A stretch of DNA of 12,238 nucleotides, taken from the NCBI GenBank assembly GCA_905236935.1, contig CAJOQL010000087.1, positions 1 through 12,238 of the forward strand. Reading direction: 5' to 3'. The DNA is from an uncultured Bacilli bacterium (GTDB lineage: Bacteria > Bacillota_I > Bacilli_A > RF39 > UBA660). The position numbers were made by a program, and so were the translations under genes. Of this stretch, positions 1-12,238 are shown one piece after another (position 1 is the first letter of the stretch; each line of letters opens with the position of its first letter). The notes beneath the pieces were generated by a model. The model was given only the letters and a program-made list of their open reading frames with translations. It was not told the origin of the DNA and did not search any database.

Positions 1-545
1 ATTTCTTTATTCATTTCGGTATCAATCCAATCTGGACAAATACAATTAACTCTAACATCAGTTAAATATTTAGCAAAATTATGAGTTAAAGAAATAATTC
101 CAGCTTTAGATGCATCATAATCAATACTTTCTGGATAATAAGTATCTATTGCATTAGTTGATGATATATTAATAATGGATCCTTCTTTCATTTTTTCTAA
201 AGCATACTTAGTAACTAAAAAAGTACCAGTTAAATTTGTATGAATAATCCTGTTAAATTCCATAGCACTTTTTTCTAGTGGATCTTTATCATCGGCAATT
301 GCTGCATTGTTAACTAAATAATCTAAACTATCGATTTGGTCAAACATTTCTTTAACTTCATCTTCATTTGAAATATCACATTTTATAACTTTAACATTAA
401 CTTTATCTTTTAATTCATCTAAAAGCTCATAAGCTTTTTTTTCACTTTTATTATAATTTATAATTACATCTATTCCGTTTTGAGCAAATACTTTCACTAT
501 TTCTCTGCCAAGCCCTCTAGATGAACCAGTAACTAATACATTCAT
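1..545 (-). CDS. SDR-family oxidoreductase, 3' end outside window
   Basis: Short-chain dehydrogenase/reductase, an NAD(P)(H)-dependent cytosolic oxidoreductase. The ATG at 543-545 is preceded by AGGAGG (551-556) and opens a reading frame of 181 codons that runs off the left edge. The family usually has about 240 residues, so roughly the last 60 are missing. Visible hallmarks are the Rossmann cofactor loop TGSSRGLG (residues 6-13), NNAA (79-82), the active-site Asn in HTNLTG (Asn104), ISST (127-130, catalytic Ser probably 129) and YDASK (Tyr143, Lys147). CPDWIDTEM near residue 170 matches the usual 'PG-x-I-x-T-x-M' segment, with Asp in place of the usual Gly. The closest general type is FabG-like reductases. 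The substrate cannot be read from the sequence. It is separated from leuS by that gene's terminator, so it is an independent unit. Confidence 0.9.
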   Translation of the reverse strand, partial: MNVLVTGSSRGLGREIVKVFAQNGIDVIINYNKSEKKAYELLDELKDKVNVKVIKCDISNEDEVKEMFDQIDSLDYLVNNAAIADDKDPLEKSAMEFNRIIHTNLTGTFLVTKYALEKMKEGSIINISSTNAIDTYYPESIDYDASKAGIISLTHNFAKYLTDVRVNCICPDWIDTEMNKE

Positions 546-648
546 AAATGCCTCCTTTTACATTGTAACATATTTTTTAAATTAAAAAACAAATGGTTAA
601 CAAATATTAATAAATGGATTTTATTTATTATTTTAAAAATTTTATATT

Positions 649-682
649 TAAAAAAGCACTTTTAACTTTAATTAAAAATGCT
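649..682 (-). terminator. leuS intrinsic terminator
   Basis: On the minus strand the arms (672-682 and 655-665) pair as AGCA-x-TTTTAA with TTAAAA-x-TGCT, with one internal mismatch and a six-base loop, followed by a run of about six T. The stem starts inside the leuS stop codon (TAG, 681-683), so the terminator overlaps the end of the gene. Confidence 0.75.
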
Positions 683-3506
683 ATTTAATAACGATACTAA
701 CAATTCTTCTTGGAACAACAATTACTTTTATTATTTCTTTATCATTAGTATATTTTTGAATATTTTCTTCATTTAAAGCTTTATTTTTAATATCTTCTTC
801 ACTGTCATTATCTAAAACACTAATTGTAGCTCGTAATTTACCATTAACCTGAACTCCTATCTTATATTCACTATCAATAGTTTTATTTTCATCATATTCT
901 GGCCAAGATGAATATACTAAGGATTCTTTATGTAAAATGCTTTCATTAAGTTCTTCCATCATATGAGGAGCAAATGGATATAATAATTTAATTAATACCT
1001 CAAATTCACTTTCTGTTATACTTTCTTCATCATAAAATGTATTTACTAATTTCATAAGTTCAGCAATAGCAGTATTAAATTTCATTGATTCAATATCCAA
1101 AGATACTTTTTTAATAGTTTTATGAATAGTAGATTCTAACTTTTTAGTAATATCCCCTTTAATTACTTTATCAGCAAGTTTTGCTACTCTATCAATAAAT
1201 CTTGATACACCTTTAATAGCATCTTCATTCCAAGGACATTCTACTCCATAATCACCCATAAATAAAATATAAGTTCTTAAAGTGTCAGCCCCATACTCTT
1301 TAATAACATCAAGTGGATCAATAACATTACCTCTTGATTTACTCATTTTTTCACCATCAGGGCCTAAAATTAAACCTTGAGCAGTTCTTTTAGCATATGG
1401 TTCTGAGCAAGGAACTACTCCTAAATCATATAAGAACTTATGCCAGAATCTTGAATAAATCATGTGTCTTGTTACATGTTCCATACCACCATTGTACCAA
1501 TCAACAGGCATCCAGTATTTTAATTTATCCATATTAGCAATTTCCTCATTATTATTTGGGTCAATATATCTTAAGAAATACCAAGATGAACCTGCCCATT
1601 GTGGCATAGTATCAGTTTCTCTTTTAGCATTTGCTCCACATTTAGGACAAGTACAATTAACAAACTCTTCTATTTTAGCAAGTGGACTTTCTCCATCAGT
1701 ACCTGGTTCAAAATTTTCGATTTTAGGAAGTTTTAAAGGTAATTCATCATAAGGAACTAACACATCTCCGCAATTATCACAATGAATTATTGGAATAGGT
1801 TCACCCCAGTATCTTTGTCTATTGAAAGCCCAATCCTTCATTTTATATTGAACACCTTTTTCACCAATACTATTTTCTTCTAAAAATGCAAGCATTTTGT
1901 CAATAGCATCTTTTTTATTATTTATTCCATTTAAGAATTCTGAATTAATCATTATTCCATCACCAGTATAAGCTCCACTACTTAATAAATTATGGATAGT
2001 TGTAATATGTAATTCATCCTTAACTTCTTCTTCAATAGTCTTTTTGTTAACCCATTCTACAATAAAGTTATTTTTTTCATCATCATCTAAAATTTGTTCT
2101 TGTTTTTCATCATTAATTAATTTAAATAATAAACCAGTACTTTCAATACTAAATGCTTTATCTTTATTATAAGCATAATAATGATGATTAATTGGTAAGA
2201 TTTCATTTATAAATTCTATATTTTTATATCCCGTTTCTTCTAAAATTTCTCTTTTAGCACATTCTAATGGTGTTTCACCATCTTTAATTGTTCCACCAAC
2301 AAATAATCTGCCACCTTTTTCTTTCCAATTAATTGTTAAATACTTATTATTTTTTTCATCCCATAAAACAGCAACAATACTTTTTTTATTTTCTTCATTT
2401 TCTCTCTTTTGACCAGTAATTTGCTCAATAACAGGAATAATATCAATACCAAACTTTTTAGCAAATTCATAATCACGATCATCATGAGCAGGAACGGCCA
2501 TAATTGCACCTGTACCATAACCCATCATTACATAATCAGAAATATAAATTGGTATTTCTTTATTATTTACTGGATTAATAGCACTTATACCTTCTATTTT
2601 AACTCCAGTTTTATCTTTATTAATTTGAGTTCTTTCAAATTCAGTTTTCTTTTGAGCAAATTCACGATATTCTTTAATTTTATCCATATTAGATATAATA
2701 CCTTCATATTTATCTATTAATGGATGTTCTGGAGCCATAACCATAAAAGTTACTCCAAACAAAGTATCTGGTCTAGTTGTATAAATTTTTAAATTTTCAT
2801 CTAAACCTTTTAATTTAAAGTTTACAAACGCACCTGTACTTTTACCAATCCAATTTTGTTGTTGTAATTTAACATTAGGTAAATAATCTACTTCTTCTAA
2901 ACCTTCTAACAACTTATCGGCATATTCAGTAATTCTTAAATACCAAACTTTTTTCTCTTTTTGAATTACATCAGAGTGACAAATATCACATTTACCACCT
3001 TGAGAGTCTTCATTAGATAAAACTACTTTACAACTAGGACAATAGTTAACATAAGCATTATCTCTAAATACAAGACCATGCTCAAACATTTTCATAAAAA
3101 TCCACTGAGTCCATTTATAATAATTTTCATCAGTTGTATCTATAGTTCTAGAAAAATCAAATGAAAATCCTACTTTTTTTAATTGATTAGTAAAATTCTT
3201 AATATTATTATCAGTAACTATTCTTGGATGTGTATTAGTTTTAATAGCATAATTTTCAGTTGGAAGACCAAAAGCATCAAATCCAATTGGAAATAAAACA
3301 TTATATCCTTCCATTCTTTTCTTTCTTGAAATAACTTCTAAACCACTGTAGGCTTTAACATGACCAACATGCATACCAGCTCCTGATGGATAAGGAAATT
3401 CTACTAAAGCGTAAAACTTCTTTTTACTAAAATCATCTTTTGCTTCAAATGCATGATTCTTTTCCCAAATATCTTGCCATTTCTTTTCAATTTCTAATAC
3501 ATTCAT
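681..3506 (-). CDS. leuS: Leucyl-tRNA synthetase with inserted Nudix domain
   Basis: Class Ia synthetase that charges tRNA-Leu with leucine in the cytosol. Of the 941 residues, the HIGH motif is HVGH at 46-49 and KMSKS is at 720-724. The first zinc knuckle has Cys156, 159, 173 and 176, and a second CxxC pair lies at 576/579 and 620/623. The CP1 editing domain is present: TTRPDT at 243-248 and VPAHDDRD at 338-345, including the conserved Asp345. The C-terminal anticodon-binding region and tail are complete. The protein is about 137 residues longer than the roughly 804-aa B. subtilis enzyme. The extra length sits at about residues 361-509, between IPVIE and AYTGDG of the editing domain, and is a Nudix domain with an intact box. 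The start at 3506 is supported by AAGAAGGA eight to nine bases upstream. It overlaps the end of the upstream membrane-protein gene by 20 bases and is controlled by the Leu T-box. Confidence 0.97.
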   Translation of the reverse strand: MNVLEIEKKWQDIWEKNHAFEAKDDFSKKKFYALVEFPYPSGAGMHVGHVKAYSGLEVISRKKRMEGYNVLFPIGFDAFGLPTENYAIKTNTHPRIVTDNNIKNFTNQLKKVGFSFDFSRTIDTTDENYYKWTQWIFMKMFEHGLVFRDNAYVNYCPSCKVVLSNEDSQGGKCDICHSDVIQKEKKVWYLRITEYADKLLEGLEEVDYLPNVKLQQQNWIGKSTGAFVNFKLKGLDENLKIYTTRPDTLFGVTFMVMAPEHPLIDKYEGIISNMDKIKEYREFAQKKTEFERTQINKDKTGVKIEGISAINPVNNKEIPIYISDYVMMGYGTGAIMAVPAHDDRDYEFAKKFGIDIIPVIEQITGQKRENEENKKSIVAVLWDEKNNKYLTINWKEKGGRLFVGGTIKDGETPLECAKREILEETGYKNIEFINEILPINHHYYAYNKDKAFSIESTGLLFKLINDEKQEQILDDDEKNNFIVEWVNKKTIEEEVKDELHITTIHNLLSSGAYTGDGIMINSEFLNGINNKKDAIDKMLAFLEENSIGEKGVQYKMKDWAFNRQRYWGEPIPIIHCDNCGDVLVPYDELPLKLPKIENFEPGTDGESPLAKIEEFVNCTCPKCGANAKRETDTMPQWAGSSWYFLRYIDPNNNEEIANMDKLKYWMPVDWYNGGMEHVTRHMIYSRFWHKFLYDLGVVPCSEPYAKRTAQGLILGPDGEKMSKSRGNVIDPLDVIKEYGADTLRTYILFMGDYGVECPWNEDAIKGVSRFIDRVAKLADKVIKGDITKKLESTIHKTIKKVSLDIESMKFNTAIAELMKLVNTFYDEESITESEFEVLIKLLYPFAPHMMEELNESILHKESLVYSSWPEYDENKTIDSEYKIGVQVNGKLRATISVLDNDSEEDIKNKALNEENIQKYTNDKEIIKVIVVPRRIVSIVIK
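1980..2426 (-). other. Nudix hydrolase domain inserted in LeuRS CP1
   Basis: Residues of about 361-509 of LeuRS. The Nudix box G-x5-E-x7-R-E-U-x-E-E-x-G-U is matched exactly at residues 405-427 (positions 2226-2294): Gly405, Glu411, Arg419, Glu420, Ile421, Glu423, Glu424, Gly426, Tyr427. All catalytic, metal-binding glutamates are kept. A beta-strand start (SIVAVLW) precedes it, and FVGG replaces the usual PGG. Sequence on both sides returns directly to normal LeuRS editing-domain sequence, so this is an in-frame internal insertion and not a fused neighbour or an assembly error. Nudix enzymes cleave nucleoside diphosphates linked to another group; the substrate here is unknown. Confidence 0.9.
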
Positions 3507-3852
3507 TATTTTTTCCTTCTTTCTTTTTCAAAATAAATCCAATTATACTATAAAATATAATAATTAAGGCCATTAGTAAACTAAATCCAGCAATTAATTG
3601 ATATGCTAAAGAAGTATCTAACATAGTGCAAAAAGTACCAGCTAAAGATATTATTAAGCTATTTACTAAAGCAAATATAATCCCTAATGCACTTGCATTC
3701 ATCTTTTTAGGGTTAAGATTAAATCTAGTTGCTAATATTCCTAGTTCTTTCATTTCATTTAATTTGTTTTTTCTTTTATTTATTAAATATATTATTAAAT
3801 TAGCAATAAATATGATTATAAAAGAAAACATGAATACAAATAAATCTTCCAT
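3487..3852 (-). CDS. Small three-helix membrane protein of the leuS operon
   Basis: A 121-residue protein that I do not recognise by name. Membrane segments are visible at about 4-25, 54-75 and 84-108. Between the first and second lies a basic cytoplasmic stretch with NKRKNK (25-30) and a FNLNPKKMN segment (44-52). The tail is charged (KKKEGK). The start is supported by AGAAAGG upstream. It is the first gene after the Leu T-box, and its TGA stop lies 20 bases inside leuS, which suggests translational coupling. The placement implies that leucine starvation raises its expression, but no leucine transport motif is visible and three helices are few for a transporter. It may be a conserved hypothetical of low-GC Firmicutes. 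Confidence 0.8.
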   Translation of the reverse strand: MEDLFVFMFSFIIIFIANLIIYLINKRKNKLNEMKELGILATRFNLNPKKMNASALGIIFALVNSLIISLAGTFCTMLDTSLAYQLIAGFSLLMALIIIFYSIIGFILKKKEGKNNECIRN

Positions 3853-3866
3853 TTTTTAACCTTTCT

Positions 3867-3910
3867 AAAAATAAAAACCACGTTCTTTTCTAAGGACGAA
3901 AAGCCGTGGT
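3867..3910 (-). terminator. T-box regulated terminator
   Basis: ACCACG (3905-3910) pairs with CGTGGT (3877-3882), with an inner UUUUC/GAAAA stem, and is followed by a T-rich run ending near 3867. Part of the stem competes with the antiterminator, so uncharged tRNA-Leu would prevent its formation and allow transcription into the membrane protein gene and leuS. Confidence 0.85.
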
Positions 3911-4054
3911 ACCACCTTAATTATTACTTTAAAGTTATAAAGGACTTCTCCTAATGCATCCAAAAGCAAGTTCATAAAATATATTTATTAGTTTCCATCA
4001 AACACTAACTTTCTATAAAAATACATTTTATTACTACTCTTTTTTCATCTGCTT
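3867..4054 (-). ncRNA. T-box leader, Leu (CUU specifier)
   Basis: Minus-strand untranslated leader. Stem I is closed by AUAAAAU/AUUUUAU pairing and carries a specifier loop with the AGUA motif on the 5' side. On the 3' side is GAA (3971-3973), followed directly by CUU (3968-3970), a leucine codon. The T-box core UGGUACC (3908-3914) would pair with the NCCA end of uncharged tRNA; its U fits an A discriminator base, as in tRNA-Leu. The antiterminator (about 3891-3920, UAAGG with CCUUA and ACG with CGU around the T-box bulge) and the terminator are mutually exclusive. The specifier agrees with the leuS gene downstream. Confidence 0.95.
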
Positions 4055-4060
4055 AAACGT

Positions 4061-4089
4061 ATTATATAAAATAATTATTTGTTTTTCAA
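4061..4089 (-). promoter_or_regulatory. Sigma-A promoter of T-box/leuS unit
   Basis: On the minus strand, TTGAAA (4084-4089) and a perfect TATAAT (4061-4066) are separated by 17 bases. Transcription would start near 4054, just ahead of Stem I of the T-box leader. The promoter lies immediately after the end of the acetyltransferase gene. Confidence 0.85.
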
Positions 4090-4101
4090 GAATATTTTTG
4101 T

Positions 4102-4770
4102 TTACATACTTCGTTGTGTATCAATTTTTTTCTCAGCTTTTAAATAAGCATTTTCTGTATCTTTTATTTCATGAACTTTAGATAACAAAACTGTATCTAA
4201 TTTGACAATATCTTTTGTATCAGGAGATAATATTTGATAATTATCATTTTTATAAATTTTTCCTTCTTGAAAGGTTATAGCTTGTTTTGCATTTTCAAAT
4301 ACTAAATATTTAGTTTTATCATTAGGGCGTATGCAAATATGAATGTTAGAGTCGGATAGTAAATAATCATTTGCATCTTTAATATCAAAAGAAAATCTTT
4401 TTAAAATATAGATTAAAAATGGTTTTCTTTGTGATTTTATAGTTGTTAAATCATAAAAGCCATTATCAAAACAAAATTTGATCCAGTAAGATACTAGCGT
4501 AGAAGCAAGACCATTAGAACGTGCTTCAGGCTTTACGAAACTGCCAATATATGTACTAATTTTCTTTTCTTTATCTAAATAAAAATAAATATAACCTAAA
4601 TTAGTTAAAGAATCTTTTTCTAATTTATAATACTTAATAAAATATTGATCTACTCCAAGTGACCTAAAAAAAGACTTTTCTAGTCTAATAATTCCTTTAG
4701 TACTATATGTAATATTAAAAGTATCTAAAACAATGCCTTTATTATAATTTAATTTATCTAATACATTCAT
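4102..4770 (-). CDS. GNAT-family N-acetyltransferase
   Basis: Likely acetyl-CoA-dependent acetyltransferase of 222 residues. The acetyl-CoA loop is seen as VKPEARSNGLASTL (residues 79-92 of the short form), giving the R-x-x-G-x-A signature, preceded by the strand STYIGSF. The following helix (YWIKFCFDNG) and KRFSF segment fit the GNAT fold. The C-terminal 75 or so residues are charged, carry no motif I recognise, and extend past the usual domain. Two in-frame ATGs exist, at 4774-4776 and 4768-4770. The AGAAGG at 4779-4784 lies 2 bases from the first and 8 from the second, so the second is preferred. The gene stands alone between spoVAE and the leuS promoter. The acyl acceptor is unknown. Confidence 0.75.
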   Translation of the reverse strand: MNVLDKLNYNKGIVLDTFNITYSTKGIIRLEKSFFRSLGVDQYFIKYYKLEKDSLTNLGYIYFYLDKEKKISTYIGSFVKPEARSNGLASTLVSYWIKFCFDNGFYDLTTIKSQRKPFLIYILKRFSFDIKDANDYLLSDSNIHICIRPNDKTKYLVFENAKQAITFQEGKIYKNDNYQILSPDTKDIVKLDTVLLSKVHEIKDTENAYLKAEKKIDTQRSM

Positions 4771-4863
4771 ATTCATTGCCTTCTTTCTTTAATAAGACAA
4801 TATAAATATATCATATCTTTGTACTATTAACTAGAAAAGTCACAAATATTTACTATAACTATA

Positions 4864-5214
4864 CTAATCTTTAGCATTTGTAAATAAAGTAATTATACTT
4901 GTTATGATAATTGTGCCACATATAGCAAGAGAAGAACCAGATAACATATTTTTAAATATTCCAAGTACACCTTCTCTTAAATAGCCTAAATAAACATAGT
5001 TAGTTAAATTATTACCAAAATTTATTATTAATAAGTTTGCTCCCATTCCCACTTTTTCAATTATTTTTTCATATATACCAAAACAAGCAAGAATAGAACC
5101 AAGAACAGTAAATAAACTAGTTAAATGACCAGGAGTTAAATTAGTATTATCCATAATTATTTGCGCAAGTAAACATACAAAGCCACAAAATAAGAAAGAA
5201 TATATATAAATCAT
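4864..5214 (-). CDS. spoVAE: Stage V sporulation protein AE
   Basis: Small integral membrane protein (116 aa) of the SpoVA channel, which in spore formers moves Ca-dipicolinic acid into the forespore and releases it in germination. Features are a first membrane segment at the N-terminus, the conserved DNTNLTPGHLTS loop (22-33), a second hydrophobic stretch, the GMGANLL loop (56-62), and a final hydrophobic segment after REGVLG (80-85). Length matches the family (about 116 aa). It overlaps spoVAD by four bases (ATGA) and has a GAGGTG site, so it is translated in step with spoVAD. It is the last gene of the sporulation operon; no strong terminator is seen in the 90 bases that follow. Confidence 0.93.
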   Translation of the reverse strand: MIYIYSFLFCGFVCLLAQIIMDNTNLTPGHLTSLFTVLGSILACFGIYEKIIEKVGMGANLLIINFGNNLTNYVYLGYLREGVLGIFKNMLSGSSLAICGTIIITSIITLFTNAKD

Positions 5215-6158
5215 CTTAACACCTCGATTGTAACAGCATGACTAATAGCTGGAATAGTATTTTTTTGGTTTACTAAAACTGGACTATGTAAAGAACCAGT
5301 AGCAATTAAAAGTATTTTTTTATATTTTCTATTATGAATTATATTATTAAAGAAAACTAAAGGAAGAACAGCAGGTCCACTACCACCAGAATACTCATCA
5401 TTATTATAAATTAAAGTACCTGAATCTTTATAATTATTTAAGAATATTCCTTTTTCTTCTAATAATCTTTTAAAGATTTTTTCACCAACTTTTCCTAAAT
5501 CACCAGTTAAAATTAAATCATAATCTTTAGAAGTTGTTTTAGTTAGTTCTAAATGTCTTAAAAAAGTATTTACTGCACTAGGAGCCATAACTGCTCCCAT
5601 ATTAAATACATCTTTAACATAAGAATCTACTACACATCCTATTGTTCCATTTAAGACTTTTAAATTTGATGGATTTTTAGATAAAGTAAAACCTATCGAA
5701 CCAGTAGTAGTAAACGTACTTCTAATTGGTTTAGGAGCCCCATATTCTATCGGAAAACGATATTGTTTTTCAGCATTTAAATTATGAGAACTTGTTATAT
5801 ATAATCCTTCTTTAATTTTTCTACTATCAATCATACTAGATAAATTTATAATGCTTCCTACACTTGAAGCGCAAGCAGAATATATACCTAAATAAGGGAT
5901 ATTTCTGTTCTTTAAACTCATATTAGTAATAATCATTTGATTGATTAAATCAGTTCCCATTATTAAACTAGGATTACTTTTTTTCAGTAGATTATTTAAA
6001 ACTACATTTTGCATTTTTATTTCAGCATTTTCAAAAGTTTTCTCACCATAATAGTAATCATTCATTGATAAGTTAAAACCTTTTAAATTAGATTTTGCTT
6101 CTATCGGACCAACTATACTAAAATAATCATTAATATATACATCTTTAAAATTAAACAT
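5211..6158 (-). CDS. spoVAD: Stage V sporulation protein AD
   Basis: Soluble, thiolase-fold component of the SpoVA complex, known in Bacillus to bind dipicolinic acid on the inner spore membrane. The 315 residues are slightly shorter than the usual 338. Family segments present are YSACASS around Cys96 (93-99), the YRFPIEYGAPKP segment (133-144) followed by the FTTTGSIG strand, LTGDLG (217-222), SGGSGPAV (257-264) and the C-terminal TGSLHSP (287-293). An AAGGTGA site precedes the ATG at 6158. It overlaps spoVAC by eight bases and spoVAE by four. The stop is TGA, which supports the standard genetic code. Confidence 0.95.
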   Translation of the reverse strand: MFNFKDVYINDYFSIVGPIEAKSNLKGFNLSMNDYYYGEKTFENAEIKMQNVVLNNLLKKSNPSLIMGTDLINQMIITNMSLKNRNIPYLGIYSACASSVGSIINLSSMIDSRKIKEGLYITSSHNLNAEKQYRFPIEYGAPKPIRSTFTTTGSIGFTLSKNPSNLKVLNGTIGCVVDSYVKDVFNMGAVMAPSAVNTFLRHLELTKTTSKDYDLILTGDLGKVGEKIFKRLLEEKGIFLNNYKDSGTLIYNNDEYSGGSGPAVLPLVFFNNIIHNRKYKKILLIATGSLHSPVLVNQKNTIPAISHAVTIEVLR

Positions 6159-6588
6159 TGATAATCACCTTAACTATTCCCATTACAAATCCGCTTAATA
6201 TACCATATAATATTACACTACCCGCTAGTTTAAAAAAATTAGAACCTAATCCAGTAATAAGACCATCCTTTTTATAATCTAAACTAGCACTCATTACTGA
6301 GTGAGCAAAACCAGTAGTAGGAATAATAAGACCACATTTATATTTACTTACCAAATTATCAAAAAATCCTAATCCAGTAAATAAACAAGCAGCAAATATT
6401 ATTATTAGAGTTGTCCAAGCAGAAGCAACGTCTAGTGTTAAATTAAACATACACTCTATGTATTTGCATATAGCTTCACCAATTAAACCTACTATTCCAC
6501 CTGATAAAAATGCATACCAATAATTTTTTATTTTATTATCTTTAGGCGTTAATTCTTTTACAATTTTTAAATATTCTTCTTTTTCCAT
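6151..6588 (-). CDS. spoVAC: Stage V sporulation protein AC
   Basis: Integral membrane protein (145 aa, near the usual 150) of the SpoVA channel; in B. subtilis it is reported to act as a mechanosensitive channel during germination. Conserved segments are LSGGIVGLIGE (28-38), the GLGFFD motif (72-77), IPTTGFAHSVMSA (89-101) and FKLAGSVI (119-126). Hydrophobic stretches lie at about 25-47, 54-77 and 118-143. The ribosome-binding site is poor (AAGTGTGA). The gap to the sigma factor gene is only 26 bases, so it is probably co-transcribed with it. SpoVAA and SpoVAB, present in Bacillus, are not found here; clostridia also have only AC, AD and AE. Confidence 0.95.
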   Translation of the reverse strand: MEKEEYLKIVKELTPKDNKIKNYWYAFLSGGIVGLIGEAICKYIECMFNLTLDVASAWTTLIIIFAACLFTGLGFFDNLVSKYKCGLIIPTTGFAHSVMSASLDYKKDGLITGLGSNFFKLAGSVILYGILSGFVMGIVKVIINV

Positions 6589-6614
6589 ATAATCACACTT
6601 TTATTATGCTTAAT

Positions 6615-7268
6615 TTAGGCAGCAATATACTCTTTAATTTTTTGTTTACCTTTCTGTTCTAATCTTGAAACTTTTACTTGACTTATTCCTAATAGTTTTG
6701 CAGTTTCACTTTGAGTAAAATCGTTAAAATATCTAATTTTTATAACATCTTGTTCTAAAGGTTCTAAATTTTGCATCGACTCTTCAATTAATATCTTGTC
6801 ATCATAGTTTGGATTATTTCCAATAGTATCAATTATGCTTAAATTACTATCCTCATTATTTTCATATTTAGCATCTAAACTTAACATACTAGTAGTTAAA
6901 GTAATTACCTCCGCTATTAATGATTCTTCACATTCCATATAAAGTGATAATTCCATAATAGTTGGTTCCCTATTTAAAGTATTCATAAGTTCAGATTTAG
7001 AAATTTGAATTTTCTTATATAATTGTAAATATGCTTTGCTAAGTTTAATGTCTCTACTTTTATTTACTAATTCATACATTTCTCCAAAAATATCTAAATA
7101 AGCAAAATCTTTAAATGGTGTCCCAATTTTTGGATCATATTTTCTAGCAGCTTTAATTAATCCTAAACGTCCTGCTTGATATAAATCTGATAATTCAACA
7201 TTATAAAATCTTTTAGCAATTTTAAATATTAATCCTTCATATTTTTCTAATAATTCAATTTCTTGCAT
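6615..7268 (-). CDS. sigF: RNA polymerase sporulation sigma factor, sigma-F-like
   Basis: Sigma-70 family factor of 217 residues, expected to direct early forespore transcription. Region 2 is seen as LIFKIAKRFYN and DLYQAGRLGLIKAARKYD (28-45). Region 3 includes LNREPTIMELSLYM (98-111). Region 4.2 carries the helix-turn-helix TQSETAKLLGISQVKVSRLE (185-204), close to sigma-F. Position after a SpoIIAA-like gene and before spoVAC also points to sigma-F. It is shorter than the 255-aa B. subtilis protein because the N-terminal segment is missing. The normally well-kept region 2.3-2.4 YAVPMIIGEI segment reads FAYLDIFGEM, so promoter recognition may differ. A TAGGAG site overlaps the stop of the gene before it, only about three to four bases from the ATG. 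Sigma-G is the main alternative. Confidence 0.88.
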   Translation of the reverse strand: MQEIELLEKYEGLIFKIAKRFYNVELSDLYQAGRLGLIKAARKYDPKIGTPFKDFAYLDIFGEMYELVNKSRDIKLSKAYLQLYKKIQISKSELMNTLNREPTIMELSLYMECEESLIAEVITLTTSMLSLDAKYENNEDSNLSIIDTIGNNPNYDDKILIEESMQNLEPLEQDVIKIRYFNDFTQSETAKLLGISQVKVSRLEQKGKQKIKEYIAA

Positions 7269-7276
7269 ATAATCTC

Positions 7277-7594
7277 CTATACCTTTAATAAAGTTAACGC
7301 AATAAGTTCGTTTTTAACAACCTTTATGCTATCATCAAATAAAACTTTAGTATTACAGATAATACCTTTACCACTATTTCTTTTAGTTTCATTAATTATC
7401 GTCTTTAAAGCATCTTTCCCAACTTTATCAATTAAATTGATATTATCTAAATTAAATACTAAATACTTTATGCCTTTATCATTAATGAGACTTAAGAAAT
7501 ACTTAATTAGATTTTCGTAAGTGAATCTTGTTAATTCACCTTTTAATCTTGCAAACAAAACTCCTTTACGATATTCCATATTTATCTTTAACAT
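7277..7594 (-). CDS. spoIIAA: SpoIIAA-like STAS protein lacking the phosphoserine
   Basis: STAS-domain protein (105 aa), placed where the anti-anti-sigma factor SpoIIAA normally sits. The N-terminal ARLKGELTRFTYENL (15-29) matches the SpoIIAA strand and helix. NLDNINLIDKVG (48-59) is the segment that holds the switch serine in SpoIIAA, usually MDSSG. Here it reads IDKVG, so Lys57 and Val58 replace the two serines and the protein cannot be phosphorylated there. It has a strong AAGGAGGG site and is eight bases from the sigma factor gene, with no anti-sigma kinase gene (spoIIAB) between. It may be a constitutively active antagonist, a structural leftover, or a partner of another protein. The symbol is given for position and fold; function is uncertain. 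Confidence 0.8.
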   Translation of the reverse strand: MLKINMEYRKGVLFARLKGELTRFTYENLIKYFLSLINDKGIKYLVFNLDNINLIDKVGKDALKTIINETKRNSGKGIICNTKVLFDDSIKVVKNELIALTLLKV

Positions 7595-7636
7595 TTGCCC
7601 TCCTTCCCTTTTAATATAGGTTTCCTTTTAATCTTT

Positions 7637-9202
7637 TTAAACCTCTTCGACAAAAGATGATTTATTCTTTCGGAATAATGTAAAGAATTTTACACATATT
7701 AATAATATAAGAATATAAATTTTATAATTAATTTTGAGTTTATCTGTTTTTTCAATTTGTTTTGATGAATTACTTGCTAATAATTTTTTATAATCATTAA
7801 CACTATTTTCTATATTGGTGTTTAAGGATTCAATATTATCTGCTAGTACTTTTGTTTTTTCTATAGATTCTATAACATTAATAGGATAAAAATCCTTTTC
7901 AATAATAATTTCATTAGTATTTTCGAAAGTGCTTTCTTCATCACTTATATCATTAATTATATAATCAGAGTTTATTAAAAAATTATCTTCTTTATAAATG
8001 TCCTCTACTATATCAAATCCTTCCTTTTGATTATCTAAATTTATATTAGCTGCTGTTGCATTATTATATTGTTTATTAGTTTGATTTTTAAGTTCTTCAG
8101 TATTTTCTGGGGCATCATTTATTTTTTTAGGCAATAGTTTTATTTTTTTAAAAAACTTACAATTTTTAGTCTTAATAATTAATAATATTTCTTCTTCATT
8201 GATATTTTTAAATTCTAAATCAATTTTCTCTTTTGGTATTGAGGTAGAAATAATAATATCATTTATTTCATCTATACTATTAATTTCATCTTTAATTTCG
8301 ATAAAATCTCTTTCATAATAATCGTATATTTCTTTTTTATCATTATAATCATGTTTATAGTTTTCTAAAGGAATTTCAGTATAAATATTCAAATATTTTT
8401 TACCTAATTTATAATACTTATATAAGGTAACTGTTTTTTGATAATAATTTATGGAATTTAAACTATCATAAAAATTATTATTTACCCAGTACAAATTAGT
8501 TAAAAGCTTTTGAAAATCATCAGCAAAAATAAAATTAATAGTAAAGTTTTCTATTTTATTGTAGCGATAAAAAGTATTTAAATAATAAAGTTTTGGATTT
8601 ATAGAACTATAATAATTAGTGTCATAAATATCAAGCATAAATCTTATTTCATTTAGGTTATTTTCTTCAAATGTTAAATCAATACTTAACTTATCTAAAT
8701 TATACTTTTTGCCCAAATCTATTACTATATTACTTCTAGAATTTAACTTACTTATAAAATCATAGTTAGATTGATAAATTTTATGAGAAACTATCTCTTT
8801 ATTATAATAACATTTAATACTTTTTAATATTGCATCAGTAGTAAAAGACCTTAAAACAATATATCTTGCACTTTGATAATTTCTTATCTTTAAAGTACTA
8901 TATTCATAATCATTAGAATTAAATGGAACTTTAGCATATTTAGTTTTAGTTATAGTTTCTAATGGAGAAGAAATAGTTAAATAAGATGGTGCTTTATCTT
9001 TTTCATAATATCCATTATTAATTATAATCTCTTCATAATTGTTATAACCAATCTTTTTTTCTATTTTTTTAAGTTCATCTTTAACGTATTCTTCTTTATA
9101 TTCTGTATTATTTTCACTTATTAAAATATAATCTGTATAAAACGTTTCTGCATATATATTAAAAGGAATTAAACATATAATAGTTATAATAATATTTTTC
9201 AT
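7637..9202 (-). CDS. Exported membrane-anchored protein heading the spoIIA-like operon
   Basis: A 521-residue protein that I do not recognise. Residues 1-18 are a signal peptide, with likely cleavage after Ala18 (IYA/ET). Residues 491-510 are a single membrane helix followed by RKNK, so most of the protein would lie outside the membrane with a short cytoplasmic tail. Residues of about 110-195 (ARYIVLR, IVIDLGKKYNLDKLSI, IRFMLDIYD) resemble a discoidin/F5-8 type C galactose-binding-like beta sandwich. Residues 253-300 are tyrosine-rich (YKYYKLGKKY). Residues 360-490 are Asn/Glu-rich and probably unstructured or coiled. A perfect AGGAGGT site precedes the ATG. It is 42 bases upstream of the STAS gene and in the same direction, so it probably belongs to the sporulation operon. 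Confidence 0.85.
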   Translation of the reverse strand: MKNIIITIICLIPFNIYAETFYTDYILISENNTEYKEEYVKDELKKIEKKIGYNNYEEIIINNGYYEKDKAPSYLTISSPLETITKTKYAKVPFNSNDYEYSTLKIRNYQSARYIVLRSFTTDAILKSIKCYYNKEIVSHKIYQSNYDFISKLNSRSNIVIDLGKKYNLDKLSIDLTFEENNLNEIRFMLDIYDTNYYSSINPKLYYLNTFYRYNKIENFTINFIFADDFQKLLTNLYWVNNNFYDSLNSINYYQKTVTLYKYYKLGKKYLNIYTEIPLENYKHDYNDKKEIYDYYERDFIEIKDEINSIDEINDIIISTSIPKEKIDLEFKNINEEEILLIIKTKNCKFFKKIKLLPKKINDAPENTEELKNQTNKQYNNATAANINLDNQKEGFDIVEDIYKEDNFLINSDYIINDISDEESTFENTNEIIIEKDFYPINVIESIEKTKVLADNIESLNTNIENSVNDYKKLLASNSSKQIEKTDKLKINYKIYILILLICVKFFTLFRKNKSSFVEEV

Positions 9203-9642
9203 TTTTCACCTCCTACTATTTATATTAACGATTTAATATCTATTTCCTTTTTTATTTTTTTATTTTGTTTATAACTTTAATATTTTGTTAATAAGTAAGA
9301 ATTATTTGTGGAAAACCATTAAAATTTTCAAAATTTTATTATTTAAAAATGATAAATTTGAAATTTTTTCTAAAAAGCTTTTAAAAATTAACAAATTTAT
9401 ATTATTGAATGATTTGCATTATCAAAAAAATATACTACTTTTTCTTTTTTCAAGATGCTTTAAACCGATTTAAGACAAACCAATTTTTAAAATTTATTAA
9501 TATTTGATATTTCAAAATATTTTTTAACTATGATTAAAAATTAGAATTCAAACGCAATATTTTTTAAAAGCACTATAGTTTTAATTGATACTTACATCTT
9601 ACTAGTAATAGTTTTTTATTTATTAATTATTTTCTCACATAA
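9203..9642. other. AT-rich intergenic stretch without a supported gene
   Basis: About 440 bases between the sporulation operon and the terminator of the surface-protein gene. It is extremely AT-rich, with only short inverted repeats such as AATATTT...AAATATT near 9500-9525. A 62-codon plus-strand frame starts with TTG and has no ribosome-binding site. No RNA gene or repeat array is recognisable. It must hold the promoter of the minus-strand operon. Confidence 0.5.
9222..9250 (-). promoter_or_regulatory. Possible sigma-H-type promoter of sporulation operon
   Basis: On the minus strand AAAGGAAAT (9242-9250) fits the sigma-H -35 consensus RnAGGAwWW completely. An 11-base spacer leads to CGTTAATAT (9222-9230), which fits RnnGAATWW only in part (AATAT kept, G and R missing). 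B. subtilis spoIIA is sigma-H-dependent, which makes this plausible. In an AT-rich region chance matches are likely, and the leader would be very short. Confidence 0.25.
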
Positions 9643-9696
9643 AAAAGAAATCAATGTTTTTTCAAATATCTTTGATAATACTTTGATTTCTTTTAC
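9638..9696 (-). terminator. Terminator after surface protein gene
   Basis: Long hairpin: arms 9643-9654 and 9683-9694 pair over 12 bases (AAAAGAAATCAA with TTGATTTCTTTT), plus a nested TCAAA/TTTGA hairpin, so nearly the whole structure is paired. On the minus strand a run of six T follows. The poly-A side would also give T on the plus strand, so it may act in both directions. Confidence 0.75.
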
Positions 9697-9737
9697 TTGT
9701 CTTCTTTATTATAAATTTACATTTTAACTATTTATTA

Positions 9738-11462
9738 TTATATTTTCTTTAAATAAAACTTATTTTTACTTCCAAGATATCCAATTAAAGATAAACTTCC
9801 AATTATAGTTAATATTATAAACGTATCTTTTAATCCTGTTTTAGGATTTTGAGGAGGTTCAGTAGTTGATGGTGCTGTAACATCTATATCATAACTTTCA
9901 ATATATGTTTCTCCATTATAGTTTAAAGTTGCTGTTAATTTTGTTTTACCTACTGATAAAAATTTAACAATTACTGTAGCGTCTGATGTAAAACTATCAT
10001 ATTCTATTTTGGTTATTTTAGCAATATTTTCATCTTCTATTTTAAATTGTATATTTTCTTTTTCAGAACTTGGAATATCCAGCAATTTTATTCTAAATTC
10101 ATTTTCAGTATTTATTATCATAGGCAATTCTGGCACATTATGACTAAACATAATCCTATTATTTACGTTTATATTATAACTATCAGTATATGTTTCTCCA
10201 TTATAGTTTAAAGTTGCTATTAATTTGGTTTTACCAACTGATAAATATTTTAGAGTAATATTAATCCATGATGGATCATCATCATTTTCTATTTTGGTTA
10301 TTTTGGCAATATTTTCATCTTCTATTTTAAATTCTACATTATCTCTTTCAGAATTTGGAATATTTATCAATTTTATTCTATATTGTTCTTCTGTATTTAC
10401 AAGTAAACTATATTCTAATTCATTATACCAAAATTTAATTTGTAATTCATTATTTTTAACTTCAAAATTGTACGTAGATGTAATTAATTTTCCTTCGTAT
10501 ACTTCATATTTTGCAGTAATAGTTGCATTTCCTTCTCCAATTGCATTAACTAAACCATCATTATCTACATAAGCAATAGTTTCATCACTACTTGACCATA
10601 TTACATCATTTGTTACATCTTGACGAACTCGTGAGCCTCTAATAGGAACATCAGTAGCTATTAATTGAATTTTTTCTCCTACTTTAACACTTGATGGTAG
10701 GTCATTATAATCCCTTGCAGATAGTTCTAAATAATCGTTAAATTCTAAAACATCTAAATCATAACTATCAGTATATCTATTTCCGTCTAAATTTAAAGTT
10801 GCTGTTAATTTAGTTTTGCCAACTGATAAGTATTTAACAGTAACAATAATTGTTGATGAATTTTCATCATATTCTATTTTGGTTATTTTAGCAATATCTT
10901 CATTTTCTATTTTAAATCGAACATTTTCATTATATGACATTTCTAAGAATCTTAGTTCAAATTTATCTTCACTATTTAAAAGCATAGAAGGTCCTGGTTC
11001 TAGTATTTGCGGAACAATACCTATATTAGACCCAATTGAAACATCATTGGAATTTACTTTTATTTCAAAATTAGCCGTTTCATTATTGTACTTAGCAGTT
11101 ATAGTTGATGTTCCTACAGATAAACCTGTAACTTTTCCTGTATTATCAACTGTTGCAACTTCTGTATCACTACTTGTCCAAGTTACATTTTCTAAATCAG
11201 TTTCATCAACAAACGTTCCACATTCTATATCAGAATCAATAGGACATATATCATTTCTATGTATAATTATGGCATATAATTGTAATGTTTCATTTACTCT
11301 TATATTAGTAGCCTCCCCATATTTCATGTTTTCACCTATTGTATAATCATTTGAAGTAATTCCTAGTTCTGGCTCTGTATTTGCTAATGATTTTATATTA
11401 AATATAAAAAACGATATGATAAAAATAATAAATAAAGATATAATTTTATTTTTTATAAACAT
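9738..11462 (-). CDS. Cell-wall-anchored Ig-like repeat protein (NPKTG)
   Basis: Exported surface protein of 574 residues. A signal peptide covers about 1-28 (basic KNK, hydrophobic stretch, cleavage near SLA/NTE). Two BIG2-type bacterial Ig-like domains lie at about 41-136 and 246-335, with the typical VTWTSSDTEVATVD and GTSTITAKY patterns. Three copies of a related module (about 158-238, 352-433, 446-528) share FKIEDENIAKITKIE and SVGKTKLTATLN. The C-terminus has a proline/threonine-rich spacer, NPKTG (539-543), a hydrophobic segment and a basic end (KKI), which is a sortase sorting signal of the NPxTG type. Cys73 and Cys81 in the first domain could form a disulfide. Likely role is adhesion or surface display; the ligand is unknown. 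The AAGGAG site is about 13 bases from the ATG, which is long. No convincing promoter was found. Confidence 0.9.
   Translation of the reverse strand: MFIKNKIISLFIIFIISFFIFNIKSLANTEPELGITSNDYTIGENMKYGEATNIRVNETLQLYAIIIHRNDICPIDSDIECGTFVDETDLENVTWTSSDTEVATVDNTGKVTGLSVGTSTITAKYNNETANFEIKVNSNDVSIGSNIGIVPQILEPGPSMLLNSEDKFELRFLEMSYNENVRFKIENEDIAKITKIEYDENSSTIIVTVKYLSVGKTKLTATLNLDGNRYTDSYDLDVLEFNDYLELSARDYNDLPSSVKVGEKIQLIATDVPIRGSRVRQDVTNDVIWSSSDETIAYVDNDGLVNAIGEGNATITAKYEVYEGKLITSTYNFEVKNNELQIKFWYNELEYSLLVNTEEQYRIKLINIPNSERDNVEFKIEDENIAKITKIENDDDPSWINITLKYLSVGKTKLIATLNYNGETYTDSYNINVNNRIMFSHNVPELPMIINTENEFRIKLLDIPSSEKENIQFKIEDENIAKITKIEYDSFTSDATVIVKFLSVGKTKLTATLNYNGETYIESYDIDVTAPSTTEPPQNPKTGLKDTFIILTIIGSLSLIGYLGSKNKFYLKKI
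9879..10127 (-). repeat. Ig-like module, copy 3
   Basis: Third copy of the 80-residue module in the surface protein (residues about 446-528). It shares near-identical core sequence with copy 2, including a 32-base identical stretch (9902-9933 here, 10187-10218 in copy 2). Confidence 0.8.
10164..10409 (-). repeat. Ig-like module, copy 2
   Basis: Second copy of the module (residues about 352-433), directly followed by copy 3 without a BIG2 domain between them. It is closer to copy 3 than to copy 1, as expected from a recent duplication. Confidence 0.8.
10749..10991 (-). repeat. Ig-like module, copy 1
   Basis: First and most diverged copy of the module (residues about 158-238). It lies between the two BIG2 domains and shares the KITKIEYDE and SVGKTKLTATLN segments with the others. 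Confidence 0.75.
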
Positions 11463-11587
11463 TTCTGTAATTTTACTCCTTTCTATTCTATACTAAAATA
11501 AGATTAACATATATTAAGAGGAAAAACAATTATTCTTTAGATTTTATTAACATTTTCAAAATGACTAAAAATAGTAAATTCAAGTGC

Positions 11588-11616
11588 TAGACAAGCAAAA
11601 TAAATTGCGCTATAAT
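11588..11616 (+). promoter_or_regulatory. Sigma-A promoter of RNase J gene
   Basis: TAGACA (11588-11593, five of six to TTGACA) and a perfect TATAAT (11611-11616) are separated by 17 bases. Transcription would start near 11623, giving a leader of about 45 bases with the ribosome-binding site AAGGAGG at 11652-11658. Confidence 0.85.
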
Positions 11617-11667
11617 TAAGGAACTGAAAAAGAACTTTTTTTATTTTTATTAAGGAGGATTTTATTT

Positions 11668-12238
11668 ATGAATAATAATGAAAAAGTTACGCGTATTTTT
11701 GCTTTAGGTGGACTTGGTGAAGTTGGTAAAAATATGTATGTTATTGAGCACTCTGAGGAAATAATAATTATTGATGCTGGAGTAATGTTTCCCGAAAGCG
11801 AGCTTTTAGGAATTGATTATGTTATTCAAGATGTCAGTTTTTTAAAAGCCAATCAAGATAAAATAAAAGCTTTGGTTATTACCCATGGACATGAAGATCA
11901 TATTGGTGGAATTACATTTTTACTACAAAACGTTAAAATTCCAGAAATATATGCTTCAAAAATTGCTTGTGATTTAATTAATAAGAAATTTGATGATAGA
12001 GAAATTAAGTATTCTAATTTAAAAGAATATAATAAAGATACAGTGTTAAAATTTAAATATTTTGAAGTATCTTTTGTTACTACTACTCACTCTATTCCAG
12101 ATAGTTTTGCAATTATTATTAAAACTCCAAATGGAACAATTTTTGAAACTGGTGATTTTAAATTTGATTTAACACCAATTGGACCAATGGCAGATATTCA
12201 TAAAATGGCTAAACTTGGGATGGATGGAGTAAAACTAC
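11668..12238 (+). CDS. rnj: Ribonuclease J, 3' end outside window
   Basis: Metallo-beta-lactamase/beta-CASP ribonuclease that processes and degrades mRNA and rRNA in Firmicutes. The 190 residues seen are about one third of the usual 555. Hallmarks are FALGGLGEVGKN (11-22), IDAGVMFPE, the catalytic metal-binding motif HGHEDH (73-78), His141 in TTHSIPDS and Asp163 in TGDFKFD. The sequence follows B. subtilis RNase J1 closely along its whole length. J1 and J2 cannot be told apart securely from this part, although the intact HGHEDH motif shows a catalytically competent protein. The ATG has a strong AAGGAGG nine bases upstream, and the gene has its own promoter, diverging from the surface-protein gene. 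Confidence 0.97.
   Translation, partial: MNNNEKVTRIFALGGLGEVGKNMYVIEHSEEIIIIDAGVMFPESELLGIDYVIQDVSFLKANQDKIKALVITHGHEDHIGGITFLLQNVKIPEIYASKIACDLINKKFDDREIKYSNLKEYNKDTVLKFKYFEVSFVTTTHSIPDSFAIIIKTPNGTIFETGDFKFDLTPIGPMADIHKMAKLGMDGVKL

Follow-up and report, generated by a model that had tools for sequence, protein, structure and literature searches.

A Nudix domain in the editing domain of leucyl-tRNA synthetase from uncultured Bacilli and its exchange between related alleles

The leuS gene in the window (the whole stretch of DNA that was analyzed, 12,238 nucleotides) raises the question of why a leucyl-tRNA synthetase (LeuRS) should carry a Nudix hydrolase domain within its CP1 editing domain and what such a domain would do there. 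The first-pass annotation of this DNA had described an unbroken LeuRS reading frame with its catalytic and editing motifs in place, and this description held up: the 941-amino acid product scored 944.4 bits against leuS_bact (TIGR00396; curated cut-off 548.4), Pfam detected editing, catalytic, and anticodon-binding domains together with NUDIX, and translation and alignment revealed the HIGH, KMSKS, T-rich, and VPxHDxRD editing motifs (Table 1). In length, family score, and motifs, the window protein thus resembles bacterial LeuRS but, unlike a typical member, contains a Nudix cassette of ~150 residues in a CP1 loop, of which free versions on a mini-CP1 exist in some relatives. Three metagenome proteins share 87–94% identity with it outside CP1; the lineage that follows in the tree is 64% identical. 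The small hydrophobic protein encoded by the gene overlapping the start of leuS gave no Pfam match.

Table 1. Features of the leuS locus in the window (residue numbers refer to LeuRS)
Feature	Position	Strand	Basis
leuS, leucyl-tRNA synthetase with inserted Nudix domain, 941 aa	681..3506	(-)	Unbroken ORF, Pfam, leuS_bact, Thermus alignment
CP1 editing domain, hosts the insertion (residues ~222-552)	1851..2843	(-)	Pfam tRNA-synt_1_2 at residues 217-372; Thermus LeuRS alignment
T-rich editing motif TTRPDTLFG, intact (residues 243-251)	2754..2780	(-)	Translation, alignment
Editing motif VPAHDDRD, intact (residues 338-345)	2472..2495	(-)	Translation, alignment
HIGH motif, here HVGH (residues 46-49)	3360..3371	(-)	Translation
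KMSKS motif (residues 720-724)	1335..1349	(-)	Translation
Type A Nudix cassette, replaces short loop of insert-less LeuRS (residues ~362-514)	1965..2423	(-)	Thermus and relative alignments
Pfam NUDIX match (residues 376-491)	2034..2381	(-)	Pfam
Nudix box GX5EX7REUXEEXGU (residues 405-427)	2226..2294	(-)	Motif match
X-loop NHHYYAYNK, putative specificity loop (residues 440-448)	2163..2189	(-)	Type A alignment; loop meaning from PMC5389931
Small hydrophobic protein, 121 aa, gene overlaps leuS start	3487..3852	(-)	ORF

The Nudix domain proposed earlier was recovered by profile search as a significant match (PF00293; E 1.1e-11; 45.3 bits against a gathering cut-off of 21.1) that sits between two parts of one LeuRS and contains the exact Nudix box GTIKDGETPLECAKREILEETGY, the first residue of which is residue 405. 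Because the alignment with Thermus thermophilus LeuRS stops at residue 362 and restarts at 512, we place the cassette at about residues 362–514, close to the previously noted positions 1980–2426 (residues 361–509). In the insert-less relative L127, a loop of ~11 residues (GGDISKEAFIE) occupies the same site. The G+C content is 23.7% for the insert, 27.7% for leuS, and 24.4% for the window. Structure prediction, which had been suggested as a check, yielded a full Nudix fold for the insert alone (AlphaFold pLDDT 92), and the insert was also ordered in the predicted full-length LeuRS model. A Foldseek search with the insert model returned 453 PDB matches at E ≤ 0.001, and the 50 listed are Nudix-type by their descriptions; the top TM-scores among these 50 (0.75/0.79) belong to the Aquifex Ap4A hydrolase 3i7u, and the T. 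thermophilus Ap6A hydrolase and Escherichia coli RppH with Ap4A are also among the fold matches, with many subfamilies tied. The insert therefore shares with PF00293 Nudix hydrolases the predicted fold, the exact box, and a tyrosine in the X-loop but has low identity to the solved members listed (8–25%) and sits in LeuRS or on a CP1 remnant.

Of 1117 candidates in a protein search limited to residues 366–508, 658 matched at E ≤ 1e-3, and Pfam assigns both LeuRS and NUDIX domains to each of the best 120 of the 658. Relatives are also encoded by 171 stretches of a collection in which each species is represented by a single genome; among the best 80 of these, the Nudix domain lies inside a LeuRS frame in 79, some of which are cut by contig ends, and in L052 it forms a separate gene. 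The records of the relatives name uncultured Bacilli, Clostridia, Tenericutes, Firmicutes, and similar. Other LeuRS proteins with the same insertion, which we refer to as type A, were thus found, and they occur in one uncultured Bacilli order (that of genome G001), where 63 of the 241 genomes sampled encode one, with frames of 782–966 amino acids. LeuRS itself was detected at E ≤ 1e-100 in 231 of the 241 genomes (~760–850 amino acids in those listed). Since 162 of these 231 have no LeuRS match to type A or to type B (below), the function of the insert must be dispensable. Type A was present in 10 of 296 genomes of a class sample, all ten of which are also in the order sample, and in one of 205 genomes of a phylum sample, namely G001; neither sample contained type A outside that order.

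A 1101-amino acid relative (P0015) has two tandem Nudix domains, and we used the first as the reference for type B. Of 155 candidates from a search with this domain, 82 proteins matched, and LeuRS Pfam domains are present in every one. Most are single-B proteins of ~942–954 amino acids, and six (P0015, P0121, P0122, P0123, P0125, and P0127; 1097–1105 amino acids) are doubles; in the doubles that were read, B occupies the usual loop and A follows a few residues downstream, past a HINS segment. The two types are homologous (hhalign probability 99.1; E 6.8e-19; 29% identity), and type B is, by these comparisons, a related Nudix family occupying the same CP1 loop as type A. Within the order sample, type B is present in six LeuRS proteins (E 4.6e-62 or better), and the weaker matches are mostly type A inserts, plus the free CP1-Nudix genes described below and two genes of ~166–169 amino acids in G507 and G433, of which the G433 copy has an internal stop. 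The only class-sample match to B at E ≤ 1e-25 (1 of 203, G172) is actually a type A LeuRS.

The insert state differs between otherwise very similar synthetases. We noted 36 disjoint pairs of LeuRS proteins that are at least 80% identical (80–96%) outside CP1 yet differ in insert state (26 A/B, 4 A/none, 3 double/B, 1 A/double, 1 B/none, and 1 B/split). For example, L077 (type A) and P0196 (type B) are 92.2% identical outside CP1, and L023 (type A) and L127 (no insert) share 95.9% identity in the body and 95.5% in the N-terminal half of CP1; in a codon alignment of the latter pair, nucleotide identity is 85–93% per 40 codons and 80% in the cassette block. On a tree of 97 rows, thinned regardless of insert state, at least 31 state changes are needed, and the well-supported (starred) branches alone force 17 changes for A, 13 for B, and 8 for no insert. 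The states are more clustered on this tree than in 200 of 200 shuffles; an earlier tree without clustering of A or B is superseded, because it had been thinned within states. Nearest neighbors differ in state in 6 of 69 cases at 90–97% body identity, 27 of 77 at 85–90%, and 18 of 26 at 80–85%. This clustering, together with the few differences at 90–97% identity, indicates that exchange is frequent over evolutionary time and not within species. Pairwise identities among 57 type A proteins agree between the N- and C-terminal LeuRS parts (Spearman 0.83) and hardly between the LeuRS body and either the insert (0.19) or CP1 (0.25), or between insert and CP1 (0.31).

We then considered the locus. 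A LeuRS was present in 105 of the 112 loci examined, and in 89 of these 105 a relative of the small hydrophobic protein is encoded within three genes upstream of leuS (immediately upstream in 87). Because this neighbor is the same whatever the insert state (A, 64 of 76; B, 5 of 6; none, 17 of 20), the leuS locus is stable and the gene not mobile. Overall, the sequence comparisons show repeated changes of insert state through intragenic recombination, with the locus itself stable. Transfer of whole synthetase genes is common; here, an enzyme domain in its entirety moves in and out of the proofreading domain of a synthetase, among similar alleles whose locus is fixed, and it is this exchange that is new. 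CP1 itself recombines, as seen in its low correlation with the body and in the LeuRS of L052, whose CP1 shares only 49% identity with the CP1 of a LeuRS with a 90% identical body. This would fit a general house-cleaning Nudix enzyme that hitch-hikes in LeuRS, with A and B interchangeable and their exchange a by-product of editing-domain recombination. We regard this explanation as improbable, given that swaps also occur with the N-terminal half of CP1 unchanged (as in L023 and L127), that type A matches at E ≤ 1e-20 in the 241 genomes of the order sample all lay within LeuRS frames, and that free copies retain a CP1 remnant.

The first-pass annotation had judged activity likely, and the relatives strengthen this expectation. 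Of the type A proteins, 97 of 98 retain the core of the box (RExxEExG), as do 67 of 68 type B proteins, so that 164 of 166 single inserts have the core residues, and the box core is present twice in all six doubles; a catalytic glutamate is lost in one A (L075) and one B (P0173) protein. The dN/dS ratio of the insert ranged from 0.04 to 0.56 and was mostly below 0.3 (the 40 closest of 699 pairs, duplicates included), and by this measure the insert is under purifying selection. In alignments, the insert-bearing LeuRS proteins retain their editing motifs. The one broken box of each type is what a catalytically idle spacer or tRNA-positioning module could produce, and inserted domains in synthetases can be structural; such a role is nevertheless very improbable in view of the near-universal core residues and of three free-standing copies in which the editing motifs have decayed and the Nudix box is intact. 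The swapping, loss, and separation of the Nudix domain among relatives suggest that it has a useful job, and the insert is most likely an active enzyme, a nucleotide pyrophosphohydrolase whose benefit at LeuRS is conditional.

The separated form was found in six genomes, as a free CP1-Nudix gene of type A (G009) or type B (G405, G473, G510, G511, and G563), and the LeuRS of all six is insert-less (frames of 809–816 amino acids). The gene in L052 (284–302 amino acids) combines a reduced CP1, in which the editing motifs have decayed, with a type A Nudix domain that is intact, and it adjoins an 809-amino acid LeuRS that has a different CP1 and no insert; among the six genomes, L052 is the only case in which the free gene lies beside LeuRS. 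Of 145 genomes in a family sample of G009, 29 match the L052 free protein; G009 alone has it in a short frame of its own, and one further match lies in a frame of 575 amino acids. The type B free proteins have 276–278 amino acids, and those of G405, G510, G511, and G563 are 83–92% identical to that of G473 (L188). Pfam finds CP1 and NUDIX pieces in the free proteins of both L188 and L052. The copies in G405 and G473 differ by a dN of 0.041 compared with a dS of 0.398, which indicates that the free gene is under selection.

At L211, L212, and L287, which make up three of the five type B cases, the CP1-Nudix gene is the last in a string that encodes a cytidylate-kinase-like protein, a CxxxCxxC protein (only 218 amino acids in L212), a phosphoribosyltransferase-like protein, and a CYTH protein. 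The second and third of these gave no Pfam match and are named from sequence motifs. The string was not found at L288 and L289, the remaining two type B cases. In G507, a CYTH gene directly follows leuS. These neighbors hint at nucleotide or polyphosphate chemistry. The comparisons show occasional release of the module as a separate mini-CP1-Nudix gene, in genomes whose LeuRS has no insert. A rule of "in cis or in trans" is statistically weak, because most genomes are without the insert and five of the six genomes are of one lineage; if 70% have no insert, chance would give the pattern in ~0.1 of draws.

We lean toward the view that one CP1 loop carries, as an exchangeable cassette, a complete Nudix pyrophosphohydrolase that is catalytically competent and acts on a LeuRS-linked nucleotide with conditional benefit. 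The cassette would hydrolyze a nucleoside-diphosphate-linked compound made by or bound to LeuRS, and the candidate substrates are by-product dinucleoside polyphosphates, damaged nucleotides, and nucleotide inhibitors; an RNA end may also be named. The first-pass annotation also allowed for an extra editing function; Nudix sites are not normally known to cleave aminoacyl esters. The benefit would be conditional, as the patchy distribution suggests (neutral exchange could give patchiness too), and this is proposed to be why the cassette comes and goes and synthesis and editing stay.

The first of these substrates had been put forward earlier in a stricter form, in which an ApnA hydrolase within LeuRS destroys the dinucleotide side product (Ap4A) of the same enzyme as a self-contained make-and-destroy pair. 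In PMC5389931, which nowhere uses the term "tRNA synthetase", the X-loop is linked with substrate choice in Nudix enzymes, and a tyrosine there with diadenosine polyphosphates. The type A insert has a tyrosine 16 residues past the box in 98 of 98 proteins (H441, H442, Y443, N447, and K448 of the loop are invariant in all 98), and position +18 in type B is tyrosine in 59 and phenylalanine in 8 of the 67 readable among 68 proteins. An X-loop tyrosine at about +17 from the box is what ApnA hydrolases would be expected to have; we treat it as a correlate of these enzymes and do not claim membership among them. Ap4A hydrolysis is thus compatible with the X-loop, with the leading fold match 3i7u and the Ap6A hydrolase and Ap4A-bound RppH beside it, and with the rarity of the usual Ap4A hydrolase, YqeK, in the order (over the cut-off in 18 of 241 genomes, one with internal stops). 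The expected exclusion between insert and YqeK was not seen: type A is present in 10 of the 18 YqeK genomes compared with 53 of the 223 without YqeK over the cut-off, so that the association runs against the expectation (Fisher p 0.009); this result is only indicative, as many of the genomes are drafts and they are related to one another. The insert as a simple replacement for YqeK is therefore not supported. Further, most genomes have neither insert nor YqeK, the X-loops of A and B differ, and patchiness would be odd for a by-product of every LeuRS. We consider the dedicated ApnA hydrolase rather unlikely, and a stable make-and-destroy pair is not supported for a domain that is gained, lost, exchanged, and sometimes encoded by a separate gene.

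An RNA substrate would require a Nudix enzyme of the RppH/Dcp2 kind, directed at the 5′ terminus of tRNA-Leu or another RNA and placed by CP1 near the acceptor end. The nearest solved sequences are Dcp2 decapping enzymes (4.3e-06), RNA pyrophosphohydrolase families match weakly (YtkD, 2.9e-06; RppH, 0.0006), RppH recurs among the fold matches, and the B-like free-standing Nudix gene of G507 adjoins a FemAB gene, whose enzyme class uses aminoacyl-tRNA. These scores, however, are weak, generic to Nudix proteins, and under the curated NCBIfam cut-offs (YtkD, 26.9 bits compared with 154.4; RppH, 19.2 compared with 116), and mature tRNA carries a 5′ monophosphate, which together make an RNA-directed role distinctly unlikely.

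A bolder extension of the LeuRS-linked pyrophosphohydrolase, which we offer tentatively and with some doubt, is that the CP1 loop serves bacteria of this order as a cassette port at which Nudix domains are plugged in, swapped, stacked (B then A), removed, or run in trans in an arms race with inhibitors or toxins of the nucleotide type that act on LeuRS or its tRNA. As far as the available part of PMC5059758 describes, LeuRS is the target of the nucleotide-type natural toxin agrocin 84, and AgnB2, a self-immunity LeuRS, provides a precedent for such pressure altering LeuRS; AgnB2 resists by altered binding, with no added hydrolase described in that part of the source, unlike LeuRS-Nudix. If the arms-race reading is true, the cassette would be an exchangeable detoxification module within an essential synthetase.

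The first-pass annotation did not say whether this arrangement had been described. In the open-licence literature searched, titles and abstract openings yielded no description of LeuRS-Nudix, although one may exist elsewhere; the combination of LeuRS and NUDIX is already visible in precomputed Pfam annotations. By its family name, isoleucyl-tRNA synthetase with GNAT (NF040702, ileS_w_GNAT) similarly joins a class I synthetase to an accessory small-molecule enzyme domain but differs in both the synthetase and the enzyme class. If the Nudix domain acts on a product or encounter of LeuRS, the arrangement would represent in-cis control of a by-product (Ap4A) or in-cis detoxification, and the natural allele pairs with and without the cassette make both ideas directly testable. 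The free mini-CP1-Nudix proteins would be editing-domain derivatives with a new job. Separately, we observed a 138-amino acid type A protein (P0204) on a 23-kb contig, which may be a free-standing or a frameshifted gene.

Because the LeuRS encoded in L052, a genome stretch of a relative, is 90% identical to the related protein P0149 outside CP1 but only 49% identical to it in the N-terminal half of CP1, and carries TTCIETIYG where TTRxDTLFG is usual, its whole editing domain seems, on sequence comparison, to have been exchanged. Among the relatives we also noted a second type of LeuRS body (the enzyme outside CP1), in which KMGKR replaces KMSKS, as in protein P0072 and in the stretch L213. The KMGKR body was found in 20 of 98 proteins with the type A Nudix insert and in 16 of the 29 insert-less proteins (L052 counted among the 29).

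In L213, the LeuRS with a type A insert lies ~6 kb from the genes for FemAB (Pfam match, 9e-110) and a B-like Nudix protein. A type A Nudix protein of only 138 aa, P0204, encoded on a 23-kb contig, may be free-standing or may stem from a LeuRS gene with a frameshift. Further, one gene string, which ends in a free-standing mini-CP1-Nudix gene (shrunken CP1 plus Nudix), is common to three genomes (L211, L212, and L287). By their motifs, we take the CxxxCxxC protein of this string to be radical-SAM-like and its third gene to be phosphoribosyltransferase-like; the string looks like nucleotide chemistry. Of 241 genomes from the order to which G001, a relative's genome, belongs, only 18 have a match above the cut-off to YqeK, the usual Ap4A hydrolase (TIGR00488).

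Locations of the features discussed
Feature	Location	Remarks
LeuRS	L052, 8534-10963	
LeuRS	L213, 12754-15567	KMGKR body
B-like Nudix, 166 aa	within L213, 5010-6815	free-standing; directly behind FemAB gene and a similar ORF
Gene string	L211, 355-4642	order: cytidylate-kinase-like, CxxxCxxC protein, phosphoribosyltransferase-like, CYTH, mini-CP1-Nudix
STAS-domain gene	window, 7277-7594	SpoIIAA-like
Sigma factor gene	window, 6615-7268	directly after STAS-domain gene
Similar genes, same order	L288, 14923-15947	

With the B. subtilis gene order around SpoIIAB as the reference, the anti-sigma factor (SpoIIAB) gene is absent between the STAS-domain and sigma factor genes of the window, a pair that is matched in order by similar genes in L288. 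SpoVAC/SpoVAEB-family and SpoVAD-family genes adjoin the pair in the window.
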